Shown here piece by piece: positions 1-64,000 of a stretch of DNA of 64,000 nucleotides. Position 1 is the stretch's first letter. Every line of letters begins with the position of its first letter. The position numbers and the translations under genes were made by a program. Under the pieces are notes generated by a model. That model saw nothing but the letters and a program-made list of their open reading frames with translations. It had not been told where the DNA came from and searched no databases. The DNA comes from Stenotrophomonas rhizophila (GTDB lineage Bacteria; Pseudomonadota; Gammaproteobacteria; Xanthomonadales; Xanthomonadaceae), in NCBI RefSeq assembly GCF_000661955.1, contig NZ_CP007597.1:2101605-2165604 (forward strand). Reading direction: 5' to 3'.

Positions 1-516
1 GAGCAGCGGCAGTTCGGCCGATACCCGCCGGCGCAACCGCGTGGCCCAGGCGCGCAGCGCGAACTTGGGCAGCAGCACGCCGGCGCCGAGCGCGGCCCCC
101 ATCACCACCACCCGGCTCAGCCCGTCGCCGTCGTAGAACATCGCGGCCAGCAGCAGGCCGGCCAGCGCGATCAGCAGGCGCAGGGCCAGGAACGTGGCGG
201 TGCCGACCCGCGTGTGCCACCCGGCCTGGTCGAGCAGCAGGCGGTCTTCCGCGGCCAACAGCGCCGCTTCGATGCGGCCGCCGTTGAAGCGCTCGCCCAG
301 CGTGGCCAGCCAGGCCCAGCCGCGCGGCGCGGCGGCCACTGGTGGTGGCGTGCCCGATTCGGCCGGCGCGCGTGGCTCGCGGCTGCGCAGCGCGCCCTGC
401 AGGGTGGCGGCGGTGCGCTGCTGCTGGCCGCTGAGCCACAGCCCGGCAATGCCGAGCAGGCCCACGCCCAATGCGAGCAGCAGCAAGGCCACGATGAGCA
501 GCGTGCTGGCGCTCAT
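1..516 (-). CDS. tadC: Tad pilus inner-membrane protein TadC (partial)
   Basis: This is the second inner-membrane platform protein of the Tad (Flp pilus) secretion machine, of the type II secretion F family. It is expected to pair with TadB around the ATPase TadA. The ATG at 516 overlaps the tadB stop in an ATGA arrangement, and the frame stays open for 172 codons to the window edge, so the C-terminal half with the core F domain is missing here. The visible part has an N-terminal membrane helix (about residues 5-28), a polar Pro/Ala-rich stretch, and a second hydrophobic pair near residues 110-150. Identity is inferred from order (tadA-tadB-tadC) and this topology. Confidence 0.82.
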   Translation of the reverse strand, partial: MSASTLLIVALLLLALGVGLLGIAGLWLSGQQQRTAATLQGALRSREPRAPAESGTPPPVAAAPRGWAWLATLGERFNGGRIEAALLAAEDRLLLDQAGWHTRVGTATFLALRLLIALAGLLLAAMFYDGDGLSRVVVMGAALGAGVLLPKFALRAWATRLRRRVSAELPLL

Positions 517-1463
517 AGCGAGCGCGCCAGGCGATACAGCAGGAAGCCGCCGATCAGTTCCATCACCAGCGCCGCGCCGAGGATGCGGTGGCCCAGCGGC
601 ACCTCCAGCACCGGTGCGAAAAAGTCCGGGCTGGCAATGGCCATCAGCAGCGCCGACAGCGGCGGCAGCAGGCCGAGCACCCACGCCGACATGCGTGTTT
701 CGGAGGTGGTGGCCATCAGTTCCTGGCGGGCCTGGTCGACATCGCGCATGAAGTCGCTCATGCGCTGCAGGATCTGGTCCGAGCGTCCGCCGATGCGGAT
801 GCTGACCCCCAGCACCACGGCCAGGACGTCCAGCACGTCAAGCCGGTAGGGCTGCGCGGCCTGGCTCAGGGCGCGGTCCAGGTCGAGCCCGCTGCGGGTG
901 CCCGACAGCGTGTCATCGAGCAGCCCGCGCAGCGGCATCGGCACCTGCTGGCTGGCGGTCTGGAAGGACATCTGCAGGCTGTTGCCGAGCGCGGTCAAGC
1001 GCACCAGGTTGTCCAGGAAGTCGGGAAGTTGGCGCAGCAGGCGGCGCTGCAGGCCCAGGATGCGCCGCGAGATCCACAGCCCCAGCAGCAATGCGCACAG
1101 CCCCAGGGTGATCGGCCACATCCACGCGGTGCCGATGCGCGCCGCCGCAGCCCAGCCCAGCAGCGTCGCTCCCAGCAGCCACAGGATCGGCAGACGCCAG
1201 CCGGTGCGCAGCGCGGCGCGTTGCAGCAGCGCATCCCACGGCAGGCCACCGGCGCGGCGGGTGCCGGTGGGTAGTGCGGTCGGTGCCGCGGGACGCGCCG
1301 GCATGCCGGCCAGTTGTGGCGTGGCCGGCGTGGCGGCCAGCCGTTGTTCGGTGTGCTGCAGCGAGGCGCGCAGGCGTTCGCGCCGGGCCGCGCCCATCCA
1401 CAGCTCGATGGCCACGGCCACCAGCACCAGGATCGCACTGCACAGCAGCAGCACCGTGGTCAT
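513..1463 (-). CDS. tadB: Tad pilus inner-membrane platform protein TadB
   Basis: A 316-residue type II secretion F-family membrane protein, forming with TadC the inner-membrane platform of the Flp pilus assembly machine. It has an N-terminal helix (about residues 3-22), a basic/Ala-Pro linker, a helix pair near 90-130, then the cytoplasmic F domain with the typical run PDFLDNLVRLTALGNSLQ (about 145-165), and C-terminal helices from about 260. The start is 2 bp after the tadA stop and the stop overlaps tadC by 4 bp, so tadABC are translationally coupled. The length matches the family. Confidence 0.9.
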   Translation of the reverse strand: MTTVLLLCSAILVLVAVAIELWMGAARRERLRASLQHTEQRLAATPATPQLAGMPARPAAPTALPTGTRRAGGLPWDALLQRAALRTGWRLPILWLLGATLLGWAAAARIGTAWMWPITLGLCALLLGLWISRRILGLQRRLLRQLPDFLDNLVRLTALGNSLQMSFQTASQQVPMPLRGLLDDTLSGTRSGLDLDRALSQAAQPYRLDVLDVLAVVLGVSIRIGGRSDQILQRMSDFMRDVDQARQELMATTSETRMSAWVLGLLPPLSALLMAIASPDFFAPVLEVPLGHRILGAALVMELIGGFLLYRLARSL

Positions 1464-1465
1464 GC

Positions 1466-2802
<1,337 letters not shown>

Positions 2803-2818
<16 letters not shown>

Positions 2819-4089
2819 GGGAGACCACTCAGGCGGAGGACGAGTTTTTCCCGCCAGCCACGCGGCAGGACGCCGGCGAGTGCCGGGTCCAGTCGCGCCA
2901 GCAGCGGGGTGAGGGCACGCAGGTACGGGTCGCGCGGGGCATCCTGCAGCAACAGGTGGCCGTGGTTGGCACTGGCGCGCAGGCGATTGCAGTCGGGCAG
3001 GGTGGCCAGCAGCGGCAGGCTGAAGCGCTCGGCGATCTGCTGGGGCGCCAGGCCACCGCCTTCGTCGTGCCGGTTGATCACCAGCTGCAGGCGGCCGTCG
3101 CGCACGCCCAGTGCCTCCAGCTGTTTCAAGGCCAGGTCCAGCGACACCAGCGTGCCGATGGCCTGATCGGCCACCAGCCAGATTTCATCGGCGCTGTTGA
3201 GCAGCGAGCGCGGGATCTGCCGCACGGGCGCACCACCGACGTCGCACAACACGCTTTCGAACACGCCGCGCAGGCGCTGCACCAGCACGGCCGGGTCGGC
3301 GATGGGGCCGGCTTCGCTGCCCGCCGGCTGGCCGAGCAGGGCCAGGCCACCGGGGTGGCGGGTCATGGCGGTGCGGACGAAAGTGGCATCGATGCGGGTG
3401 GCGTTGCGCAGCGCATCGTTGTAGTGGAACTGGCTGTCCAGGTTGAGATACAGCGCGGCGTCGCCGGCCGGCAGGCCGAGGTCGAGCAGCAGCAGGCTGT
3501 TGTCGGGCGGGGCCGGGTCCGCGTTCGCGGTGGGCGGGGCCACCGGATGGCCCAGCTGCTGGGCCAGCACGCCCACGTGCGCGGCCAGGGTGCTGCTGCC
3601 CACACCGGCGCGGACGCCCAGCACCAGCACCAGGCGCGCCTTGCGGGCTGTCTCGGGCGCCACGCTGCGCACGCCGGGGGTGCTGCCGGCGCGGCGCAGC
3701 ACTGCGTCGATGTCGGCGGTGGATGCGTCCAGGTCGAGGATGTCGCGAATGCCGGCGCGCAGCGCCGCCACGACGCCGTCGAGTTGATCGTTGGCGGTGG
3801 AGCCGACCGCTACCAGCGGCAGGTCGGGCAGGGTGCGTTGCAGGTGGCGGGTCAGGTCGGTCGTGGCGCTGGCCTGCTCGTGCCGGAAGTCGAGCAGCAC
3901 CACGCAGGCACCGGTGCGGCGGTGCACGTCCAGCGATGTGATCGACTCGCGGCTGTCCTCCCAGTGCACGCGGGTGCCGGGCGGCAGCTTGGCGCCGAGC
4001 ACGTCCAGCAGGCTGCGGTCAGGCGCGACCAGTACCAGGCTCACCGGCGGCGCCATCGGTTGCAGCAGGTGGAGGGTGGCGGTAGACAT
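2803..4089 (-). CDS. tadZ: Tad localization protein TadZ/CpaE-like, degenerate P-loop
   Basis: A 428-residue CpaE/TadZ-type protein that in other Tad systems marks the cell site where the pilus machine assembles. Residues 15-130 resemble the receiver-like N domain (LVLLDFRH near 64-70, LPLVAVGSTA near 90-100). The MinD/ParA-like ATPase fold follows from about 152. The deviant Walker A, normally KGGxGKT, reads GVRAGVGSST at 158-167, so both signature lysines are missing and ATP hydrolysis is doubtful. It lies between the secretin gene and tadA, with a 24-bp gap upstream and a 16-bp overlap downstream. Confidence 0.87.
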
Positions 4090-4113
4090 GCGGGCTGGGC
4101 TCCTGGCATCGGG

Positions 4114-5499
4114 TCAGCGCGAGAAGCCGGGCAGCTGGTCCGACGAGGCCGGGCTGAGCAGCCACGCGCCCCAGACCGGCAGGTTGGGCTTGACCTCGCG
4201 GTCGCCCGGCAGCGGCACCACCGTGTTGCGGGCCAGCGGCTGCACCAGCCGTGGGGTGACGATGATCACCAGCTCCTTTTCCTCGCGCTTGTAGTTCAGG
4301 CTCCGGAAGAACGCGCCGATGATCGGCAGGTCGCCCAGCAGCGGAATCTTGTCGACGCTGGAGCTGACCGTGTTGCTGACCAGCCCGCCGATGATGAAGG
4401 TTTCGCCGTCGCCCAGCTCCACCGTGGTATCGGCGCGACGGGTAGTGATCGACGGGATCTGCACGCCGTTGTAGGAGATGCCCGCGGCGTAGTTCAGATC
4501 GCTGGCTTCGGGGGCCACCTTGAGCGCGATGCGGTCGGGGCCGAGCACGGTCGGGGTAACCGTCAGGCCGATGCCGAACGGCTTGAAGGTGACCGTGGTG
4601 GTGCCCAGGCCCTGCGGCTCCAGGATCGGCAGTTCGCCGCCGGCCAGGAAGCTGGCGCTCTGCCCGGACAGGGCCACCAGGGTGGGCTCGGCCAGCACGC
4701 GGGCCATGCCGTTGTTCTGCAGCAGGTCGATGTTGGCGTCCCAGCCGTGGGTGAGCGATTTGAACACCAGGCCGAACGCGGACGACAACGGATTGGTGAT
4801 CACCACATTGTCCGGGCTGGTGCCCGGGTCGGTGGCCGGCGGTACGCCCGGCAGCGTGCCACCCGGGCGGGTGATGCCGTAGAAGAAGCCGTTGCTGCCG
4901 CTGAAATTCTTGTTGGCAAAGCTCATGCCGATCTGGCGCAGCACCGACTTGTTGAACTCCACCACCTTCACGTCCACCTGCACCACACCGCCGCTGGCGA
5001 TGGTGGACACATCCGCGAGTTGACCCTCTTTGCCCAGGGCCATGGTCGCCGCCTTGCGGCTCTGCTCATGGTCCAACAGGCCTGCCGCACTCCCTTGCAG
5101 CAGGCCCTGGCCATCCTGCAGCGTGAGCTGCAGGTCCCCCGACGGTGGCAGCGCCCCCTGGATTGCGCTGCGCACTTCGATCTGCATCCGCTGCGGCTCG
5201 CTCTGCTGGCGCCGCCACAGCAACAACGTGGTGGTCCCTGGCGCCTTGCCCACCAGCAGCGCCTGGCGCGGTCCCCGCAGCATCACCACATCGGCGACCC
5301 CCGGATCGGCGATGGCGACCCGGTCCAGGTCGGCCGGCAACGTCCACGGGCGCTGTTCGCGCGTCTGCAGCACCACATCGGCGTTGGCCATGCCCACCAC
5401 CGGGCAGATGCCCAACACCAGCAACAGCAGCAGGCGGGTCGGCCAGTGGCGGGAACGGTGCAGGCGGGCAGGGCGTTGGGTCATGGAAAGTCTCGGCAT
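4114..5499 (-). CDS. rcpA: Tad pilus outer-membrane secretin RcpA/CpaC
   Basis: A 461-residue secretin, the outer-membrane channel for the Flp pilus. It has an N-terminal signal peptide (hydrophobic run about 20-38, cleavage near MANA), an N-terminal pilus-secretin domain (about 42-115), a short BON-like linker region, and the C-terminal secretin core (about 240-450) with the typical VPLLGDLPIIGAFFR-type motif (PLLGDLPIIG near 390). The start is uncertain: ATG 5499 lies just after the rcpC stop, while ATG 5484 has a better-spaced GAG ribosome site. It is shorter than type II secretion secretins, as usual for CpaC. Confidence 0.93.
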   Translation of the reverse strand: MPRLSMTQRPARLHRSRHWPTRLLLLLVLGICPVVGMANADVVLQTREQRPWTLPADLDRVAIADPGVADVVMLRGPRQALLVGKAPGTTTLLLWRRQQSEPQRMQIEVRSAIQGALPPSGDLQLTLQDGQGLLQGSAAGLLDHEQSRKAATMALGKEGQLADVSTIASGGVVQVDVKVVEFNKSVLRQIGMSFANKNFSGSNGFFYGITRPGGTLPGVPPATDPGTSPDNVVITNPLSSAFGLVFKSLTHGWDANIDLLQNNGMARVLAEPTLVALSGQSASFLAGGELPILEPQGLGTTTVTFKPFGIGLTVTPTVLGPDRIALKVAPEASDLNYAAGISYNGVQIPSITTRRADTTVELGDGETFIIGGLVSNTVSSSVDKIPLLGDLPIIGAFFRSLNYKREEKELVIIVTPRLVQPLARNTVVPLPGDREVKPNLPVWGAWLLSPASSDQLPGFSR

Positions 5500-5502
5500 G
5501 GC

Positions 5503-6522
5503 TCAACGCGAGCCGCTGTGGGAGGAAACATCGCCGCGGATGATTTCGACACCGCGGTCCAGACGCGGTGCCTGGCGCGGCGCACTGGCGCGTACCGGTG
5601 CGGGCGCCCGGGCCGGGCGTGTGCTGCGGCCGGCCAGTGCGTCGCTGTCGATGCCGGCGTAGGCGTCGTTTTCGGGAGACTGCAGCGCGAGCCGCTGTTC
5701 AGGGCTCAGCTCGCGCCGTGCATCCAGCACGCCGCCGGGCTGGGCGAACAATTCCTGGTCGGGTTGGCCCACATCGGCCGGGTTGCGCAGCGCCAGGAAC
5801 AGGCGACCCTGCTGTGCGCCCAACAACAGGCGGTTGGCCTCGGCGACCGGCACCGCCAGAACCGCGCTGCGCACCGGTGCGCTGGTGCTGGTGCTGCTGG
5901 TGGACGATGCGCTGCCCTGGATGTCCTGCGCGCGGGCGTCGGTGCTGGCCTCGCTGGCGGTGTCGGTGGGCGCGGCCTGGCCCGGTGCGGTGTCTGCGGC
6001 GCCGTAGCTGAGCACCCGCATCCGCGACAACAACAGGCGTGCCTGCGCCTGGCCCTCGGTGCCCATGCCCTGCGGCGCGCGCAGGTTGAGGAACACGTCG
6101 ACGTAATCGCCCGGCAGGATCCGGTTGCCCGCGGCCACCAGCTCATCCACCGGCACTGCAAGGGCGCGCTCGCCCGGATTGAGCCGCAGCGCGTAGCCGC
6201 GTGCCATCAGCGCACTGTTGAGTGCGGTACCTGCGGCAATGGCGTGCACGGGCACGGCGCCGGTGGCCTCGGCGATGCTGGCGTAGCCGCCCTGCGGTGC
6301 CTGCGGCGCGCTGCCGATGCGCAGGTCGGCGGCGCTGATGGGTCGGCCCGCGGGCAGCTCGCCCGCCGCTTCCACCACCGGCCACTGTTGCGGCTGGCCA
6401 GCCACCTGCGGCGCGGCCACCACGGTGGGGGCGGCACGCCGACTGACAAGGAAGGCCACCACCGCCAGCAGCAGGGCCAGCGCGATCAGTGCCACGGCGG
6501 CAATGCGGGTCAGCTTGAGCAT
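5503..6522 (-). CDS. rcpC: Flp pilus assembly protein RcpC/CpaB
   Basis: A 339-residue periplasmic Tad protein anchored by one N-terminal helix (about residues 8-27), followed by a SAF domain (about 40-115) and the RcpC/CpaB domain. CpaB proteins are thought to act at the peptidoglycan or secretin base during pilus biogenesis. Motifs include LPAGRPISAADL near the SAF start and ILPGDYVDVFLNL near 135-150. A Ser/Thr-rich insert (about 195-215, SASSTSSTSTS) is low-complexity. It sits between the TadE-like pseudopilin and the secretin, the usual order. Confidence 0.91.
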   Translation of the reverse strand: MLKLTRIAAVALIALALLLAVVAFLVSRRAAPTVVAAPQVAGQPQQWPVVEAAGELPAGRPISAADLRIGSAPQAPQGGYASIAEATGAVPVHAIAAGTALNSALMARGYALRLNPGERALAVPVDELVAAGNRILPGDYVDVFLNLRAPQGMGTEGQAQARLLLSRMRVLSYGAADTAPGQAAPTDTASEASTDARAQDIQGSASSTSSTSTSAPVRSAVLAVPVAEANRLLLGAQQGRLFLALRNPADVGQPDQELFAQPGGVLDARRELSPEQRLALQSPENDAYAGIDSDALAGRSTRPARAPAPVRASAPRQAPRLDRGVEIIRGDVSSHSGSR

Positions 6523-6553
6523 GCAACAGCCTCCACGGCGTCGGTGCGGCGCA

Positions 6554-7042
6554 TCACGGTGTACCCAGGTCGAGCTGGGCCACGGCGGTGCTGCGGATGG
6601 GTTCGGTGATCAGCCAGCCATACACCCGGCCGGTCCCGGGCAGGAATGGCTTGCTGCGGTAGTCGTAGCTGACCGACACCTGCATGCATTGCGCGCTGGC
6701 CAGGCCCGCGCACGGCGCAGGCGCACTGACCACGATCGGCGGCGCGCCAGCGGTGCTGCAGCTGGCCTGTTGCCCGGCAAAGTTCAACAGCCATTGCATC
6801 GAGCGTTGCGCCGCCTGGCAGGCGGCCACACGGCGTTCATTGGGGCTGGCATAGCGCAGCGAGGCGCGCGCGCCTTCGGCCGATGCCAGGGAAAGGGTCT
6901 GCTGGGCGGCCATGATCATCACCCCGGTGTAGGTCAACAGCAGCAGCGGGACCACGCCGAGGATCAGCATGAACGCAAATTCGAGCGTCACCACGCCACG
7001 TTGCGGTGAGCGTTGGCGATGCAACCGTGCGTACGCGGTCAT
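6554..7042 (-). CDS. TadE-like pseudopilin
   Basis: A 162-residue protein with a TadE/TadF-type class III prepilin leader: a basic N terminus (MTAYARLHRQRSPQRG), then the processing site G followed by VVTLEFAF, then a hydrophobic helix to about residue 45. Such pseudopilins are cut by TadV and are needed for Flp pilus assembly. The body has two Cys pairs that may form disulfides. A much longer open frame extends upstream, but ATG 7042 is chosen because it overlaps the tadV stop by 4 bp and puts the prepilin motif at the N terminus. Only one TadE-type gene is seen, so a partner may lie outside the window. Confidence 0.85.
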   Translation of the reverse strand: MTAYARLHRQRSPQRGVVTLEFAFMLILGVVPLLLLTYTGVMIMAAQQTLSLASAEGARASLRYASPNERRVAACQAAQRSMQWLLNFAGQQASCSTAGAPPIVVSAPAPCAGLASAQCMQVSVSYDYRSKPFLPGTGRVYGWLITEPIRSTAVAQLDLGTP

Positions 7043-7584
7043 GACGATGCTCCATAGGTGCCGTAGGCAATGAAACCCACGGTGGCAAAGGCCAGGTACG
7101 CGGCATAGGGAATGCCGGCGCGCCCCTGGCGCGATGCGTGGATCTGGCGCACGAACGGCCGTGCCTGCCACTGCGCCTGTGCACGTGCATGCAGCCATTG
7201 CATGCGCAGCGGCAACGTTGTGCGCAGGCCGGGCGCCAGCAGTACGCAGCCCGCGTGCGCGCCGGCCAGCAGGCTGCTCACCACCCAGATCGGCAGCAGG
7301 GCCGGCATCCCCAGCAGCAGGCCCAGCACCGCGAAGTACTTCACGTCCCCGGCACCCATCCAGCCCAACGCATAGAACGGCAGCAGGGCTGCCAGTCCCA
7401 CCACCGCGCCGGCCAGATGCATGCCGGGAAACGGTGCCCCGCGCACCGCCCACATCCACAGCAACCCGCCCAGGCCAGCCACGCCCACGCACAGCAACCA
7501 GCGATTGGACACGCGCCGGGCGTACAGGTCGCTGATGGCGACCTGTGCACTCAACAACACAGCCAGTACGGGCAGCAGTGACAT
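7039..7584 (-). CDS. tadV: Prepilin peptidase TadV/CpaA
   Basis: A 181-residue polytopic aspartic protease of the TadV/CpaA family that cleaves and probably methylates Flp prepilin and TadE-type pseudopilins. The two catalytic aspartates are visible in AISDLYARRVSNRW (near residues 18-20) and in MGAGDVKYF (near 75), the GxGDxK motif of type IV prepilin peptidases. Several hydrophobic helices span the protein. The start at 7584 is preferred over 7614 because GGAGGAG lies 9 bp before it. The C terminus overlaps the TadE-like gene by 4 bp. Confidence 0.93.
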   Translation of the reverse strand: MSLLPVLAVLLSAQVAISDLYARRVSNRWLLCVGVAGLGGLLWMWAVRGAPFPGMHLAGAVVGLAALLPFYALGWMGAGDVKYFAVLGLLLGMPALLPIWVVSSLLAGAHAGCVLLAPGLRTTLPLRMQWLHARAQAQWQARPFVRQIHASRQGRAGIPYAAYLAFATVGFIAYGTYGASS

Positions 7585-7642
7585 CCGAGGGCTCCTCCAT
7601 GGCGCATCGAACACGGGGTGCGGGGCACACCGTTGGCGTCGC

Positions 7643-7660
7643 CGCAGGCGCGGGCCTGCG
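7643..7660 (-). terminator. Hairpin between flp and tadV
   Basis: A perfect 7-bp stem (7643-7649 with 7654-7660) around a 4-nt loop lies just after the pilin stop in the transcribed direction, with no T run. Hairpins at this position often let pilin mRNA accumulate above the machinery genes, by partial termination or by stabilising the 3' end. That role is inferred. Confidence 0.5.
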
Positions 7661-7688
7661 GTCGTCCATTGACCGGGTGAAGCGAAGG

Positions 7689-7895
7689 TCAGCCGGTGCC
7701 GGGGGTGGTCGGGGCGCTGCCGCCGGCGCTGTCCACCAGCGTCTTGAGCTTGGTGAACAGCGTAGTGAACATCTCGTTGAGGCCGGTGCGCGCGGCAACC
7801 ACGAGGACGCCGGCGATCACGGCGGCGAGAATGCCGTACTCGAGCGCGGTGACACCATCTTCTTCAGCGAGAAACGTGCGGATTGAGGCTTTCAT
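7689..7895 (-). CDS. flp: Flp-type type IVb major pilin
   Basis: A 68-residue Flp/Fap pilin and the first gene of the Tad operon. The leader MKASIRTFLAEEDG is followed by the processed sequence VTALEYGILAAVIAGVLVVA, which has the Glu and Tyr at mature positions 5 and 6 that define Flp pilins. TadV should cut after the Gly. A good ribosome site (GGGAG) precedes the ATG at 7895. The short hydrophilic C-terminal tail (SAGGSAPTTPGTG) is probably surface-exposed on the fibre. It lies about 100 bp upstream of tadV, with a hairpin between them. Confidence 0.95.
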   Translation of the reverse strand: MKASIRTFLAEEDGVTALEYGILAAVIAGVLVVAARTGLNEMFTTLFTKLKTLVDSAGGSAPTTPGTG

Positions 7896-8002
7896 GACGG
7901 TCTACTCCCTGTTCCGTTCAATCGATTGGACTGCCTGCATGTGGATGGTGCGTCCCGGCTCCGCCGGGTCCATCCCGTAATCTGCGCGATCCCTGCGCAG
8001 GG

Positions 8003-8024
8003 GGCGGCTGCCGAAGCAGCCGCC
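8003..8024 (-). terminator. Strong GC hairpin upstream of flp
   Basis: A perfect 9-bp stem (8003-8011 with 8016-8024) is closed by a CGAA tetraloop. It sits 107 bp upstream of the flp start and 3 bp after a possible small ORF on the same strand. There is no T tract, so it may be an attenuator or mRNA-stabilising structure and not a simple terminator. Confidence 0.5.
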
Positions 8025-8027
8025 GGC

Positions 8028-8150
8028 CTACCTGGATGCGTCCAGGGCGGCCGGGTTCGGATGGCGGGGAGCAGGCGGCAACGACAGGCGCGGCGTGATC
8101 GCCTGCGCATGCGGGGAAGAGAACAGCCACGTAGCAACGAGCGTCTGCAT
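8028..8150 (-). CDS. Possible 40-residue leader ORF upstream of flp
   Basis: A small ORF on the flp strand starts at ATG 8150 with GGGGGATC about 4 bp upstream and ends 3 bp before the strong hairpin at 8003-8024. The peptide begins MQTLVATWLF and is Pro/Ala-rich afterwards, with no known domain. Its placement (leader ORF, hairpin, pilin) resembles an attenuator-type leader peptide, but it could be a chance ORF in an untranslated leader. No function is proposed. Confidence 0.25.
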   Translation of the reverse strand: MQTLVATWLFSSPHAQAITPRLSLPPAPRHPNPAALDASR

Positions 8151-8325
8151 AGAGATCCCCCTGTCGTACATTCCCGGTTTCCGCCACGGAGCTGCCGGGT
8201 GATGCCTGCCGCAATGATCGGCGCCAACAAAGTCCTTCAATACACATAAACGGCAGGCGTGGTTCGAACTTGAGTGCCTGCACTTTCACCCGTTATTCAA
8301 GCCGGGTGTTTGACAACCATTTAAT

Positions 8326-8361
8326 GTTTATAAAGTGAAAGGGATGTGTTTATAGGGTGAA
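8326..8361. promoter_or_regulatory. Direct repeats in the AT-rich flp/AraC intergenic region
   Basis: Two copies of GTTTATAAAGTGAA / GTTTATAGGGTGAA lie at 8326-8339 and 8348-8361, 22 bp apart (two helical turns), in the only clearly AT-rich stretch between flp and the AraC-type gene. This is the usual geometry of a direct-repeat activator site, possibly for the neighbouring AraC protein. The rest of the gap (8151-8325 and 8362-8555) shows nothing else I can name. Confidence 0.35.
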
Positions 8362-8555
8362 GCGAAGGTGATGACGGTTTTTTGACGCATTCCGCGCTCA
8401 ATTGCAGGCGTTTGCGGGCGTAGCGCGCGCATGCCGATGCAATTGCCGGCGGCGGGTTTACCGCGCGCCCAGTTCATGCATACTTGCCGAAAATGCGCAT
8501 CGATAATACGGCGGTAATCCGATCCGGTCGCGCAGATACACTGTTCATGTAGTCG

Positions 8556-9677
8556 TTGTGTCTGCGCAATTGCGCGGGCCGGAAAGTTCAGACGCCATGT
8601 GGCGTTTATTGGCGGCAACAGGAAGAAGCACGGGCAGCGGCGATGGCTGCCCGCATCCAGGCCAACGGGGGCATCACTGTCATGGTTGATGGTGCAGTGG
8701 ACGGCAATGCAGGCGAGCACGGCGCGCTTCGGTCGCATGACCTGGCCACGCTGAGCGCGGTGCTGCGCGTCTGTGACCTGGAGACCGTGCTGCTGGATGG
8801 CAATGGCCCACGGGCGGCACTGCACTCGCGCGTGCACGACGAAGCGTTGTTCCTTGCCGCGCACTGCGGCTTCCACTTCCGCGGCCGCTTCATGCTGCCG
8901 CAGGACTGGTGCCTGCTTGGGTTCATCCACGCCACCGACGAGGCGCAGAGCTGGTGCCACGGCATTCCACTCAGTGCCGGCATGGTGGTGACCGTGCTGC
9001 CGGAAGGCATCAGCGAATTCACCTTGAGCGCAGGCACGCGGCTGAGCCTGCTGCTGGCGCCGATGCAGCGCGTGCAGCGCAAGCTGACCGCACTGAGCCT
9101 GCGCAGCACGCTGCCGTCCGGCCAGGCGTTGTCGCTGTTCAATCCCGACGTCTCGCGCGCCGGCTCCAGCCTGGTCGAACGCTACACGGGGCTGCACGCC
9201 ACGCTTGCCGACCCCGGCGCGGCACTGGCCGCAGACGCGGTCGAATCGCTGCTGCACGACCACATACAGGCCTTGCTGGGGGCGGGTAATGAAGATCGCC
9301 CGTCCAACAGCCGGGCACGGCGCGCGCACTACCTGATCGCGCAGCGTGCGGAGAATTTCATGCGGCTCAATCTGCGTCGCTATATCTACATGCATGAAAT
9401 CTGCGACGCGGCCGGGGTCAGCGAGCGCGCACTGCGCTATGCGTTTGAAGACCTGTTTGGCACCTCGCCGAACCGGTACCTGTCGATGCTACGGCTGTGC
9501 GCGGCATGCCGTGGGCTGTCCATGGCCGATTCCAGCCGCAAGTCGGTCAAGGCGGTGGCGTTGAGCTGCGGCCTGTGGGATCTCTCCCGTTTTGCCGACA
9601 ATTATCGTCGGGTATTCGGTGAGCTGCCGCGCGACACCCTGATGCGTGCGCCGGCGCAGATCGGCAGCCCGGCCTGA
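8556..9677 (+). CDS. AraC-family transcriptional regulator
   Basis: An AraC/XylS-type regulator of up to 373 residues. The C-terminal 110 residues carry two helix-turn-helix units: YMHEICDAAGVSERALRYAF followed by GTSPNRYL, then SVKAVALSCGLWDLSRFADN with the final YRRVFGELPRDTL. The N-terminal half is a sensing/dimerisation region with no family I recognise. The start is uncertain: ATGs at 8643 and 8682 would give shorter proteins, and none has a strong ribosome site. It lies between the Tad operon (divergent) and the adhesin gene (same strand, 225 bp downstream), so it may control either; that link is inferred. Confidence 0.85.
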   Translation: MCLRNCAGRKVQTPCGVYWRQQEEARAAAMAARIQANGGITVMVDGAVDGNAGEHGALRSHDLATLSAVLRVCDLETVLLDGNGPRAALHSRVHDEALFLAAHCGFHFRGRFMLPQDWCLLGFIHATDEAQSWCHGIPLSAGMVVTVLPEGISEFTLSAGTRLSLLLAPMQRVQRKLTALSLRSTLPSGQALSLFNPDVSRAGSSLVERYTGLHATLADPGAALAADAVESLLHDHIQALLGAGNEDRPSNSRARRAHYLIAQRAENFMRLNLRRYIYMHEICDAAGVSERALRYAFEDLFGTSPNRYLSMLRLCAACRGLSMADSSRKSVKAVALSCGLWDLSRFADNYRRVFGELPRDTLMRAPAQIGSPA

Positions 9678-9902
9678 CCACGGCGGCCATCGCCGCCGCC
9701 TGCAGCTCCCCCCGCAATGCACGTTTCCGGCAATCTGCCGGAATTGCGCATGCCACTGCCGGTTTTCGTTCTTGTCTTGCCGGAACGCACGCAGGTGCTG
9801 CCGGAATGAAGTGCCCCAGCGACGACGTGGCGACTGTAATGACATCCAAGTGCCAACAGGCATGGATGCAGTCCACATCGTTCGTACACGGGGGAATACC
9901 TG

Positions 9903-12900
9903 ATGAACCGTATCTTTCGACTCGTATGGAGCCACCGGCTGAATGCCCTGGTGGTCGTCTCGGAAGTGGCCACCTCGCGTGGCAGCCTGGTGGCCGGCCC
10001 GGTGGTGGTGCACCTGAAGGTGCCGCTGTCGATGCTGTCGATGGGCCTGGCGCTGGCCCTGTGCAGCGGAACGGCGTGGGCAGGTGAGAGCCAGACCCGC
10101 AGCGATCTGGATGCGCTGACCAACAAGTACGCGCCCCTGCCGGTCAAGGTGGACGCCGAGGCCGCGCTGGCCGCGATGGTGCGCACTGGCGACAGCACGC
10201 CGGCGTTGAGCGCGGCAGCCAACGTCAACCTCAACCTGGGACTCGGCAAGCCCGCCGCCGCCACCTCGGCGCAGGCGGCCGTGGACGTGGGGGTCAAGGT
10301 CAAGGCGGCGCTGCCGCGGCAGCTGGCGGCGCCGGAGCGCGCAACGCCGGTGGCGGCGCATGCGGCCGTGCACGCCGACGTTGGCGCGGCCGTGGTCGTC
10401 GCCGCCCCGAAACTGGCCGCCACCGTCGTGGCCGATGCCACGGTGGCGCTGGGCAGCAATGAAACGGTCAGCGAGGGCATCGACGATGCCATCACCTCCA
10501 CGTTGGCCACCGGCGTCGCCGGCGGGGTCAAGGTGGATGCACTGGCCCATGCCGTGGTGGTGGCCGACCGCAACCAGAAGCTGGTGGATGCCAATGCCGC
10601 GGTGTCGCAGACCAGTTCCTTGGCGTTGTCACCGACCGCGGCGTCCGGCGGGTTGCTGGGCGGCGTGGGCGATCTGCTCGGCGGCGTCGGCAATACGCTG
10701 GGCAATGTGGTCGGCGGCGTGAGCAACACCGTGGGCAACGTGGTCGGCGGGGTCAGCGACACGCTCGGCAACGTGGTGGGCGGCGTGGGCAGCACGGTCG
10801 GCAATGTCGTGGGCGGTGTGGTGGGCGGGGTGTTCCCGGCACCGACGTCGCTGCCGCCGGGCCATCCCAAGGCCCCAGCGGCGCCGGACCCCGATGCCGG
10901 GCTGATCATCGGCACCGGCGGCCTGGTCGGTTCGCTGTCGACCCTGGTCGGCCCGACCGCGCAGGGTCTGCTGGGTGGGGACGGGTACGTGCGCAACGGC
11001 AAGCTGGCCGTCAGCAGTGCCAACGTGATGCAGACCTACTCGGTCACCAACGTGCTGGGCGTGCCGCTGGTCAACCTGACCCCGGTGGGCACCCTGCTCA
11101 ACGGGCTGGGCGGCGCCACCACGGGGGGGAGCTCGCACCTGACGCTGATCGGCGGGGTCACCTCGGACAGCTACATCTACAACATCAACAACGGCAACCC
11201 GAACGGGTTGCTGGGCCTGCTGCTGCCGGACCAGGCGCCGGGTTGGTCCAACACGTGCGTGGACCTGCTGGTGGCCAGTGTGGATTGCTGGGCCGTCAAC
11301 GCCGCGCAGGACTACCAGGTGCTGGTCGGTGACGGTGCGTATGCCAACGGTTCGCGCGAAGTGGTGATCGGTGCCAACGCCCGCCACGAGCTGGCCAAGG
11401 TGGATGCCAACGTGGCGTTCCCCGGCGCAGGCCAGAACGACCCGAACGATCCGACCGGCGTGCCCACCGCCGACTATGCCGCGCGCATGGGCCATTCGGT
11501 GGTGGTCGGCGACAGTGCCATGGGCACGGCCAACGGCCAGGTGCTGCTCGGTGCCGAAGCCACCTCCAGCCAGGCCAACAGCGTGGCGCTGGGCTATCGC
11601 ACGGTGGCCAACCGCGGTGCACAGGCGAGCTACAGCGCCTACGGGCTGACTGCGCCGCAGGTGTCGGCCGGTGAAGTATCGGTCGGCTTTGCCGGCGGCG
11701 AGCGGCAGATCACCAACGTCGCGGCCGGCAGCGCGGCCACCGATGCGGTCAACGTGCGTCAGCTGCAGGGCGCGATCAACCAGATCGACGCGCTGGACGT
11801 GTTCGCGGTGACCTACGACGATGACGGTGCCGGCGGCGCCAATTACCGTCGCATCACCCTGGGCGGCGGCACCGGCACCACCACGCTGGCCAACCTGGCC
11901 CCGGGCGCGATCGGCGCAGCCAGCACCGAAGCGGTCAACGGCGCGCAGCTGTTCGCCAGCAACCAGGCCATCGTCGACTACTTCGGCGGGCTGACTGCCT
12001 TCGACCCGGCCACCGGCGCCTGGACCGCGCCGAGCTTTGCCATCACCACGGTCTCCAACAGCGGCGCCATCGCCCCGGGCGTGTACGACAACGCCACCGA
12101 TGCCTTCTCGGCCGTGGACGGTTCGCTGGTCAACCTCAACACGCAGATCACCGACATCCGCAACGGGGTGGGCAGCCGGTTCCTGAAGATCAACTCGACC
12201 GGGCTGGACGCCACGGCCACTGGTGCCGACAGCATCGCAGTGGGCACCGGTGCCACGGCGATGGCGGCCAATGCCATTGCCGTGGGTGCTGGCGCCATGG
12301 CCGATCGCGATGGCACGGTGTCGGTCGGAGCGGTGGGCAGCGAGCGCCAGGTGGTGAACGTGGCCGCCGGTACGCAGGCTACCGACGCGGTCAACATGGG
12401 CCAGATGCTGGCCTCCGAAGCAGGCGCGCTGCGCTATGACGAAAATCCCGACGGCAGCGTCAATTACGCCAGTGCCACGCTTGGCAACGGCACCGGCACC
12501 ACCAGCCTGCGCAACCTGCGGGCCGGTGCAGTCAGTGCCATCAGCACGGAGGCCATCAACGGCGCCCAGCTGTTCGACGCCAGCCAGGCGCTGGCCACGC
12601 ACCTGGGTGGCGGTGCAGCGGTCGACGCCAACGGGGTGATCACGGCGCCGACCTACACCATCAACGCGGTGTCCAGCACCGGCCAGGTGACCCCGGGCGA
12701 CTACAACGACGTGGGCAGTGCCTTCGATGCGGTCAGCCAGTCGCTGGCCAACGTGGCCGACCAGACCGACGCGGTGGACAAGCTGGCGGTGAAGTACGAC
12801 GTGGACGGCGCGGGCAACGCCACCGACAGCATCACCCTGACCGGCAGCGGCGTCGGCGCGGCGGTGGCGCTGACCAACCTGGCCGACGGCAGTGTGCTGG

Positions 12901-14330
12901 CCGGCAGCCGCGACGCGGTGACCGGCAACCAGCTGTTCCAGACCAACAATGCCCTGGTCGGCTACTTCGGCGGCACCACCAGCTTCGACCCGACCACCAA
13001 CATCTGGACCGCGCCGACCTTCAGCATTTCCTCGATCGCCACCGACGGCAGCGTGCTCAGCAATGACTACAGCAACGTCACCGTGGCCTTCGCCGCGGTG
13101 GACAATTCGCTGCTCAACCTCAACACCCGCATCGACCAGATCCAGCCGGGTGCGGGCAGCCCGTTCGTGCAGGTCAATTCGACCAAGGCCGCTGCCAGTG
13201 CCACCGGCGCCGACAGCATCGCGATCGGTCCGCTGGCCTCAGCCAGCGGCAGCGGCAGCACCGCGATCGGCGATGGGGCGACCGCCAGTGCCGACAACAG
13301 CGTGGCGCTGGGCAGTGGGTCGGTGGCCAGCGTCGGCGCGCAGAGCGGCTACACCGGCGCGTTCGGCGCGGCCGGCGGCAGCAGTTCGGCCGGCGAAGTG
13401 TCGGTGGGCAGCACCGGCGGCGAACGCAAGGTCACCCATGTGGCCGACGGCTCCGAGCGCTACGACGCGGTCAACGTGGGCCAGCTGCAGAACGGCGTGA
13501 ACTACGCCATTGACCAGTCCAAGGCCTACACCGACACCCAGATCAACAACATCAACAACGGCACGTCGGGCATGTTCCAGGTCAACAACAGCAACAACCT
13601 GGCGGCCCCCGCAGCGACCGGGGCCAATGCGGCCGCCGGGGGTGCCGGCTCCAGCGCCGCCGGTGCCAACAGCACCGCACTGGGCAACGGGGCCAGTGCA
13701 CAGGGTAGCAACACGGTGGCCCTGGGCGCCGGGTCGGTGGCCACGCGCGACAACACGGTGTCGGTGGGCAGCGCCGGCGCGGAGCGCCAGATCACCAACG
13801 TCGGCGACGGCTCGGCCGCCACCGATGCGGTGAATGTGCGGCAGCTGCAGGCATCGCAGCAGGGCACCATCCGCTACGACAGCAACGTCAACGGCACCAC
13901 CAACCTCAACAGCGTCACCCTGGGCAGCACCAGCACCGGGCCGACCACCGTGCGCAACGTCGCGGCCGGCACCGCCGGTACCGACGCGGTCAACGTGGAC
14001 CAGCTGCGTGCCGGCATGAACCAGACCCTGGACTGGTCCAAGGCCTATACCGACGAGCGGTTCGATTCGTTCGACCGCAACCTGCGCCGTACCGACGACC
14101 GTGCCTCGGCCGGCGTAGCCGCGGCGATGGCGGTGGCCGGGCTGCCGCAGCCGTACGAGGCCGGGCGCAGCATGGCCGCGGTGGCTGCCGGCAGCTACAA
14201 CGGTGAGTCCGGCGTGGCAGTGGGCATCTCCGGGGTATCCGAGGGCGGCCGGTGGATCTACAAGGTCGCCGGGACCACCAACAGCCGTGGCGAAGGCGGG
14301 GTGTCGGTGGGTGCGGGCATCCAGTGGTGA
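9903..14330 (+). CDS. Trimeric autotransporter adhesin (YadA/Hia type)
   Basis: A 1475-residue type Vc autotransporter. The first 25 residues (MNRIFRLVWSHRLNALVVVSE) form the extended signal peptide region, and the signal ends near AWA at residue 60. Residues about 100-230 are Ala/Val-rich. Residues 267-310 are four 11-residue GNVVGGV repeats. From about 490 there are repeated YadA-head-type blocks (DSIAVGTGA, NTVSVGSAGAERQITNV, ATDAVNVRQL neck motifs) alternating with stalk segments. The last 90 residues form the YadA anchor (ASAGVAAAMAVAGLPQPY to VGAGIQW), which trimerises in the outer membrane and ends in an aromatic residue. The start has a GGGGGAA ribosome site. It is expected to mediate attachment or biofilm formation. 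Confidence 0.95.
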   Translation: MNRIFRLVWSHRLNALVVVSEVATSRGSLVAGPVVVHLKVPLSMLSMGLALALCSGTAWAGESQTRSDLDALTNKYAPLPVKVDAEAALAAMVRTGDSTPALSAAANVNLNLGLGKPAAATSAQAAVDVGVKVKAALPRQLAAPERATPVAAHAAVHADVGAAVVVAAPKLAATVVADATVALGSNETVSEGIDDAITSTLATGVAGGVKVDALAHAVVVADRNQKLVDANAAVSQTSSLALSPTAASGGLLGGVGDLLGGVGNTLGNVVGGVSNTVGNVVGGVSDTLGNVVGGVGSTVGNVVGGVVGGVFPAPTSLPPGHPKAPAAPDPDAGLIIGTGGLVGSLSTLVGPTAQGLLGGDGYVRNGKLAVSSANVMQTYSVTNVLGVPLVNLTPVGTLLNGLGGATTGGSSHLTLIGGVTSDSYIYNINNGNPNGLLGLLLPDQAPGWSNTCVDLLVASVDCWAVNAAQDYQVLVGDGAYANGSREVVIGANARHELAKVDANVAFPGAGQNDPNDPTGVPTADYAARMGHSVVVGDSAMGTANGQVLLGAEATSSQANSVALGYRTVANRGAQASYSAYGLTAPQVSAGEVSVGFAGGERQITNVAAGSAATDAVNVRQLQGAINQIDALDVFAVTYDDDGAGGANYRRITLGGGTGTTTLANLAPGAIGAASTEAVNGAQLFASNQAIVDYFGGLTAFDPATGAWTAPSFAITTVSNSGAIAPGVYDNATDAFSAVDGSLVNLNTQITDIRNGVGSRFLKINSTGLDATATGADSIAVGTGATAMAANAIAVGAGAMADRDGTVSVGAVGSERQVVNVAAGTQATDAVNMGQMLASEAGALRYDENPDGSVNYASATLGNGTGTTSLRNLRAGAVSAISTEAINGAQLFDASQALATHLGGGAAVDANGVITAPTYTINAVSSTGQVTPGDYNDVGSAFDAVSQSLANVADQTDAVDKLAVKYDVDGAGNATDSITLTGSGVGAAVALTNLADGSVLAGSRDAVTGNQLFQTNNALVGYFGGTTSFDPTTNIWTAPTFSISSIATDGSVLSNDYSNVTVAFAAVDNSLLNLNTRIDQIQPGAGSPFVQVNSTKAAASATGADSIAIGPLASASGSGSTAIGDGATASADNSVALGSGSVASVGAQSGYTGAFGAAGGSSSAGEVSVGSTGGERKVTHVADGSERYDAVNVGQLQNGVNYAIDQSKAYTDTQINNINNGTSGMFQVNNSNNLAAPAATGANAAAGGAGSSAAGANSTALGNGASAQGSNTVALGAGSVATRDNTVSVGSAGAERQITNVGDGSAATDAVNVRQLQASQQGTIRYDSNVNGTTNLNSVTLGSTSTGPTTVRNVAAGTAGTDAVNVDQLRAGMNQTLDWSKAYTDERFDSFDRNLRRTDDRASAGVAAAMAVAGLPQPYEAGRSMAAVAAGSYNGESGVAVGISGVSEGGRWIYKVAGTTNSRGEGGVSVGAGIQW
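10701..10832 (+). repeat. Four 33-bp tandem repeats in the adhesin gene
   Basis: Four in-frame units of exactly 33 bp (10701, 10734, 10767, 10800) each encode GNVVGGV plus a variable S/T/D tetrapeptide. The units differ at third positions, so they are old enough to have diverged. Copy-number change would lengthen or shorten the passenger without shifting the frame. Confidence 0.85.
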
Positions 14331-14427
14331 GCACGCCGTACTGAACCGTTCGCAGTGATTCGTTCCCGGTGCCGGCAGCCTGCCGCACCGGGGATTCCAG
14401 CGCGGCGTCGCGCACCAGGGGGAAACC

Positions 14428-15294
14428 ATGTCCGCATCATCGATTGCACACGACCACACGCCGTTGCTGCGCTCACTGTCGCTGGGATTGGCGGTGCTGC
14501 TGTTCAGCGCCTGCGCCAGCGGCGGCAAGCACAAGGGCGACATGCCGGAAGGCGCCGCGGTCACGCCGGAGGCGGGGGAGGTGACGTTCCCCGATCCGAA
14601 GCGGGCCACGCTGAAGGAAGGCCTGTTCGTCGACCTGGACAGCCTGCGCCTGTTCGCGCGCGGCATGACCAAGCGCCAGTTGTACACCCTGCTGGGCACG
14701 CCGCACTTCGGCGAGGGCATGTGGGGCGTGCACGAGTGGAACTACCTGTTCAACTTCCGCAGCAATCCCGGCGGTGATTACTTTACCTGCCAGTTCCAGG
14801 TGCATTTCGATGCCAAGGGCGTGGCCCAGGCCGGCTACTGGAAGCCGCAGGCCTGCGCCGCGCTGCTGCAGCCGCCGGCACCACCTCCGCCGCCCCCGCC
14901 GCCGCCCGCACCGATGTCCAGTGAGCCGGTGCGCCTGTCGGCCGATGCATTGTTCGCCTTTGACAGCGCCACCCTGACCGAGGCCGGTCGCCGCAGCGTG
15001 GATGCGCTGTTGCAGCAGGTGCGCAGCGCCAGCCAGGTGCAGACCATCCAGGTGCTGGGCTACACCGACCGGATCGGCAGCGATGGCTACAACCAGGTGT
15101 TGTCGCAACGGCGCGCGCAGGCCGTCCGCGATGCGCTGGTGCAGGGCGGGGTGCCGGCTGCGGCGATCGTGGCCGAAGGGCGCGGCAAGGCCGACCCGCT
15201 GGTGCAATGCGCACAAGGCAACCGCCAGGCGGTGATTGCCTGCCTGGCGCCGAACCGTCGCGTCGAAATCTCGGGCCTCGCGCAGACGCGCTGA
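14428..15294 (+). CDS. Lipoprotein fusing a BamE/SmpA-like domain to OmpA
   Basis: A 288-residue envelope protein. A signal ends in a lipobox-like LLFSAC with Cys29 as the probable lipid-modified residue. Residues about 65-145 resemble the SmpA/BamE fold (DLDSLRLFARGMTKRQLYTLLGTPHF, then VHEWNYLFNF). A run of prolines (about 150-162) leads to an OmpA C-terminal peptidoglycan-binding domain (about 170-285) with FAFDSATLTEAGRRSVD and YTDRIGSDGYNQVLSQRRAQAV. It follows the adhesin by about 100 bp on the same strand and may help trimeric adhesin insertion or anchor it to peptidoglycan; that role is inferred. The last 30 residues contain two Cys that may pair. Confidence 0.87.
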   Translation: MSASSIAHDHTPLLRSLSLGLAVLLFSACASGGKHKGDMPEGAAVTPEAGEVTFPDPKRATLKEGLFVDLDSLRLFARGMTKRQLYTLLGTPHFGEGMWGVHEWNYLFNFRSNPGGDYFTCQFQVHFDAKGVAQAGYWKPQACAALLQPPAPPPPPPPPPAPMSSEPVRLSADALFAFDSATLTEAGRRSVDALLQQVRSASQVQTIQVLGYTDRIGSDGYNQVLSQRRAQAVRDALVQGGVPAAAIVAEGRGKADPLVQCAQGNRQAVIACLAPNRRVEISGLAQTR

Positions 15295-15490
15295 GCCCTT
15301 GCGTGGCGCACGGCCACGCGTCTTCCCCCGTTGGTACCCCGCGTCGATGCATCTCTCCCGCGTCGACCGGGGTGTTCTTTGACCTGGCTCGTCGCCCCCG
15401 CAGGATGTCTCCCCCGTCATCGCACCGGGGCGGCGGGCCAGGTCATCCTTTACCTGTCCCGCGGCGACGCCCGTTCCTGCAGCGTCGCCG

Positions 15491-15509
15491 CCCGCCGTTG
15501 CGCGGCGGG
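15491..15509 (-). terminator. Hairpin after the fasciclin gene
   Basis: A perfect 7-bp GC stem (15491-15497 with 15503-15509) around a 5-nt loop begins 5 bp after the fasciclin stop on the minus strand. It has no T run, so it is a weak terminator or an mRNA end stabiliser. Confidence 0.45.
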
Positions 15510-15513
15510 TGGG

Positions 15514-16101
15514 TCAGGGCATCAGCACCTTGTCCACCACGTGGATCACGCCATTGCTCTGGCGCACGTCGGCAATGGTGACGCGGGCGGTGCCGCCCTT
15601 GCTGTCGGTCAACGTAATGCCCTTGCCAACCTGGCGGGCAGTGAGCGTTTCACCCTGCACGGTGGTCAGTGCGGCCTTGCCGCCGCCCTGCTTGATCCGG
15701 GCCATCAGTGCGGTGCTGTCGAGGTTGCCGGCCACCACGTGGTAGGTGAGCACCTTGGTCAGGTCGGCTTTCTTCTCCGGCTTCAGCAACCCGTCGACCG
15801 TGCCCTTGGGCAGTGCGGCGAAGGCGGCGTTGGTCGGTGCGAACACGGTGAACGGACCCGGGCCCTTGAGCGTCTCGACCAGGCCGGCGGCCTTGACCGC
15901 GGCAACCAGGGTGGTGTGGTCCTTGGAGGCGACGGCGTTGTCGATGATGTCCTTGGTGGCGTACATCGGCGCACCACCCACCATGGGGTTGGCGGCCATG
16001 GCGTGGTCGTGGCCTGCCATCGGCGCCTGCGCGAACGCCAGCGGCGCGGCGGCGGTGGACAGGCAGGCAAGCAGAAGCAGACCGGTCAGCGAGCTTTTCA
16101 T
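15514..16101 (-). CDS. Secreted fasciclin (FAS1) domain protein
   Basis: A 195-residue exported protein with a signal peptide (MKSSLTGLLLLACLSTAAAPLAFA) and one FAS1 domain. The diagnostic H1 and H2 motifs are visible: GPFTVFAPTNAAFAALP with KADLTKVLTYHVVAG, and the final NGVIHVVDKVLMP. A Met/His-rich stretch (AQAPMAGHDHAMAANPM) lies between the signal and the domain and could bind a metal. FAS1 proteins are usually involved in adhesion, but the function here is not known. ATG 16101 is preferred over 16128 because it starts directly with the signal peptide. Confidence 0.9.
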   Translation of the reverse strand: MKSSLTGLLLLACLSTAAAPLAFAQAPMAGHDHAMAANPMVGGAPMYATKDIIDNAVASKDHTTLVAAVKAAGLVETLKGPGPFTVFAPTNAAFAALPKGTVDGLLKPEKKADLTKVLTYHVVAGNLDSTALMARIKQGGGKAALTTVQGETLTARQVGKGITLTDSKGGTARVTIADVRQSNGVIHVVDKVLMP

Positions 16102-16215
16102 GTGCAGGGTCCCAGCAGGAGCGTCCAAGTGACGCAGCAGGATCTACGCGTGAAGCAGCGTGGCGGATGCAGCGGCGGCCGGCTTTCTACGTTTGTTATC
16201 GGCATGTGAGGGCGA

Positions 16216-16611
16216 TCAGGCCGAGCCGCGTTCGCTGGTGATGGTGGCGCCCTCGCGCATTACCAGGGTCACCGGGGTCTTTTCGACGACGTCCAGCAGG
16301 CGCTGCCACTGCGCATCGCTCAGCGCCCCACTGGCATGCAGGACGCGGTGCACCACCAACTTGCCGGCGGCATCGCGCGAGGAGCTCAGCTCGGCGCGGA
16401 AGGTGCCCAGATCCCACCCTTTCTTCTCCGCATACATGCGCAGGGTGATCGCGGTACAGGCCGACAGCGATGCCAGGTACAGGTCGAACGGGGCCAGGCC
16501 TGCGCCCTGGCCACCGAGTGTGGCCGGTTCGTCGGCGATCACCTCGTGCACGCCGCTGCGGATGTGGTGGCGGTAGTTGGGGCCGTCGGAAACGATCTGG
16601 ACCTGTGCCAT
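16216..16611 (-). CDS. OsmC-family peroxiredoxin-like protein
   Basis: A 131-residue OsmC-family protein. The peroxidatic cysteine is present in LSACTAITLRMYAEKKGW. The second cysteine, found in a CP motif in true OsmC/Ohr, is replaced in VEKTPVTLVM, so the enzyme would need another resolving thiol. It lies about 60 bp downstream of the DUF885 gene on the same strand. The start at 16611 follows the usual OsmC N terminus (MAQVQI). Confidence 0.9.
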   Translation of the reverse strand: MAQVQIVSDGPNYRHHIRSGVHEVIADEPATLGGQGAGLAPFDLYLASLSACTAITLRMYAEKKGWDLGTFRAELSSSRDAAGKLVVHRVLHASGALSDAQWQRLLDVVEKTPVTLVMREGATITSERGSA

Positions 16612-16670
16612 GGGGGGCGCCGTGCGGTGGTGGGGAGGCGCGCAGCATCGCACGCTGCCGCGCGCCGTGC

Positions 16671-18584
16671 TCAGGGCGTGCGACGCGGGTCGCCACCGCC
16701 GGCGGCAATCCAGCCGTCCACCGCCTGTGCGACCACGGTCATCGGCATCGCGCCGTTGCCCAGCACCAGGTCGTGGAAGGCGCGGATGTCGAACCGCGTG
16801 CCCAGTTCCTGGCGTGCGCGTTCGCGCAGGGCCAGCAACTGCAGTTGGCCCATCTTGTACGACGAAGCCTGGCCCGGCTGGACCAGGTAGCGGTTGATCT
16901 CCACGCGCACGTCGCTGGCCTTCATGCCGGTCTTTTCCTGCATGTAGGTGGCGGCCTGCTCGGGCGTCCAGCGCTTGCGGTGCAGGCCGGTGTCCACCAC
17001 CAGCCGCACCGAGCGGAACATCTCGGCCTGCAGCCGACCCAGGTCGCCGGCCGGGTCGTCCTTGTACACGCCGGCCTCGGCCATCAGCTGCTCGGCATAC
17101 AGCGCCCAGCCTTCGCTGAAGGCGCTGGGATTGAGGCTGCGACGCAGCAACGGCAGGTCGGTCAGGGTCTGCCCGATCGAGATCTGGAAGTGGTGGCCCG
17201 GCGAGCCCTCATGGTAGGTGAGGGTGGGGATGCTCCAGCGCGTGTTGGACTCGATGTCGCCCAGGTTGATGAAGAACGTGCCCGGTCGCGAGCCGTCCAT
17301 CGCCGGTGGGTAGTAGTAGCCGCCCGGTGAGGTCTTCTGCATGTGCGCCGGCACCGGCTGCACCACCAGCTTCTGCGGCGGCAGGTGGCCGAACCAGGTG
17401 GGCAGAATCGGGTCGAGGTCGCGCAGGCGCTGTTCGATGTCGCCCAGCAGTTCCTTGCGCCCGGCATCGGTATCGGCATACAGGTAGCGCGGGTCCTGGC
17501 GCAACTGCTGCACGCGCGCGGCCACGCTGCCGTCGCGCAGGCCCAGCTGGTCAAGCCGCGCGTCCATCAGCGTCTCCACCCGCGCCACCTCGTCCAGCCC
17601 GACCGCATGGATCGCATCGGCGTCCAGATCGGTGCTGGTGTACCAGCGCAACGCGGCGTCGTAGTAGGCCTTGCCCTGCGGCAGCGCCCACACGCCCTTG
17701 TTGCCCAGGTGGCGCGCCTGCAGGCCCTGCACATCGGCCAGCAGGCGCTGGTAGCCCGGGTTGACCGACTGCTGCACCGCGCGCGTGGCCTGCGCGACCA
17801 ACGCGTCGCGGCGTGCGGCGGAAATCGCCGGCAGCTTCTCCAGCTTTCGCTGCAGCGACTGCACCCACAGGCTGTCCTTCGGCGCGGGTTCGAGCAGCGT
17901 GCGGAACTGGTCGGCGGCGCCCTGCAGCGCCACTTCGGGCGGCACCACGCCCTGCGCGGCCTGCATGTCCACGTTGGCGCGCACCTGGTCCAGCTTGGGT
18001 CCCATCGCCTGCAGGCGGGCGATGTAGTGCGCCGCGCTGGTCTCATCGGTGACCGCATGCTGGTTGTCCATGAACTGCGGCAGGTTCACCGGCAGGCTGA
18101 ACAACTGGTCCACCGCATAGGTGCTGCCGCCCACCGGCAACCACGCCGCCGACCACGGCACCGCCATCAGGTCGATCTGGGTCTGGTAGAACCAGCGCGC
18201 CAGGCCGCTGCTCAGCTGCTGCTGCGCATCCAGCGGGGCGCCCTGCCACTGCGTGATCGCCGCCAGGTTGTCGGCCAGGAACCGGCGGTTGACCTCACGC
18301 CGTGCCAGCGACACGTCGGTGAGCTGGTCGGAACTGTCGGCCTGGCCGTCGCCGCTGATGCCGAGCATCGTGCGCAGCTCCGGGTCGGCGTTGATCGCGT
18401 CCATGGTCTGTGCGTCAAGCAGGGCATTGAAGGACACCGGCATGGGGGCGCCGGCTACCGTCGCCGGTGGCATCGGCGCCGCAGTGGCCGCCTGCGCGTG
18501 CGTGGGCGGCGCGCTGAGCGCCAACGCCGCGCCGATGGCGAGCGACAACAGGGCGGGGAGGGCGGAAGCGGTCGGGAACGGCAT
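16671..18584 (-). CDS. Exported DUF885-family (putative metallopeptidase-like) protein
   Basis: A 637-residue exported protein with an N-terminal signal peptide (hydrophobic to about residue 30, ending THAQA) and a DUF885 domain over most of its length. The hallmark HEGSPGHHFQ motif near residue 470 is present and resembles a zinc-peptidase HExxH-type site. Other family motifs include SPGGYYYPPAMDGSRPGTFF and SEGWALYAEQLMAE. Proteins of this family are often annotated as peptidase-like, but substrates are unknown. The start at 18584 has GGAG at about -10. The OsmC gene is downstream on the same strand. Confidence 0.87.
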   Translation of the reverse strand: MPFPTASALPALLSLAIGAALALSAPPTHAQAATAAPMPPATVAGAPMPVSFNALLDAQTMDAINADPELRTMLGISGDGQADSSDQLTDVSLARREVNRRFLADNLAAITQWQGAPLDAQQQLSSGLARWFYQTQIDLMAVPWSAAWLPVGGSTYAVDQLFSLPVNLPQFMDNQHAVTDETSAAHYIARLQAMGPKLDQVRANVDMQAAQGVVPPEVALQGAADQFRTLLEPAPKDSLWVQSLQRKLEKLPAISAARRDALVAQATRAVQQSVNPGYQRLLADVQGLQARHLGNKGVWALPQGKAYYDAALRWYTSTDLDADAIHAVGLDEVARVETLMDARLDQLGLRDGSVAARVQQLRQDPRYLYADTDAGRKELLGDIEQRLRDLDPILPTWFGHLPPQKLVVQPVPAHMQKTSPGGYYYPPAMDGSRPGTFFINLGDIESNTRWSIPTLTYHEGSPGHHFQISIGQTLTDLPLLRRSLNPSAFSEGWALYAEQLMAEAGVYKDDPAGDLGRLQAEMFRSVRLVVDTGLHRKRWTPEQAATYMQEKTGMKASDVRVEINRYLVQPGQASSYKMGQLQLLALRERARQELGTRFDIRAFHDLVLGNGAMPMTVVAQAVDGWIAAGGGDPRRTP

Positions 18585-18723
18585 CACGGGACATCTCCGG
18601 TGGCGGGCTGCGCGCAGGCTACGCCAGACCAGCAGGGGCTGCACGTGCAGGGGTTACGCGCACCCTGCCGTAGGCGGCGTCTGCGCGGCTGCCGAGAACG
18701 CCCGCGCGCACCTGAGCGAAGCG

Positions 18724-20511
18724 TCAGCCGGTGCGCGGCGCGAAGCCGTCCGCGCTCCAGGCCTCGCTGCCCACGCCGTGATGGATCACGAACAGCCCGT
18801 CCGGGTCGTAGCGCTGCTTGGTCGCCAGCAGGCGCGGGTAGTGCGGGCCCCAGAAGGCCTGCTGCCAATCGGCCTGGAAGTAGTCGCACTCGGACACGTA
18901 CGTAGGCGCCTTGGGCACCAGCACCGACAGGGCGTCGTAGGCACGCCGCACCCGTAGCGCGCCCCGGCGCGCGCCGGGTTCGTCCACGCTGCCGCCACAG
19001 CCGGGATAGACCGGGCCGCCGGCAGTGCCGATCAACGCCAGCGCGAAGGCGTCCAGCAGTGCCGGGTGGGTGGCGGTGTCGGCACTGGCCGCGATCGCGT
19101 CGGCGGGTGCGCCGAACAGGCCCTTGTTGCAATGCAGGCCCACGTCCATGTGCACCGCGGCGGCACACAGCGCCGTCGCGGCGGCCACCACCTGGTCTTC
19201 GCCAAGCAGCGCCGACGGCATCCACGCCGAGGCATACCCGTGCAGGAACCAGCCGACCTGGCCCTGGTCGCCCTTCCACAGCATGTGGTGGGCGGGCGCA
19301 TCGGCACGGGTGTCCTCGGCGATGATCGCCGGCGCGTGCTGGCGGAAGAAGTCCGCGTCCCAGAAGTCGCGCGCCGGCATCGCCAGCGCCTGCAGCGGTT
19401 CGCGCACGGTGTACCCCGGGTTTGCGGTGATCCAGCCCAGCAGCGGCTGCCACGTGGCTGCCGCCGCCTCGCGGCTGAGGCCCTGGAACACCATCGAGAT
19501 GGACAGGGTGCGGTCACCGGCGAAGGTGATCTGCTCGCCCCAGTGGGCGTTGCACAGGCGGTCCCGGTAGAAGCGCAGTACCTGCGCCGCCAGCGCACGC
19601 CACTGTTCTTCGGTGCTGGCCTGCACCTTGAAGGAGAGTCCGCCAAATGTATCGGGCAGGGCATGGGTCTTCAGGGTCATCCGGGTGACGATGCCGAAGC
19701 TGGCCGCACAGCCCCCCTTCAATGCCCAGAACAGGTCCGGGTCGTTGTCCGCATTGACCACCCGCACTCGGCCGTCAGCGGTCACCACCTCGGCCTCCAG
19801 CAGGCTGGCTGCCGCGCTGCCGAATGCCTTGGAGAAACTGCCGAAGCCACCGCCGGTGACCAGCCCGGTCACGCCCACCGACGTGCACCCACCGCCCTGC
19901 ACGTAACGCCCGCCATGGGTGGTCACGGCGTTGTAGGCGTCGATCCACATCGCCCCGGCACCCACGCTCACCGCCGGCTGCGCCACCGTGCCGGCGCGCG
20001 TGCCTTGTGGCACGAAGGCGTCGTGCAGCTGGATCTGGTTCATCGCCCGGGTCCAGACCAGCAGCGAGTCGGGCGCACACGAGGTACCGTGGTAGCTGTG
20101 GCCGCCGCCCTTGACCACCAGCCGCAGCCGATGGGTGCGGGCAAAGTTCACGGCCGCGGCCACGTCGGCGCTGCTGGTGGCGGCCACCATCTGTGCGCTC
20201 GGCACCGAACGCCATGCGCCGAAGTAGCCGCTGGTCTGGGTCAGGCCCGGTTGGTCCCCGATGTAGAAGGGATTGTGGATCTGCGCCAGCGCTTCGGCAC
20301 GCGTGGCTGCATCGCCCGCGAACGGCGACTGCGGCACCGACAGCCGCCCCCCGACCGCCTGCGACAGCTGGGTCCAGTCGGCCCGGCCCGGCCACCCGGC
20401 AGTGCCCGGCCGTACCCGGCGGCCAGACAGGGGCGCGGCGGCCGCCGCCTTCAGGACCAGCGGCAGCAGGGGCAGGGCCAGGCTGGCCTTGAGGCAGTCA
20501 CGTCGTTTCAT
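18724..20511 (-). CDS. FAD-linked oxidoreductase with berberine-bridge domain
   Basis: A 595-residue PCMH-type FAD oxidase. The N terminus (MKRRDCLKASLALPLLPLVL) is a Tat-like signal, so the enzyme is probably exported with its flavin. The FAD domain contains VVKGGGHSYHGTS and QGGGCTSVGVTGLVTGGGFG, the His and Cys positions that in this family hold FAD by two covalent bonds. The C-terminal BBE segment is seen in YPRLLATKQRYDPDGLF. Substrates of such enzymes include oligosaccharides and alcohols; none can be assigned here. ATG 20511 is chosen over far-upstream starts because it begins the signal peptide. Confidence 0.88.
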   Translation of the reverse strand: MKRRDCLKASLALPLLPLVLKAAAAAPLSGRRVRPGTAGWPGRADWTQLSQAVGGRLSVPQSPFAGDAATRAEALAQIHNPFYIGDQPGLTQTSGYFGAWRSVPSAQMVAATSSADVAAAVNFARTHRLRLVVKGGGHSYHGTSCAPDSLLVWTRAMNQIQLHDAFVPQGTRAGTVAQPAVSVGAGAMWIDAYNAVTTHGGRYVQGGGCTSVGVTGLVTGGGFGSFSKAFGSAAASLLEAEVVTADGRVRVVNADNDPDLFWALKGGCAASFGIVTRMTLKTHALPDTFGGLSFKVQASTEEQWRALAAQVLRFYRDRLCNAHWGEQITFAGDRTLSISMVFQGLSREAAAATWQPLLGWITANPGYTVREPLQALAMPARDFWDADFFRQHAPAIIAEDTRADAPAHHMLWKGDQGQVGWFLHGYASAWMPSALLGEDQVVAAATALCAAAVHMDVGLHCNKGLFGAPADAIAASADTATHPALLDAFALALIGTAGGPVYPGCGGSVDEPGARRGALRVRRAYDALSVLVPKAPTYVSECDYFQADWQQAFWGPHYPRLLATKQRYDPDGLFVIHHGVGSEAWSADGFAPRTG

Positions 20512-20861
20512 CGGAGTGTTCCCTGGCGCTGAGCCGGTAGCGATGGCAGCGAGTGTGTGCCCGCCACACCCGGCCGTCATGGGGTGCGGGACGAAGGGAG
20601 GGGGCAAGGGACCAACGGCGGCCGGCTCGGGACCGGCGGGGCCGGTGCTGCTGGTGATGTTCCGGTGGTGGGAGCGACGCATCTCCTTGCGCGGGGGTGC
20701 GGCGTACCGCGCCGGCCCGGGGTACCGGCCGGCTGATCGGCCGTTGGGCATCTGGCGTATGCTGACAGCCGCAGCGCGGGGATGCGCTGCGCCGCATCAA
20801 TGCACGCCCGCCCCGCCGCACCCGCGCGAGGTGCTGGCGGCCGCTCGCCCATGGAGAGTCG
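20512..20861. other. Divergent intergenic region, no gene seen
   Basis: The 350-bp gap separates the divergent oxidoreductase and membrane-protein genes. Apart from a GC-rich imperfect palindrome near 20712-20735 I see no gene or clear operator; both promoters must lie here. Confidence 0.5.
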
Positions 20862-21404
20862 ATGGTCTTTGCCCTGAGTGCCCTGTTGTTGATCGAACTG
20901 GTGCTGCAGTTCACCTGGAACCGGCGCTACTTCAGCTGGGGCATCCGCATCTTCAACCGGCGGATCGCGGCGCCGGCCGACTGGCGCGAGCGGCTGTCGC
21001 TGGGCAGCCTGGAATACGATGTGCCGCGCGGAACGTACCTGCACCTGGTGTTCCGCCCGCTGCCCGATGGCAGTTATGCGTTCCGCGAGAGCTTCGCCCA
21101 GCGCTTTTACTCGCTCATGCGCGGCCGGGTGGTGGTCGACCCCGGACGGCGTGAGGTGAGGGTGGAGGGCCGCTGCAGCTGGTGGGCGCTGTGCATCTCG
21201 CTGATGATCTTTCCGCTGATGGTGGTGCGGCCGGCGGCGGCCGCGATGCTGTTGATGCTGCCGTTCTTCCTGGTCTGCTATCTGGTCCAGAAGAAGATGT
21301 TCGGCGCCGTGGCCACCGTGATCGAGCAACAGCTGCGCGGTGTGCCATCGGCCGACGCGATCCTGCGTGAACGGTTGCAGGCCCGCCGGATGCCCCAGGC
21401 TTGA
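20862..21404 (+). CDS. Unknown membrane protein
   Basis: A 180-residue protein I do not recognise. It has a hydrophobic N-terminal segment (about 1-18), a soluble basic middle (about 20-105), two adjacent transmembrane helices (about 107-145, WWALCISLMIFPLMVV and AAAMLLMLPFFLVCYLV), and a cytoplasmic-looking C-terminal helix rich in Arg/Glu. Its stop codon overlaps the -35 element of the copA promoter, so it directly precedes the copper genes but is probably transcribed separately. Confidence 0.7.
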   Translation: MVFALSALLLIELVLQFTWNRRYFSWGIRIFNRRIAAPADWRERLSLGSLEYDVPRGTYLHLVFRPLPDGSYAFRESFAQRFYSLMRGRVVVDPGRREVRVEGRCSWWALCISLMIFPLMVVRPAAAAMLLMLPFFLVCYLVQKKMFGAVATVIEQQLRGVPSADAILRERLQARRMPQA

Positions 21405-21431
21405 CCTTCCCATGGTGGGAATCCTTAGGGT
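21401..21431 (+). promoter_or_regulatory. CueR-type promoter of copA
   Basis: TTGACC (21401-21406) and TAGGGT (21426-21431) are separated by exactly 19 bp, the overlong spacing typical of MerR-family promoters. The spacer contains the dyad TTCCCA-TGG-TGGGAA. This is the expected binding site of the CueR regulator encoded at 24214, which would twist the DNA to activate copA when Cu(I) or Ag(I) is bound. Confidence 0.82.
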
Positions 21432-21464
21432 GGCGGGTACCTTCTTCAGCCAACGGATCCTGCC

Positions 21465-23993
21465 ATGTCATCCACTGCCCCCAGAGACGGCACGCCTGCC
21501 TCCGCCACGGGCGCTGAGCGCCTCAGCCTGCCGGTAGAAGGCATGACCTGCGCTTCGTGCGTCGGGCGCGTCGAGCGTGCCCTTCAGGCGGTGCCGGGCG
21601 TGCATAGCGCAGCGGTCAACCTGGCCACCGAGCGCGCCGACGTGGGCTTTGCCGGCCCGGCTGACGCACAGGCGGTGGTGCGTGCCATCCAGGGCGCCGG
21701 TTACAGCGTGCGCGAGGAGGTTACCGAGCTGTCGATCGAGGGCATGACCTGCGCCTCGTGCGTGGGCCGGGTGGAGAAGGCGTTGGCGCAGGTGCCCGGG
21801 GTGCTGGAGGCCAGCGTCAACCTGGCCACCGAGCGCGCACGGGTGCGCCATCTTTCCGGGGTGGTGACCCTCGCCAGCCTCGATGCGGCCGTCGCGAAGG
21901 CCGGCTATACCGCGCGCCGCGCCGGTGCCGCGACCGCCAGCGCAGCAGACCAGGACACCGAGCGGCGCGAGCAGGAAGCGCGCGAGTTGCGGCGCGCCTT
22001 GTGGATCGCCGCGGCCCTCACGCTGCCGGTCTTCATCCTGGAGATGGGCTCGCACCTGGTGCCGGCCATGCACCAGTGGGTGATGCACGTACTGGGCACG
22101 CAGACCAGCTGGTACATCCAGTTCGCGCTGGCCACCCTGGTCCTGTTCGGGCCGGGCATCCGTTTCTTCCGCAAGGGGGTGCCGGCGCTGCTGCGCGGTG
22201 CGCCGGACATGAACTCGCTGGTGTCGGTGGGCACGGCGGCGGCCTACGGCTATTCGGTGGTGGCCACGTTCCTGCCGGGGGTGTTGCCGCCCGGCACCGC
22301 CAACGTCTACTTCGAAGCCGCCGTGGTGATCGTCACCCTGATCCTGCTCGGCCGCACGCTGGAAGCGCGCGCCAAGGGCCGCACCTCGCAGGCGATCAAA
22401 CGGCTGGTGGGCCTGCAGGCCAAGACCGCGCGTGTGGAGCGCAACGGCGCTACGGTGGAGGTCCCGCTGGAGCAGGTGGTAACCGGTGATGTGGTGCTGG
22501 TGCGGCCGGGCGAGAAGGTGCCGGTGGATGGCGAGGTGGTCGACGGCGCGTCGTATGTCGACGAAAGCATGATTACCGGTGAACCGGTGCCGGTCTCCAA
22601 GGAGGCAGGCGCGGCCGTCGTCGGGGGCACCCTCAACACGACCGGTGCCTTCCGCTTCCGTGTCACCCAGGTGGGTGCCAACACGGTCCTGGCGCAGATC
22701 ATCCGCCTGGTGGAAGAAGCGCAGGGCTCCAAGCTGCCGATCCAGGCGCTGGTGGACAAGGTGACCATGTGGTTCGTGCCGGCCGTGATGGCGGGCGCGG
22801 CGCTGACCTTCCTGGCCTGGCTGGTGTTCGGCCCGGCCCCGGCGCTGACCTTCGCGCTGGTCAACGCGGTGGCGGTGCTGATCATCGCCTGCCCGTGTGC
22901 GATGGGGCTGGCCACGCCCACCTCGATCATGGTGGGCACCGGTCGTGCCGCCGAGCTGGGCGTGCTGTTCCGCAAGGGCGAAGCGCTGCAGGCGCTGCGC
23001 GATGTCAGCGTGGTGGCGTTGGACAAGACCGGCACGCTGACCAAGGGGCGCCCCGAGCTGACCGACCTGGTGCCGGCTGACGGCTTCAGCCATGACGAAG
23101 TGCTGGCGCTGGTGGCCGCCGTGGAAAGCCGCTCTGAACACCCGATCGCCGAGGCGATCGTCGTGGCGGCCACGCAGCGCGGCCTCGACGTGGCGGCGCT
23201 GGAGAACTTCGAGGCGACGCCCGGGTTCGGCGTGGCCGCCACGGTGGGCGGGCGTCGGGTGGCGGTGGGAGCCGACCGCTTCATGACCCGGCTTGGCCTG
23301 GACGTGGGTGCGTTCCAGACGGCGGCGCAGCGGCTGGGCGCCGAAGGCAAGAGTCCGCTGTATGCGTCCATTGACGGGCGCCTGGCGGCCATCATCGCGG
23401 TGGCCGATCCGATCCGCGAGACCACCGCCGAGGCGATCAACGCGTTGCATGCACTCGGGCTGCGGGTGGCCATGATCACCGGCGACAACGCCGCCACGGC
23501 CGCGGCGATCGCCCGCCAGCTGGGCATCGACGAGGTGGCGGCCGAAGTGCTGCCGGACGGCAAGGTGGCCGCGCTCAAGACCTTCCGCGCCAACGGTGCG
23601 CGGGTGGCCTTTGTCGGCGACGGCATCAACGATGCGCCGGCACTGGCCGAAGCGGATGTCGGTCTGGCGATCGGTACCGGCACCGACGTGGCGATCGAAG
23701 CGGCCGACGTGGTGCTGATGTCCGGCGACCTGCGCGGCGTGATCAACGCCATCGCGCTGAGCCACGCCACCATCGGCAACATCAAGCAGAACCTGTTCTG
23801 GGCGTTTGCCTACAACGCCGTGTTGATTCCGGTGGCGGCCGGCGTGCTGTATCCACTGAACGGCACCCTGATGTCGCCGATCTTCGCCGCCGCGGCGATG
23901 GCCTTGTCGAGCATCTTCGTGCTCGGCAACGCGCTGCGCCTCAAGCGCTTCCATGCGCCGATGGCCACCGACGCGCGTGGCGCAACGGCCTGA
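21465..23993 (+). CDS. copA: Cu(I)-exporting P1B-type ATPase CopA
   Basis: An 842-residue copper efflux pump of the inner membrane. Two N-terminal heavy-metal domains each carry GMTCASC (Cys29/Cys32 in the first; the second about 75 residues later). Eight membrane helices are expected. The ion-path motif CPC sits in [15 protein letters not shown], the phosphorylation site is DKTGTLTKG, the nucleotide-domain HP is in RSEHPIAEA, and the hinge is [16 protein letters not shown]. All key residues look intact. Expression should depend on the 19-bp-spaced promoter upstream. A hairpin at 24024-24048 follows, then cueR. Confidence 0.97.
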
Positions 23994-24023
23994 GCACGGG
24001 CACCCGTGCGAGGCGCCGCAACG

Positions 24024-24048
24024 CCTGCCCCGGTCCTGCCGGGGCAGG
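24024..24048 (+). terminator. Terminator-like hairpin after copA
   Basis: A perfect 10-bp GC stem (24024-24033 with 24039-24048) with a 5-nt loop lies 31 bp after the copA stop. There is no T run. Confidence 0.55.
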
Positions 24049-24111
24049 GCGGTCGGTGAGGATTCACATCCACGGCGGCATCGGCGCGATGATAGCCCCG
24101 TGGCTGGCCCC

Positions 24112-24135
24112 GTAGAGCCGGGCTCTGCCCGGCTG
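24112..24135 (+). repeat. SMAG-type GTAG palindromic repeat (single)
   Basis: GTAG is followed by an 8-bp perfect stem (24116-24123 with 24127-24134) around TCT. The layout (GTAG head, short stem-loop) matches the SMAG REP family of Stenotrophomonas maltophilia and the pair at 61583-61650. It lies between copA and cueR. Confidence 0.75.
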
Positions 24136-24213
24136 GCGCCCCGCTGGCGCCAGGCATGCATGGACCACACCGAACGCACCCCCGCAGGGCGGCAGGTTTC
24201 CCAGGAGTACACC

Positions 24214-24702
24214 ATGTTGAACATTGGCCAGGCGGCCGCCTTCTCCGGCGTGTCGGCGAAGATGATCCGGTACTACGAACAGATCGGCCTGATTCCGCAG
24301 GCCGCGCGCAGCACAGCGGGCTACCGCACCTACAGCACGCAGGACGCGCACAGCCTGCGCTTCATCCGGCGCGCGCGTGACCTGGGGTTCCCGGTTGAAC
24401 AGATCGCCGAACTGCTGACGTTGTGGAACGACCGCGACCGTGCCAGCGCGGACGTCAAGGCGGTGGCGCTGGCGCACGTGGCGGGCCTGCGCACGCGCAT
24501 TGCCGAACTGGAGGCGATGGCGATGACCCTGGAACACCTCGCCGCGCACTGCCACGGCAACGATCGGCCGGACTGTCCGATCATTGCCGACCTCGCCGAG
24601 CAGGCCGACGCCGCTGCCACACCGGGCACCGTGGCGCCCCATCGCGCACCGCGTTTCGGCACCGATGGGCCGGTGGCATCGCGCCGTCGTGCGGCAAAGT
24701 GA
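24214..24702 (+). CDS. cueR: Copper-responsive MerR-family activator CueR
   Basis: A 162-residue MerR-family protein. The N-terminal winged helix (MLNIGQAAAFSGVSAKMIRYYEQIGLI) is followed by a dimerisation helix and a C-terminal Cys-x7-Cys metal loop in AHCHGNDRPDCPII, the Cu(I)/Ag(I)-binding signature of CueR. A tail of about 35 residues after the loop is longer than in E. coli CueR. CAGGAG precedes the ATG. It should control copA and the downstream chaperone gene, both of which have MerR-type promoters. Confidence 0.93.
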   Translation: MLNIGQAAAFSGVSAKMIRYYEQIGLIPQAARSTAGYRTYSTQDAHSLRFIRRARDLGFPVEQIAELLTLWNDRDRASADVKAVALAHVAGLRTRIAELEAMAMTLEHLAAHCHGNDRPDCPIIADLAEQADAAATPGTVAPHRAPRFGTDGPVASRRRAAK

Positions 24703-24731
24703 ACCCTGCCTTGCCACGTGCACGACACCGC

Positions 24732-24760
24732 TTGACCTTGCCATGCTGTCAGGCCGGAAA
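24732..24760 (+). promoter_or_regulatory. MerR/CueR-like promoter of the copper chaperone gene
   Basis: TTGACC at 24732-24737 is followed by the half-site ACCTTGCCA and a partial inverted half (GTCAGG). With a 19-bp spacer the -10 would be GAAAGT, which is weak, so the dyad is less complete than at copA. It lies just after cueR and 34 bp before the chaperone start. Confidence 0.5.
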
Positions 24761-24793
24761 GTAAGCGGACACTTTTCCCACAAGGCGTCCTGC

Positions 24794-24988
24794 ATGTTCC
24801 GTTTCAACATTCCCACCATGACCTGCGGCGGCTGTGCCCGTTCCGTGACCAAGGCACTGATGGACGTAGACCCCAACGCGCGCATCGAGACCGACCCGGC
24901 GGCGCGCGAGGTGCGGGTGGAGAGCACCCTGAGCGAAGCGGTGTTCGTGGCGGCGCTGGCCGAGGCAGGCTTCCCGCACGCGCGCTGA
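24794..24988 (+). CDS. CopZ-like copper chaperone (HMA domain)
   Basis: A 64-residue free-standing heavy-metal-associated domain. The metal motif is MTCGGC near residues 9-14, in the usual first loop of the ferredoxin-like fold, and the length fits one HMA domain. CopZ proteins carry Cu(I) to CopA or to CueR. It lies next to cueR behind a MerR-like promoter, so it belongs to the same copper response. Confidence 0.9.
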   Translation: MFRFNIPTMTCGGCARSVTKALMDVDPNARIETDPAAREVRVESTLSEAVFVAALAEAGFPHAR

Positions 24989-25075
24989 GGCGACCATGCG
25001 AGGCAGACGCGTAGGGCCGCGCTTGGGTAGCATGGGCGGTCCACTCCCACGCTGCATGCCAAGGACGCCACCTCC

Positions 25076-25549
25076 ATGCGTACTACCGACGACAAGACCG
25101 AACGCCGTGCCCAGCTCACCGCCGCCATGCAGGCAGCGGGGTGCACCGCCCCGCGCGACTGGGTGAGCAGCGAGCTGTCCGAGAACATCGCGCAGTTCGC
25201 CTGGTTCCGCGTGCTGCACGACGTCCACGTACTGGCCGACGACGTGGAGCACGTGCTGTCCGACGCCCTCTACGATCAGCCGGATCTGCAGGACACCCTG
25301 CAGACGCTGCGCGCCGCGGTGGACCCGGCTGCGCTGCACGCGCTGCTGCGGGCCTATGCCAAGGCACTGGGCAACGCGTTCGTGATGGTGCTTGATGAGG
25401 GTGGCATGAGCGACGACGCGCGGATGCCGGGGTGGCAACTGATGGAAACCGGGCCCGACGGCCCGACAGGGCGGCTGGTGCAGGGGCTGCACGAGGACTA
25501 CCTGGATTTCGAGGATTCCTACCAGCCGCTGACCGGCGCGGGCACCTGA
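25076..25549 (+). CDS. Protein of unknown function
   Basis: A 157-residue acidic, soluble, probably helical protein that I cannot assign. It has no signal or membrane segment. The C-terminal part (PGWQLMETGPDGPTGRLVQGLHEDY) is polar and acidic. A terminator-like hairpin follows. Codon use is like its neighbours, so it looks like a real gene. Confidence 0.65.
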   Translation: MRTTDDKTERRAQLTAAMQAAGCTAPRDWVSSELSENIAQFAWFRVLHDVHVLADDVEHVLSDALYDQPDLQDTLQTLRAAVDPAALHALLRAYAKALGNAFVMVLDEGGMSDDARMPGWQLMETGPDGPTGRLVQGLHEDYLDFEDSYQPLTGAGT

Positions 25550-25556
25550 TTCCTGC

Positions 25557-25586
25557 GACGGCGCGCGGCATCCGCGCCGCGCCGTC
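25557..25586 (+). terminator. Terminator-like hairpin
   Basis: A 9-bp GC stem (25557-25565 with 25578-25586) begins 8 bp after the preceding stop. There is no T run. Confidence 0.5.
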
Positions 25587-25663
25587 GCCGTGCATCACAT
25601 GGCGTATCACCGTCGGCTGGCAGCATCGGTGGGGTCCGGACATCCGTCCATCTGGAGACCGCC

Positions 25664-26080
25664 GTGAACTCGACTGCCTTGCTGGCCCGCCCATGGGCCC
25701 TCCATCCTTTCCATGCAGCGGTGCTGGGCGGCGTACTGCCGTTGTTCCTGGGCGCGCTGCTGGCCGACTACGCCTACTGGAGCAGCTACGAGATCCAATG
25801 GAGCAACTTCGCGGCCTGGCTGCTGGTGGGCGCCATGGTGTTCACTACCCTGGCGCTGCTGTGCGCCCTGGTGGGCCTGGCGCGCGGCAGCCGCGCGCGC
25901 GCCTACACCGCGCTGCTGGTGCTTACCTGGGCGGTGGGCTTCTTCAATTCGCTGCATCACGCCCGTGATGCCTGGGCCATCATGCCCGGGGCGCTGGTGC
26001 TGTCGGCGATTGTCACGGTGCTGGCCCTGTTGGCCACCTGGGTCGGATTCGCCCGCCTGCGCGTGGGAGGTGCACGATGA
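25664..26080 (+). CDS. DUF2231-like membrane protein
   Basis: A 138-residue protein with four predicted transmembrane helices that resembles DUF2231 proteins (ALHPFHAAVLGGVLPLFL near the start). The start codon is GTG at 25664 with CTGGAG upstream. It overlaps the sorbosone-dehydrogenase-like gene by 4 bp (ATGA). DUF2231 proteins are often next to sugar or alcohol dehydrogenases and may form a membrane electron acceptor or anchor; this is inferred. Confidence 0.75.
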   Translation: MNSTALLARPWALHPFHAAVLGGVLPLFLGALLADYAYWSSYEIQWSNFAAWLLVGAMVFTTLALLCALVGLARGSRARAYTALLVLTWAVGFFNSLHHARDAWAIMPGALVLSAIVTVLALLATWVGFARLRVGGAR

Positions 26081-27390
26081 AGCGCCCACAGACCGCCATG
26101 TTCACCGTATCGGTGCTGGCCATCGCGCTCTCGGCGTGCAGCAACAAGGCACCCGAGCTTGACCAGTACGGCGCCACCCCCGAACTGCCCGCGCCCAACC
26201 GTACCTTGATGCCGGACATGACCATCGCCAAGCCGGCCAGCTGGGGCGATCGCACGCCCACCGTGCCGACGGGCTACCGCATTTCGGCGATTGCCACCGG
26301 CCTGGCCATTCCGCGGCAGACGCTGGTGCTGCCCAACGGCGACATCCTGGTGGCGGAAGGACGCGGCGGCAGCGCCCCGAACCTGAAACCCAAGGACGTC
26401 ATTGCCGGCCGCATCAAGTCCAAGGGCAACACCGCCGTGAAAAGCGGCAACCGCCTCACCCTGTTGCGTGATGCCGATGGCGACGGCGTGTACGAACTCA
26501 AGACCGTGTTTGCCGACCATCTCAATGCGCCGTACGGCCTGGCGTTGATCGGCGACGCGCTGTATGTGGCCAACCAGGACGCGCTGGTGCGCTTTGCCTA
26601 CCAGCCGGGCCAGACCAAGGCCAGCGGGGCGCCGAGCAAGGTCACCGACCTGCCGGCGGCGATCAACCATCACTGGACCAAGTCGCTGGCCGCCAGTGCC
26701 GACGGGCGCTACCTGTACGTGGGCATCGGCTCCAACAGCAACATCACCGAGCGTGGCATGGCGGTGGAAATCGATCGCGCGCAGGTATGGCAGGTGGATG
26801 CACAGACCGGCGCGCACAAGGTGTATGCCACGGGCCTGCGCAATCCCACCGCGCTGACCGTGCAGCCCGGCACGGGCGTGCTGTGGGCGGTGGTCAACGA
26901 ACGCGATGAGATCGGCCCCAACCTGGTACCGGACTACCTCACCTCGGTACGCGAGGGCGCATTCTACGGGTGGCCTTACAGCTACTGGGGCAAGAACGTG
27001 GACGTGCGGGTGATGCCGCAGAACCCGCAGAAGGTGGCCACGGCCATCGCCCCGGATTACGCACTGGGGTCGCATGTGGCCGCGCTGGGCGTGACCTTCT
27101 CGTCAGCGGCGATGGGTCCCGCGTTCGCCGACGGGGTGTTCGTAGGTGAGCACGGCAGCTGGAACCGCAACCCGCCGGTGGGCTACAAGGTGGTGTTCGT
27201 GCCGTTCCGTGACGGGCGCCCGGCGGGCGAGCCGATCGATTTCGCCAGTGGTTTCCGCGGCGATGACGGCCGGACCCGTGGCCGTCCGGTCGGAGTCACG
27301 CTGGATCCGCGCGGGGCGGTGATCGTGGCCGATGACCTGGCCAATACGATCTGGCGCATCACACCGGTGGCGGCGCCCGCGGGCGGTTGA
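26077..27390 (+). CDS. PQQ-type sorbosone dehydrogenase-like lipoprotein
   Basis: A 437-residue lipoprotein (lipobox ALSAC, Cys21) with a six-bladed propeller like soluble glucose/sorbosone dehydrogenases. Typical segments include LPNGDILVAEGRGG, FADHLNAPYGLALIGDALYVAN, GLRNPTAL and GEHGSWNRNPPVGYKVVFV. Members oxidise aldoses or aldehydes with PQQ in the periplasm, but some bind no PQQ. It is coupled to the upstream membrane gene, which may take the electrons. No PQQ synthesis genes are in the window. Confidence 0.88.
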   Translation: MKRPQTAMFTVSVLAIALSACSNKAPELDQYGATPELPAPNRTLMPDMTIAKPASWGDRTPTVPTGYRISAIATGLAIPRQTLVLPNGDILVAEGRGGSAPNLKPKDVIAGRIKSKGNTAVKSGNRLTLLRDADGDGVYELKTVFADHLNAPYGLALIGDALYVANQDALVRFAYQPGQTKASGAPSKVTDLPAAINHHWTKSLAASADGRYLYVGIGSNSNITERGMAVEIDRAQVWQVDAQTGAHKVYATGLRNPTALTVQPGTGVLWAVVNERDEIGPNLVPDYLTSVREGAFYGWPYSYWGKNVDVRVMPQNPQKVATAIAPDYALGSHVAALGVTFSSAAMGPAFADGVFVGEHGSWNRNPPVGYKVVFVPFRDGRPAGEPIDFASGFRGDDGRTRGRPVGVTLDPRGAVIVADDLANTIWRITPVAAPAGG

Positions 27391-27444
27391 TGCGGATGGA
27401 AGGGCACGGCCGCACATCGCGTCAATCGTGGCGGCCTTGCATGG

Positions 27445-27476
27445 GCGACTCGACGGGTAGGTACCCGTCGAGTCGC
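27445..27476 (+). terminator. Perfect 15-bp hairpin
   Basis: A perfect 15-bp stem (27445-27459 with 27462-27476) with almost no loop lies 54 bp after the dehydrogenase gene. It could be a terminator, a REP-like palindrome or a protein-binding site; there is no T run. Confidence 0.5.
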
Positions 27477-27571
27477 CGTTGGTCACGATGCCGCCCGGCA
27501 CATGGCCGGGAAAGCGCACGCTCCCTAAGCTGGCGGCACTGGACCCTGGGTCACGATCAAAGGATGTGAGG

Positions 27572-28126
27572 ATGGCGAGTCCCCCATCGCGCTGGATACT
27601 GCCCGGCGCCGTCATCGTCGGGATGACCGTGGCCCTGATGCACCTGGGCTGGGAGTACAGCCATGGTGGCATCCAGCGCCATCACCTGCTCAATGATGCA
27701 AGCCTGCCGGCCATCTCCAACGCGTGGGGACTGCTGGTGCTGCCATTGCTTGGCGTCCTGGCGGGCTGGGAAGTGAGCCGGCGCACCTGTGCGCACGCAC
27801 GCGCGTGGTGGCCTGCTGTCGCCGGCTTCCTCGGCGCGCTCGCCGCGGGCGTCGCACTCTCGGTTGCGTTTGTGACCCAGGGCGAACCTGCTGCAACGCA
27901 GGTAATGCTGGGGGTGTTGATGGCCAGTGTGCTGTTTCCCACCTACCGCGCGGAGTACCTGTTCGGATTCGTCATCGGCATGACCGCCGTGTTCGGTGCG
28001 ATCCTGCCTGCGTTGGTGGCGTGCGTGCCGATGCTGATCTCGGCAGTGAGTCGGCAGGTGGTGTGGCGTCTTGCGCAGTACGCGCTGCGTCGCTCGACTG
28101 GCGCGGTTGCCGTGCGCCGCGGATGA
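27572..28126 (+). CDS. Unknown polytopic membrane protein
   Basis: A 184-residue protein with about five hydrophobic helices (near 10-25, 50-68, 85-107, 120-135, 140-160) and a basic C terminus. I do not recognise the family. A small His-containing loop (EYSHGGIQRHHLL) lies after the first helix. ATG 27572 with AAAGGA upstream is preferred over 27479, which would add an unlikely polar leader. It ends just before a bidirectional terminator shared with the convergent DJ-1 gene. Confidence 0.65.
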   Translation: MASPPSRWILPGAVIVGMTVALMHLGWEYSHGGIQRHHLLNDASLPAISNAWGLLVLPLLGVLAGWEVSRRTCAHARAWWPAVAGFLGALAAGVALSVAFVTQGEPAATQVMLGVLMASVLFPTYRAEYLFGFVIGMTAVFGAILPALVACVPMLISAVSRQVVWRLAQYALRRSTGAVAVRRG

Positions 28127-28195
28127 TGTAGCGCATGTTCCGCGTCATCCCCGCGCGGGAGCGCCACAGCGCCCCGAGCGCATGACCGGCGGAAT

Positions 28196-28235
28196 GCAGC
28201 AAGGCCGGCGCGTCATTGCGCGCCGGCCTTGCTGC
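28196..28235. terminator. Bidirectional terminator hairpin
   Basis: A perfect 17-bp stem (28196-28212 with 28219-28235) with a 6-nt loop lies between convergent genes, 69 bp after one stop and 9 bp after the other. It is the strongest hairpin in the left half of the window. Confidence 0.8.
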
Positions 28236-28244
28236 GGTCAGGCC

Positions 28245-28937
28245 TCAGGCGTTGCCCGACGTACCCAGGTGCTTCACCAACACGGCCGCGGTCTCCGCCG
28301 ACGAGCCCGGGTTCTGCCCGGTGATCAACAGGCCATCGCTGACCACGTACGCGCCCCAGTCGGGCCCCTTGGAGTAGTGGCCGCCGGCCGCCTGGAGCAT
28401 GTCTTCGACCAGGAACGGCACCACCTCGGTCAGGCCGACGCCGGCTTCCTCACTGTTGGTGAAGCCGGTGACCTTCTTGCCCGCCACAAGCGGCGAACCG
28501 TCCGCGGCCTTGACGTCGCGCAGCACGCCCGGGGCATGGCAGACCAGCGCGACCGGCTTGTTGGCGGCAATGAACGATTCGATCAGGGCGATGGAGTGGC
28601 GGTCATTGGCCAGGTCCCACAGCGGGCCGTGGCCGCCGGGATAGAACACGGCGTCGAAGTCCTGCTGGCGGACGCTGTCCAGGCGCACGGTGCTGGCCAG
28701 TTGCGCGGTCGCGGCCGGATCGGCCTCGAAGCGACGGGTGAGGTCGGTCTGGAAGTCGGGCTCGTTGCTCTTGGGGTCCAGCGGCGGCTGGCCGCCCTTG
28801 GGCGAGGCCAACACGATCTGCGCGCCGGCATCGGTGAAGGCGTAGTAGGGCGCGGCAAGCTCTTCCAGCCAGAAGCCGGTCTTGCGGCCGGTGTCGCCAA
28901 GCTGGTCGTGGGAGGTGAGGACGATGAGGATCTTCAT
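28245..28937 (-). CDS. DJ-1/PfpI-family (Hsp31-like) protein
   Basis: A 230-residue DJ-1/PfpI superfamily protein of the Hsp31/glyoxalase III-like type. The nucleophile elbow Cys is in ALVCHAPGVL near residue 135, and the conserved Glu is in GFWLEELAAPYYAF near 25. Such enzymes detoxify methylglyoxal or protect thiols. An operator TAGAC-N5-GTCTA lies 32 bp before the ATG, the same as at the TetR gene upstream, so it is probably repressed by that TetR and induced by electrophiles (inferred by analogy to NemR). Confidence 0.9.
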   Translation of the reverse strand: MKILIVLTSHDQLGDTGRKTGFWLEELAAPYYAFTDAGAQIVLASPKGGQPPLDPKSNEPDFQTDLTRRFEADPAATAQLASTVRLDSVRQQDFDAVFYPGGHGPLWDLANDRHSIALIESFIAANKPVALVCHAPGVLRDVKAADGSPLVAGKKVTGFTNSEEAGVGLTEVVPFLVEDMLQAAGGHYSKGPDWGAYVVSDGLLITGQNPGSSAETAAVLVKHLGTSGNA

Positions 28938-28968
28938 GGGGTAGCTCCGGATGGGCGGGTGATGGGAG

Positions 28969-28983
28969 TAGACCAGTCGTCTA
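28969..28983 (-). promoter_or_regulatory. TetR operator upstream of the DJ-1 gene
   Basis: A perfect dyad TAGAC-CAGTC-GTCTA lies 32 bp before the DJ-1 start codon. The same half-sites with the same 5-bp spacer occur at 29739-29753 before the TetR gene. The half-sites resemble those of the electrophile sensor NemR. Confidence 0.82.
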
Positions 28984-29042
28984 CGATGTGGGCGAATGAA
29001 AAGGCACGTCGCCAGGACGTGCCTGCGGTGTTTCCTGGCCGG

Positions 29043-29717
29043 TCAGGCCGAGGGGTGAAGGGCTTGCTGGGTGGCGCGCAGCGCCGTATCGAAGGGCTGC
29101 AGGGTACGGACGATCTTGACCATGATGCTGGCGCCCAGCCACAGCTGGTACAGGCTCTGGGCCACCGTAGTGGGATCGCCGTGGATGCGGAGTGAGCCGT
29201 CGGCGACGCCGGCCTCGATCGCCCGCGCCAGGCGCTCGACGATGCCGGCCGTGCCCCGTTGCAACGCCGCGCGCATGCTGGCCGACAGGTCCGCCACTTC
29301 GGCACCGAGCTTCACCGCCAGGCACTTGCCCTGGCAATCCTCGAACGACTGGGCGTCCCGCCAGGCGCGGAAATACGCCTCCAGCTGCTGCGCCTTGCTC
29401 AGGCCGGGCTGGCGGAAGGTGGCGTCCATCTCGGCCAGGTAGTCCGCGAAGTAGTCTTCCAGCAGGGCCTCGCCGAACGCTTCCTTGGAGCCGAAGTAGT
29501 GATAGAACGACCCCTTGGGCACGCCGGCGGCAGTGAGCACCTCATTCAGGCCGACCGCCGAAAAGCCCTTGCCGCCCATGATCCGCTGGCCGGTGGCCAG
29601 GATCCTGTCGCGGACGTCGTGGGGTTCAGGAAAGCCCTTGCCGCCCATGATCCGCTGGCCGGTGGCCAGGATCCTGTCGCGGACGTCGTGGGGTTCAGGG
29701 GCGGTCGCTGTGCTCAT
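29043..29717 (-). CDS. TetR-family regulator with duplicated helix 1
   Basis: A 224-residue TetR-family repressor. The DNA-binding domain is seen in FSAVGLNEVLTAAGVPKGSFYHYFGSKEAF (written here as recognition helix VPKGSFYHYF). The 23-residue block EPHDVRDRILATGQRIMGGK plus GFP occurs twice in a row because of a perfect 69-bp tandem repeat, which adds an extra helix 1 in front of an otherwise complete domain. Without it the protein would be about 201 residues, the usual size. The ligand domain has one Cys in FEDCQGKCLAVKLG (two Cys near the centre). It sits upstream of the DJ-1 gene and shares its operator. The start may be GTG 29726. Confidence 0.9.
   Translation of the reverse strand: MSTATAPEPHDVRDRILATGQRIMGGKGFPEPHDVRDRILATGQRIMGGKGFSAVGLNEVLTAAGVPKGSFYHYFGSKEAFGEALLEDYFADYLAEMDATFRQPGLSKAQQLEAYFRAWRDAQSFEDCQGKCLAVKLGAEVADLSASMRAALQRGTAGIVERLARAIEAGVADGSLRIHGDPTTVAQSLYQLWLGASIMVKIVRTLQPFDTALRATQQALHPSA
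29562..29699 (-). repeat. Perfect 2 x 69-bp tandem duplication in the TetR gene
   Basis: Positions 29562-29630 and 29631-29699 are identical over all 69 bases. The unit is a multiple of three, so the frame is kept. It contains the first helix of the TetR DNA-binding domain. Full identity means a recent event, or an assembly artefact. Confidence 0.95.
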
Positions 29718-29738
29718 GGGGTGCACTCTACGCCCGAT

Positions 29739-29753
29739 TAGACCGGTCGTCTA
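29739..29753 (-). promoter_or_regulatory. TetR autoregulatory operator
   Basis: The dyad TAGAC-CGGTC-GTCTA lies 22 bp before the TetR start and overlaps the last codon of the upstream acetamidase frame. It matches the site in front of the DJ-1 gene. Confidence 0.8.
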
Positions 29754-31042
29754 GTCCTGTGTTGCCGGCGGCGGCGCGGGCAGGGTGCGCAGGACGGACT
29801 TGTCCAGCTTCGCGGCGACGCCCACGCTGCGGCCGGCCAGGTTGGCGACGTGGTACTGCACCGCCACGCCCAGCACCTGGGTGGCTTCGGACAGGGTCAG
29901 CCCATAGCCCTGGCGCAGCCACTGCAGCATTCCGGAGGTGGCCACGCGCAGCGCGTCGTCGCTGGAGCCGGCCTGCCCAAGGGTCATGATCTGGGTGGGC
30001 GACTCAACCCGGGGCGTGGCGATCGACTGCCGCTTCACCAGCGCCACCCGCACCTCGACATCGAGCGAGGTTTCCAGGGCCCACTGGGTGGTTTCACCAT
30101 CGCCCTGCAGGGCGTGGCCATCGCCGAGATACAGCAGCGCGCCGGGTTGCTGCACCGGCAGGTAGACGGTGTTGCCTTCCACGACCGCGTTGAAATCCAT
30201 GTTGCCGCCGAAGTCGGCGGTGTCGCCGGTGGAGAATGGCGGGTAGCCGAAGCCCGGTGCCACCGCCAGCCCGCCCAGCATCGGCTTCACCGGCACTTCG
30301 AACTGTTTCATGGCGCCGCTGGCGTCCTTCGGCCGCGCCATGCCGCGCACCCGGTCCAGTTCCCAGCGCACCGGCTTGCCCAGCCCGGTGGCTTCGGCAG
30401 CGACCCGCGGGGTCTTCAGCCGGCCGACCACACCGTCCAGGCTGTCGGCATAGTCGCGGTTGAGCTTGAGCGAGGTGAGGGTGATGGCCAGGGTGTCGCC
30501 GGGCTCGGCGCCGACCACGAAGAACGGCCCCACCTGCGGGTTGCCGAACAGCGCACGGGTGACGCCGTGCTCGTCCACCCCGCCGGAATCGAGGGTCTTG
30601 GTCCGCACCGAATCGCCGGGATGGATGACCAGCACCGGGGCACGGTCGGCGCTGAAGGTGTTGGAGTAATCCACCGGCGTGAACACATGCCGTTGCGCGC
30701 GGGCACCCGCCAGGCGCTGAAGGCATGCCGGGCACGCACGGCGCGGTTGTTGGTGTCCGGCTGGTCACTCTGGCCCTGCATGCGTGCCTCGTCGATGCGG
30801 CCGTTGAAGTGGTAGACCTGGCCGTCGTTGCCGGTGGCGGTGAAGCGCACGTCGCGGTCGCGCAGCGTGCCGCTGACGCGGTCGCCGTCGAGGGTGCCGG
30901 TGAGCTGGGTTCCCTGCACGTCCAGCTGCAGCGTCTGGTAATTCGTGTTGCCCCACAGATCGGTCGCCACGATCCATTGGTCGGCCGCAAGTGCATTGAA
31001 CGGTAGCGCGGCGAGCAGCAACGAAGACACTTTCCAGGACAT
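29751..31042 (-). pseudogene. Frameshifted acetamidase/formamidase-family gene
   Basis: The N-terminal part, from ATG 31042 (signal peptide MSWKVSSLLLAALPFNALA, then a beta-rich segment to about HAFSAWR), is in one frame. The remaining 311 codons, from about 30686 (FTPVDYS to the C terminus), are in another. Joining them needs a one-base change near 30685-30705. The C-terminal frame has FmdA/AmdA features: GDSVRTKTLDSGGVDEHG, GAEPGDTLAITL, NMDFNAVVEGNTVYLPV and LYLGDGHALQGDGE. The family hydrolyses short amides to ammonia. It is probably inactive as read, although a separate short product from GTG near 30686 is possible. A sequencing error would also explain it. Confidence 0.82.
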
Positions 31043-31174
31043 GGTCACGGTATGCGGCGTCACGAAGGGCCCGGCGGGCGGATGCCGCAGCCTAGCCGGT
31101 CGCCGCCGCACGCCCACAGTGTCGAAGGTAACCCGGGTGCGGCACGCCGCGTTGCGCGTGCGTGCCGCGCCAGC

Positions 31175-32239
31175 TCAGGGAATCAGCCGCTGTGCGCGCA
31201 GCTGCGCGAACAGGGCGAAGAACGCATCGTCGCTGGGCTGGTAGTCCAGGAAGCCCAACCGGCGACTCTTGGACATGTCGGTGATCACCTCCAGCGGGCG
31301 CCCCAGGTCGGCGTCGGTGTGCCAGGGCGATATCAGCCGGTGGATGTCGGGCTCTCGCAGGCCATGCTCAGCGGCCAGCGCCGACCATGCAGCCGCATCG
31401 TCAGCCATCTGCTGCTCCAGCGGCCGCACCTCGCCAGTGAACGGGGCAGGCTCAAGATCGAACCACGCCGCGATCCGCTCCCACATCCAGCGCCAGCGGA
31501 ACACATCGCCGTTGACCACGTTGAAAGCCTGGTTGAAGGCCGCCGGGGTCTGCGTGGCCCAGAGCAGGTGCCTTGCCAGCAGCCCGGCGTCGGTCATGTC
31601 GGTCAGCCCGTTCCACTGCGCCGGCGACCCCGGGAAGTAGAACGGACGCCCCAGGTGTCGGCACAGCGTGGCGTAGACCGCCAGCGTGGTGCCCATGTTC
31701 ATGGCATTGCCCACTGCCGCACCGATCACCGTATGTGGGCGGTGCACGCTCCAGCTGAAGCCATCGCGCGCGGCGGCGGCGAACACCTCGTCTTCCTGCG
31801 CGTAGTAGAAATTGTCCACGTCCAGGCGCGGCTGCTCCTCGCGGAACGGGGTCTGTGGCAGCGCGCCCTGCGCGTAGGCCTCGAACGGCCCCAGGTAGTG
31901 CTTCAGGCCCGTCACCAGCGCCACGTGCCGGACCGAACCGGCCGGGCGGAGTGCTTCTAGCAGGTGCCGCACCATCGGTGCATTGACCCGGATGTTCTCC
32001 GCCTCATTGGCCTGCCGCGACCAGGTGGTGATGAATACGTGGGTAGGCGCCAGGCCCGCCAGTGCGTCGCGCGTGGCCTGCGCGTCGCGCAGATCCGCCG
32101 CCACCGCGCCGACCCCGGCGGGCAGGGCGGCGGGCGAGCGCGCCAGACCGTGTACTGCCCAGTCCGCTCCCTGCAGTTCCCGGATCAATGCGCTGCCGAC
32201 GATGCCGGTTGCGCCCACCACAAGTGCCGTGTTGTTCAT
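31175..32239 (-). CDS. PRISE-type NAD(P)-dependent short-chain reductase
   Basis: A 354-residue extended short-chain reductase of the progesterone 5-beta-reductase/iridoid synthase-like (PRISE) group. The cofactor motif is VVGATGIVGSALI at the N terminus. Family motifs include TTWSRQANEAENIRVNAPM, GLKHYLGPF and the catalytic Tyr region NFYYAQEDEVF. Bacterial members reduce activated C=C bonds of enones. It is divergent from an HxlR-type regulator 86 bp away, which probably controls it. ATG 32239 has GAAAGGCGG upstream. Confidence 0.87.
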   Translation of the reverse strand: MNNTALVVGATGIVGSALIRELQGADWAVHGLARSPAALPAGVGAVAADLRDAQATRDALAGLAPTHVFITTWSRQANEAENIRVNAPMVRHLLEALRPAGSVRHVALVTGLKHYLGPFEAYAQGALPQTPFREEQPRLDVDNFYYAQEDEVFAAAARDGFSWSVHRPHTVIGAAVGNAMNMGTTLAVYATLCRHLGRPFYFPGSPAQWNGLTDMTDAGLLARHLLWATQTPAAFNQAFNVVNGDVFRWRWMWERIAAWFDLEPAPFTGEVRPLEQQMADDAAAWSALAAEHGLREPDIHRLISPWHTDADLGRPLEVITDMSKSRRLGFLDYQPSDDAFFALFAQLRAQRLIP

Positions 32240-32265
32240 GCTGCCGCCTTTCCATCCACTATCAG

Positions 32266-32289
32266 GCGCACACAGTAGGATAGGTGCGC
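32266..32289. promoter_or_regulatory. Inverted repeat between the PRISE and HxlR genes
   Basis: GCGCAC (32266-32271) and GTGCGC (32284-32289) flank a TAGGAT sequence that could be a -10 box. This is a plausible HxlR operator for the divergent pair; the assignment is inferred. Confidence 0.4.
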
Positions 32290-32325
32290 ACGCCTCGAAA
32301 GAAGGCACCAAAGGGTAACCAGGCA

Positions 32326-32706
32326 ATGAAAACCGGCAGCGAGGAAGATCAATGGCGTGAAGACTGCGCCCCGCGGCGGGTGCTGGAGCTGTTCAGCACC
32401 AAGTGGACCTCGATGGTGCTGCATACCCTGGCGGTGCGCCACGACGGCACCGCGCGCAGCAATGCGCTGCACCGCAGCCTGCCGGACATCTCCAAAAAAA
32501 TGTTCAGCCAGACCCTGCGCCAGATGGAGGCCGCCGGGCTTGTGCTGCGTACCGAATATCCCACCGTGCCGCCGTCGGTGGACTACGCGCTGACCCCGCT
32601 GGGCGTGCAGCTGGTGGAGCCGATCGAGCTGATCTACGACTGGGCACGGCGCAACGCTGGCGCACTGGATGCCCTGCAACCCCGCGCCACATCACGCCGC
32701 CGGTAG
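32326..32706 (+). CDS. HxlR-family winged-helix regulator
   Basis: A 126-residue HxlR-type regulator. The family signature is clear: ELFSTKWTSMVLHTLAV, LPDISKKMFSQTLRQMEAAG and the wing YALTPLGVQL. The N-terminal Cys (EDCAPRRV) is at the position that senses aldehydes or quinones in several family members. It is divergent from the PRISE reductase gene and probably regulates it in response to an electrophile (inferred). ATG 32326 gives the normal family start. Confidence 0.92.
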   Translation: MKTGSEEDQWREDCAPRRVLELFSTKWTSMVLHTLAVRHDGTARSNALHRSLPDISKKMFSQTLRQMEAAGLVLRTEYPTVPPSVDYALTPLGVQLVEPIELIYDWARRNAGALDALQPRATSRRR

Positions 32707-32803
32707 TGCCACACCGTGCGTGGCAGCGCGAGGCAACCTGCCAGTTGCGCCCTGATCGCGGTATATTTCGCGCCCTCCCCACCGCCCGCCCTGAGCGTTC
32801 GTC

Positions 32804-33073
32804 ATGAGCACGACCCGGAAACACTATAAGCACCCCGCCGAATCGGACATCGGCCACGGGACGATTTACCTCGAGGTACAGGGCGACGTGATCGTCCGCC
32901 AGGTCGAGAGCTACCGGAGCGTGCTGGTCTGGGCCGACAAGGGCGGACAGGCCGATGAGCGCTTCCCGCTCTCCGATCAACCCCTGTCCTGGCTGGACCT
33001 GGATTCGGATGACAGCATCACGGCCAGCGAATTTGAAACTGTCTGGAAGCGCGCCAAGGCCGTTTCTGGCTGA
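32804..33073 (+). CDS. Small protein with one EF-hand-like loop
   Basis: An 89-residue soluble protein of no known family. Residues 65-76 (DLDSDDSITASE) form a near-canonical 12-residue EF-hand calcium loop with Asp at 1, 3 and 5, Ile at 8 and Glu at 12, between a short Trp/Leu helix and a C-terminal helix (FETVWKRAKAV). There is no signal peptide. The residues before it look beta-rich (TIYLEVQGDVIVRQVESY). Its stop codon lies inside a hairpin shared with the convergent MocR gene. Confidence 0.75.
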   Translation: MSTTRKHYKHPAESDIGHGTIYLEVQGDVIVRQVESYRSVLVWADKGGQADERFPLSDQPLSWLDLDSDDSITASEFETVWKRAKAVSG

Positions 33074-33101
33074 GGTCCGCGCCCACTGCGCGTGGACCTC
33101 A
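33071..33101. terminator. Convergent terminator containing both stop codons
   Basis: TGAGGTCC (33071-33078) pairs with GGACCTCA (33094-33101), with further partial pairing inside. The left arm starts with the stop codon of the EF-hand gene and the right arm ends with the stop codon of the MocR gene on the other strand. It probably stops transcription in both directions. Confidence 0.6.
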
Positions 33102-34466
33102 AATGGTCCATTCCGTGCTGCCGCTGCTGGCCACGTGCATCAACTGGTCCAGCTGCCGCAGCGCGCGGTGCAGTTCCTGCCGGCTCGACGCCGCGCCCAG
33201 TGAGATCCGCACGGCGTCATTGATCGCCACGCCCTGCGGGGTGAACGCCGACGACGGGGCGATACCCAGCCCCTGCAGCCGCGCCGCATGGGTCAGGCTG
33301 GCGTCGGTCCACTGTGCGGGCAGGCGGCACCACGCATGCACGCCGGCACAGTGCTGCAGGAACCGCGGCGACAACGTGGACTGCGCCAGATAGCGACGCT
33401 CGGCGGCTTCTTCCTGCACCAGCTTCAGCAGGGTGGCCGCCGACCCGTCCAGGATCAGTTGGGTCACCAGCGCGTTCATCAGGGGCGGCGCCATCAGGTT
33501 GACCGCGCGCAGCGCATCGAGCACGCGCTGCCGTGCCACGCCATCGGGCAGGTGCACGAAGCCGGTGTGCAGGCCCGGGCTGAGGCACTTGGACAAGGTC
33601 GAGATGTAGCAGGTGTGCTGCGGCGCCAGCAGGGCGAGCGGGGCCGGGGCATCACCGACCAGCAGCCAGTACGGGTCGTCTTCGATCAGCCGCAGGTCCA
33701 GGCTGCGCAACACCTCGGCCAGCGCCATCCGGCGTGCTTCGGGCATGGTGCGCGCGGTCGGGTTCTGCGCGGTGGGATTGAGGTAGACCACGCGTGCACC
33801 GCTCGCACGTGCGTGGCGGCGCAACGCGCTGGGCAGCATGCCGTGCTCGTCGCACTCCACCACCCGCAACGTGCGCTGCAGCACCCGCGCCGCGTGCAGC
33901 AGGCCGGGATACACCAGCGGTTCGCACAGAATGACGTCGCCGGCATCGGTGAGCGCCAGCAGCAGCGCCGACAGCGCGGCCTGCGCGCCTTCGGTGACTA
34001 CCAGCCGGTCGCTGTCCAGCCTGCCCAGGATCGGCTTGAGCCATTGCTGTGCGGCCAGGTGGTCGGCGCGGCTGCCACCGCCGACGTGGTAGGTCATCAG
34101 GTTGCTGGCGTCGCTGCGGCTGAGCACGGTGGCCAGGCCACGCTGCAGCATGTCGGCCACCTGTCCGCCGCCGGGGCTGGGCGGCAGGTTCATGCTCAGG
34201 TCCACCAGCTGCGCCAGCTCCACCTGGGGCGGGGCGACGAACGTTCCCTGGGGTCCGCGTGCATCGATCAGGCCGCGCTTGCGCGCCTCGGTGAAGGCAC
34301 GGGTGACGGTGGTGAGGTCCACGCCCAGCTCGCTGGCCAGCACGCGCTGTGCCGGCAGGCGCTGGCCGGGCCGCAGCGCGCCGGACCAGACCGCGCGTTC
34401 AAGGGCCTGCACGATGCGCAGATAGACCGGCCCGTGGCCGTCGGCGATGAGAGTGTTCCACTGCAT
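33099..34466 (-). CDS. MocR-type GntR/aminotransferase regulator
   Basis: A 455-residue MocR-family regulator. A GntR winged helix covers residues 1-75 (RLPAQRVLASELGVDLTTVT). A class I aminotransferase-like domain follows with the PLP lysine in YISTLSKCLSPGLHTG, plus the substrate-contact pieces VYLNPTAQNPTARTM and IEDDPYW. MocR proteins sense PLP or amino compounds. It is divergent from the cyo operon, with 190 bp between them holding a TGCGACA/TGTCGCA palindrome. Confidence 0.9.
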   Translation of the reverse strand: MQWNTLIADGHGPVYLRIVQALERAVWSGALRPGQRLPAQRVLASELGVDLTTVTRAFTEARKRGLIDARGPQGTFVAPPQVELAQLVDLSMNLPPSPGGGQVADMLQRGLATVLSRSDASNLMTYHVGGGSRADHLAAQQWLKPILGRLDSDRLVVTEGAQAALSALLLALTDAGDVILCEPLVYPGLLHAARVLQRTLRVVECDEHGMLPSALRRHARASGARVVYLNPTAQNPTARTMPEARRMALAEVLRSLDLRLIEDDPYWLLVGDAPAPLALLAPQHTCYISTLSKCLSPGLHTGFVHLPDGVARQRVLDALRAVNLMAPPLMNALVTQLILDGSAATLLKLVQEEAAERRYLAQSTLSPRFLQHCAGVHAWCRLPAQWTDASLTHAARLQGLGIAPSSAFTPQGVAINDAVRISLGAASSRQELHRALRQLDQLMHVASSGSTEWTI

Positions 34467-34498
34467 CGGCGCATCTTACGCTCGGGTGTGCGCTGCCC

Positions 34499-34515
34499 TG
34501 CGACAGTGTGTCGCA
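34499..34515. promoter_or_regulatory. Palindrome in the MocR-cyo intergenic region
   Basis: TGCGACA-GTG-TGTCGCA is a perfect 7-bp dyad 33 bp upstream of the MocR start and 142 bp before cyoA. It is a candidate MocR operator. A second imperfect hairpin with a C6/G6 base (about 34564-34592) lies in the cyoA leader. Confidence 0.4.
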
Positions 34516-34656
34516 CCATGTATGGATCATGTCGTTGCCTAACGTACGCGGCTGCGGCGGGCACCCCCCATGCATATCGGTCATGCAGGGGGGTGTTCGC
34601 CACTTTTCATGATCCGGGCCGCCCGGCCCGGCACTGCGTTGGAAGGGCCGTCCCGC

Positions 34657-35631
34657 ATGAACCCCGCTACACACCCCGCTCGCCGCGCCGCCATGGCCGG
34701 TGCAGCCCGCGCCGGACGCTGGTTCGGACTGGCAGCGTTGCTGCCATTGCTCACCGGGTGCAAGAACCTGGAACTGTTCAATCCCATGGGCAGCATCGCC
34801 GAACAGGAGATGCAGCTGATCCTGGTGTGCACCGGCCTGATGCTGCTGGTGGTGATCCCGGTGATCATCCTCACCCTGTACTTTGCCTGGCGCTACCGTG
34901 CCTCCAACACCAAGGCCACCTACGCGCCGGACTGGTCGCATTCCACCGCCATCGAGGTGGTGATCTGGACCATTCCGTGCCTGATCATCGTGGTGCTGGC
35001 CGTGTTGATCTGGAAGAGCACGCACGCGCTGGATCCCTACAAGCCGATCGCATCGGACAAGGCCCCCCTGCGCGTGGAAGTGGTGTCGTTGAACTGGAAG
35101 TGGTTGTTCATCTACCCCGACCACAACGTGGCCACGATCAACGAGCTGGTGATGCCGGTGGATACGCCGGTGGCCTTCAAGCTCACCTCCGAGTCGATGA
35201 TGAACGCCTTCTTCGTGCCGCAGCTGGGCAGCATGGTCTACACCATGCCGGCCATGCAGACGCGCCTGCACCTGATCGGGCATACCCCGGGCACCTACGC
35301 CGGGATGTCGTCGGCCTACAGCGGTTCGGGCTTCTCGGACATGAAGTTCCCGGCCCGCGTGGTCACCGATGCCGACTTCCAGGTCTGGCTGGACCAGGCG
35401 CGCAGCAGCAACGACCACCTCGGCGCCGCGCGCCTGGCCGCGCTGGAAGTGCCTACCCATGGTGCGCCGTTGCAGCGCTTCAGTGGCGTGGATACCGGCC
35501 TGTTCGACAGCATCGTTGCCCGTTACCACGGCATGGCCGATGACGAGATCTGCCTGCCGGGCGAAGAGCCCGGGGCAACACCCCAGACGTTGAGCCTGGC
35601 CGCGCCTGCCAGCCGTACCGCGGAGAACTGA
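34657..35631 (+). CDS. cyoA: Cytochrome bo quinol oxidase subunit II CyoA
   Basis: A 324-residue subunit II of the cytochrome bo-type ubiquinol oxidase. The lipobox LLTGC places the lipid-modified Cys at residue 35. Two membrane helices follow (about 50-75 and 93-115) and then a periplasmic cupredoxin domain ([40 protein letters not shown]). The CuA-binding Cys residues of cytochrome c oxidases are absent, which marks it as a quinol oxidase. ATG 34657 has GGAAGG upstream. It starts the tight cyoABCD operon. Confidence 0.95.
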
Positions 35632-35633
35632 TT

Positions 35634-37613
35634 GTGCTTGGAAAGTTGAACCTCGAAGCAATTCCCTACCACGACCCGATCATCATGTCGGCGCTGGCAG
35701 GCTCGCTGCTGCTCGGCGCGGCGATCGTCGCGGCGATCACCTACTACAAGAAATGGGGCTACATCTGGACCGAGTGGATCACCTCGGTGGACCACAAGAA
35801 GATCGGCGTTATGTACATCCTGCTGGCTCTGGTCATGCTGGTGCGCGGCTTTGCCGATGCCCTGATGATGCGCGCCCAGCAGGCGATCGCGGCCAATGAC
35901 GCGGCCGGCTACCTGCCGCCGGAACACTACGACCAGATCTTCACCGCGCATGGCGTGATCATGATCTTCTTCGTGGCAACCCCGCTCATCGTGGGCCTGA
36001 TGAACCTGGTGGTGCCGCTGCAGATCGGGGCGCGCGACGTCGCCTTCCCGTTCGTCAACTCGCTCAGCTTCTGGCTGTCGGCGGTGGGCGCGGTGCTGGT
36101 GATGCTGTCGATGTTCGTGGGCGACTTCGCCGCCACCGGCTGGGTGGCCTATCCGCCGTTGTCGGGGATCGAGTACAGCCCCACGGTTGGCGTGGACTAC
36201 TACATCTGGTCGCTGCAGGTCTCCGGCATCGGCACCACGCTGACCGGCCTGAACTTCATCGTCACCATCCTCAAGTTGCGTGCGCCGGGCATGGACCTGA
36301 TGAAGATGCCGGTATTCACCTGGACCGCGCTGATCACCAACATCCTGATCGTGGCGATCTTCCCGGTGCTGACCGCGACCCTGGCGCTGCTGACCATGGA
36401 CCGCTACTTCGGCATGCACTTCTTCACCAATGACGCCGGCGGCAACGCCATGATGTACGTCAACCTGATCTGGATCTGGGGCCACCCGGAAGTCTACGTG
36501 CTGATCCTGCCGTGCTTCGGCGCGTTCTCCGAGATCATCGCCACGTTCTCGGGCAAGCCGCTCTTCGGCTACCGCTCGATGGTGTACGCGACCTGTTCGA
36601 TCGGCGTGCTGTCGTTCTTCGTCTGGCTGCACCACTTCTTCACCATGGGCTCGGGCGCCAACGTGAATGCCTTCTTCGGCATCATGACCTCGATCATCTC
36701 CATTCCCACCGGGGTGAAGCTGTTCAACTGGCTGTTCACCATGTACCGCGGCCGCATCCGCTACCACTCCTCGACGATGTGGACGATCGGCTTCATGGTC
36801 ACCTTCGCGCTGGGTGGCATGACCGGCGTGATGCTGGCCATCCCGGGCGCGGACTTCGTGCTGCACAACAGCCTGTTCCTGATCGCGCACTTCCATAACG
36901 TGATCATCGGCGGCGTGGTGTTCGGCTGCCTGGCCGGCATCACCTTCTGGTTCCCGAAGGCGTTCGGCTTCACCCTCAACGAGCGCTGGGGCAAGATTTC
37001 GTTCTGGTGCTGGCTGGTGGGCTTCTATCTGGCCTTCATGCCGCTGTACGTGCTCGGCTTCAAGGGCATGACCCGGCGGATGAACCACTACGCGGTGGAA
37101 GGCTGGCAGCCGTGGTTGATCGTGGCCGCCATCGGCGCGCTGGTCATTGCCGCCGGCATCGCGGCCATGTTCATCCAGTTCTACGTAAGCGTGCGCGACC
37201 GCAAGGCCAACCTGGACCTGACCGGCGACCCGTGGAATGCACGCAGCCTGGAATGGGCCACGTCCTCGCCGCCGCCGTTCTACAACTTCGCCAAGGTGCC
37301 GGTCATCACCTCGCTGGAGCAGCATTGGGACGACAAGCAGGCCGGCAGTGCCTGGCAGCGGCTGGACCACTACGAGGACATCCACATGCCGCGCAACACC
37401 GGCGCCGGTGTGGTGATCTCGGTGTTCAGCCTGGTGCTGTGCTTCGCCCTGGTCTGGCACATGTGGGTGCTGGCGGCGATTGGCCTGGTCGGTGTGATCG
37501 CCACCTTCGTGATGCGCTCCTACGACCGTGACGTGGACTATTACGTGCCCGCCGCCGAGGTGAAGCGCATTGAAGAGGCGCATTTCGCGCAGATGCAAGG
37601 AGCCAAGGCATGA
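35634..37613 (+). CDS. cyoB: Cytochrome bo quinol oxidase subunit I CyoB
   Basis: The 659-residue catalytic subunit. It holds heme b, heme o and CuB: the His-Tyr cross-link region is in [15 protein letters not shown], the CuB histidines are in [11 protein letters not shown], and the heme histidines are in [11 protein letters not shown]. The quinone-site region [14 protein letters not shown] with [15 protein letters not shown] matches E. coli CyoB. The start codon is GTG at 35634, 2 bp after the cyoA stop. About 15 helices are expected. It overlaps cyoC by 4 bp. Confidence 0.97.
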
Positions 37614-38248
37614 GTGGCGATACCCTGACCGCTGCCACGCAGCACGGGCAGCTCGCGGGCGGTCATCACGACCACGCCCATGAGCACCACGACGACGGCA
37701 GCAAGACCGTCGTCGGGTTCTGGATGTACCTGATGGGCGACTGCCTGATCTTCGCGGTGCTGTTTGCCACCTTCGGGGTGCTGCTCAACGGCACCGCCGA
37801 CGGTCCGTCGGGCAAGGAACTGTTCAAGCTGGGCTTCGTGCTGTCTGAAACGGTGGTGCTGCTGTTGAGCAGCTTCACCTTCGGCCTGGCGATGCTGGGT
37901 CTGCAGGCCAACAAGCGCAACCAGGTGGTGGGCTGGCTGGCCACCACCGGGCTGCTCGGTGCGGTGTTCATCGGCATGGAACTGTATGAGTTCGCCGAGC
38001 TGATCCATGAAGGCGCCACCCCCGACGTGAGCGCCTACCTCTCGGCGTACTTCACCCTGGTGGCCACCCACGGCCTGCACGTCACCTTCGGCCTGCTGTG
38101 GCTGGCGATCATGATCCACCAGGTGCTGAAGTTCGGCCTGGACGGCATCGTCCGCCGCCGCCTGGCCTGCCTGAGCCTGTTCTGGCACTTCCTGGACCTG
38201 ATCTGGATCTGTGTCTTCACCTTCGTCTACCTGCGGGAGTTCGTATGA
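37610..38248 (+). CDS. cyoC: Cytochrome bo quinol oxidase subunit III CyoC
   Basis: A 212-residue subunit III with five predicted helices. The N terminus is His-rich ([16 protein letters not shown]), which could bind a metal. The family motif [19 protein letters not shown] is present. It overlaps cyoB and cyoD by 4 bp each, so the operon is translationally coupled. Confidence 0.95.
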
Positions 38249-38586
38249 GCCCGAGCGCTTCTGAAACCGATCGCGGTGGCAGCCACGCCACCCTCAAGGG
38301 CTACATCATCGGCCTGCTGCTGTGCCTGGTGCTCACCGGCGCCTCGTTCGGCGTGGTGATGGGCGGGTGGGTGCCACAGCCGTTGCGGCTGACCGCCATC
38401 GTGGTGCTGTGCGTGGTGCAGCTGGTGGCGCAGCTGGTGCTGTTCCTGCACATCGGCGCTGGCCGCAGCCAGCGCGAGAACACCGGCATCTTCCTGTGCA
38501 CGGCGTTCCTGATCGCCATTGTCGTCGCCGGTTCGTTGTGGGTCATGCACAACGCCACCCAGAACATGATGCCGATGCAGGTATGA
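38245..38586 (+). CDS. cyoD: Cytochrome bo quinol oxidase subunit IV CyoD
   Basis: A 113-residue, three-helix subunit IV. Family motifs are LKGYIIGLLLCLVLTGASF, QLVAQLVLFLHIG and LWVMHNATQNMM. It probably helps assemble the CuB site. A longer frame reaches back to 38098, but ATG 38245 overlapping the cyoC stop is the family start. It overlaps the PCuAC gene by 4 bp. Confidence 0.95.
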   Translation: MSPSASETDRGGSHATLKGYIIGLLLCLVLTGASFGVVMGGWVPQPLRLTAIVVLCVVQLVAQLVLFLHIGAGRSQRENTGIFLCTAFLIAIVVAGSLWVMHNATQNMMPMQV

Positions 38587-39083
38587 GCAGGGTCATGATC
38601 CAACGCGCGTGCTGCCTTGGCCTGGCCGCCGTGATGGGGCTGGCGGCGTCGCCGCCGGCTACCGCCGCCGCCGGGCGCGACAGCGCGTCGGTGGTGGCCA
38701 GTGAAACCTGGGTGCGATTGCCGCCGCCCGCCGCGGCCGTGGCAGCCGGCTACGTGGAGCTGGACAATGGCGGCGCCGCCAACCGCCTGGTGGCGGCCAG
38801 CGCGGCGGGCTTCGGCCAGGTGCAGATCCATGCGATGCGCATGGACGGCGAGGTCATGCGCATGCAGGCACTGCCCGAAGGCCTGCCGCTGCCGGCAGGG
38901 AAGATCACTTCGCTGCGGCCCGGCGGCTACCACCTGATGCTGATGATGCCCAAGCGCCCGCTGCAGGAGGGCCAGCACGTGCGGGTGCGCCTGCAGTTCG
39001 CCCATGGCGACGCGCTGCCCGTGGAGTTCGTGGTGCGCGATGGCATGGGTGGGCCCGCCAGCCAACACGGAGCCAACCGGTGA
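38583..39083 (+). CDS. Periplasmic copper chaperone PCu(A)C
   Basis: A 166-residue PCu(A)C protein. It has a signal peptide (to about residue 30, TAAAGR). The His/Met copper site is spread over IHAMRMDGEVMRM and GGYHLMLMMPK, the H(M)x..M..HxM pattern of the family. It delivers Cu(I) to oxidase assembly, often with SCO. It is fused by 4-bp overlaps to cyoD and the SCO gene, so it is made together with the quinol oxidase, probably to load CuB. Confidence 0.93.
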   Translation: MSRVMIQRACCLGLAAVMGLAASPPATAAAGRDSASVVASETWVRLPPPAAAVAAGYVELDNGGAANRLVAASAAGFGQVQIHAMRMDGEVMRMQALPEGLPLPAGKITSLRPGGYHLMLMMPKRPLQEGQHVRVRLQFAHGDALPVEFVVRDGMGGPASQHGANR

Positions 39084-39649
39084 TGCGCGGCGCGCTGGCG
39101 GCGTTGCTGGGCGGCCTGCTGCTGGCCGGCTGCGGCAGCGCGGACGCGCCGATCATGGGCCAGGCCGCCTTGGATGCGGTGGCATTGCAGGCCAGTGATG
39201 GGCGCACCCTTTCAATCCGGGACCTGCGTGGCAAGCCGACGTTGCTGTTCTTCGGCTTCACCCACTGCCCGGAAGTGTGTCCGTTGAGCCTGCTAAAGGC
39301 GGTGCAGCTCAAGCGCCGTCTCGGGCCGCTGGGGGAGTCGCTGCAGGTGGTATTCGTGACCATCGATCCACGGCGCGATACGCCTGCCCACCTGCGCGAG
39401 TACCTGGCCGCCTTCGATCCGACGTTCATCGGGTTGAGCGGCGATGAGGCAGGCACCCGTGCCATCGCCGAAAGCCTGCGGGTCAGCTACCGGCAGGTCG
39501 GCGAGGGCGATGCGGCGACCTTCGAACATACCGCGTCGTGGTTCCTGCTGGGCGCCGATGGCACGTTGCAGGACGTGCTGGGCTATGCGCTCACCGATGC
39601 GGAGATGGACGCCCGGCTGCGCGCGAAACTGACGGTGCCCGGCGCGTGA
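39080..39649 (+). CDS. SCO1/SenC-family copper-handling thiol protein
   Basis: A 189-residue lipoprotein (lipobox LLAGC) with a thioredoxin-like SCO domain. The copper ligands are the two cysteines in HCPEVCP and the His in FEHTASWFL. Such proteins load or reduce copper sites in heme-copper oxidases. The start may be GTG 39080 (overlapping the PCuAC stop by 4 bp) or ATG 39083. It ends the copper-delivery pair behind cyoABCD. Confidence 0.93.
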   Translation: MMRGALAALLGGLLLAGCGSADAPIMGQAALDAVALQASDGRTLSIRDLRGKPTLLFFGFTHCPEVCPLSLLKAVQLKRRLGPLGESLQVVFVTIDPRRDTPAHLREYLAAFDPTFIGLSGDEAGTRAIAESLRVSYRQVGEGDAATFEHTASWFLLGADGTLQDVLGYALTDAEMDARLRAKLTVPGA

Positions 39650-39659
39650 GCCGCCGGGA

Positions 39660-41150
39660 ATGAGCACTGCCGGAGCTACAGCGCCACGCAGCGATGCCGT
39701 GCTGCTGCTGGCATCGGCCGGCTGCGCGCTGACGGTGCTGGACACCAATGTGGTCGGGGTGGTGCTGCCCACCATCGCACGCGACCTGTCGGCGTCGTTC
39801 GCGGACATCGAGTGGGTGGTCAGCGCCTACGTGCTGTGCTTTGCCTCGCTGCTGCTGCCCGCCGGCACCCTGGCCGACCGCATCGGTCGGCGGCGCCTGT
39901 ATCTGATCGGCCTGGTGCTGTTCGCGCTCACCTCGGTGGCCTGCGGGTTGGCAGCGCAGGCGGGTGCGCTGTACCTGGCGCGGGCCGGGCAGGGTGCGGC
40001 GGCGGCGTTCATGCTGGCCCCGGCGCTGTCGCTGATCGGCCATGCCCACCAGGACCCTGCGCGACGCGCACGGGCCTGGGCGATATGGGGCGCGATCATG
40101 GGCCTGACCATGGTGCTGGCCCCGTTGATCGGTGGGGCGATTGCCACCTGGTTGGGCTGGCGGTGGGCCTTCCACATCAATCTGCCGTTGTGCCTGCTGC
40201 TGGCGGCGATGAGCGGGCGTTTCGTGCCCGAATCGCGCGACCCCGTGCGCCGTCGCATCGATGTGGCCGGCGTGGTGCTGTTCGCCGGCAGCATGCTGTC
40301 GTGGACGTGGGCACTGATCCGCGGCCCGGTGCAAGGCTGGACCAGCATCGCCGTACTGCCGTGGCTGGTGTCCGGCGTGGTGCTGGGAGCCGCCTTCATC
40401 CGCGTTGAGCAGCGCCGCGCCCAGCCGATGCTGGACCTGCGCCTGTTCCGGATACCGGCGCTGGTGGGCGCGGTGATCGCGATGTTCGCCTACGCCGCCG
40501 CGGTGCAGGTGATGGCGTCGCTGCTGCCGTTGCTGCTGCAGAACGTGCGCGGCGACAGCGTGCTGCTGGCCGGCCTGCACATGCTGCCGTTCGCGCTGGC
40601 GATGCTGCTGCTGCCGTTCCTTGGCCGGCGTCTGGGCGCGCACTGGGATACGGGAAAGATCCTCGCGCTGGGGTTGGGCGTGGCCGTGCTCGGCAACCTG
40701 GGCATCGCGCTGTCGTTGTGGCAGCACAGCGGGCCGGGGCTGTTGGTGGCCATGGCGGTGCTGGGCAGTGGCGGCGGCCTGCTCAACGGTGAAACGCAGA
40801 AGGCGATCATGAGCGTGATTCCCCCGGACCGCGCCGGCATGGCCTCGGGCATCAGCACCACCGCGCGCTTCTCCGGCATCCTGATCGGGTTTGCGACGTT
40901 GGGGGCGGTGCTGTCCAGCCATGTGCGGGCCGCCGCCGAAGCCCGCTTGGCCGCGGCCGGCCACCCGGTCTCGCCGGCGTTGCTGGAACGGGTGGTGGTG
41001 GGCGAGTTGTCGACGTCGACGGATGCGCTGGGTGTGCTGGCACGCGCGGCCTATGCGCAGGGCGCCGGCTACGCGTTCGTCGCCGCCGCACTGATGGCCC
41101 TGCTGGCGATGCTGGTGACGCGGTGGTTGATGCGCCTGCCGCCCCGCTGA
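39660..41150 (+). CDS. DHA2-family MFS drug efflux transporter
   Basis: A 496-residue, 14-helix EmrB/QacA-type exporter. The DHA2 signature TVLDTNVVGVVLPTI is near residue 25, with motif A ADRIGRRRLY and the helix-4 arginine region GAAAAFMLAPALSL. It starts 10 bp after the SCO gene on the same strand, so it may share the cyo transcript, although its job is unlikely to be linked to respiration. A substrate cannot be read from the sequence. Confidence 0.9.
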   Translation: MSTAGATAPRSDAVLLLASAGCALTVLDTNVVGVVLPTIARDLSASFADIEWVVSAYVLCFASLLLPAGTLADRIGRRRLYLIGLVLFALTSVACGLAAQAGALYLARAGQGAAAAFMLAPALSLIGHAHQDPARRARAWAIWGAIMGLTMVLAPLIGGAIATWLGWRWAFHINLPLCLLLAAMSGRFVPESRDPVRRRIDVAGVVLFAGSMLSWTWALIRGPVQGWTSIAVLPWLVSGVVLGAAFIRVEQRRAQPMLDLRLFRIPALVGAVIAMFAYAAAVQVMASLLPLLLQNVRGDSVLLAGLHMLPFALAMLLLPFLGRRLGAHWDTGKILALGLGVAVLGNLGIALSLWQHSGPGLLVAMAVLGSGGGLLNGETQKAIMSVIPPDRAGMASGISTTARFSGILIGFATLGAVLSSHVRAAAEARLAAAGHPVSPALLERVVVGELSTSTDALGVLARAAYAQGAGYAFVAAALMALLAMLVTRWLMRLPPR

Positions 41151-41186
41151 GTGTCGCCCACAGGACGGCAACCACTGCCCCTGCGA

Positions 41187-42020
41187 TCAGGGTGCCACCG
41201 CGCGCAGCGCCCAGCAGGCGGCGACGAATTCAACGCGGTCGCCCTGCACGAACGGGGCAAAGGCCTGCTCCACCACCTGCAGCACCCGCGTACGCAGCGC
41301 CGCGTCGATCTGCGGATCGCGCAGCATCCCACCCACCGGCCCCAGCAACGACACGTACCGGTGCAGGTCGGCGGTGCGGATGCTGCAGACCTGGTCCACC
41401 GCCGTCACCTCGATATCGCGCCAGCCACCGTCGGCCAGGATGTCGAGCACATGCTGACGATCGGCGAAGGCGAACTGCCCCGGGCCGTCGGCCGTGCGCG
41501 GGGGCAGCGCCAGCAAGGGCGCGGCGGCGCGTTCGGCGGTGGTCAGGAACGGGTTCTCGGCGGCACTGCGCCAGGCCAGCGCATGCAACGTGCCGCCGCT
41601 GCGCGTGGCCTGAAGCAGGTTGGCGAAAGCCTGCACCGGGTCGTCGAAGAACATCACCCCGAAGCGCGAGACGATGCGATCCAGGCGGGCCGGCGCAAAG
41701 CGGTGCCGCTGCGCATCGCCCACCGCGAAGTCGATCTGCAGACCCGCCGCGGCGGCGCGTTCCACCGCACGGGCGATCATCGGCGCGGAGATGTCCACGC
41801 CACTGCAGTGGCCGCCTTCGCCGAGCCGGGCGGCGATGGCCAGGCACACCGCACCGGTGCCGCAGCCCACGTCCAGTACATGTGCGGGCTGGCCTGCCGG
41901 AACAGCCCCCGCAAGCTGTTCGGCCAGCGGCGCGAACATGCCGTCCAGCAGCGCTTGTGCCTCCACCCATACCTCGCCGGAGGGGCCGTTCCAGAGGGCG
42001 TGTTGAGGGGTATCGGTCAT
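41187..42020 (-). CDS. Class I SAM-dependent methyltransferase
   Basis: A 277-residue methyltransferase with motif I VLDVGCGTGAVCLAIA near residue 50, motif II-like GVDISAPMI and post-motif LDRIVSRFGVMFFDDP. The substrate is unknown; the central motifs resemble small-molecule methyltransferases. It is divergent from a MerR-type regulator 76 bp away, with a 19-bp-spaced promoter on its own strand (see 42063-42093), so it is probably switched on by that regulator. Confidence 0.9.
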   Translation of the reverse strand: MTDTPQHALWNGPSGEVWVEAQALLDGMFAPLAEQLAGAVPAGQPAHVLDVGCGTGAVCLAIAARLGEGGHCSGVDISAPMIARAVERAAAAGLQIDFAVGDAQRHRFAPARLDRIVSRFGVMFFDDPVQAFANLLQATRSGGTLHALAWRSAAENPFLTTAERAAAPLLALPPRTADGPGQFAFADRQHVLDILADGGWRDIEVTAVDQVCSIRTADLHRYVSLLGPVGGMLRDPQIDAALRTRVLQVVEQAFAPFVQGDRVEFVAACWALRAVAP

Positions 42021-42062
42021 GACGGTCTCGATCTGGGCTTGCCAGCAGGGAAGGGAGCCCGC

Positions 42063-42093
42063 ACTCTGGCACTTCAAGTGCACTTGAGGTCAA
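42063..42093 (-). promoter_or_regulatory. MerR-type promoter with a SoxR-box-like dyad
   Basis: On the minus strand TTGACC (42093-42088) and CAGAGT (42068-42063) are 19 bp apart and the spacer is the dyad TCAAGTGCACTTGA. This spacing and dyad are typical of SoxR/MerR-class promoters. It reads toward the methyltransferase gene. The same DNA overlaps the leader of the MerR gene, so autoregulation is likely. Confidence 0.75.
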
Positions 42094-42096
42094 GCG

Positions 42097-42510
42097 ATGC
42101 GCGAGCTGGATATCGCCGAGGTGGCCCGCCGCTCAGGCCTGGCCGCATCGGCACTGCGCTACTACGAAGCGAAGGGCCTGATCCGGCCGATGGGTCGGCA
42201 TGGCCTGCGCCGCGTGTATGCCGATGCGGTGCTGGAGCAGTTGGCGTTGATCACGCTGGGGCGCGCAGCGGGACTGTCGCTGCAGGAGATCGGGACGATG
42301 CTGGCGGTCGGAGACGGCACCGGTATAGATCGCACGCGGCTGGCGGCCAAGGCCGATGCGCTGGACCTGCGTATCGCGCGCATGACCGTGATGCGTGACG
42401 GTTTGAGGCACGCGGCGGCGTGCCGTGCCCCCAGTCATCTGGAGTGCCCGCGCTTTCGCGCACTGATGCGGCTCAACCGGCCACCGTATCCACCAGCAGC
42501 TTCACGTTGA
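42097..42510 (+). CDS. MerR-family regulator (Cys-x7-Cys type)
   Basis: A 137-residue MerR-family protein. The winged helix ([20 protein letters not shown]) is followed by a dimerisation helix and a C-terminal [11 protein letters not shown], a Cys-x7-Cys-Pro pattern as in CueR, which suggests a metal or thiol sensor; it lacks the four-Cys iron-sulfur cluster of SoxR. GAGGT serves as ribosome site. Its last 38 bp overlap the convergent mntH gene end. Confidence 0.88.
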
Positions 42511-43819
42511 GCACCAGGATGATCGCGGCGATCACCCACGCCAGCGCGATCAGCCAGCGTGGCGCGACCAACGCGCCCATCTTCGCCTTGTCCGACACGA
42601 ACCGCACCAGCGGAATCACCGCGAAGGGCAACTGCATCGACAGCAGCACCTGGCTGAGCACCAGCAGCCGCGCGGTGCCCTGTTCGCCATAGATCGCGGT
42701 GACGATCACCACCGGCACGATCGCGATGCCGCGGGTGATCAGGCGGCGTGCCCACGGGGCGATGCGCAGGCGCAGGAAGCCCTCCATCACGATCTGCCCG
42801 GCCAGCGTGGCGGTCACGGTGGAGTTGATGCCCGAGGCGAGCAGGGCGACCGCGAACAAGGTCGAGGCCAGTCCCACGCCGAGCATGGGCGCCAGCAGTT
42901 CGTAGGCCTGCTCGATCTCCTGCACATCGGTGCGACCGTGCGCGTGGAAGACCGCTGCGGCCAGGATCAGAATCGAAGCATTGATGAACAACGCCAGCAT
43001 CAAGGCGATGGTGCTGTCGGTCACTGCCCAGCGCAGCGCGCTGCGACGGCCGGGGTCGGTGCGCGGGTAGGCGCGGGTCTGCACGATGGACGAATGCAGA
43101 TACAGGTTGTGCGGCATCACCGTGGCGCCGATGATCCCGATGGCCAGGTACAGCGCATGCGGGTTGGTGACCACCTCGGCGCGGGGAATGAAGCCGCCGA
43201 GCACGGCCTGCAGCGGCGGCGCGGCGAAGGCGATCTGGATCGCGAAGCAGGCAAAGATCACCAGCAGCAGCGCGATCACGAACGCTTCCAGCGCACGGAA
43301 CCCGCGGTTCATCAGCCACAGCACCAGCACCACGTCGATGGCGGTGATGATCGCCCCGGCCAGCAGCGGAATGCCGAACAGCAGCTTGAGTGCGATGGCC
43401 GTGCCGATCACCTCGGCCAGATCGCAGGCGATGATCGCGATTTCGCAGAGCAGCCACAGGCCCAGGGTGACTGGGCGCGAGTAGTGGTCGCGGCAGGCCT
43501 GGGCCAGGTCGCGCCCGGTGGCGATGCCGAGCCGGGCCGACAGCCCCTGCAGCACGATGGCCATCAGGTTGGACAGCAGGATCACCGACAGCAGCAGGTA
43601 GCCGAACTGGGCGCCGCCGGCGATGTCGGTGGCCCAGTTGCCCGGGTCCATGTAGCCCACCGACACCATGTAACCCGGGCCCAGGAACGCCAACAGCCGG
43701 AACCACCAGTGCCCGCCGTGGGGGACGGCGACGCTGGCGTTCATGTCGCCAAGGCTGGGGCTGTGGCCGTCTGAAGACGGCCAGGCAGACGCGGTGTCGG
43801 GGCGGCGTTGGATGTCCAC
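42473..43819 (-). CDS. mntH: Nramp-family Mn(II)/H+ importer MntH
   Basis: A 448-residue manganese/iron importer of the inner membrane with 11 helices. The metal-site motifs are [11 protein letters not shown] in helix 1 and [13 protein letters not shown] in helix 6. It would bring in Mn(II) against oxidative stress. An MntR-like palindrome lies 7 bp before the start codon (43826-43845). The start could be ATG 43819 or ATG 43744. Its 3' end overlaps the convergent MerR gene by 38 bp. No mntR gene is in the window. Confidence 0.95.
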
Positions 43820-43825
43820 GGCCGC

Positions 43826-43845
43826 AATATAGCAGAGGCTATGTT
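43826..43845 (-). promoter_or_regulatory. MntR-like operator at mntH
   Basis: AATATAGC-AGAG-GCTATGTT is close to the E. coli MntR consensus (AACATAGC-N4-GCTATGTT). It sits directly in front of mntH and should mediate Mn(II)-dependent repression. Confidence 0.82.
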
Positions 43846-43895
43846 AGTAAGGCTTTGCAATTTCCGGTCATGCCATGGCGGCCGCCGGCCACGCT

Positions 43896-44843
43896 TCAAC
43901 GCGGGGGAGGGGGCGGGACGCGCATGCCGTGGGTGTGTGGCAGGCAGGCTTTCATCGCATCGATGAAGGCCCGCAGCCGGCTCGGAATCTGCCGGGCAGA
44001 CGGGTACACCAGGTGCACGGGCAGCGGCGGTGCTTCGCGCTCGGGCAGCAGGCGCAGCAACCGGCCCGCGCGCAGCTCATCGCTGACCAGCCACGCCGAC
44101 ACCACCGCCGCGCCCAACCCGGCCAGCGCCGCCTGGCGCACCACGAACAGGTTGTCGGTGAGCAGCCGCGGCTGGATGTCGACCTGCAGCGCCGGACCCC
44201 CATCGGCCGCCAGCAGGGTGACGCGCTCGCGGTAGTACGTGGTCAGCGCGATCCATGGCAGCGTGCCCGGCAACGCCGGGTCGCGCACATCGGCCGTGCC
44301 GACCAGGGCCGGCGCGGCCACCGCGATACGCGGCACTTCGGCCAGCGGCACCGCGACCAGGTGCGGGGCGTCCACCGCCCCCACCCGGATCGCGCAGTCG
44401 ATGCCCTCGGCGATGAAGTCGGGATGGCGGTCTTCCAGCATCCACTCCAGGGTGACCTGCGGGTAGCGCGCCAGGAACTGCAGCATCGGCTCCAGCAGCT
44501 GGGCCTGCCCGAAGGCATGCGGCACCACCACGCGCAGGCGCCCGCGCGGCACGTCCACTTCGCCGCGCAGGTCGGCCTGGATCGCCTCCCAGTCAGCTAC
44601 CAGCGACTGCGCATGCACAAAGCAGCGTTCGCCGTCGTCGGTGAGCGTCATGCGGTGAGTGGACCGTTTGAGCAGCTGCAGGCCGAACAGCCGCTCCAGC
44701 GCCTGCAGGCGGCGGCTCACGGTGGGCTGGGTGGTGCCCAGCTGCACGGCAGCCGCCGACAGGCTGCCACTTTCAACGATGCGCACGAAGGTGCGCAGCA
44801 GGTCGATCCGATCGGCACCGGCGGCGCTGGTTGGGATGGTCAT
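43896..44843 (-). CDS. LysR-family transcriptional regulator
   Basis: A 315-residue LysR-type regulator. The N-terminal winged helix is seen in FVRIVESGSLSAAAVQLGTT with QPTVSRRLQALER, and the ligand domain runs from about 90 to 300 (GRLRVVVPHAFGQAQLLEPM). It ends in a poly-Pro tail (VPPPPPR). It is divergent from the MFS gene 97 bp away, which it probably controls. The inducer is unknown. Confidence 0.92.
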   Translation of the reverse strand: MTIPTSAAGADRIDLLRTFVRIVESGSLSAAAVQLGTTQPTVSRRLQALERLFGLQLLKRSTHRMTLTDDGERCFVHAQSLVADWEAIQADLRGEVDVPRGRLRVVVPHAFGQAQLLEPMLQFLARYPQVTLEWMLEDRHPDFIAEGIDCAIRVGAVDAPHLVAVPLAEVPRIAVAAPALVGTADVRDPALPGTLPWIALTTYYRERVTLLAADGGPALQVDIQPRLLTDNLFVVRQAALAGLGAAVVSAWLVSDELRAGRLLRLLPEREAPPLPVHLVYPSARQIPSRLRAFIDAMKACLPHTHGMRVPPPPPR

Positions 44844-44940
44844 GCGGGGTGCGTATAGGCGATATGTGCGCCAGCCTACTACACGGGCGGATCTTCAGGG
44901 CCGATGCTGGCGCCATCGTCTTCCCCGCTTGGAACTGCTC

Positions 44941-46134
44941 ATGTCCAGTACGCATAGCCCTGCCGTGGCACCCGCCACGCACGCCGTTGCGCCACGCCTG
45001 ATCCTGGCCATGGCGGCCGGGGCCGGCTTCTCGGTCGCCTCGATCTACTACAGCCAGCCGATGCTCGGGGTGATCGGCCCAGACCTCGGCGCCGCGCCCG
45101 CGGCCACCGGCATGGTGCCCACGCTGACCCAGCTCGGCTACGCGCTGGGGATCCTGCTGCTGGCCCCGCTGGGCGACCGCTTCGACCGGCGCCAGCTGAT
45201 CCTGGCCAAGGCCGTGTTGCTGGCGCTGATGCTGGCCGGGGCCGCGCTCGCCGGCAGCCTGCCAACCCTGCTGCTGGCCAGCCTGCTGATCGGCGTGACC
45301 GCGACCATGGCCCAGGACGTGGTGCCCGCTGCGGCCAGCCTCGCACCGGCGGCCGAGCGCGGCAGCGTGGTCGGCAAGGTAATGACCGGGTTGCTGCTGG
45401 GCATCCTGCTCTCACGTGTGGCCAGCGGTCTGGTCGCGCAGTGGCTGGGGTGGCGCAGCATGTTCGCCCTGGCGGCGGTCTCGGTGGTGCTCATCGCCCT
45501 GGCACTGGCGCGCGCGTTGCCGCGGTTCGCGCCCACCACCACGTTGGGCTACCCGGCACTGCTGGGCTCGCTGGTGGCCTTGTGGCGCGGGCAACCGGCG
45601 CTGCGTCGGGCGGTGTTCGCGCAGGGGCTGCTGGCGGTGGGGTTCAGCGCGTTCTGGTCGACCCTGGCGCTGATGCTGCACAGCCGCTACCAGGTGGGCA
45701 GCGCCGTGGCCGGCGCATTCGGCATCGCCGGCGCCGCCGGTGCGCTGGCCGCGCCGCTGGCCGGGCGCTGGGCTGACCGTCTCGGCAGCCATGCGGTGGC
45801 ACGTATTGCGATCCTGGTGGCGCTGGCGGGCTTTGCGATGCTGTTGCTGGAGGCATGGCTGCCACGTGCGGCGATCCTGCCGCTGCTGGCGGTCAGCGCG
45901 GTGGTGTTCGATTTCGGTTTCCAGTCGGCGCTGGTGTCGCACCAGACGCTGGTCTACGGCCTGGTGCCGGAGGCGCGCAGCCGGCTCAACGCGCTGCTGT
46001 TCACCGGGGTGTTCCTGGGCATGGCCAGCGGCGGTGCGCTCGGCAGCCTGGCACTCGCGCACTGGGGCTGGACCGGCGTGGCGTTGCTGGCCACCGGTGC
46101 GGCGGCACTGAGCCTGGTGGTGCGCCGCCGCTGA
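44941..46134 (+). CDS. MFS transporter (12-helix, DHA1-like)
   Basis: A 397-residue major facilitator transporter with 12 helices. Motif A-like LAPLGDRFDRRQLIL is after helix 2 and the helix 1 segment reads ASIYYSQPMLGVIGPDLG, a pattern common in sugar/aromatic efflux permeases of the YnfM-like group. ATG 44941 is chosen over a much longer frame from 44659 that runs over the LysR gene. It is divergent from the LysR regulator. The substrate is unknown. Confidence 0.9.
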   Translation: MSSTHSPAVAPATHAVAPRLILAMAAGAGFSVASIYYSQPMLGVIGPDLGAAPAATGMVPTLTQLGYALGILLLAPLGDRFDRRQLILAKAVLLALMLAGAALAGSLPTLLLASLLIGVTATMAQDVVPAAASLAPAAERGSVVGKVMTGLLLGILLSRVASGLVAQWLGWRSMFALAAVSVVLIALALARALPRFAPTTTLGYPALLGSLVALWRGQPALRRAVFAQGLLAVGFSAFWSTLALMLHSRYQVGSAVAGAFGIAGAAGALAAPLAGRWADRLGSHAVARIAILVALAGFAMLLLEAWLPRAAILPLLAVSAVVFDFGFQSALVSHQTLVYGLVPEARSRLNALLFTGVFLGMASGGALGSLALAHWGWTGVALLATGAAALSLVVRRR

Positions 46135-46146
46135 GTGACGCGGCGG

Positions 46147-46805
<659 letters not shown>

Positions 46806-46809
<4 letters not shown>

Positions 46810-49800
46810 GCAGACTCTCCAGTGAAACGCGGCCAACGCCAGCGGCGCGGCGAACGGCGGTAGATGCGGTGGCGCGGCAGGAACAGCTCCACTTCGGTAC
46901 CCAGCCCCGGGCGTGACCACAGGCGCAGGCGCGCGCCCAGGCGTTCGGCACGTTCGCGCATGCCCACCAGTCCCCAATGGCCTTCGGCCATCGATTCGGG
47001 CAGGCCGCGTCCATCGTCGCGTACATGCAGGCGCAACCCACGCAGGCCGTAGCCCAGTTCGATCTCGATGGCGCCGGCGTGTGCATGCTGCAGGGCGTTC
47101 AACAGCGCTTCGCGGCCGATCAGATACACCTCTTCGGCCGCTGCGCGGCGCAACGGCAGTGGCGTGCCTTCCACGTTGAGGCGCAGCGCCGGGCTGCTGG
47201 CATCGCTGGCGCGCTCGCCGTACACCTGCACCAGCGCCGCACCGAGGTCCTGGTAGCCGTCACTGTCGTCGCGCAGCGCGCTGACCCGGTCGCGGCCTTC
47301 GGCCAGTGCGGTTTCTGCCTGCTGCATGGCCGCTTCCAATGCGGCCCTGACCGGCGGCGGGGTGTGGCTGGCCTGGCTGACCGCATGCAGGCGCAGGATC
47401 AAGCCCTGGGTGCCCTGCAACAACGTGTCGTGCAGTTCACGTGCGATACGCTCGCGTTCGGCGTGACGCTCCTGCAGCCGCGCACGAACCAGCTGGGTCA
47501 GGCGGCGACTGCGCAGGCGCATGGCCAGCAGGATCAGGGCCAGCAGCAGCAGCACGCAGGCGGCGTTGAACCACAGCGTCTGGTACCACATCGGCGCGAT
47601 GCGGAAACTGCGGGTCGCCGCTACCGGGCTCCACACCATGTCCTGGTTGGCCGCCACCACCTCGAACTGATAGCGACCCGGCGGCAGGTTGGTATAGAAC
47701 GCACGGGTCAGTGTGCCGGCATCCTGCCAATGCGCGTCCAGCCCGATCAGCCGGTAACGGTAGCGGGTGCGTTCGGGTCGGCTCAACGCCAGTGCCAGGT
47801 AGTCGATCTGCAGCTGGGCGGTGCCCGCGGGCAATACCATGCCGTCGCGCAGTGGCTGCTGCGTCTGCCCATGGGAGACGTCGCCGATACGCGGCTGCAG
47901 TGCGGGGCCGGCGCGTTGTGCCACGCCGGTGTCGATCCACGCCAGGCCCTGGTTGGTGGACAACCAGAGCAGGCCATCGGCCGCCAGCATCGCGCTGGGC
48001 ATCGGGGTGGTCTGCACGGCGATGCCGGGCATGCCGTCGCCACGGTCGAACAGCCGCGGTTCCACCGGCCTGCCGTGCAGCACCGACTGCTCCAGGGTCG
48101 ATGCGTCGATCCGCAGCAGGCCGCGGCTGCCGTTGAACCAGTAGTAGGCGGTGTGGTCGCGGACGATGCCGGTGATGCCTTCCAGCAGGCCGGGGGTGTC
48201 GGTCTGTGCCGCATGGAAGCGGTCGTCGTCGCCGAGCAGGGCCAGCCCGTTCTCGCCGGCTACCCAGATCCGCGTGCCGATCATGGCGGTGGCGGTGATC
48301 GGCCCCACCTGCAGGCCATCGGCACGGGTGTAATGCCGCCACGCGTGCTGGCGGCGTACGCGCAGCTCGCCGTCGGGATAGCCCATCAACACGGCACCGG
48401 CCGGGCCGGCCGCCAGGGTGGTGCAGGCGTGCCCGGGCAGCGCCGGGTCGCTGTCCCAACGGCCGCGAAGATAGTGCATCACGCGCTGGTCGCCGAAGCA
48501 GAACCAGGCTTCGTCGCGACCCAGTGGCAGCACTGCGCGCAGTTCGCGTGGCGCGGGCAGCCCGGGCGGGTGCAGTTCGTGCGACTGGCCATCGCGCATC
48601 AGCCGCAGCGCCTCCCAATCGACTACCCACAGGGGTTGGTCGCTGGCGAGCGCGGCGCGGTGCAGGTCGGCCGACGGCACCTGCAGCAGCGTGCGGCGCA
48701 ATGCCATCGGGCGCAGGTCGGCGCCGTAGGCGAACACCTGTCCGTCGGGTGCGTGGTACAGCGTGCGCAGTGGATCGGCCGGGCCCGGCAGTGTCAGGCT
48801 GCGGACCTGATGGGCGCGGAACCGGTTGAGGCCCAGGTTGGTGCCGACCCACAAGGTGCCTTCACGATCAGCCAGCACCGGCACCGCCGTGGTCGACGCC
48901 AGCCCCTGGGCAGCATCGAAGTACTCGACCGGGGCGGCGGCCGACGCGGTGACATCCAGGCGGAAGATGCCGCCGCTGTCCACCAGGCTGCCCCACAGGC
49001 TGCCATCGGCGGCGAACCGGATGCGTTTGGCCAGCAACGCGGGCCGACGCAGCGCCTCGCGTTCGGCGGCGGGCAGCAGGCCGCGGGCATCGGCCACCGG
49101 CATGAGCCCGCGCTGGCGATCGGCCAGCCACACCTGGCCGTTGTCGCGCAGGGCCAGCGATGAGAACGGCGCAACCGGCAGCGCCAGCGGTTCGAAGCGC
49201 GCGCCGTTCGCCGGCAGTCGCCACAACCGCTGCGCAGCAATCACCCACAGCGTCCCGGCCCGATCGCGCAGCAGCCACTGGGCCGGTACATCGCCGATGC
49301 CCATTGCGGCGGTGGGTACCTGCCAGCGTTCACCGTCGAACCAGCGCAGCCCACCATCGGCGGCGGCCCACAACCGGCCGCTGCCATCGCGCTCGATCCG
49401 CGGCACCAGCCCGGGCGGCAGGCCCTGTGCCTGCGCGTAGTGGGTGAGACCGTGGCGGTCGAGCCGGCTGATCCCCGCGTTGTAGTAGGCAATCCAGAGC
49501 GTGCCGTCTGGATCCAGCGCCAGCGTGGTCATGTTCGAGGACGGGAACGTGCTCCCGTTGGGCGGCGCCGGGCGTTCGAACTGGCGCCCATCGAACCGGT
49601 ACAACCCGGTGCCGGTGGCCAGCAGCAGGCTGCCGTCGGCGGGCTGGACGATATCCCAGACATCCCCGGGCGCGCCCTGGCCCACCACCCAGGCGGTGTG
49701 TTCGTACGCCGACAGCGGTGCCGCCAGCGCCGGCCATGCAGCCAGCAGGAGGCACAGCAGCAGCCAGCCGCCGGCCACGCGGCGGCGCGTGCGGGCGGGG

Positions 49801-49826
49801 ACGGGGGCGGAAACGGCAACGGGCAT
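46806..49826 (-). CDS. Two-component sensor kinase with periplasmic beta-propeller
   Basis: A 1006-residue membrane sensor kinase. After a signal/anchor (about 16-36) the periplasmic part has many two-component propeller repeats (DGTLWIAYYNAGISRLD, GRLWAAADGGLRWF, EGTLWVGTNLGLNRF), then a Y_Y_Y-type Ig domain (about 680-755). One membrane helix (about 765-785) leads to a HisKA_3 domain with the phospho-His in ARELHDTLLQGTQG and a HATPase domain (VRDDGRGLPESMAEGHWGLVGMRERA). Such kinases sense carbohydrates or other periplasmic ligands. The response regulator overlaps it. It is divergent from the AraC operon. Confidence 0.93.
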
Positions 49827-49860
49827 GCCACATTCTCTCAGGGATGGGGGCAGCAGCTGC

Positions 49861-49873
49861 TTACTCTTTCGGG
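49861..49873 (-). promoter_or_regulatory. 13-bp motif upstream of the sensor kinase
   Basis: On the minus strand CCCGAAAGAGTAA ends 34 bp before the kinase ATG. An identical 13-mer lies at 50278-50290 before the AraC gene in the same orientation toward its gene. Together they look like sites for one regulator. Confidence 0.6.
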
Positions 49874-49930
49874 GCAGGCGCCGCGCCCGGCAGTGCGGTA
49901 CCCCTGCCGGGCCCGTTCTGGACCGCCCCC

Positions 49931-50290
49931 ATGCAACGACTGTTCGTGATGTTCCCCGACCGTGCGCCCGGCGTCGGTCTGGTGCTGCTGCGGCTCGGCC
50001 TGTGCGCGGCCGTGCTTACGCTGCCGATGGCGCCGACAGGCTGGCTGCAGCTGGCGTCGCTGGCGGCGGCGTGCCTGCTGCTGGTGGGCGTGTGGACCCC
50101 GCTGGCAGCGGTTGCGCTGCTGCTGATGATGGGCCTACACGCGGCATCGCACTGGGCCTGGCTGCCGCTGCCGGTCGCGTTGCTGCTGCTGGGCCCCGGC
50201 GCCTATTCGCTGGATGCACGTCGTTTCGGTCGACGCGTGCTGCGGCAGTCGCCCGGCGGCGGCAACGGGCGTGATCACCCGAAAGAGTAA
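49931..50290 (+). CDS. Small membrane protein of unknown function
   Basis: A 119-residue protein with about three or four hydrophobic helices (residues 15-75 and 80-95). It resembles the DoxX-like small membrane proteins in helix pattern but lacks a clear motif, so no call is made. It lies between the divergent sensor kinase and the AraC gene. Its last codons are part of the 13-bp motif at 50278-50290. Confidence 0.6.
   Translation: MQRLFVMFPDRAPGVGLVLLRLGLCAAVLTLPMAPTGWLQLASLAAACLLLVGVWTPLAAVALLLMMGLHAASHWAWLPLPVALLLLGPGAYSLDARRFGRRVLRQSPGGGNGRDHPKE
50278..50290 (+). promoter_or_regulatory. 13-bp motif upstream of the AraC gene
   Basis: CCCGAAAGAGTAA ends 36 bp before the likely AraC ATG (50327). 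It is identical to the motif before the sensor kinase (gap 34 bp there) and faces the same way relative to its gene. It overlaps the stop codon of the small membrane protein gene. Confidence 0.6.
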
Positions 50291-50326
50291 TCGCCGCTCC
50301 CTCCGATGGAGGGTAGGGCCATACGC

Positions 50327-50755
50327 ATGTCGCGGCGACCATGGCACACCCCGTCGTGGAGCCCGCTGATGGCCGCTTCGTCCCCCCCGACGCCGCCCAC
50401 GCCTGTCGCCTTGCCGCCCACCCAGGTGGCGGCGCTGCGGCGTGCCTTGGCCTACATCGATGCCAACCTGCAGCAACCGGTGCTGGTCGAACAGATGGCC
50501 GCCGCGGCCTGCGTCAGCCGTTTCCACCTGGCACGCCTGTTTCGTGCCGGTACCGGGATGAGCCCGACCGCGTACCTGCGCCAGCGCCGCATCGAACACG
50601 CCCAGCATCTGCTGCACGCCGGCGGGCTGAAGGTCAGCCAGATCGCCAGCAGCCTGTGCTTCTTCGACCAGAGCCATTTCGTGCGCAGCTTCCGCGCCGT
50701 GACCGGCTGCACCCCCCGTCATTTCGCCCGGCGCAGCCTGCGCCCGGGTGCCTGA
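50327..50755 (+). CDS. AraC-family regulator (short)
   Basis: A 142-residue AraC-type protein that is mostly the two HTH units: YIDANLQQPVLVEQMAAAAC, VSRFHLARLFRAGTGMSP, then VSQIASSLCFFDQSHFVRSFRAVTG. It has almost no sensing domain, so it may act without a ligand or be controlled by its amount. Starts at 50306 and 50369 are possible; 50327 is chosen because TAGGG lies upstream and its distance to the 13-bp motif equals that at the kinase gene. It probably activates the operon that follows 25 bp downstream. Confidence 0.83.
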   Translation: MSRRPWHTPSWSPLMAASSPPTPPTPVALPPTQVAALRRALAYIDANLQQPVLVEQMAAAACVSRFHLARLFRAGTGMSPTAYLRQRRIEHAQHLLHAGGLKVSQIASSLCFFDQSHFVRSFRAVTGCTPRHFARRSLRPGA

Positions 50756-50780
50756 ATCCCCTCGATCCCAAGGAATGCCC

Positions 50781-51437
50781 ATGAACAAGGCCACCGCCGT
50801 CGCCGGCACCTCGCTGCTGTCGCCCACCGATCACGCCCTGGTGCTGATCGACTTCCAGTCGCAGATGGCATTTGCTACCCACACCATCGACATCTCCGCG
50901 TTGCGCAACAATGCCGCGCTGATCGCCAAGGGCGCGGCCGGCTTCAACGTGCCGGTGGTGCTCACCACGGTTGCCGAGAAGTCGTTCTCCGGTCCGATGT
51001 TCCCCGAGCTGCCCGCGATCTTCCCGGGCCAGACCGTGTTCGACCGTACCTCGATGAACACCTGGGAAGACCAGCCGGTGATCGACGAGATCAACCGCAT
51101 CGGCAAGCGTCGCCTGGTGCTCGCCGGCCTGTGGACCAGCGTGTGCATCGTCGGCCCGGCGTTGTCGGCGATCGACCAGGGCTTCGAGGTCTACGTGGTG
51201 ACCGATGCGTGCGGCGACGTCAGCGTGGAAGCACACGAGCGCGCCGTGACCCGCATGGTGCAGGCCGGTGCAGTGCCGATCACGGCGGTGCAGTACCTGC
51301 TGGAACTGCAGCGCGACTGGGCACGCAGCGCAACCTACGACCTCACCACCGGCATCGCCCGTGACCATGCCGGCGGCTACGGCATCGGCATCCAGTACGC
51401 CAAGATGATGTTCGGCGCGCAGGAAGGCGGCCACTGA
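50781..51437 (+). CDS. Isochorismatase-family (YcaC-like) hydrolase
   Basis: A 218-residue cysteine hydrolase. The catalytic triad is read as Asp in LVLIDFQSQMAF, Lys in VAEKSFSGPMF and Cys in AGLWTSVCIVGPAL. YcaC-type members hydrolyse amide or related bonds of small substrates; the substrate here is unknown. AGGA precedes ATG 50781. It is the first enzyme gene after the AraC regulator and 2 bp before the DoxX gene. Confidence 0.9.
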   Translation: MNKATAVAGTSLLSPTDHALVLIDFQSQMAFATHTIDISALRNNAALIAKGAAGFNVPVVLTTVAEKSFSGPMFPELPAIFPGQTVFDRTSMNTWEDQPVIDEINRIGKRRLVLAGLWTSVCIVGPALSAIDQGFEVYVVTDACGDVSVEAHERAVTRMVQAGAVPITAVQYLLELQRDWARSATYDLTTGIARDHAGGYGIGIQYAKMMFGAQEGGH

Positions 51438-51439
51438 GC

Positions 51440-51865
51440 ATGGCCGGCGCCACCGGCCTGGACCTGGCGCTGTTGCTGCTGCGCATGGCGGCGGGCGGGT
51501 TCCTGCTGCCGCATGCGCTGGGCAAGCTGTTCGGCTGGTTCGGTGGGCCCGGCCTGGCCGGGTTCGCCGACGAGCTGCGCGGCTTCGGCCTGCCGGCGCC
51601 GCGGCCGATGCCGCTGCTGCTGGCGGCGGTGCAGGTGCTGTGCGGGCTGGCGGTGCTACTGGGCTGGCAGACCCGGCCCGGCGCGGTGATCGCGGCGGTG
51701 TTCCTGCTGTCCACCGCGCTGCTGGCGCTGCCCCATGGCTGGTTCTGGATGCGCGGCGGTGCCGAGTATTCCCTGTTCTGGACGCTGACGCTGCTGGCCA
51801 TCGCCCTGGCCGGTCCTGGCGCGTTTGCACTGCAGCCGTCACTGGCCGGGGCAGGGTGGCCATGA
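51440..51865 (+). CDS. DoxX-family membrane protein
   Basis: A 141-residue protein with four helices and the DoxX motif GGFLLPHALGKLFGWFGGPG. DoxX proteins act in membrane-linked redox or sulfur chemistry in a few species; the role here is unknown. It starts 2 bp after the hydrolase and overlaps the amidohydrolase by 4 bp. Confidence 0.88.
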   Translation: MAGATGLDLALLLLRMAAGGFLLPHALGKLFGWFGGPGLAGFADELRGFGLPAPRPMPLLLAAVQVLCGLAVLLGWQTRPGAVIAAVFLLSTALLALPHGWFWMRGGAEYSLFWTLTLLAIALAGPGAFALQPSLAGAGWP

Positions 51866-53817
51866 CCGCCTATCCGCACCATCCCGGTCGCCGCGACCTG
51901 CTGCTGGGCGTCGGCGCAGGCCTGGCACTCGCCGCAGGCGCCGGCACCTTTGCCTCATCCCCGGAGAAACGCATGTCTTCGCTGCTCATCCGCAATGCCC
52001 GCATCACCACCCTTGACCCACGCTGCCCGCAGGCCGACGCGCTCGCGGTGGTGGACGGGCGCATCGCCGCCGTCGGCACCGAAGCGCAGGTGCGTGCCGG
52101 GCTGGACGTGGGCACCGTCATCGATGCTGGCGGCCGTCGCGTAGTACCGGGCTTGAACGACAGCCATACCCATCTGATCCGCGGTGGCCTCAACTACAAC
52201 CTGGAACTGCGCTGGGACGGGCTGCGCTCGCTCAGCGATGCGATGGCCATGCTGAAGGCGCAGGTGGACAACACGCCGGCCCCGCAATGGGTGCGTGTGG
52301 TGGGCGGGTTCACCGCCGAGCAGTTCGTGGAAAAGCGGTTGCCCACCCTGGCCGAGCTCAACGCCATCGCGCCGGACACGCCGGTCTTCCTGCTGCACCT
52401 GTACGACCGGGCGCTGCTCAACGGCGCCGCGCTGCGGGCCTGTGGCTATGACCGCAACACGCCGGACCCGCCGGGCGGTCAGATCGCGCGCGACAGCCTG
52501 GGCACTCCCACCGGCCTGCTGCTGGCCAAGCCCAACGCGCTGATCCTGTACGCCACGCTGGCCAAGGGACCGCGCCTGCCGATGGAGTACCAGGCCAATT
52601 CCACCCGGCATTTCATGCACGAACTGAACCGGTTGGGCATCACCTCGGTGATCGACGCCGGGGGTGGCTTCCAGAACTATCCGGAGGACTACCAGGTCAT
52701 CGAGCAGCTGCACCGCGACGGCGAGCTCACCGTGCGCATCGCCTACAACCTGTTCACCCAGAACAAGGGCAAGGAAAAGCAGGACTTCCAGCACTGGAGC
52801 GAGATCGTCGCCCCGCGCCAGGGCGATGACCTGCTGCGTCACAACGGTGCCGGCGAGATGCTGGTGTTCTCCGCAGCCGACTTCGAACTGTTCAACGAGC
52901 CGCGCCCGGAACTGCCGCCCGGCATGGAGCCGGAGCTGGAAGAGGTGGTGCGGCTGCTGGTCGAGAAGCGGTGGCCGTTCCGCATCCATGCCACCTACGA
53001 CGAAAGCATCGACCGCATCCTGGATGTGTACGAGCAGGTCAACCGCGAGATTCCGTTCGACGGCCTGCACTGGTTCATCGACCACGCCGAGACCATCACC
53101 CCGCGCAACATCGACCGCATCCGCGCGCTCGGTGGCGGGCTGGCCATCCAGCACCGCATGGCCTACCAGGGCGAGGCGTTCGTGCAGCGTTATGGCAGCG
53201 AAGCGGCACGCCACACCCCGCCGGTGCGGCGCATGCTGCAGGCCGGCGTGCCGGTGGGCGCAGGTACCGACGCCACCCGCGTGGCGAGCTACAACCCGTG
53301 GGTGGCGCTGTCGTGGCTGGTCACCGGGCGCACCGTGGGCGGGTTGGCGCTGTATGGCGAGGAGAATCTGCTGGAGCGCGAGGAAGCGCTGCGGCTGTGG
53401 ACGCAGGGCAGCGCGTGGTTCTCGGGCGACGAAGCCCACAAGGGCACGCTGGGAGTCGGACAGCTGGCCGACTTCTGCGTGTTGTCCTCGGACTTCTTCG
53501 CGGTGGACGATGCCGCCATTGCCGATATCACCAGCCTGCTGACCGTGGTGGGCGGGCGGGTGGTGTACGGCGACGGCGACTTCGCGCCGCTGGCCCCGGT
53601 GCTGCCGCCGGCCATGCCCGATTGGTCGCCGGTCAACCGCTTTGGCGGCTACCACGTAGGCGGCGCGGCGACCGGGCTGACCGCGCACGCGCATGCCCAC
53701 GCGGCAGGCGGCTGCCGCACCCATGGCGCGCACGGCCATGCCGCCGCACACGCCGTGCCCACCGATGCGCCGAATGCGTTCTGGGGTGCATTGGGATGTT
53801 CGTGCTTCGCCTTCTGA
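51862..53817 (+). CDS. YtcJ-like amidohydrolase with a Tat-type leader
   Basis: A 651-residue amidohydrolase of the Amidohydro_3 (YtcJ-like) type. The HxH metal motif is in LNDSHTHLIRGGLN and a later metal His/Asp pair in HWFIDHAETITP and GAGTDATRVASY. The N terminus MTAYPHHPGRRDLLLGVGAG is a Tat-type signal. A second ATG at 51973 has GGAG 9 bp upstream and starts at MSSLLIRNARITTLDP, the usual enzyme start, so a cytoplasmic form is possible. The last 40 residues are His-rich (AHAHAHAAGGC, HGAHGHAAAH). The substrate is unknown. Confidence 0.85.
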   Translation: MTAYPHHPGRRDLLLGVGAGLALAAGAGTFASSPEKRMSSLLIRNARITTLDPRCPQADALAVVDGRIAAVGTEAQVRAGLDVGTVIDAGGRRVVPGLNDSHTHLIRGGLNYNLELRWDGLRSLSDAMAMLKAQVDNTPAPQWVRVVGGFTAEQFVEKRLPTLAELNAIAPDTPVFLLHLYDRALLNGAALRACGYDRNTPDPPGGQIARDSLGTPTGLLLAKPNALILYATLAKGPRLPMEYQANSTRHFMHELNRLGITSVIDAGGGFQNYPEDYQVIEQLHRDGELTVRIAYNLFTQNKGKEKQDFQHWSEIVAPRQGDDLLRHNGAGEMLVFSAADFELFNEPRPELPPGMEPELEEVVRLLVEKRWPFRIHATYDESIDRILDVYEQVNREIPFDGLHWFIDHAETITPRNIDRIRALGGGLAIQHRMAYQGEAFVQRYGSEAARHTPPVRRMLQAGVPVGAGTDATRVASYNPWVALSWLVTGRTVGGLALYGEENLLEREEALRLWTQGSAWFSGDEAHKGTLGVGQLADFCVLSSDFFAVDDAAIADITSLLTVVGGRVVYGDGDFAPLAPVLPPAMPDWSPVNRFGGYHVGGAATGLTAHAHAHAAGGCRTHGAHGHAAAHAVPTDAPNAFWGALGCSCFAF

Positions 53818-55091
53818 CCCTGGGCCTGGCCGCTGCGTCGCCGGCGCTGGCCTGCGAGGCGGACGGCCGCGGCCAGTGCATGGCGCTGGACGGCGGTGGT
53901 GAGCTGCAGATGGATGCCTCGCTGCGTCTGCGCAGCATGTATTACGACCCGACCCGCTTCGGCGTGCAGGGCGGGCAGGAGGACGGTTACGGGCTGCTGC
54001 GGGCGCTGGCGTCGATCCGCGCCCAACGCGACGGCTGGCAGGCCGTGGCGCAACTGGGCGTGCATGCCGAGCAGGGACGCCGCGGGGGTGCCGGTGGCAC
54101 CGACCGGGGTGCGCTGGATGTGCAGCAGGGCTACGTGCACTGGCAGGGCGAACACGTTGGCTGGCAGCTGGGCCGCCAGGAGGCCGGCTACGGCAGCTCG
54201 CGGCTGCTGTCGGTGCGCGACGGGCCGAACATCCGGCTGGCGTTCGACGGCGTGCGCGGCCGCTGGCGCGCGCCGCGCTGGCAGCTGGACCTGATGGCGC
54301 TGCGCCCGGTCGACAACCGGCCCGGTGCATTCGATGACCGCAGCGACCACGGCCAGTACCTGCTGGGCGGGTATGCAACGCTGCAGGGACGCAGCGCGGG
54401 CAACGGTCTGGACCTGTACCTGCTGGGCTATGGTCGCGACGATGCCCGCTTTGCCGGTGCCCAGGGCGACGAGCGGCGCACGACCCTTGGGGCACGCTGG
54501 TTCGCCCGGCAGCCACGCTGGGATGCCAACGTCGAACTGGTGGGGCAACGCGGCACCCTGTCCGGGGCGCAGGGTGACCTGTCCATCCGCGCGTGGACGC
54601 TGGCCAGCGATACCGGCGTGCGCTGGTCGCAACGGACCTGGCAACCGCGCCTGGGCGTGAAAGTGGACATCGCCAGTGGCGACCGCACGCCCGGTGATGG
54701 CCGCCTGCAGACGTTCAATGCGCTGTATCCCAAGGCGGCGTACTTCAGCGAGGCCAGCCTGTTGGCACCGGCCAACCTGATGGACGTGCAGCCGACCCTG
54801 ACCCTGACCCCGCATCCGGCGATCACCACCGAATTCGGCTGGCAGCTGGCGTGGAAGCATCGCCGCGCCGATGCGATCTACACCACCCCCGCGCCACTGG
54901 CCGCGCTGCCGGGCAGTGCCGGCACACCGCGCCGGATTGGGCAGCAGTTCAAGTGGGAAACCACGTGGCGGGCAAGCCCGCAGTGGCAATGGCAGGCGCA
55001 GTTGGCCTGGTTCGAGGCCGGTCCCGGCCTGCGCGCGGCCGGTGGCCGCGACACTTTGTTTGCATCGATGGTAGGAGCGTGGCAATGGTAA
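53796..55091 (+). CDS. Outer-membrane porin, alginate-export-like
   Basis: A 431-residue outer-membrane protein with a signal peptide (to about residue 20, ALAC) and many amphipathic beta strands. It resembles the alginate-export/AlgE-type porins (LRLRSMYYDPTRFG, ARQEAGYGSSRLLSVRDGPN-type segments such as GYGSSRLLSVRDGPNIRLAF). It ends in an aromatic residue (AWQW), as expected for insertion into the outer membrane. It overlaps the amidohydrolase by 22 bp and the MFS gene by 7 bp, so it probably supplies or exports the pathway substrate. Confidence 0.8.
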   Translation: MFVLRLLTLGLAAASPALACEADGRGQCMALDGGGELQMDASLRLRSMYYDPTRFGVQGGQEDGYGLLRALASIRAQRDGWQAVAQLGVHAEQGRRGGAGGTDRGALDVQQGYVHWQGEHVGWQLGRQEAGYGSSRLLSVRDGPNIRLAFDGVRGRWRAPRWQLDLMALRPVDNRPGAFDDRSDHGQYLLGGYATLQGRSAGNGLDLYLLGYGRDDARFAGAQGDERRTTLGARWFARQPRWDANVELVGQRGTLSGAQGDLSIRAWTLASDTGVRWSQRTWQPRLGVKVDIASGDRTPGDGRLQTFNALYPKAAYFSEASLLAPANLMDVQPTLTLTPHPAITTEFGWQLAWKHRRADAIYTTPAPLAALPGSAGTPRRIGQQFKWETTWRASPQWQWQAQLAWFEAGPGLRAAGGRDTLFASMVGAWQW

Positions 55092-56716
55092 GCAACAACG
55101 AGGGCGCCGCACCCGGCGCATGGTCGCCGCTGAAGATCGGCCTGTTCCGCGCGATGTGGCTGGCCATCCTGGGCAGCAACGTGGGCACCTGGATCAATGA
55201 CGTGGCTGCCGCCTGGGTGATGGCCGAGCGCACCGGGTCGCCGTTGATGGTGGCGCTGGTGCAGTCGGCGACCACGGTGCCGGTGGTGCTGCTGGCGCTG
55301 GTGGCCGGCACCCTGGCCGACATCGTCGACCGACGCCGCTACCTGCTGTTCACCCAGGGCTGGATGCTGCTGGTGGCGGCCACGCTGGCCACGTTGACGG
55401 GGCTGTCGATGCTGACCCCCGGGTTGCTGGTGGCGCTGACCTTCGCGATGGGCTGCGGCGCGGCGATGGCGATGCCGGCGCAGGCGGCGATCGTGTCCGA
55501 GCTGGTGCCACGGCCGATGCTGGCTTCGGCGGTGGCGTTGAATTCGATCGGGATCAACATTGCGCGCTCGCTGGGCCCGGCCATTGGCGGGTTGATCGTG
55601 GCGCAGTTGGGGCCAAGCTGGGCGTTTGGTCTGAATGCGCTGAGCTTTGCCGCAATGCTGATCGTATTGACCCGCTGGACGCCGGACGCAGCGGCCTCCA
55701 CGCTGCCGCCGGAAGGCTTCGGTGCGGGACTGCGCGCGGGCCTGCGTTATGCACTGCGCGCCGGCCGCCTGCAGGCGGTGCTGGTGAAGTCGGCCGGGTT
55801 CTTCTTCTTCGCCAGTGCGGTGACCGCGCTGCTGCCGCTGGTGGTGCGTGGGGAGATGCACGGCGGCGCGGGCCTCTACGGGATCCTGCTGGGCTGTATC
55901 GGCATCGGTGCGGTGACCGGCGCGCTGGTGCTGCCGACGCTGCGTGCGCGCATGGACCGCGACCTGTTGGTACTGCTGGCCACGCTGGCCTGCGCGCTGA
56001 GCCTGTTCGGGCTGGCCTGGCTGCGGCACATGGCGCTGTTGCCGGTGGCGATGCTGATCAATGGCTTTGCCTGGATCACGGTGCTGTCCTCGCTGCAGAT
56101 CGCCGCGCAGACCGCGGTGCCGCCGTGGGTGCGGGCGCGTGCGTTGTCGCTGTACATCATGGTGTTCTCGTTGGGCATGGCGGCCGGCGGCCTGAGCTGG
56201 GGCAGCATTGCCCAGCGCACGTCGATCCCGCTGGCGTTGACGATCGCCTCGGTTGGCGCGGTAATCGCCGGGCTGCTGGTGTGGCGGGTGCGCATCGCGG
56301 GCAGCGAGGAGCTGGACCTGCGTCCCGCCGGCTACTGGCCAGCGCCCGAGCTGGCGGTGCCGGTGTCGCATGATCGCGGTCCGGTGCTGGTCACGGTGGA
56401 GTACCGCATCGCCGATGCCGACCGCGCGGCGTTCCACGTGTTGATGGGGGAGCTGGGTCGCACCCGGCGCCGCGACGGCGCGGTGCTGTGGGGCGTGGCC
56501 GAGGACGTGGCTACGCCGGGCATTCACCTGGAGTATTTCGTGACCAGCTCCTGGGTGGAACATCTGCGCCAGCATGAGCGCGTGACCGCTGAAGACCGCG
56601 ATCACCAGCAGAAGGTGCGGGCGCTGCACCGCGGCGAGCACGCGCCGATCGTCAGGCATTTTGTGGGTGGTCATGGCGCGCTGCCGCCGTTGAAGCACTC
56701 GCACGAACTGGGCTGA
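55085..56716 (+). CDS. MFS exporter with soluble C-terminal domain (MFS_3 type)
   Basis: A 543-residue transporter with about 11-12 helices over the first 425 residues (ILGSNVGTWINDVAAAWVMA near helix 1, and LVAGTLADIVDRRRYLLF as motif A). A soluble C-terminal domain of about 105 residues (VLVTVEYRIADADRAAFHVL to IVRHFVGGH) resembles ABM-type monooxygenase folds, as in the MFS_3 (EntS-like) family. It ends the AraC operon. It may export the product of the upstream enzymes. Confidence 0.88.
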   Translation: MVSNNEGAAPGAWSPLKIGLFRAMWLAILGSNVGTWINDVAAAWVMAERTGSPLMVALVQSATTVPVVLLALVAGTLADIVDRRRYLLFTQGWMLLVAATLATLTGLSMLTPGLLVALTFAMGCGAAMAMPAQAAIVSELVPRPMLASAVALNSIGINIARSLGPAIGGLIVAQLGPSWAFGLNALSFAAMLIVLTRWTPDAAASTLPPEGFGAGLRAGLRYALRAGRLQAVLVKSAGFFFFASAVTALLPLVVRGEMHGGAGLYGILLGCIGIGAVTGALVLPTLRARMDRDLLVLLATLACALSLFGLAWLRHMALLPVAMLINGFAWITVLSSLQIAAQTAVPPWVRARALSLYIMVFSLGMAAGGLSWGSIAQRTSIPLALTIASVGAVIAGLLVWRVRIAGSEELDLRPAGYWPAPELAVPVSHDRGPVLVTVEYRIADADRAAFHVLMGELGRTRRRDGAVLWGVAEDVATPGIHLEYFVTSSWVEHLRQHERVTAEDRDHQQKVRALHRGEHAPIVRHFVGGHGALPPLKHSHELG

Positions 56717-56865
56717 CGGGCGGATACAAAAAAAGGTTCTTCCCACCTCTGAGGGGAGAGCCTTGTTGCAAGGGCCGTCACAGAGTGCGCACGACGGTAC
56801 GCGGGTGCTCGGGTGTGCGGGCGCCGCGGCTGGCGTCTCCGATCGGGCCGGTCGCGAGCGTGAGG

Positions 56866-56964
56866 GCCCCGTAGCACCCGGTAGGCCCCTGGTGCAAATG
56901 TCCCCCGGCCGCGTGGCGGCCTCCTCCTTTATTTTGCCCAGGAGCCTACCGGCCGCTACGGGGC
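56866..56964. repeat. Hairpin element H1
   Basis: Imperfect arms 56866-56898 and 56933-56964 pair around a 34-nt loop. Read on the minus strand the loop starts ATAAAGGAGGAGG and ends CCGGGGGACA. The same core, in the opposite orientation, forms the loop of H2. Flanks from 56717 hold a minus-strand T7 run at 56728-56734 with an imperfect hairpin before it, but no gene. Confidence 0.75.
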
Positions 56965-57009
56965 TCAGCTTGCGGTAAGCAGGGGAAGCCAGGCTTTTCT
57001 GGCGCTGTC

Positions 57010-57131
57010 GGTGGGTCGGGCGCTGGGTCCCCATGCCCTTGGAGGCGAAATAAAGGAGGAGGTGGCGGCCGCAGGCCGACGCCGGGGGACATTCGCCGGA
57101 AAGGGCATGGGGACCCAGCGCTCGACCCGCC
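57010..57131. repeat. Hairpin element H2
   Basis: Arms 57010-57040 and 57101-57131 pair with two mismatches, including a perfect 20-bp part (57021-57040 with 57101-57120); an inner stem GGCGAA/TTCGCC adds 6 bp across a GGA/GGA internal loop. The loop carries ATAAAGGAGGAGG and CCGGGGGACA, as in H1 on the other strand. The arm sequences of H1 and H2 differ but both still pair. Confidence 0.8.
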
Positions 57132-57228
57132 GCCGGCTGCGCCTGGAAAGCGTCGTGGCACGTTTCTGCTTGGGAGGATGACCCGTCCTGCCATAGGTTG
57201 ACACCTGTGGCGGATGAATCGGCCGCCG

Positions 57229-58113
57229 TCAGGCGGCCAAGGACGCCCGATGCACTGCATCGGGCGTCTGCATTTTAAGGGACAGGTGCGGCCGCTCGGC
57301 GTTATAGATCGCCACCGACTCGGCCACCATCTGCCGTGCCTGCGCCAGGTCCCGAGGGCGATGCAGCAGGAATTCGCCTTTCAAGATCCCATTTACCCGT
57401 TCTGCCAACGCATTCTGGTAGCAGTCGTAGCCGTCGGTCATCGAGCAGGTTACGCCGTGCGCGGCGTGGATCTTCTGGTAGTAATCCGAGCAGTATTGGA
57501 TACCTCGATCGGAGTGGTGGACCAGTTGTTGACGCGTTTTTCGTCCTTTCAGCGCCATCTGCAACGCCTGGGCAACCTGCTCGGTCTGCAGCGTGTCGTG
57601 CACACTCCAGCCAACGATCTTGCGTGACCAAGCATCCGTAATCAGGCTCAGATAGACGAATTTCCCTTGCGTTGGCAGGTAGGTGATGTCGGCGACCCAC
57701 ACCTGCTCGCAGCCGGTGGGTACCACGCGCCCCTCGCCAGCTTTGAGCAGGTTGGGGTGCCGCCGGAAGCGGTGATGGCTGTTGGTTGTCTTGTGATATG
57801 CGCGCCGCATGGGCACCAGGAGCCGGGCATCACGAAGGACACCAAACAGGCGGTCCCGCCCCATCGCTATCCCCGATGCCTGCAGTGCCGGCCTGATCAG
57901 ACCGTGGAGCTTGCGGGTGCCGATGCGTGGCTGACGGGCCCGATAGCCACCCACCAAGGCGATCGCCCGCGCGCCCTCGACCAGCTGCTGTTGTTGGCGA
58001 TGGCCGGCTTTGTAGTACGCCTGCCGACTAATGCCGAAATGTCGGCAAGCCCTTGCCACGCTTAGGCCTTGGAGGCGCCCTTGCGTGAGGACTTGCCGGA
58101 AGGCTTTTTTACG
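57229..58113 (-). CDS. IS3 transposase OrfB (DDE domain)
   Basis: The -1 frame of the IS, about 295 codons from the frameshift site. It has an IS3 HTH_21-like segment (ARACRHFGISRQAYYKA) and the catalytic core: Asp in VWVADITYLP, Asp in VHHSDRGIQYCS and Glu in ALAERVNGILKGE. There is no good independent start, so the active transposase is the OrfAB fusion made by -1 frameshifting. Confidence 0.92.
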   Translation of the reverse strand, partial: RKKAFRQVLTQGRLQGLSVARACRHFGISRQAYYKAGHRQQQQLVEGARAIALVGGYRARQPRIGTRKLHGLIRPALQASGIAMGRDRLFGVLRDARLLVPMRRAYHKTTNSHHRFRRHPNLLKAGEGRVVPTGCEQVWVADITYLPTQGKFVYLSLITDAWSRKIVGWSVHDTLQTEQVAQALQMALKGRKTRQQLVHHSDRGIQYCSDYYQKIHAAHGVTCSMTDGYDCYQNALAERVNGILKGEFLLHRPRDLAQARQMVAESVAIYNAERPHLSLKMQTPDAVHRASLAA

Positions 58114-58463
58114 ATGCGTACCCCGTAGTCCTCTTTGAGGACATCGACGATGGCTTCGAAAAGCTGCGCTTTCTCGTTGGCTTCCCGCAGTTGCACCTGC
58201 AAGGCCTTGATCTGTTGTTCCGGCGTCAGCGGCTTGCCCGCCCCGCTTTTGGGTGAAGTGGTCATGGGGGCAGATGATGCACCACCCGACCAGTCCTGCC
58301 GACCATGTCGGCGAAGCCACTTCAGCACGGTACTGCTGCCTTGGATGCCGTATCGATCCTGGGCCTGACGATAGGTCAGCTCCCCACGCTCGATCTGGTC
58401 GACCACCGCCAATTTGAAGGCCAGCGAGTAATCCCGCTGGCTGCGCCTGAGTGTTGAATCCAT
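58062..58463 (-). CDS. IS3 OrfA (DNA-binding, frameshift donor)
   Basis: A 133-residue HTH/leucine-zipper protein (YSLAFKLAVVDQIERGELTY, then a coiled segment ALQVQLREANEKAQLFEAIV). The slippery heptamer A_AAA_AAG at 58110-58104 lies inside it, after which the -1 frame continues as orfB. OrfA alone normally represses transposition. Confidence 0.92.
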   Translation of the reverse strand: MDSTLRRSQRDYSLAFKLAVVDQIERGELTYRQAQDRYGIQGSSTVLKWLRRHGRQDWSGGASSAPMTTSPKSGAGKPLTPEQQIKALQVQLREANEKAQLFEAIVDVLKEDYGVRIVKKPSGKSSRKGASKA

Positions 58464-58523
58464 TGAACATTCCTCTTCCTGTGGGAAAAGGTGTCAACTC
58501 AATTCAGGACGGGTCAGGAAAAC

Positions 58524-58553
58524 AAAAAAAGGCGCCGGGCAGAACCCGGCGCC
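58524..58553 (-). terminator. Rho-independent terminator of the alpha/beta hydrolase
   Basis: A perfect 9-bp GC stem (58531-58539 with 58545-58553), a 5-nt loop and a run of seven T on the minus strand (58530-58524). It is the clearest intrinsic terminator in the window and lies just inside the IS target site. Confidence 0.9.
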
Positions 58554-58577
58554 CCGCGTGGCGATCGCGGCGTTGGG

Positions 58578-59570
58578 TCAGGCCTTGGCGAAGGCCAGCA
58601 GGTCCTGGTTGAACTGATCGGCGTGGGTCACGGTCAGGCCATGCGGCGCGCCCGGGTACACCTTCAACGTGGCATTGGCCACGATCTTCGCCGACAGCCG
58701 GCCCGACGCATCGATCGGCACGATCTGGTCGTCATCGCCATGCACCACCAACGTCGGCACGTCGATCTTCTTCAGATCCTGCGTGTAGTCCACCTCGGAG
58801 AACTCGCGGATGCAGTCGTACTGCCCCTTGTGACCGCCCTGCATGCCCTGCAGCCAGAATGCGTCGCGCATGCCCTGGCTGACCTTGTGACCGTCACGGT
58901 TGGCACCGAAGAACGGCGTGGTCAGGTCCTGGTAGAACTGCGAGCGGTCGGCCGCCACCCCGGCGCGGATGCCGTCGAACACGCTCATCGGCAGGCCGCC
59001 CGGATTGGTGGCGCTCACCACCATCTGCGGCGGCACGGCACCCACCAGCACGGCCTTCGCCACGCGCTTGCTGCCGTGGCGGCCGATGTAATGGGCGATC
59101 TCGCCGCCGCCGGTGGAGTGGCCCACCAGGATGGCGTCCTTCAGGTCCAGCGCTTCGATCAGCGAGGCCAGGTCGTCGGCGTAGGTGTCCATGGTGTTGC
59201 CGTCCCAGGTCTGCGTGGAACGACCATGGCTGCGGCGGTCATGCGCGATCACGCGGTAACCGTGCTGGCCCATGAACAGCATCTGCGGGTCCCAGGCGTC
59301 GCTGCTGAGCGGCCAGCCATGGGCGAACACGACCGGCTGGCCGTGGCCCCAGTCCTTGTAGAAGATGCGGGTGCCGTCTTTGACGGTGTGGTAGCTGCTC
59401 ATCTGGGTATCTCCGGTGGGGTGGGGGTAGGGGTGGGAAACAGCAGGCCCCGAGGCAAACGCCTGGCCTGGCAACGCAGGCAGCATCAACGCTGCCGACA
59501 CGGCCATGCCGGTGGCCAGGAACTGCCGCCGGGTGGGATCGCCAGGGCGATCGGGAAGAAATGACGACAT
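58578..59570 (-). CDS. Alpha/beta hydrolase (chloroperoxidase/esterase type) with Tat leader
   Basis: A 330-residue alpha/beta hydrolase. The catalytic Ser is in [14 protein letters not shown], the Asp in [11 protein letters not shown] and the His in [10 protein letters not shown], as in non-heme haloperoxidase/arylesterase proteins. The N-terminal [16 protein letters not shown] is a Tat signal ending near AFA. An internal ATG at 59402 with GGAG upstream starts [18 protein letters not shown], the usual family start of about 274 residues, so a cytoplasmic form is possible. The substrate is unknown. Confidence 0.9.
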
Positions 59571-59731
59571 CGGATCGGTCCAGTGGGGGCCGCGGCGAAA
59601 GGCCGGGCGGCGCCAGTAAAGCGCTGGCGCACCCCCTCGCGATTGCACCGGTGTGCCCGATCATCGGGGCCATGCCACCGCCTTAACCGGTAACCGCGTA
59701 TCGTCATCGCTCTTTGAGTTGGAGTGGATGC

Positions 59732-60505
59732 ATGCGTTGGATCGTGTTGTTGGCCGCATTGGCCATGCCGGTGGTGTCGTGGTTCTCGCAATCCGGCGCA
59801 TTCGGCCCGACCAATGGCGCGATTTCCGACCGCTATCCGACCCTGTTGGTCGCTGCGGGCTACGCGTTCGCGATCTGGGGCGTGATCTTCCTGTGGGACG
59901 TGGTCTTCGGGCTGTGGCAGCTGCGCCGGCGCCGCCCGGACCTGCCCGGCGTGCGTGGCTGGGCGGCGGCGGGCTTCGCGCTGACGGCCGCGTGGATGCC
60001 GGTGTTTTCCAACCAGTGGTTCCTGCCCGCGCTGGCGATCATCTGGGCTGCGCTGGTGTGCCTGTTGATGGCCGCCGTGCGCGCCGCCCCCACCGACGCC
60101 ACCGGCGGCCAGCGCGCCTGGGCGGCATATCCGCTGGCGCTGCATGCCGGCTGGCTGACGATGGCCGCCTTCCTCAACACGGCCCAGGTGATCGTGGCCT
60201 ACCAGTGGCTGCCCACCGCCGACATGTTCGGCTGGAGCGTGGTGCTGCTGGCCCTTGCCACGGTGCTGGCCTGGGCGATGAACCAGCGCCTGCGCGGGCA
60301 TTTCGCGTACCCGGCGGCCGTGGTCTGGGCGCTGGTCGGTGTGTACGTGAAGCAGTCGGGCTGGCGCCTGCCCGGTGCCGATACCGTGTCGGTGCTGGCG
60401 CTGGCGGTTGCCGCGCTGCTGGTGCTGCAGACGTTGCTGCTGCGCACGCGGGCGTGGCGCCATCCGACCGTGCCGGTCGTGGCCGCGCACCGCCACCGAC
60501 GTTGA
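59732..60505 (+). CDS. TspO-like tryptophan-rich membrane protein
   Basis: A 257-residue polytopic protein with about eight helices. The segment FGPTNGAISDRYPTLLVAAG and the Trp-rich helices (AFAIWGVIFLWDVVFGLW) resemble the TspO/MBR group, which binds tetrapyrroles, although it is about 100 residues longer than classical TspO. ATG 59732 with GGAG at -10 is preferred over TTG 59714. Confidence 0.72.
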   Translation: MRWIVLLAALAMPVVSWFSQSGAFGPTNGAISDRYPTLLVAAGYAFAIWGVIFLWDVVFGLWQLRRRRPDLPGVRGWAAAGFALTAAWMPVFSNQWFLPALAIIWAALVCLLMAAVRAAPTDATGGQRAWAAYPLALHAGWLTMAAFLNTAQVIVAYQWLPTADMFGWSVVLLALATVLAWAMNQRLRGHFAYPAAVVWALVGVYVKQSGWRLPGADTVSVLALAVAALLVLQTLLLRTRAWRHPTVPVVAAHRHRR

Positions 60506-60593
60506 GGTCACGCGTCTCCGGGCACCGTGTGTGCCCGTGCAAGGCCGGGCGCTGCCCGGCAATCCCCCATTGAACTGGCAACAGGAGACTTCC

Positions 60594-61571
60594 ATGCGCG
60601 CTGCATTGCATGACACCTTTGGCGATCCCACCATCGTGCTGCACGGGGGTGACGTACCCACCCCGCAGCCGGGCGCGGGCGAGGTGCGTATCCGCACCGT
60701 GCTGGCCCCCATCCACAACCATGACCTGTGGACCGTACGCGGCAAGTACGGCTACAAGCCCACGCTGCCGGCGGTTGGTGGCAGTGAAGCAACCGGCGTG
60801 ATCGACGCGCTGGGCGAGGGCGTTGAAGGCCTGGCGGTGGGTCAGCGGGTGAGCGCCGCGTCGGTGCATGGCACCTGGGCCGAGCACTTCATCGCACCGG
60901 CGAAGATGGTCATTCCGATGCCGGATGCGATCGACGATGAAACCGCGGCGCAGCTGATCGCGATGCCGCTGAGCGCGCTGATGCTGCTGGAGTTCCTGCA
61001 GGTCCACGAGGGTCAGTGGATCCTGCAGAACGCCGCCAATGGCGCGGTCGGCAAGGCGCTGGCGATGCTGTCCAAGGCGCGCGGCGTGCACTGCGTGAAC
61101 CTGGTGCGGCGCGATGCCGGCGTGGCGGAAATGGAGGCGCTGGGCATCGACAACACGATTTCCACCGCCCAGTCGGATTGGATGGCGCAGGTGCAGACGC
61201 GGCTGGCCGGCGGCTCGATCGCTGCGGCGGTCGACTCGGTGGGCGGGCGTGCCAGCAGCGAGCTGATGACGTTGCTGGGGGATGGCGGCACGCTGGTGTC
61301 GTTCGGCTCGATGACCGGCGAACCGATGCAGCTCAACTCGGGCGACGTGATCTTCAAGCAGGCCACGGTGAAGGGGTTCTGGGGCAGCAAGGTGAGCCAG
61401 GCGATGGCCCCGGACGACAAGCGCCGGCTGGTGGGTGAGCTGCTGCAGCTGGCTGCACGCGGTGGGCTGAGCCTGCCGGTGGATGGTGTGTTCGGACTGG
61501 ACGAGGTGGCGGCTGCTGCCGCTGCGAGTCTGGAACCGGGCCGCAACGGCAAGGTGCTGCTGCGCCCGTGA
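60594..61571 (+). CDS. Zinc-type MDR alcohol/quinone dehydrogenase
   Basis: A 325-residue medium-chain dehydrogenase of the quinone oxidoreductase/enoyl reductase branch. The cofactor motif is NAANGAVGKALAML near residue 145. The zinc ligands of true alcohol dehydrogenases are not visible, so it is probably an NADPH-dependent enone or quinone reductase. CAGGAG precedes the ATG. A short hairpin (60544-60560) precedes it and a SMAG pair follows. Confidence 0.87.
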   Translation: MRAALHDTFGDPTIVLHGGDVPTPQPGAGEVRIRTVLAPIHNHDLWTVRGKYGYKPTLPAVGGSEATGVIDALGEGVEGLAVGQRVSAASVHGTWAEHFIAPAKMVIPMPDAIDDETAAQLIAMPLSALMLLEFLQVHEGQWILQNAANGAVGKALAMLSKARGVHCVNLVRRDAGVAEMEALGIDNTISTAQSDWMAQVQTRLAGGSIAAAVDSVGGRASSELMTLLGDGGTLVSFGSMTGEPMQLNSGDVIFKQATVKGFWGSKVSQAMAPDDKRRLVGELLQLAARGGLSLPVDGVFGLDEVAAAAAASLEPGRNGKVLLRP

Positions 61572-61582
61572 GGGCCGGCTGG

Positions 61583-61650
61583 GTAGAGCCGACCGTTGGT
61601 CGGCTGTTCCGGGTCGGGCACCGCGACAGCCGACCAACGGTCGGCTCTAC
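61583..61650. repeat. SMAG-type inverted repeat pair
   Basis: Two GTAG palindromes face each other: GTAG plus an 8-bp stem (61587-61594 with 61598-61605), then its inverted copy (61627-61650) ending CTAC. This is the dimer form of the SMAG REP family. The LysR gene on the minus strand ends inside it: its TAG stop is part of GTAG. Confidence 0.87.
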
Positions 61651-62540
61651 CGGGCTGCGCGTAACGCTTCTATTACTACGCGCATCGCGCTGGAGGATTG
61701 GCGGCGGCTGGGGTAGTAGGCGTAATAACCGTCGAACACGTCGCACCAGTCGTCCATGACGCGGCGCAGGCGACCCGCCTGGACGTGTTCCAGCACCATG
61801 TCTTCGGGCAGGTAGGCCAGGCCGGCGCCGGCCAGGGTCGCGCGCAACATGGCGCTGCTGCCGTTGAACGTCCATTGCCCGTCCACGCGCACGTTGGCCT
61901 CCTGGCCGTCTTTCTGCAGGTCCCACACCATCAGTCCGCCGTGGGTAGGCAGGCGCAGCCCGATGCAGTTGTGCGCGGCCAGATCCGCCGGTGCTTGGGG
62001 CGCGACGTGATGGACGAAATAGGCCGGGCTGGCCACGATCGCCATGCGCTGCGGGCCGCTGATCGGCACGGCGATCATGTCGTTGGCCACGCGTCCGCCT
62101 AGGCGGATGCCGATGTCGTACCGCTGCGCCACGATGTCGGCCAGGCCGTAGTCGACGGTAAGCTCCACGCGCAGGTCGGGGTAGGCCGGCAGTATCGCGC
62201 TCAGGCGTGGCCAGACAATGCTGTTGGCCGCGTGTTCGGCGGTGGTGATGCGGATGGTGCCGGCAGGATGGTCGCGGTAGTCGCTGATGGCCACCAGCTC
62301 GGCCTCGATCTCCTGCATGCGCGGGGCCACGGTGTCGTACAGGCGTTCGCCGGCCTCGGTCATCGACACGCTGCGGGTGGTGCGGGTGAGCAGGCGCACC
62401 CCGAGACGCTCTTCCAGGCCTCGCACGGTGTGGCTCAGCGCGGACTGCGAGACGCCGAGCTGCGCGGCGGCGCGGGTGAAGCTGCGCTCGCGGGCCACGG
62501 CGACGAAGACCTGCAGGTCGTTGAAATTCTCGCGGGCCAT
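61647..62540 (-). CDS. LysR-family regulator (stop codon in a SMAG repeat)
   Basis: A 297-residue LysR-type protein. The HTH is AVARERSFTRAAAQLGVSQS, followed by the linker and ligand domain (GTIRITTAEHAANSIVWPRL). It probably controls the divergent cupin gene 188 bp away. Its stop codon is the TAG of the SMAG repeat, so the repeat may have set the C terminus. ATG 62540 gives the family start. Confidence 0.91.
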   Translation of the reverse strand: MARENFNDLQVFVAVARERSFTRAAAQLGVSQSALSHTVRGLEERLGVRLLTRTTRSVSMTEAGERLYDTVAPRMQEIEAELVAISDYRDHPAGTIRITTAEHAANSIVWPRLSAILPAYPDLRVELTVDYGLADIVAQRYDIGIRLGGRVANDMIAVPISGPQRMAIVASPAYFVHHVAPQAPADLAAHNCIGLRLPTHGGLMVWDLQKDGQEANVRVDGQWTFNGSSAMLRATLAGAGLAYLPEDMVLEHVQAGRLRRVMDDWCDVFDGYYAYYPSRRQSSSAMRVVIEALRAAR

Positions 62541-62728
62541 CGGCGGCGTCCGGCACGCATGTGATTCATGCCTGGCCATGATGAGTCCGGGTCACTGGTG
62601 AGCACAAGGCGCCAAGCGCTGATGATTGATGAGTGATGTTCATCTCTGCATGCGCGCTGCGGCAGGCAGTGGCGAGGTTGGCAGGGACTACAGTGGGACG
62701 GTCCGTTTTCCACGTCGAGGAGTTCCGC

Positions 62729-63193
62729 ATGAACCTGTTGAGCAGCACGCTGCTGTCGATGGTGGCCGCCACCGCACCGGCCGACCCGGCCCCGATCCAG
62801 ATCGCCCGCGCCGGCAGCACCCCATCGGCGGCAGGCCCAGCCGACTATTTCACCGGCACGGTGCGCATCGATGCGCCGTTCCAGCGCGCCGCACCGGCCC
62901 GGGTGGGCGGTGCCACTGTGACCTTCGAGCCCGGCGCGCGCACGGCTTGGCACACCCATCCGCTCGGCCAGACCCTGATCGTGACCGCCGGGGTGGGCAG
63001 CGTGCAGGAGTGGGGCAAGCCGGTGCAGGAGATGCGCCCCGGCGACATTGTCTGGATCGCGCCGGGGGTGAAGCACTGGCACGGCGCCAAGGCGACGGTG
63101 GCCATGACCCATATCGCCATCGCCGAAGCGGTCGATGGCTCACCGGTGACCTGGCTGGAGCAGGTCAGCGAGGCCCAGTACAACGGCGGGTGA
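62729..63193 (+). CDS. Exported cupin-domain protein
   Basis: A 154-residue cupin protein. Metal-binding histidines are in [19 protein letters not shown] and GVKHWHGA, the two cupin motifs. The N terminus is hydrophobic ([16 protein letters not shown]), which may be a signal. It resembles small carboxymuconolactone/cupin proteins seen beside LysR regulators. GAGGAG precedes the ATG. It is divergent from the LysR gene. Confidence 0.87.
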
Positions 63194-63214
63194 CATCGCG
63201 CGCCACGGGCGTTA

Positions 63215-63235
63215 ATGTAACTATACCAGTTACAT
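63215..63235 (+). promoter_or_regulatory. Palindromic operator before the methyltransferase gene
   Basis: ATGTAAC-TATACCA-GTTACAT is a perfect 7-bp dyad, 18 bp before the start codon, in an otherwise GC-rich region. It is typical of TetR-family operators, but no such regulator gene is adjacent in the visible part. Confidence 0.65.
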
Positions 63236-63252
63236 GAAATAAGGTGCGCCCG

Positions 63253-63924
63253 ATGGATGCCTACGCCGACCCCGATGCCGTGGCCCGCTACGCAGAACGC
63301 CCACCCCGGCTGGTGCCGGGGTTCGCCGATCTGCAGCGGATGTGCACGCAGCTGCTGGCCGAATCCGCGCCGACCGATGCCCGCGTGCTGGTGTTGGGCG
63401 CCGGCGGCGGCCTGGAGCTGCGCACCTTCGCGCAGGCGCAGCCGCACTGGCGTTTCGACGGTGTGGATCCGTCGGACGCGATGTTGGCGCTGGCAACCCG
63501 CACTCTGGGCGCACACGCCCACCGTGCCCAGCTGCATCACGGGTACATCGACATAGCGCCTGACGGGCCGTTCGACGCGGCGGCCTGCCTGCTCACCCTG
63601 CATTTCGTGCCGCTGCACGAACGCGTGCCGACCCTGGCGGCGCTGCATCGGCGGTTGCGCGCGGGCGCGCCGCTGGTGGTGGCGCACATGAGCTTCGACC
63701 AGCACGACGGCGCGCGTGCGCTCTGGCTGCAACGCTACGCCGACTTTGCGATGTCCTCCGGGATCACGCCGGAGCAGGCCGAGCACGGTCGCGCCGCCGT
63801 CGCCGAGCACGTGCATATCCTGTCGCCGGCGCAGGACGAGGCGCTGCTGCGCGAGGCCGGTTTCAGCCGCGTCGAGAGCTTCTACCAGGGCCTGGGATTC
63901 CGCGGCTGGCTCGCGCTGGCGTAA
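63253..63924 (+). CDS. Class I SAM-dependent methyltransferase
   Basis: A 223-residue methyltransferase with motif I RVLVLGAGGGLELRTFA and acidic motif II GVDPSDAML. The post-I region is LLTLHFVPLHERVP. The substrate is unknown. A palindromic operator covers the region just before the start codon. ATG 63253 is preferred over GTG 63244 because AAGG is correctly spaced. Confidence 0.88.
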   Translation: MDAYADPDAVARYAERPPRLVPGFADLQRMCTQLLAESAPTDARVLVLGAGGGLELRTFAQAQPHWRFDGVDPSDAMLALATRTLGAHAHRAQLHHGYIDIAPDGPFDAAACLLTLHFVPLHERVPTLAALHRRLRAGAPLVVAHMSFDQHDGARALWLQRYADFAMSSGITPEQAEHGRAAVAEHVHILSPAQDEALLREAGFSRVESFYQGLGFRGWLALA

Positions 63925-63987
63925 GCGCCACGGCATGGTCACGCCGCGGTGGCTACGCTGGGTGCTGGTACGTATCAGGAGAACAGC

Positions 63988-64000
63988 ATGGCCCAGGTTT
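63988..64000 (+). CDS. Start of an unidentified gene (partial)
   Basis: CAGGAG is followed by ATG at 63988 and MAQV before the window ends. Only four codons are visible, so no product can be named. Confidence 0.45.

Follow-up and report, generated by a model that had tools for sequence, protein, structure and literature searches.

In the window analysed here, a stretch of 64,000 nucleotides from Stenotrophomonas rhizophila, genes for a sensor kinase, regulators, hydrolases, membrane proteins and a transporter lie side by side, which raises the question of whether they act as one regulated module and, if so, on what kind of compound.

Gene content and layout

The first-pass annotation had listed a propeller kinase with its response regulator, an AraC regulator, an isochorismatase-like hydrolase, DoxX, a Tat-leader amidohydrolase (AmiH), an alginate-export-like porin and an MFS exporter. 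Translation and Pfam matching place all of these genes where they had been put (Table 1), except that the kinase and the response regulator fall outside the span 49861..56716 that had been drawn around the cluster. Two descriptions needed adjustment. The soluble C-terminal domain of the MFS protein is present and is an ordinary part of PF05977, which matches at full length (609.5 bits over residues 11-527, profile positions 2-518 of 524), and the supposedly His-rich tail of AmiH is really a conserved Cys/His tail. The small DoxX-like gene gave no match in a Pfam search.

Table 1. Features of the locus, in positions of the window.
Feature	Position	Strand	Remarks
NarL-family response regulator (RR)	46147..46809	-	Response_reg + GerE
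Sensor histidine kinase (HK), periplasmic propeller	46806..49826	-	Reg_prop, Y_Y_Y, HisKA_3, HATPase_c
Operator-like site O1, TACTCTTTCGGGGCAGG	49862..49878	+	separates HK from the divergent DoxX-like gene
Small DoxX-like membrane protein, 119 aa	49931..50290	+	by-eye resemblance; between kinase and AraC
Composite operator-like site O2 (CCCGAAAGAGTA ... GGGTAGGGC)	50276..50319	.	upstream of araC-ycaC operon
AraC-type regulator, 128 aa, DNA-binding domain only	50369..50755	+	HTH_18, HTH_AraC
YcaC-like cysteine hydrolase, isochorismatase fold	50781..51437	+	PF00857
DoxX membrane protein	51440..51865	+	PF07681
AmiH, Tat-leader Amidohydro_3 (YtcJ-like) metallohydrolase	51862..53817	+	PF07969 E=7.3e-135
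AmiH C-terminal Cys/His tail, residues 618-651	53713..53814	+	conserved across AmiH sequences
Alginate_exp-family outer-membrane porin	53796..55091	+	PF13372 E=1.6e-62
MFS_3 exporter with C-terminal soluble domain	55085..56716	+	PF05977
IS3-type insertion element, not part of the module	57179..58516	.	28-bp inverted repeats, GGA both sides, rve domain
ABH, Tat-leader alpha/beta hydrolase	58578..59570	-	cofactor-free haloperoxidase/arylesterase type

The gene coordinates confirm the overlapping or abutting arrangement of the last four genes: the AmiH start shares bases with the DoxX stop, AmiH overlaps the porin gene by 22 nt, and the porin gene overlaps the MFS gene by 7 nt. Upstream of these, YcaC and DoxX are spaced by 2 nt. 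No promoter-like site was found in a sigma-70 consensus scan, and terminator-like matches were at chance level (6 found vs. 4.0 expected); one of these, at 55034-55050, falls within the last part of the porin gene. A single mRNA over 50327-56716 would fit the gene overlaps and the lone upstream site pair.

Conservation of the linkage

AmiH was found in 16 of 119 genomes of the family, and the gene families proved to be linked to it rather than scattered: a YcaC-family gene lies within ~2 kb in all 16, and an MFS_3 match within ~6 kb in 15. At an identity of at least 69%, a cut set after inspecting the matches, YcaC occurs in 14 family genomes, all of them AmiH-positive (Fisher p=2e-16); at the plain search threshold it occurs in 21, five of them without AmiH. 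In 11 of the 16 genomes AmiH has a kinase match no more than ~12 kb away (three of the 11 at 33-37% identity); the match lies elsewhere in the genome in four and is missing at threshold in one.

AmiH loci span Proteobacteria and two Myxococcota. Among the best 80 named ones, a YcaC-type gene is present in 75, the MFS_3 exporter in 42, a relative of ABH in 40, the Alginate_exp porin in 38, a homologue of the response regulator in 33 and the kinase in 29, while homologues of the small DoxX-like gene occur in nine, all of the Xanthomonad group. No match to the Alginate_exp porin was found in the five named Xanthomonas loci or in 42 of the 80 loci, and we therefore regard it as optional. The gene grouping exceeds chance, and the genes form a conserved linked module. 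It is thus very improbable that they are chance neighbours, or that they make up several units under separate control, without a joint function. Order and partners do vary, with the kinase, AraC, DoxX and porin coming and going, and the chance-level terminator-like match sits near the porin gene end, but this has to be set against the co-occurrence of AmiH and YcaC over so wide a range, the gene overlaps and a site pair that is unique in the genome (see below).

ABH lies beyond the reported span and is now separated from the operon by an IS3-type element. It is probably a member of the module. It adjoins MFS_3, in convergent orientation, in 12 Xanthomonad-group loci. Against membership, in the 16 family genomes with AmiH it lies within ~6 kb of that gene in only nine, at 13-15 kb in two and elsewhere in five, and its relatives are common (44 of 119 family genomes). 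A scan for the site motif upstream of ABH in 16 sequences, with gene starts extrapolated from the match, gave two 3-mismatch matches only (L033 and L037), neither of them convincing.

A known arrangement close to this one is PA2698-PA2701 of P. aeruginosa, which consists of a hydrolase, the Tat amidohydrolase PA2699, the OpdB porin PA2700 and PA2701, which we take to be an MFS gene. Another genome (G179, locus L122) has YcaC followed by AmiH, which ends in the same tail, and then by an OprD porin; its porin family differs from the Alginate_exp type of the window, and it has no kinase match. In published descriptions, PA2698 appears as a probable hydrolase and PA2699 as a YtcJ-like Tat exoprotein, and PA2700 is placed in the operon PA2699-2701 (PMC8402870, PMC4899797, PMC11599538). 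His-tagged PA2699 is reported to have aggregated (PMC4899797). From these descriptions and L122, PA2698-PA2701 looks like a counterpart of the present cluster.

Operator-like sites and possible local control

Two TACTCTTTCGGG-type sites lie on either side of the small DoxX-like gene. In all 4.65 Mb of the genome, TACTCTTTCGGGKNA occurs without mismatch only twice, once in O1 and once in O2. Across 19 sequences, the 17 kb of HK-to-operon DNA contain 22 copies of the motif ACTCTTTCGGGG (≤2 mismatches), vs. 14 in 416 kb elsewhere; the reversed motif, used as a control on the same sequences, gave 1 and 14, respectively. In 16 sequences of the Stenotrophomonas/Xanthomonas group, the O2 composite came out each time as the best match of a search that permitted 4-6 substitutions and variable spacing and was scored without a shuffled control. 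Six Stenotrophomonas loci, five of them named S. maltophilia, are without the motif at two mismatches, their sites having diverged. A relaxed inverted-repeat scan for the motif in 14 distant loci gave mostly chance-like matches; the operator claim is therefore restricted to the Stenotrophomonas/Xanthomonas group and to three further loci of one genus (L103-L105). These have the order RR-HK-site-DoxX-like-site-AraC plus ABH, the DoxX-like gene being a weak match, and AmiH, YcaC, the porin and MFS_3 are absent from the stretch.

In two loci (L023 and L024) the sites are kept and the AraC match is absent. Because related sites remain there without AraC, the response regulator, and not AraC, is the likely binder of O1 and O2, and AraC looks accessory. 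The kinase carries the motif ELHDT at residues 797-801. The proposal that the module is regulated locally is backed, as far as sequence goes, by the matching sites at 49862 and 50276-50319.

The enzymes and a possible role in envelope detoxification

AmiH scores 451.5 bits against Amidohydro_3 (curated threshold 29.7), and H102, H104, H376, H408 and D470 are invariant in 58 sequences; this HxH, H, H, D arrangement is presumably the metal-ligand pattern of Amidohydro_3/YtcJ-like metallohydrolases. Its AlphaFold model (pTM 0.85) is closest to amidohydrolase folds, and the solved structures nearest to it, 3icj and 3igh, bear the word uncharacterized in their titles. The N-terminus has, by eye, a twin-Arg motif (GRRDLLLGVGAGLALAAGAG) and a hydrophobic stretch, which points to a location outside the cytoplasm. 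One match (P0203) is labelled N-substituted formamide deformylase by its source. In the literature searched, no function was assigned to an AmiH-type tailed enzyme, and a search on AepA, a named relative, found no paper.

The tail has the consensus C-x-V-H-G-H-x-H ... FWGxxGCxC-x-A. GCxC stands at the C-terminus of all 81 AmiH sequences, and 80 of them have the fuller pattern. The AlphaFold model does not give its placement, because most of the tail has pLDDT <50. No strong match to the tail (...FWGxxGCxC) was found on other proteins searched, and in the 80 loci just three ORFs outside AmiH have such an ending, which is chance-like. In 299 genomes there were 32 matches at E≤1.8e-8, 31 of them on frames of 619-806 aa; the remaining one (G338), a 66-aa frame beside stop codons, is probably a remnant, and four weaker matches (E 0.003-0.009) probably arose by chance. 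The AmiH-type enzyme has matches on 366 out of 72,556 plasmid records and also in many proteobacteria. Tentatively, and with the odds somewhat against it, AmiH may represent a class of secreted detoxification enzymes that is widespread, moves horizontally and has so far gone undescribed. Its tail would then be a novel element that binds metal, senses redox state or is modified, and on which folding, export or activity depends, and the HK/RR cassette would be a portable switch joined to it in different lineages.

The YcaC-like hydrolase matches the E. coli YcaC structure 1yac (E=6.4e-33) and, like YcaC (PA1202, E. coli YcaC), has the isochorismatase fold and the Asp/Arg/Cys residues, D24, R89 and C122 corresponding to the published D19/R84/C118. 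Its score against the YcaC equivalog NF041461 (NCBIfam) is 127.1 bits, below the cut-off of 310, and we therefore consider it a relative of YcaC and not YcaC itself. The function of YcaC is described as unknown in PMC4519933. ABH has a GHSTGG elbow and matches cofactor-free haloperoxidases/arylesterases (chloroperoxidase F, 1a8s, E=3.5e-127; P. putida esterase, 1zoi) over the whole domain; unlike these, it has a twin-Arg leader and lies beside a sensor-controlled cluster. The porin shares its domain with the alginate exporter family PF13372 and had no PDB sequence match at E≤0.001, and there was no alginate gene among those neighbours that were identified. A gene with an alginate-export domain and an allantoate amidohydrolase are mentioned in one paper, with no link to this cluster (PMC6337780). 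The MFS_3 model has about a dozen long helices and a C-terminal domain (residues 434-527) of order b-a-b-b-a-a-b. No significant BLAST similarity was found between this domain and a stand-alone ABM protein adjoining AmiH in L126, and the modelled order of strands and helices presumably resembles an ABM-type fold.

The ORF clusters that neighbour AmiH in these 80 loci include pirin (16), XapX/DUF1427 (12), DUF1275 (18) and DoxX (21), each assigned by Pfam on one or two members; only the pirin count has a control, namely 3 per 4.65 Mb in the window's own genome. Dps in five loci and a WrbA-like protein in two were named by eye, and annotated runs of Novosphingobium and Agrobacterium have Dps, XapX, YoaK, YceI or an NAD(P)H oxidoreductase beside AmiH. 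When P. fluorescens In5 faces the fungus Rhizoctonia, an increase is reported for an esterase, pirins, azoreductases and a DoxX protein, a likeness by product names; the word isochorismatase does not occur in that text (PMC5557065).

Given the linkage, the site enrichment, the stress and aromatic neighbours and the P. fluorescens and PA2699 literature, we favour, at a probability of about one half, an inducible module for detoxification at the envelope, acting on an aromatic or electrophilic compound that is hydrolysed outside the cytoplasm. The kinase propeller would respond to a compound outside the cell, most probably a xenobiotic of aromatic or electrophilic nature, or to the damage that it causes. 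The phosphorylated NarL-type regulator would then bind O1 and O2 and switch on the divergent unit that encodes it, the small DoxX-like gene and the araC-ycaC-doxX-amiH-porin-mfs operon. AmiH, as a metal-dependent hydrolase, and ABH, of perhydrolase/arylesterase type, would be exported by Tat, as their leaders suggest, and cut the compound outside the cytoplasm; for PA2699, the likely counterpart of AmiH, Tat dependence and presence in the exoproteome are reported in PMC4899797. YcaC would hydrolyse what reaches the cytosol, the MFS_3 pump, plus the porin where present, would remove substrate or product, and the DoxX proteins may support membrane redox balance.

The earlier proposal of uptake by the porin, hydrolysis and export of a product is not supported in that order: the porin is optional, and the twin-Arg leader of AmiH suggests that hydrolysis would precede any uptake. 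This proposal, read as a catabolic uptake module in which the porin imports a nutrient with an amide or ester group for hydrolysis by AmiH and YcaC, followed by use or export of the product, we judge unlikely. Porin, hydrolases and transporter are the usual parts of a peripheral catabolic cluster, the kinase would act as a nutrient sensor, and the porin of L122 belongs to the OprD family, which includes substrate-specific uptake members; moreover, pcaF and CoA-transferase genes (Agrobacterium) and hydroxyarylic acid decarboxylase subunits (Rahnella) lie ~5 kb from AmiH. It is harder to reconcile with hydrolysis outside the cytoplasm, with the inconstant porin, with the weak similarity of MFS_3 to the exporter EntS (92 bits, cut-off 324) and with the lack of ring-cleavage or CoA-ligase genes in the 14 neighbour clusters inspected and the Novosphingobium run. 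The haloperoxidase/arylesterase grouping of ABH, the Dps, XapX, WrbA-like and DoxX neighbours and a Cys/His tail that could be redox- or metal-responsive would agree with a response to reactive chlorine, peracid or redox-cycling stress instead of to a single substrate, in which AmiH and ABH treat damaged envelope molecules; this too seems improbable, and catalase, peroxiredoxin and methionine sulfoxide reductase are missing in the 14 clusters and in three annotated records.

The function of the module can be tested through its conserved sensor, site pair and small operon: identification of the inducer of the O2 promoter would lead to the likely substrate, and the function of AmiH would help explain PA2699 of P. 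aeruginosa.

Several observations speak against the detoxification reading, namely that the kinase and ABH are often unlinked, that no convincing site lies upstream of ABH and that the sites of the six Stenotrophomonas loci have diverged. The aromatic-catabolism genes near AmiH in Agrobacterium and Rahnella also fit catabolism.

Gene content and linkage of the module

All genes that the first-pass annotation had reported were confirmed by translation and Pfam searches, and their starts and overlaps were checked. The window belongs to a genome of 4.65 Mb on one contig. The confirmed genes include a sensor histidine kinase (HK), a NarL-family response regulator (RR), a YcaC-like hydrolase, the YtcJ-like metallohydrolase AmiH and the MFS_3 exporter; the alpha/beta hydrolase ABH is an addition to them.

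Features of the module and its surroundings (window positions)
Feature	Position	Strand	Basis or remark
RR	46147-46809	-	translation, Pfam
HK with propeller	46806-49826	-	translation, Pfam
O1	49862	+	TACTCTTTCGGG element between HK and DoxX-like gene
Small DoxX-like gene	49931-50290
O2	50289	-	TACTCTTTCGGG element ahead of AraC
AraC DNA-binding domain	50369-50755		Pfam
YcaC-like hydrolase	50781-51437		Pfam
DoxX	51440-51865		Pfam
AmiH	51862-53817		Pfam
Alginate_exp porin	53796-55091		Pfam
MFS_3	55085-56716		Pfam
IS3-type element	57179-58516		rve transposase domain, inverted repeats of 28 bp (82% complementary), GGA on both sides
ABH	58578-59570	-	beyond IS3-type element

A sigma-70 consensus scan gave no promoter-like sites, and terminator-like sites occurred at chance level. 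Insertion of the IS3-type element separates the operon from ABH. In the related locus L023, MFS_3 is separated from the next matched gene by ~110 bp, and the element is thus absent there. Past ABH, positions 59744-62579 encode a membrane protein with no Pfam hit, a zinc-type alcohol dehydrogenase and, divergently, a LysR regulator. In L023 this membrane protein and dehydrogenase (85% and 84% identity) directly follow MFS_3.

AmiH, called at E<=1e-60, is present in 16 of 119 family genomes. At the search thresholds, YcaC, MFS_3, HK and ABH are found in 21, 20, 20 and 44 genomes, respectively, and five genomes each with YcaC, MFS_3 or HK have no AmiH. Using identity cuts picked after viewing the matches, all 14 genomes with YcaC at >=69%, all 12 with MFS_3 at >=56% and 13 of the 15 with full-length HK at >=40% carry AmiH (Fisher p=2e-16, 2e-13 and 7e-13, respectively, values that treat kindred genomes as independent, which they are not). 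Linkage also shows in the coordinates: a YcaC-family gene lies within ~2 kb of AmiH in 16/16 AmiH genomes, and an MFS_3 match within ~6 kb in 15/16. HK is found within ~12 kb in 11 (three of them at 33-37% identity), elsewhere in the genome in four and not at threshold in one, while ABH lies within ~6 kb in nine, at 13-15 kb in two and elsewhere in five.

Paired operator-like sites

Comparison of HK-to-YcaC DNA revealed a repeated element, TACTCTTTCGGG, at the operator-like sites O1 and O2. Genome-wide, TACTCTTTCGGGKNA has exactly two perfect matches, namely O1 and O2, and five further matches with two mismatches; its reversed control has 14 at up to two mismatches. O2 is contained in a composite element, CCCGAAAGAGTA followed by GGGTAGGGC, whose best match has 4-6 substitutions in 16/16 sequences (L023-L037 and the window), in a search that permitted up to six substitutions and variable spacing and whose matches stand without a shuffled control. 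Across 19 sequences, the 12-base core, with up to two mismatches, has 22 matches in 17 kb of HK-to-YcaC DNA versus 14 in 416 kb elsewhere; its reversed control has one and 14, respectively. At this setting the core is absent from the Stenotrophomonas loci L026, L027, L031, L032, L035 and L036, in which the site forms have diverged.

Since L023 and L024 keep the sites and show no AraC hit, the RR is likely the binder of O1/O2-type sites. Three genomes of one genus (G044, G077 and G104) have the order RR-HK-site-DoxX-like-site-AraC with ABH alongside, and AmiH, YcaC, porin and MFS_3 are all missing from that stretch; in G044, AmiH is located elsewhere on the same contig. From this arrangement, the RR-HK switch looks like a self-standing unit, to which ABH probably belongs. 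No O1/O2-type site is found upstream of ABH.

Enzymes, exporter and a probable Pseudomonas counterpart

AmiH carries the metal-ligand pattern of amidohydrolases (H102, H104, H376, H408 and D470, invariant in 58 sequences, with roles assigned by analogy). Its predicted model (mean pLDDT 83, pTM 0.85) matches uncharacterised archaeal hydrolases best, followed by triazine hydrolases, deaminases and others, a mixture such that the substrate is not readable from the fold. In all 81 AmiH sequences the C-terminus is GCxC followed by an aromatic and then one or two further residues, and 80 (all except L057) have a fuller Cys/His tail pattern, which the model does not position confidently. A tail profile matched 31 of 299 phylum genomes, three of them weakly, and 31 of the 32 strong matches fall on AmiH-sized frames. 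L106 (G338:C7:638752-638895) has an AmiH-like tail in a 66-aa frame surrounded by stop codons, probably a gene remnant.

From its sequence, ABH is a relative of cofactor-free haloperoxidases/arylesterases with a twin-Arg leader. D24, R89 and C122 of the YcaC-like protein correspond to D19/R84/C118 as given for YcaC (PMC4519933). The MFS_3 model (mean pLDDT 85) has about a dozen long helices and a C-terminal domain of order b-a-b-b-a-a-b; this predicted order is similar to that of the ABM-type stand-alone protein encoded immediately ahead of AmiH in L126, L132, L136, L123 and L130. PF03992 scores above its cut-off in L126 and L132 and falls slightly short in L123; the L136 protein carries the annotation, and the L130 protein was assigned by eye.

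Compared through published descriptions, P. aeruginosa PA2698-PA2701 is probably a counterpart of the module. PA2699 is described as a YtcJ-like amidohydrolase and Tat-dependent exoprotein seen in phosphate starvation, its His-tagged form going mainly into aggregates (PMC4899797). PA2698 is listed as a probable hydrolase, upregulated with PA2699 and PA1202 across the comparisons of PMC8402870, and PA2700/OpdB is placed in operon PA2699-2701 (PMC11599538). In genome G179, OprD follows YcaC and a tail-bearing AmiH, whereas in the window the Alginate_exp porin follows AmiH. No description of the cluster was found among the papers listed in searches of open-access full text, judged by title and abstract start.

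Spread of AmiH loci and possible function

Scanning named species genomes with 15 AmiH sequences (A1) identified at least 565 stretches encoding AmiH relatives; the best 80 were kept, so the locus counts describe close relatives only. In these loci (up to 10 kb each side of AmiH, flanks short in eight), tblastn with bit-score cuts detected YcaC in 75, MFS_3 in 42, ABH in 40, porin in 38, RR and AraC in 33 each, HK in 29, DoxX in 19 and LysR in 18; L050 and L098 have none of the first four. Fourteen clusters of neighbouring ORFs were viewed, with Pfam run on one representative each of seven. The clusters add DoxX (21 loci), DUF1275 (18, two clusters), pirin (16), XapX/DUF1427 (12), one group with no Pfam hit (8) and, named by eye, Dps (5; annotated in the Novosphingobium record) and a WrbA-like protein (2). 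Pirin, the one family given a genome-frequency control, has three genes in the genome that contains the window, so that roughly 1% is expected per 22-kb locus versus 16/80 observed. On a Novosphingobium plasmid, one annotated run comprises HK, RR, alpha/beta hydrolase, Dps, hydrolase, XapX, amidohydrolase, hypothetical protein, DoxX, alginate-export-family porin and YoaK.

We give about even odds (0.5) to the cluster being an inducible envelope detoxification module. Gene content, linkage, the site pair, the leaders seen by eye and the conserved residues are direct observations; we infer the signal, RR binding, chemistry and direction of transport. We lean towards an aromatic or electrophilic compound because of the AmiH neighbours and a P. 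fluorescens transcriptome reported to show a rise of an esterase, pirins, azoreductases and a DoxX protein (PMC5557065). A catabolic role instead stays alive because aromatic-catabolism genes occur near two AmiH loci: in Rahnella, which has an ABM gene immediately ahead of AmiH, hydroxyarylic acid decarboxylase subunits are encoded ~5 kb away, and in Agrobacterium, where YoaK, DUF1427, NAD(P)H oxidoreductase and YceI surround AmiH, pcaF and CoA-transferase genes lie at ~5 kb.

AmiH matched 366 of 72,556 plasmid records, 13 of which are labelled Escherichia. Among the named relatives listed, the closest AmiH is that of Stenotrophomonas sp. VV52 (92%). In the AmiH tree, Archangium, one of two Myxococcota sequences, falls within a supported Xanthomonad-order set (97/90), a placement that suggests horizontal transfer. 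In the Archangium locus (L041), HK, RR, YcaC, AmiH and MFS_3 lie close together.
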